Assembly (NCBI GenBank): GCA_014730235.1
Contig: WJIO01000097.1
Span: 1-6,547, forward strand
Length of the DNA: 6,547 nt
Reading direction: 5' to 3'
Origin: Candidatus Poribacteria bacterium
Lineage (GTDB): Bacteria; Poribacteria; DTPJ01; WJIO01
Under the pieces are notes generated by a model. That model worked only from the letters and a program-made list of their open reading frames with translations, was not told the origin of the DNA and made no database searches. The translations under genes and the position numbers were made by a program. Shown one piece after another: positions 1 through 6,547 of the stretch. How positions within the stretch are numbered: the stretch's first letter is position 1; every line of letters starts with the position of its first letter.

Positions 1-132
1 AATTTGAAGTGTGCAACACCGCATTTTAGGCTATATCCAGATGGGCGGTTGGAAGCAACTTGGGTACAGGAAATGATTAATTCACTATTTGAATACTTCG
101 TATCTAACACGGTAGAATTTATCAGAAGATAG
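1..132 (+). CDS. possible 3' end of an unidentified plus-strand gene (partial)
   Basis: Frame 1 is open from the left edge through 43 codons to a TAG at 130-132, while the other two plus frames stop within the first 30 bases. The translated tail contains a polar, proline-containing stretch (PHFRLYPDGRLEATW) and then a more hydrophobic, amphipathic end (MINSLFEYFV). It reads like the C-terminus of a real protein, but I do not recognise the family. If real, it converges on the TPR/HEAT gene and overlaps its last 48 bases. The minus strand is also open over part of this short stretch, so the open frame may be chance. The 5' end lies outside the window. Confidence 0.3.
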   Translation, partial: NLKCATPHFRLYPDGRLEATWVQEMINSLFEYFVSNTVEFIRR

Positions 133-2526
133 AGTTTTTTTCGCTTTTTGCATTTTCTTTTTAATGTCTCCCGACAGATCGCTACGTTTAGTAAGTTGAT
201 TCAGGGCATAGGCAGTAGCTACTTTAGTATCTAGTTTTCCAGTATCAGTATAGATTGCGAGTTTTTCTATTACTTTTCTAAGCATAGTTTCATCCCACAT
301 TTTATCTGATAGTTTGGCAACGCTCTGAATTGCTTGGGCAGCTACATCATCAACATCAAATAATAGAGAGAAGATTGTCAATTGAGACTCCAAATTTATT
401 GTCTCCAAATATTGGAAGCAATGAGCTGCACTTTGTCTTACCTTGGATTCCTTGCTGCCAGAAGCCTGTATTAGTAGTGAATTCAGCAAAATCATCCTAT
501 CGGTTATATTAGATACACTATATATCTTTGCTATTGCATATATTAAATCACCAACAATATCTTCTAAGCTAGTAGATGTCATCAATCCTGATTGTAGCTG
601 CTCCTTATCAATTTGATTTCCAGAGTCTATCATGCTTATTCTATCATTGAACATGGTCAACAATGTGTCCCATAGTTTGGATTGTAGAGGGGCATTAAAT
701 TCGGATGATATTTCGCTAATAGTCTGTATTATCAGCCGTCTATTATCCAGAAGGTTATGTTTGTTTTTCAATGCCAGAACCATCTTTTCCACTAGATCAG
801 GCTTGATTTGATCAGGGATCTGACCTTTCATATTAACCAATGTCTCAAGACCAGCATATAGAGATTTATTACCTCCTTCTTTATAATTCACCTGAGTGTC
901 TAAATTACCCATGATCCTATCTAATACAAATTTAAGTTTATCCTCTGGTACTTTTTCACCAAGCCACATAATATAGCCCAACTTATCCATTATATCCTTT
1001 TGTTTGAATACATGGTGTTTTAGTGCATCTATAAGCTGCTCTCTCCACTGACCTGATAGATTATTGGCGAGATTTGTTATAGATAGTTCCAGAATACGCC
1101 TTACACTATCGGATTTTTCTTCCTTCAGCCATGTTGCCATATGCCTAGCAATCATCTCCTGTGAATATTCTGGAATCATGCTCTGAAAAGCGTTAAAGCA
1201 TTTCGCTACATGTTCTCTTACAAACGGCTTTTCATGATTAGAGATGCCAATAAGTCTATCAACAACCTTTTCTATTACTTGCTCTGGTACACGTTGACCC
1301 TTTATGTATTTTTCCAGAGATTTCAGAGAAGTCCTCTTAACATCTCTATTCCTCAAAAAGCTGTATTCTCCGTCAGTCAGATCCAGCAGGTTTTGCATAA
1401 TATCAATCAACAACTCATCAGGCGATATGTCAAGTAAATCTCCCAAAGCGGCCGCCACACCAGTTTTTTTCATAACTGGTGCTTTTTCCAATCCTCTCAA
1501 CATGTCACAAAATATATCATGTATGCTGTCATATTCTATCCTTTCCACAATTGAGGTGGATATTTGCTGGATTTTGTCTGTATCTCCCAAATTTATATAG
1601 CAGCGCAATGCCTTTTCATATTCTTGAGATTCAGAAAACAAAGACGCTAGATTATCAGCAAGACCATGACCAAAGAGATTCCCTGCCATTCTATAAGCCC
1701 TATTCTCTCTTACCAAGTATATGTAGGCTTGCTGATAATCCTCCTTTCTCAAGTAATCAAGTGCCACAGAATGGTATCTCTCTATCTTAGTATAATTATT
1801 GTCTTGTTTTTTTCTGCTTCTTTCCCGCCTTTCCCTGTATCCTGAGACAAAAGCACCTAGTTCATAATTCATAAATATCAAATCCTGATAAATTAACATC
1901 TCTTCATGCGGCAGGTTCAGTTCAGTTGCCAGCTTTAGGGCTTCTTCATACTCTTTTTTCGCTTCCTCAGCACTACCATTCCTAAAACAGGCGTATGCTT
2001 TTGCCTTCTTGATATATAAGTGTAAAGGTAACTCCCTATTGACGATTTCTAGGGCATCTGTAAGTAAATTTCCCGCTTCTGTGTATTGCCCTTGGTGTAT
2101 CAGCACCTCGCTCTTTATAAGCGCGAACTTGCCCATTTGATTAGGATTCCAGTCTTGACTCTTGATTTCATCTAGTATTCTAGAAGCATCCCCTATTTTG
2201 TTTGCCTCTTCATATTTTTCCCAGTCCAGATATAAGTAAGCCAAACCTATCTTTGACTCGAAGATATTATCTTTGGCTGACTCATCTGCGAATACTTCGA
2301 TTGCCTGCTTATACCTGTTCTCAGCTTCTTTGTATTTGCAATCGGTATGATGAACTTTTGCAAGCATCAGGAGGGCTAAACCTTTACAAAGTTTGTCTTT
2401 TAGCTTTTGGGCTTCTTCTAGAGCACGTTCGAAGTTCTTTTTTGCCACATAGATGCTTCCTTGGCCTAATTCAAGCGATCCAATTTCCATATGGTGTTGA
2501 TACTTTTCATTTTCATTTTCAGACAT
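85..2526 (-). CDS. TPR and HEAT/ARM-like repeat scaffold protein
   Basis: This is an 813-residue, apparently cytoplasmic, all-helical repeat protein with no visible catalytic motif, signal peptide or membrane segment. Residues ~12-200 show TPR-like helix pairs with the usual small/aromatic pattern, for example AKKNFERALEEA, YKEAENRYKQAIEVF, GQYTEAGNLLTDALEI and AEEAKKEYEEALKLA. More follow at ~250-315 after a basic linker (RERRERSRKK, ~231-240). From ~350 to the end the repeats look HEAT/ARM-like (VREHVAKCFNAF, VRRILELSITNLA, VRQSAAHCFQYLE, VATAYALNQL). Such architectures usually bind proteins or nucleic acids, so a sensor, adaptor or regulatory role is the reasonable inference. The ATG start is supported by GGTGGTGA five bases upstream. 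It lies 42 bp downstream of the HD-domain gene on the same strand, so the two are probably co-transcribed and may act as partners. The stop is TAG. A specific function cannot be assigned. Confidence 0.9.
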   Translation of the reverse strand: MSENENEKYQHHMEIGSLELGQGSIYVAKKNFERALEEAQKLKDKLCKGLALLMLAKVHHTDCKYKEAENRYKQAIEVFADESAKDNIFESKIGLAYLYLDWEKYEEANKIGDASRILDEIKSQDWNPNQMGKFALIKSEVLIHQGQYTEAGNLLTDALEIVNRELPLHLYIKKAKAYACFRNGSAEEAKKEYEEALKLATELNLPHEEMLIYQDLIFMNYELGAFVSGYRERRERSRKKQDNNYTKIERYHSVALDYLRKEDYQQAYIYLVRENRAYRMAGNLFGHGLADNLASLFSESQEYEKALRCYINLGDTDKIQQISTSIVERIEYDSIHDIFCDMLRGLEKAPVMKKTGVAAALGDLLDISPDELLIDIMQNLLDLTDGEYSFLRNRDVKRTSLKSLEKYIKGQRVPEQVIEKVVDRLIGISNHEKPFVREHVAKCFNAFQSMIPEYSQEMIARHMATWLKEEKSDSVRRILELSITNLANNLSGQWREQLIDALKHHVFKQKDIMDKLGYIMWLGEKVPEDKLKFVLDRIMGNLDTQVNYKEGGNKSLYAGLETLVNMKGQIPDQIKPDLVEKMVLALKNKHNLLDNRRLIIQTISEISSEFNAPLQSKLWDTLLTMFNDRISMIDSGNQIDKEQLQSGLMTSTSLEDIVGDLIYAIAKIYSVSNITDRMILLNSLLIQASGSKESKVRQSAAHCFQYLETINLESQLTIFSLLFDVDDVAAQAIQSVAKLSDKMWDETMLRKVIEKLAIYTDTGKLDTKVATAYALNQLTKRSDLSGDIKKKMQKAKKTLSSDKFYRVRYEVFK

Positions 2527-2530
2527 TGTC

Positions 2531-2538
2531 TCACCACC
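2531..2538 (-). promoter_or_regulatory. ribosome-binding site of the TPR/HEAT gene
   Basis: On the minus strand this reads GGTGGTGA, four bases before the ATG at 2524-2526. GGTGA matches the classical archaeal Shine-Dalgarno complement of the 16S 3' end. It fixes the start of the gene and implies translation from a leadered, probably polycistronic, message. Confidence 0.7.
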
Positions 2539-2568
2539 TAACTACTTAAAAAGCCACTTTTACTATCT

Positions 2569-3792
2569 TCATAGCATTAACATTGAATCTACATTTTTCT
2601 CTTTGAATTTCTCATAAGAGCCCGCGGCCAATTCCAGCAGGGATTCATCCATTTCTTCTAGAGGTGGCTGTGGATTTAGCAAGCTCCTTGGCTGTCTGGT
2701 AACATCAGAACCTAGTTCTGCATTGTCTTTGTAATTTGTATTACGGCGCTCGTCTATCTTTATTGCAATGCCATACCTATCCAAATAGTCCACATGAAGA
2801 TATTCCTCAAGCTTTAGTTCATCAATAACCCATCTTGGTATATTATCATACAACCTTCTAGTTTTGTCATCTGGTTTACAGGGCAGATTAAAGGATAAGG
2901 AGATCCTATTTCTATCACTCACTTGCATGCCTGTGGTATAATGGTGCTTATACCAGTGGACTTTGGAATAGTCATTAATATACTGAAAAGCCATTTTTTG
3001 CATATCAATTCGCTCACGGGTTACATCCAACGCATCGCCTATCCGAAGTAGACGTGCCAAGAGTGATCTTCTGATACTATCAGATCCTGATGATTCATCT
3101 CCCAGTTCATCATACTCCTCCCTGTTAAGTCGATGTCCATAGCATATAGTAGCAACAAAGTGCTTGAGTTCCTGATCAAGTCCATTAATTGGAGTTGCCA
3201 AGTCACCATAGATGCTTCCAGCCATAATTAACTCATGGGAGATACGATTATGTTCTTTTCTAGTCACCTCTAGTATTCTTTGGCGTTCTTCGGGATTCAA
3301 ATTATCCCGTTTGGAAAAATTTACATTGGGGTATTCGTTTTGAAGTTTATCAAAATAAGGCAGACTCTCAAGATATTGGTAGTGCATACCGAGATCATGT
3401 AAATAGCATGAGGCTAGAAGTATATATATTTCTTTATCACATAATCTATTTGGTCCCTGCATAAGCTCTTGTATCAGATCGTTTATATATCCCTCTAACC
3501 GCCTTGAGTGGTTCACGCCATGATCTGTATAGTCCTTTATCATAGGATTTGTCAAGTGTCTTTCTGTCCAGATCGAGAGTTCCCTCAATTTGTTTAGATA
3601 GCCGTGCTCATTGTTCTTTTCCTCTAGCACGCCCATTAAATCTATATCTCTGTTCTTATATCCACTCGTCAATTGTGTAAACTCTCCCAACACCACTGAG
3701 TTATACTGGTAGAAATTAAGCACAAAGAGGATCATAGCCAGCAAAAAGCTGTACCATAGTATACCGCAGTTAGGATTCAGTGTAAAGCACAA
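2569..3792 (-). CDS. HD-domain (HD-CE-like) metal-dependent phosphohydrolase
   Basis: The 407-residue reading frame carries the metal-binding signature of an HD phosphohydrolase. The first histidine lies in YTDHGVNHSRR (H91/H95), the HD pair in YLHDLGMHY (H132-D133) and the distal aspartate in LLRIGDALDVT (D253). Extra histidines at HNRISH (181/186) and CYGH (220) could complete a binuclear site. The TDHGxxH motif resembles the HD-CE type, which occurs near Hsp90-like and other conflict-system proteins. Likely activity is hydrolysis of a nucleotide or phosphodiester, substrate unknown. Residues ~11-35 are strongly hydrophobic and could be one membrane segment. The start is uncertain: the longest frame begins at TTG (3790-3792). 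ATG codons follow at residue 20 (3733-3735) and residue 53 (3634-3636). Residue 53 leaves a normal lead into the HD domain and removes the hydrophobic part. No start has a convincing ribosome-binding site. Residues ~345-385 are polar and proline-containing, probably a flexible linker. It sits 40 bp (TTG start) or 196 bp (residue-53 start) downstream of the integrase and 42 bp upstream of the TPR/HEAT gene. The stop is TGA. Confidence 0.85.
   Translation of the reverse strand: MCFTLNPNCGILWYSFLLAMILFVLNFYQYNSVVLGEFTQLTSGYKNRDIDLMGVLEEKNNEHGYLNKLRELSIWTERHLTNPMIKDYTDHGVNHSRRLEGYINDLIQELMQGPNRLCDKEIYILLASCYLHDLGMHYQYLESLPYFDKLQNEYPNVNFSKRDNLNPEERQRILEVTRKEHNRISHELIMAGSIYGDLATPINGLDQELKHFVATICYGHRLNREEYDELGDESSGSDSIRRSLLARLLRIGDALDVTRERIDMQKMAFQYINDYSKVHWYKHHYTTGMQVSDRNRISLSFNLPCKPDDKTRRLYDNIPRWVIDELKLEEYLHVDYLDRYGIAIKIDERRNTNYKDNAELGSDVTRQPRSLLNPQPPLEEMDESLLELAAGSYEKFKEKNVDSMLML
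3656..3663 (-). promoter_or_regulatory. TATA-like element upstream of the internal ATG of the HD gene
   Basis: On the minus strand this reads GGATATAA. It is centred about 24 nt upstream of the residue-53 ATG (3634-3636), which is the spacing expected for an archaeal TATA box driving a leaderless message. It supports, weakly, a start at residue 53. AT-rich sequence makes chance TATA matches common. Confidence 0.25.
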
Positions 3793-3832
3793 AAGACACT
3801 TTATGACATGAAGGCATGCAGCTTATGGATGA

Positions 3833-5113
3833 TTATATCCTGCTTTTATTTACGGTTTTGATCAGCTTTTTCTTCAATCCCATATCAATAATTTCTTTTG
3901 CCAAAAGTCTTTGAATTTTTGGGTTCTTTAAAAGATCAGCCAGCAGATCATCTCCTTTGCTTCGTTCATCCTCAAGCTCAATTGCAGTATTGACATCAAG
4001 GATGCTTCCGCATTTATGGCAGAACCTGGCATCTTTGGAATTTATTGTTGAGCACCTTGGGCACTGTTTTGGCTTGAGTAGTGATTCCTTCTTCTTATCG
4101 GTTTTGATGCCATGCATCTCGAGTATCGCTTCATTGACATCGCTTGATATAAGGTGAGAATATTCGGATAGCATGGAACTGCTTGGAACCCATCCAAAAT
4201 AAACCTTTGCTTGCGCCTCATTAATCTGCTTATTGACAAGAAGATGGGTAACTCTTGTATGTCTGAAAAGATGAGGGTAGACTCGTTTTTTGATTTCTGC
4301 CTTTACCACAATCCTGAGAACTAATGCGCGGAATGCAGAATATTCCATACGCTTTCCTTTATTCCTATTTCCCATCATTATCCATAGCGGAGCATCAGGC
4401 TTATCCTTGAGTGGATGGGAATTAAGCCAATGAGTTAGATATGCATCTGATACCACAATGCGTGGCGTCCTATGTCCTGTTTTTCCTTCTAAGTCTACAA
4501 GGTAACCATATTTGTCTTTTGTTACCTCTTTTATGGATAATCCGCCGATCTCTCCGATTCTTGCGCCCAGTTCATAAAGCATGGATATAAACGCCTTGTC
4601 TCGCAGATGTTCAGAAGAATCAATTAGCTTGTTTATCTCTACTTCTGTCAGAATATCAGATGCTTTGATTTTTGGTTGATCCTTCTTTTTCAAAGTGCAT
4701 CTCATCCACGAGATGATCTTTGGGTATTCCATTTTATTTCGATATTCGTCTCCAAATACCTGCCATTTATAGAATTTCTTAAGAATAATCTTGTAACTGT
4801 GTTTTGTCCAGGGAGAGCAATCTTCTCTGCTGTCTATTTTCATAACAACATTTTTCAGATCATCCTTTGTAGCTTTGTTAAAGTCTTTTTTCAGGTAATC
4901 CCTTGCCAATATTAACAATATTGTTATGATTTTGATCCGACGGGATTTGCTAAGAGCTTCCATGAAACAGTTTTTATCAAATTGGATGATCAATTCTTTG
5001 TTTGCTTCAGAAATAGCTTCTCTTTGGACTCGTGCTTTAAGTTGTTCCAGCCTTTTATTATGTCCATAAATATCGTTTTTGGGCTTCATACTACTTGTTA
5101 TGGGCCAACTCAT
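3833..5113 (-). CDS. tyrosine recombinase/integrase with C-terminal zinc ribbon
   Basis: This 426-residue site-specific recombinase should cut and rejoin DNA through a 3'-phosphotyrosine link. Residues ~30-120 form the helical SAM-like core-binding domain and ~155-330 the catalytic domain. The full catalytic set is visible: R185 (GARIGE), K211 (EGKTGH), H281 and R284 (HLFRHT), W308 (FGW, in place of the usual histidine) and nucleophile Y318 (SEYSHL). C351/C354 and C365/C368 (CPRC...CHKC) form a zinc ribbon, and a charged helical tail follows to the end. The FGW...M...Y.HL pattern plus zinc ribbon is familiar from archaeal integrases, especially in Methanosarcinales. All catalytic residues are present, so the enzyme looks active. 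The ATG at 5111-5113 has no clear Shine-Dalgarno but a good TATA-like box upstream. A second ATG at residue 9 is possible. The stop is TAA. It is the first gene of the minus-strand block and probably moves it. Confidence 0.95.
   Translation of the reverse strand: MSWPITSSMKPKNDIYGHNKRLEQLKARVQREAISEANKELIIQFDKNCFMEALSKSRRIKIITILLILARDYLKKDFNKATKDDLKNVVMKIDSREDCSPWTKHSYKIILKKFYKWQVFGDEYRNKMEYPKIISWMRCTLKKKDQPKIKASDILTEVEINKLIDSSEHLRDKAFISMLYELGARIGEIGGLSIKEVTKDKYGYLVDLEGKTGHRTPRIVVSDAYLTHWLNSHPLKDKPDAPLWIMMGNRNKGKRMEYSAFRALVLRIVVKAEIKKRVYPHLFRHTRVTHLLVNKQINEAQAKVYFGWVPSSSMLSEYSHLISSDVNEAILEMHGIKTDKKKESLLKPKQCPRCSTINSKDARFCHKCGSILDVNTAIELEDERSKGDDLLADLLKNPKIQRLLAKEIIDMGLKKKLIKTVNKSRI
4010..4063 (-). 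other. zinc-ribbon segment of the integrase
   Basis: This encodes residues 351-368, with two CxxC knuckles 10 residues apart (C351, C354, C365, C368). It lies after the catalytic tyrosine. By family analogy it would bind one zinc ion and contact DNA or a partner subunit. Confidence 0.85.
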
Positions 5114-5177
5114 ATAAAAATGTTAGGGCACTGTAACAAGTTGTATAAAGCCTCCAGCGGACTTTAGACGACTTGTT
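5093..5177. repeat. three ACTTGTT repeats around the integrase start and promoter
   Basis: ACTTGTTA lies at 5093-5100 and its inverted copy TAACAAGT at 5134-5141. ACTTGTT recurs in direct orientation at 5171-5177, so centres are about 37-41 bp apart. The middle copy sits in the short palindrome ACAAGTTGT (5136-5144) beside the TATA-like box. Spaced short repeats next to an integrase gene can be recombinase arm sites or repressor operators. This is inference from position only. Confidence 0.35.
5142..5149 (-). promoter_or_regulatory. candidate TATA box of the integrase
   Basis: On the minus strand this reads TTTATACA, centred about 32 nt upstream of the integrase ATG at 5111-5113. With the usual ~25-nt spacing this predicts a very short leader. 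That fits the lack of a Shine-Dalgarno. It overlaps one copy of a short ACTTGTTA-type repeat, so an autoregulatory operator is conceivable. Confidence 0.45.
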
Positions 5178-5365
5178 CACTTTTTGGGCTTTTTTGAGTT
5201 AAGGTCCCTTTGTCCTAGAGAAACCAAACGTTTTAGGGATAGAAATGGATATTTTGTTTGTAAATTTGCTAGTTTTGATATTGTTGAAGTTTTTATTTGA
5301 CAATTCGGACATGAGTTAGGTATACTATCCCTATCAAAGCGGTTTTTCTTTTTATTTTCAATCAT
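5177..5365 (-). CDS. doubtful small lysine-rich ORF with one CxxC
   Basis: This is a 62-codon frame from an ATG at 5363-5365 to a TGA. It encodes a lysine-rich peptide with a single CPNC knuckle near residue 19 and no second pair to complete a zinc site. There is no Shine-Dalgarno upstream. The AAA-rich, ATA-rich codons look like what A-rich non-coding DNA gives by chance. It lies upstream of the integrase on the same strand, where small excision or regulatory proteins can occur, which is the only reason to keep it. More likely not a gene. Confidence 0.2.
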   Translation of the reverse strand: MIENKKKNRFDRDSIPNSCPNCQIKTSTISKLANLQTKYPFLSLKRLVSLGQRDLNSKKPKK

Positions 5366-5393
5366 ACAGCTACATTTCTATTTCTGGACTCTA

Positions 5394-5402
5394 TTTCATA
5401 TA
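5394..5402 (+). promoter_or_regulatory. weak candidate TATA element of the beta-helix gene
   Basis: TTTCATATA lies about 68 nt upstream of the ATG at 5466. It would place transcription start near 5425 and give a leader of about 40 nt containing the purine-rich ribosome-binding site. A second AT-rich stretch, AAATATTTAT at 5437-5446, is too close to the ATG for a leadered message. Both assignments are weak. Confidence 0.25.
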
Positions 5403-5450
5403 GCAAAACCAAATGGATTTTAGCCTACGCTATGCCAAATATTTATCCGA

Positions 5451-5457
5451 GAAAGGA
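5451..5457 (+). promoter_or_regulatory. ribosome-binding site of the beta-helix gene
   Basis: GAAAGGA ends eight bases before the ATG at 5466-5468. The AGGA core is a moderate Shine-Dalgarno match and supports this start, which is also the one that gives a good signal peptide. Confidence 0.5.
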
Positions 5458-5465
5458 AATCATTA

Positions 5466-5537
5466 ATGTCTAGAAGCTCTATTATACTAATGGCTATATT
5501 AGTAATATTGATGATTTATTGTTTAGATGCTAACGCT
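5466..5537 (+). other. signal peptide of the beta-helix protein
   Basis: The 24 codons encode an arginine-bearing head, about 14 hydrophobic residues and a DANA end, with predicted cleavage after A24 (A-x-A rule). This indicates Sec-dependent export. A cysteine at residue 19 is not in a lipobox context. Confidence 0.75.
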
Positions 5538-6547
5538 GTCGCTCCCCTGCAACTAGTTAAATCACAATGTTATGTGGGGCCACAATCTCAGAAACTTGGT
5601 GGAACAATTATAGTGTATTTTCGAATTCACAATCCAAATCCATTCTCTGTAAAGATAGGTCTTGGCTGCTCTATCAAACCTGTAGAAGGAGAGTGGATTG
5701 ATGATAAACCTCATGATGAAGAACCTTCAGTACCTCATGGATATAGCACCCAATCCAGATACTTTGATATACCTTCATACATATCAAATGGATTATATAC
5801 CGTAGGATATGGCATTATGGACGGCGGAATATCAGGCCCCTATTTTGATACTCACGAGAGCAATGACTTGACTGTGGTATCTAGCTCCAAAACGGTCTAT
5901 GTTGATGATAGCAATTCTGCTGGCCCATGGAAAGGTACATCAAACAATCCCTTTCAATATATACAGGATGGCATATATGTAGCAGTGGATGGAGATACTG
6001 TGCTTGTAGCTGATGGAGAGTATACGGGAACGGGAAATGTAAATCTGACTTTTAAAGGTAAAGCTATCACAGTCAAATCTATGAATGGTGCTGAGAATTG
6101 CGTCATTGATTGCCAAGGTTCAGAGAATACCCGTGGATTTTGGTTCCGTGACAATGAGGGCACAGGTTCGATCTTGGATGGATTTACCATACAAAACGGT
6201 AATATTGAAGGTACACAACCTATTAACTACAACGGCGGAGGGATCCGCTGCGATAGTTCCTCTCCAATAATAAGAAATAATATTATCACCAATAACTCAG
6301 CTCTTCATTATGGAGGTGGTATTTATGCCTATTACTCATCTTCAATCATCGAAAATAATATTATTAAAGAAAATTCTACTGATGTAAATGGCGGTGGCAT
6401 TCTTCTTAGAAAATGCTCTTCATTAATTATAAAGAATAATATGATTACAAAGAATTCGTCTCATATGGCCGGAGGAATAGACTGTGATACCTCAAGTCTA
6501 GAAATAAATGGTAACAAAATTATAGAAAACTATGCACATGCTTCTGC
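5466..6547 (+). CDS. secreted right-handed parallel beta-helix protein (5' part; runs off right edge)
   Basis: The frame is open from the ATG at 5466 for 360 codons to the window edge with no stop. Residues 1-24 are a signal peptide: SRSS head, hydrophobic core (IILMAILVILMIY) and an ANA cleavage site before V25. Residues ~27-140 are a beta-rich, Ig-like-looking domain that I cannot assign to a family. From ~143 there is the classic opening of a surface beta-helix protein: VYVDDSN, then F.YIQDGI, DGDTVLVADGEYTG, FKGKAITVKS, IDCQGS and LDGFTIQNG. From residue 257, four coils repeat every 26 residues with GGGI or AGGI at the turn (I260, I286, I312, I338) and an NNxI.xN motif. Such proteins are exported and may bind or cleave polysaccharide, form a surface layer or act in adhesion. 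No catalytic residues can be named. It is divergent from the integrase and probably unrelated to it. Confidence 0.9.
   Translation, partial: MSRSSIILMAILVILMIYCLDANAVAPLQLVKSQCYVGPQSQKLGGTIIVYFRIHNPNPFSVKIGLGCSIKPVEGEWIDDKPHDEEPSVPHGYSTQSRYFDIPSYISNGLYTVGYGIMDGGISGPYFDTHESNDLTVVSSSKTVYVDDSNSAGPWKGTSNNPFQYIQDGIYVAVDGDTVLVADGEYTGTGNVNLTFKGKAITVKSMNGAENCVIDCQGSENTRGFWFRDNEGTGSILDGFTIQNGNIEGTQPINYNGGGIRCDSSSPIIRNNIITNNSALHYGGGIYAYYSSSIIENNIIKENSTDVNGGGILLRKCSSLIIKNNMITKNSSHMAGGIDCDTSSLEINGNKIIENYAHAS
6234..6545 (+). repeat. four 78-bp (26-residue) beta-helix coil repeats
   Basis: Units begin at 6234, 6312, 6390 and 6468, each encoding one coil. Each has G/A-G-G-I at its start and then S-S near the middle. 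An N-N/G-N-x-I-x-x-N ladder follows. The period is exactly 26 codons with no indels across the four visible units, while DNA identity between units is modest. The array probably continues past the window edge. Confidence 0.75.

What the first reader, a model, noticed from the sequence alone, without database searches (positions are those of the whole stretch)
85..3792. HD phosphohydrolase plus TPR/HEAT scaffold: a two-gene cassette behind an integrase
The two genes are 42 bp apart on one strand, the second has a strong GGTGA ribosome-binding site, and both follow an apparently intact integrase. The HD protein keeps its metal-binding residues (H91/H95, H132-D133, D253) and resembles HD-CE-like enzymes seen in conflict-system neighbourhoods. 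A large TPR/HEAT protein with no catalytic motif is a plausible sensor or regulator for it. I do not know a named system with exactly this pair, so it is a candidate undescribed defence or signalling module carried by a mobile element.
Basis: partly seen in the sequence, partly recalled or inferred. Interest (0 to 1): 0.6.

Follow-up and report, generated by a model that had tools for sequence, protein, structure and literature searches.

The report
Split HD-hydrolase and repeat-scaffold gene pair
Two neighbouring bacterial genes, one for a metal-dependent phosphate-cutting enzyme and one for a large spring-like binding protein, look like a split version of a single immune-type protein found whole in other bacteria, so they probably form an undescribed sensor-plus-effector pair, although no function has been tested.

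Summary
The two genes are real. The upstream one encodes a standalone HD-CE phosphohydrolase (Pfam PF24391, 3.8e-34); the downstream one, 42 bp away on the same strand, encodes an all-helical TPR/HEAT protein. The HD ligand set is complete (H..HD..H..H..D). The HD start is probably 3636, not 3792, with its own promoter-like site.

No second two-gene copy was found, and neither gene has a close relative in any collection searched. However, the nearest HD relatives are N-terminal domains of single large proteins: HD-CE+TPR+HEAT (L095; L093 by alignment), HD-CE+NB-ARC+TPR, HD-CE+NACHT+pentapeptide. The window's HEAT half aligns at the expected collinear offset with the two fused proteins (z about 4 each; control repeat proteins at most 1.7). 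The window therefore looks like a split HD-CE-TPR-HEAT protein, in which HD-CE takes the effector place of STAND/NLR-type immune proteins but no NTPase switch is present.

Defence is the best reading but rests on domain company. The window is the entire 6.5-kb contig, so 'carried by a mobile element' is untested: the integrase has a 66% paralogue elsewhere in the genome without this pair. New variant of a known kind.

The parts
2569..3636 (-). HD-CE phosphohydrolase gene, likely true extent (355 aa from ATG 3636; longest ORF from TTG 3792)
   Evidence: Pfam PF24391 3.8e-34; N-terminus matches relatives
3637..3792 (-). Upstream part of the long ORF, probably untranslated leader; holds a promoter-like site at 3786-3758
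   Evidence: inference
3036..3510 (-). Span of the conserved metal-ligand set H95, H132-D133, H181, H220, D253 (407-aa numbering)
   Evidence: invariant in six near relatives; the H..HD..H..H..D pattern is invariant or nearly so in 35 HD-CE proteins
85..2526 (-). TPR (about residues 1-310) plus HEAT (about 390-800) alpha-solenoid protein, 813 aa, no catalytic domain detected
   Evidence: helices only in a low-confidence model
2530..2539 (-). Ribosome-binding site AGGTGGTGAG of the TPR/HEAT gene
   Evidence: sequence
3833..5113 (-). Tyrosine recombinase with C-terminal zinc ribbon, archaeal-virus-like; adjacent, belonging to the module unproven

Best explanation
The two genes encode one functional unit: a split form of a fused HD-CE + TPR + HEAT protein. 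The alpha-solenoid (TPR/HEAT) protein binds the HD-CE enzyme and a trigger, probably a protein or complex of an invading element; binding switches on or releases the HD active site, which hydrolyses a nucleotide or phosphodiester and stops growth or replication. It works like a STAND/NLR-type immune receptor with an HD effector, but without the NTPase switch. Shown: both genes, complete HD ligand set, conserved gene order HD then repeats, fused counterparts with collinear similarity, HD-CE in the effector position of STAND proteins. Inferred: physical interaction, activation, substrate, trigger, and defence as the purpose.
For: HD-CE 3.8e-34 and TPR/HEAT. Nearest HD relatives are N-terminal domains of large proteins: L095 HD-CE+TPR+HEAT, L093 HD-CE+alpha-solenoid, L002 HD-CE+NB-ARC+TPR, L094 HD-CE+NACHT+pentapeptide. 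Window TPR/HEAT aligns with L093 (275-542 vs 617-900) and L095 (293-808 vs 659-1213), at offsets near the 355-aa HD length; HEAT-half z = 4.0 each, 2/300 and 1/300 shuffles, controls z <= 1.7. HD tree groups the window with STAND- and TPR/HEAT-linked HD-CEs (84/93). Separate-gene and fused forms also exist for HD-CE and HATPase (L053 vs L097, L103, L104, L105). L095's gene follows a Trypsin_2 + P-loop-like gene; L093 lies near TraD/TrwB-like and Replic_Relax genes.
Against: No second two-gene copy; no close relatives of either protein. TPR/HEAT similarity to the fusions is weak (about 0.4-2 bits by phmmer) and repeat proteins can align by repeat periodicity. L093's repeats are not recognised by Pfam. 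The contig shows no other defence gene. Structure predictions failed.
Confidence: 0.6

Rival explanations
1. The HD enzyme and TPR/HEAT protein are a non-defence signalling pair: the HD domain turns over a cellular (cyclic) nucleotide and the solenoid scaffolds it in a host process.
For: HD domains commonly act in nucleotide signalling (established knowledge); some proteins matched by PF24391 also carry Ppx-GppA or metallophosphatase domains. No phage was involved in any evidence here.
Against: Patchy distribution: absent from 96 related genomes at usable similarity, and the company kept by the nearest relatives is STAND NTPases and mobile-element genes, which is unlike housekeeping genes.
Confidence: 0.2
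2. Adjacency without functional linkage: an HD-CE gene that happens to lie beside an unrelated TPR/HEAT gene on a small contig.
For: Only one copy of the exact two-gene arrangement is known; contig is 6.5 kb.
Against: Same strand, 42-bp gap, own ribosome-binding site, no terminator-like site on this strand between them; same-order fusions in other bacteria with collinear similarity.
Confidence: 0.12
3. The integrase, HD and TPR/HEAT genes form one integrative element and the pair serves the element (superinfection exclusion or stabilisation).
For: All three genes lie on one strand; the integrase resembles those of archaeal pleolipo-like viruses and tailed viruses.
Against: Integrase paralogue (66%) in the same genome has other neighbours; DNA similarity between the two loci stops at the integrase gene; no att repeats, tRNA or other element genes.
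Confidence: 0.08

Closest known systems
HD-CE family (Pfam PF24391)
   Same: Full-length domain match 3.8e-34 and the complete conserved H..HD..H..H..D set
   Different: Standalone protein followed by a separate TPR/HEAT gene; most large relatives are fusions
Fused HD-CE+TPR+HEAT proteins L095 (1258 aa) and L093 (1193 aa) of another bacterial phylum
   Same: Domain order, total length (355+813 vs 1193/1258 aa), collinear weak similarity
   Different: One gene instead of two; HD identity only 25-29%
STAND/NLR-type proteins with HD-CE at the N-terminus (L002 NB-ARC+TPR, L094 NACHT+pentapeptide, L058 nSTAND1+HEAT)
   Same: HD-CE as N-terminal (effector-position) domain ahead of a repeat sensor region
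   Different: The window has no NTPase domain in either protein
PADLOC RT_UG24 (DRT candidate)
   Same: Its HD-like region matches the window HD (3.7e-9)
   Different: No reverse transcriptase in the window
HD-CE with HATPase, and Dcm / HD-CE / ORC-CDC6-like gene sets
   Same: HD-CE domain
   Different: Different partners and more distant HD branches

Membership tests
HD-CE (PF24391) | Score above Pfam gathering cut-off over the full profile | tested here: met
   119 bits against a cut-off of 27, profile positions 3-262 of 263
HD-CE (PF24391) | Conserved metal-ligand residues | tested here: met
   H95, H132, D133, H181, H220, D253
HD-CE (PF24391) | Phosphohydrolase activity | not testable with these tools
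   needs purified protein
STAND/NLR-type immune receptor | STAND NTPase domain (NB-ARC, NACHT or nSTAND) | tested here: not met
   no NTPase family in either protein
STAND/NLR-type immune receptor | Effector domain followed by C-terminal repeat sensor | tested here: met
   HD-CE then TPR/HEAT, in two genes; works like, is not a member
HD-CE+TPR+HEAT fusion group (L093, L095) | HD-CE, TPR and HEAT parts in that order | tested here: met
   L093's repeats only by alignment
HD-CE+TPR+HEAT fusion group (L093, L095) | Significant homology of the repeat parts | tested here: inconclusive
   z about 4 and collinear, but weak by phmmer
Named anti-phage defence system | Match of both components to a PADLOC system | tested here: not met
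   only generic TPR 1.3e-4 and the HD part of RT_UG24
Integrative mobile element | Attachment sites and element boundaries | tested here: inconclusive
   contig too short; no att-like repeats or tRNA

The most novel reading that the evidence does not exclude
An undescribed, NTPase-free bacterial immune module in which a helical TPR/HEAT receptor directly controls an HD-CE nucleotide-hydrolysing effector, found split in two genes here and fused in at least one other phylum.
Probability: 0.4. Interest if true: 0.62.

Novelty: new variant of a known kind. Interest (0 to 1): 0.45.

Why it matters
HD-CE domains appear here in the effector position of STAND proteins, next to HATPases, and with CRISPR CARF proteins, yet I found no open paper describing what they cut. 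A two-gene form that separates the enzyme from its presumed sensor would make that question easy to test: the HD protein alone gives the basal activity, and adding the TPR/HEAT protein shows how it is regulated.

Tried and rejected
Close relatives of either gene in plasmids, phages, IMG/VR or GTDB contigs: none but one distant HD match. Housekeeping explanation by conservation in relatives: rejected, the pair is absent from 96 other genomes. Archaeal contamination of the bin, suggested by the archaeal-type integrase: not settled, but a 66% paralogue sits in the same bin on a contig whose ORFs include an SSB-like gene (by eye), and the bin has a bacterial 16S; tetranucleotide correlation of this short contig is uninformative. 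Structure prediction of both proteins: mean pLDDT 36 and 42, so no fold search was made. PDB sequence profile: only weak HD hits such as YedJ 0.0013. Domain-frequency control: HEAT/TPR in HD-CE proteins is not strongly enriched overall (3/35 each against TPR 2/41 in neighbours); the link is specific to the nearest relatives. Two-gene HD-CE/NB-ARC-TPR at L124: in-frame TAA within an otherwise continuous frame, so it may be a broken gene and is not counted as a second split case. Literature: 'HD-CE' is not found in the open library in this sense, nor a described HD+TPR/HEAT system.

Full report
Observation. The window holds, on the minus strand, an integrase (5113-3833), an HD ORF (3792-2569) and a large ORF (2526-85). 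HD and large ORF are 42 bp apart and the latter has AGGTGG 7 nt before its ATG. Pfam assigns HD-CE (PF24391, 3.8e-34) to the first and TPR plus HEAT repeats to the second; no NTPase or other catalytic family was found in the second. The window is a complete 6547-bp contig of a 5.5-Mb bacterial MAG, so nothing can be said about what lies beyond it.

Refinements. Aligned with relatives, the HD protein starts at M53 (ATG 3636); the TTG at 3792 is only the longest reading. A 10/12 sigma-70-like site (TTTACA-17-TATACT) lies at 3786-3758, inside the supposed N-terminus, though such sites are only slightly more frequent than in shuffled sequence. The ligands are H95, H132-D133, H181, H220, D253; the same H..HD..H..H..D pattern is invariant or nearly so across 35 HD-CE proteins. 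By analogy with known HD enzymes this suggests a binuclear metal site (inference).

Relatives. Neither protein has close relatives in plasmids, phages, viral contigs or 96 other genomes. HD-CE as a family is widespread but patchy: 17 of 84 genomes of the window's phylum and 66 of 291 of another (this includes weak matches). Ranked by similarity to the window HD, the nearest are: L002 (Riflebacteria) HD-CE+NB-ARC+TPR; L094 HD-CE+NA-iREase1+NACHT+pentapeptide; L093, 1193 aa; L095, 1258 aa, HD-CE+TPR+HEAT. Further out are HD-CE+nSTAND1+HEAT (L058, a genome of the same order), HD-CE+HEAT (L098), HD-CE+HATPase (L097, L103, L104, L105) and its apparent two-gene form (L053), and a Dcm / HD-CE / ORC-CDC6-like / CARF-like gene set (L099 and similar). 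An HD tree groups the window with the STAND- and TPR/HEAT-linked members (support 84/93), with poor resolution inside the group and long branches.

The key test. If the window is a split form of the L093/L095 type, its second gene should align with their C-terminal parts at an offset of about 355 residues. It does: window 275-542 with L093 617-900, and window 293-808 with L095 659-1213. For the HEAT half alone, scores exceed shuffled targets with z = 4.0 in both cases (2/300 and 1/300 shuffles reach them), whereas HEAT or TPR proteins of other origin give z of 1.7 or less. The TPR half cannot be used this way because unrelated TPR proteins score higher. By phmmer the repeat parts are not significant, so homology is likely but not proven; the shared order and length are the firmer facts.

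Mechanism. HD-CE occupies the effector end of several STAND-type proteins whose other end is a repeat sensor. The window keeps effector and repeat region but has no NTPase. The most economical model is a direct sensor-effector pair: the solenoid binds a trigger and the HD protein, and the HD site then hydrolyses a nucleotide or phosphodiester, giving growth arrest or abortive infection. The enzyme's substrate, the trigger and the defence role are inferences from domain company. L095 lies beside a Trypsin_2 gene with an apparent P-loop, and L093 near conjugation-type genes, which fits but does not prove a conflict role.

Mobile element. The integrase is most like those of archaeal viruses (93% coverage, 34% identity with Geoglobus pleomorphic virus 1). 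A 66% paralogue in the same genome has other neighbours, and DNA similarity ends with the gene. No attachment repeats or tRNA were found. The cassette-behind-integrase arrangement is therefore an observation, not evidence of carriage.

Verdict.

Noticed in passing
window 3833-5113 and G000:C384 (L049:7234-8484): Two 66%-identical zinc-ribbon tyrosine recombinases of archaeal-virus type in a bacterial MAG; possible cross-domain transfer or bin contamination.
   Followed up: partly
window 5466-6545(+): Divergent gene for a secreted beta-helix-like protein (DUF1565/NosD repeats), running off the contig.
   Followed up: no
L099:4682-9646, L100:3910-8823, L101:4034-9190, L056:8700-13427: Recurrent gene set: C5-cytosine methylase, standalone HD-CE-like protein, ORC-CDC6-like ATPase, and a fourth gene matching CARF6 in L099; looks like a conserved conflict system in two phyla.
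   Followed up: partly
G000:C128 (L038:4308-7580): Proteins starting with the APE2256-type 'VGTSLL' motif, one of them with an HD-CE match, beside CRISPR-like genes in the window's own genome.
   Followed up: no
L124:2276-5476: HD-CE and NB-ARC/TPR reading frames separated by an in-frame TAA; fused in relative L002. Split or broken gene unclear.
   Followed up: partly
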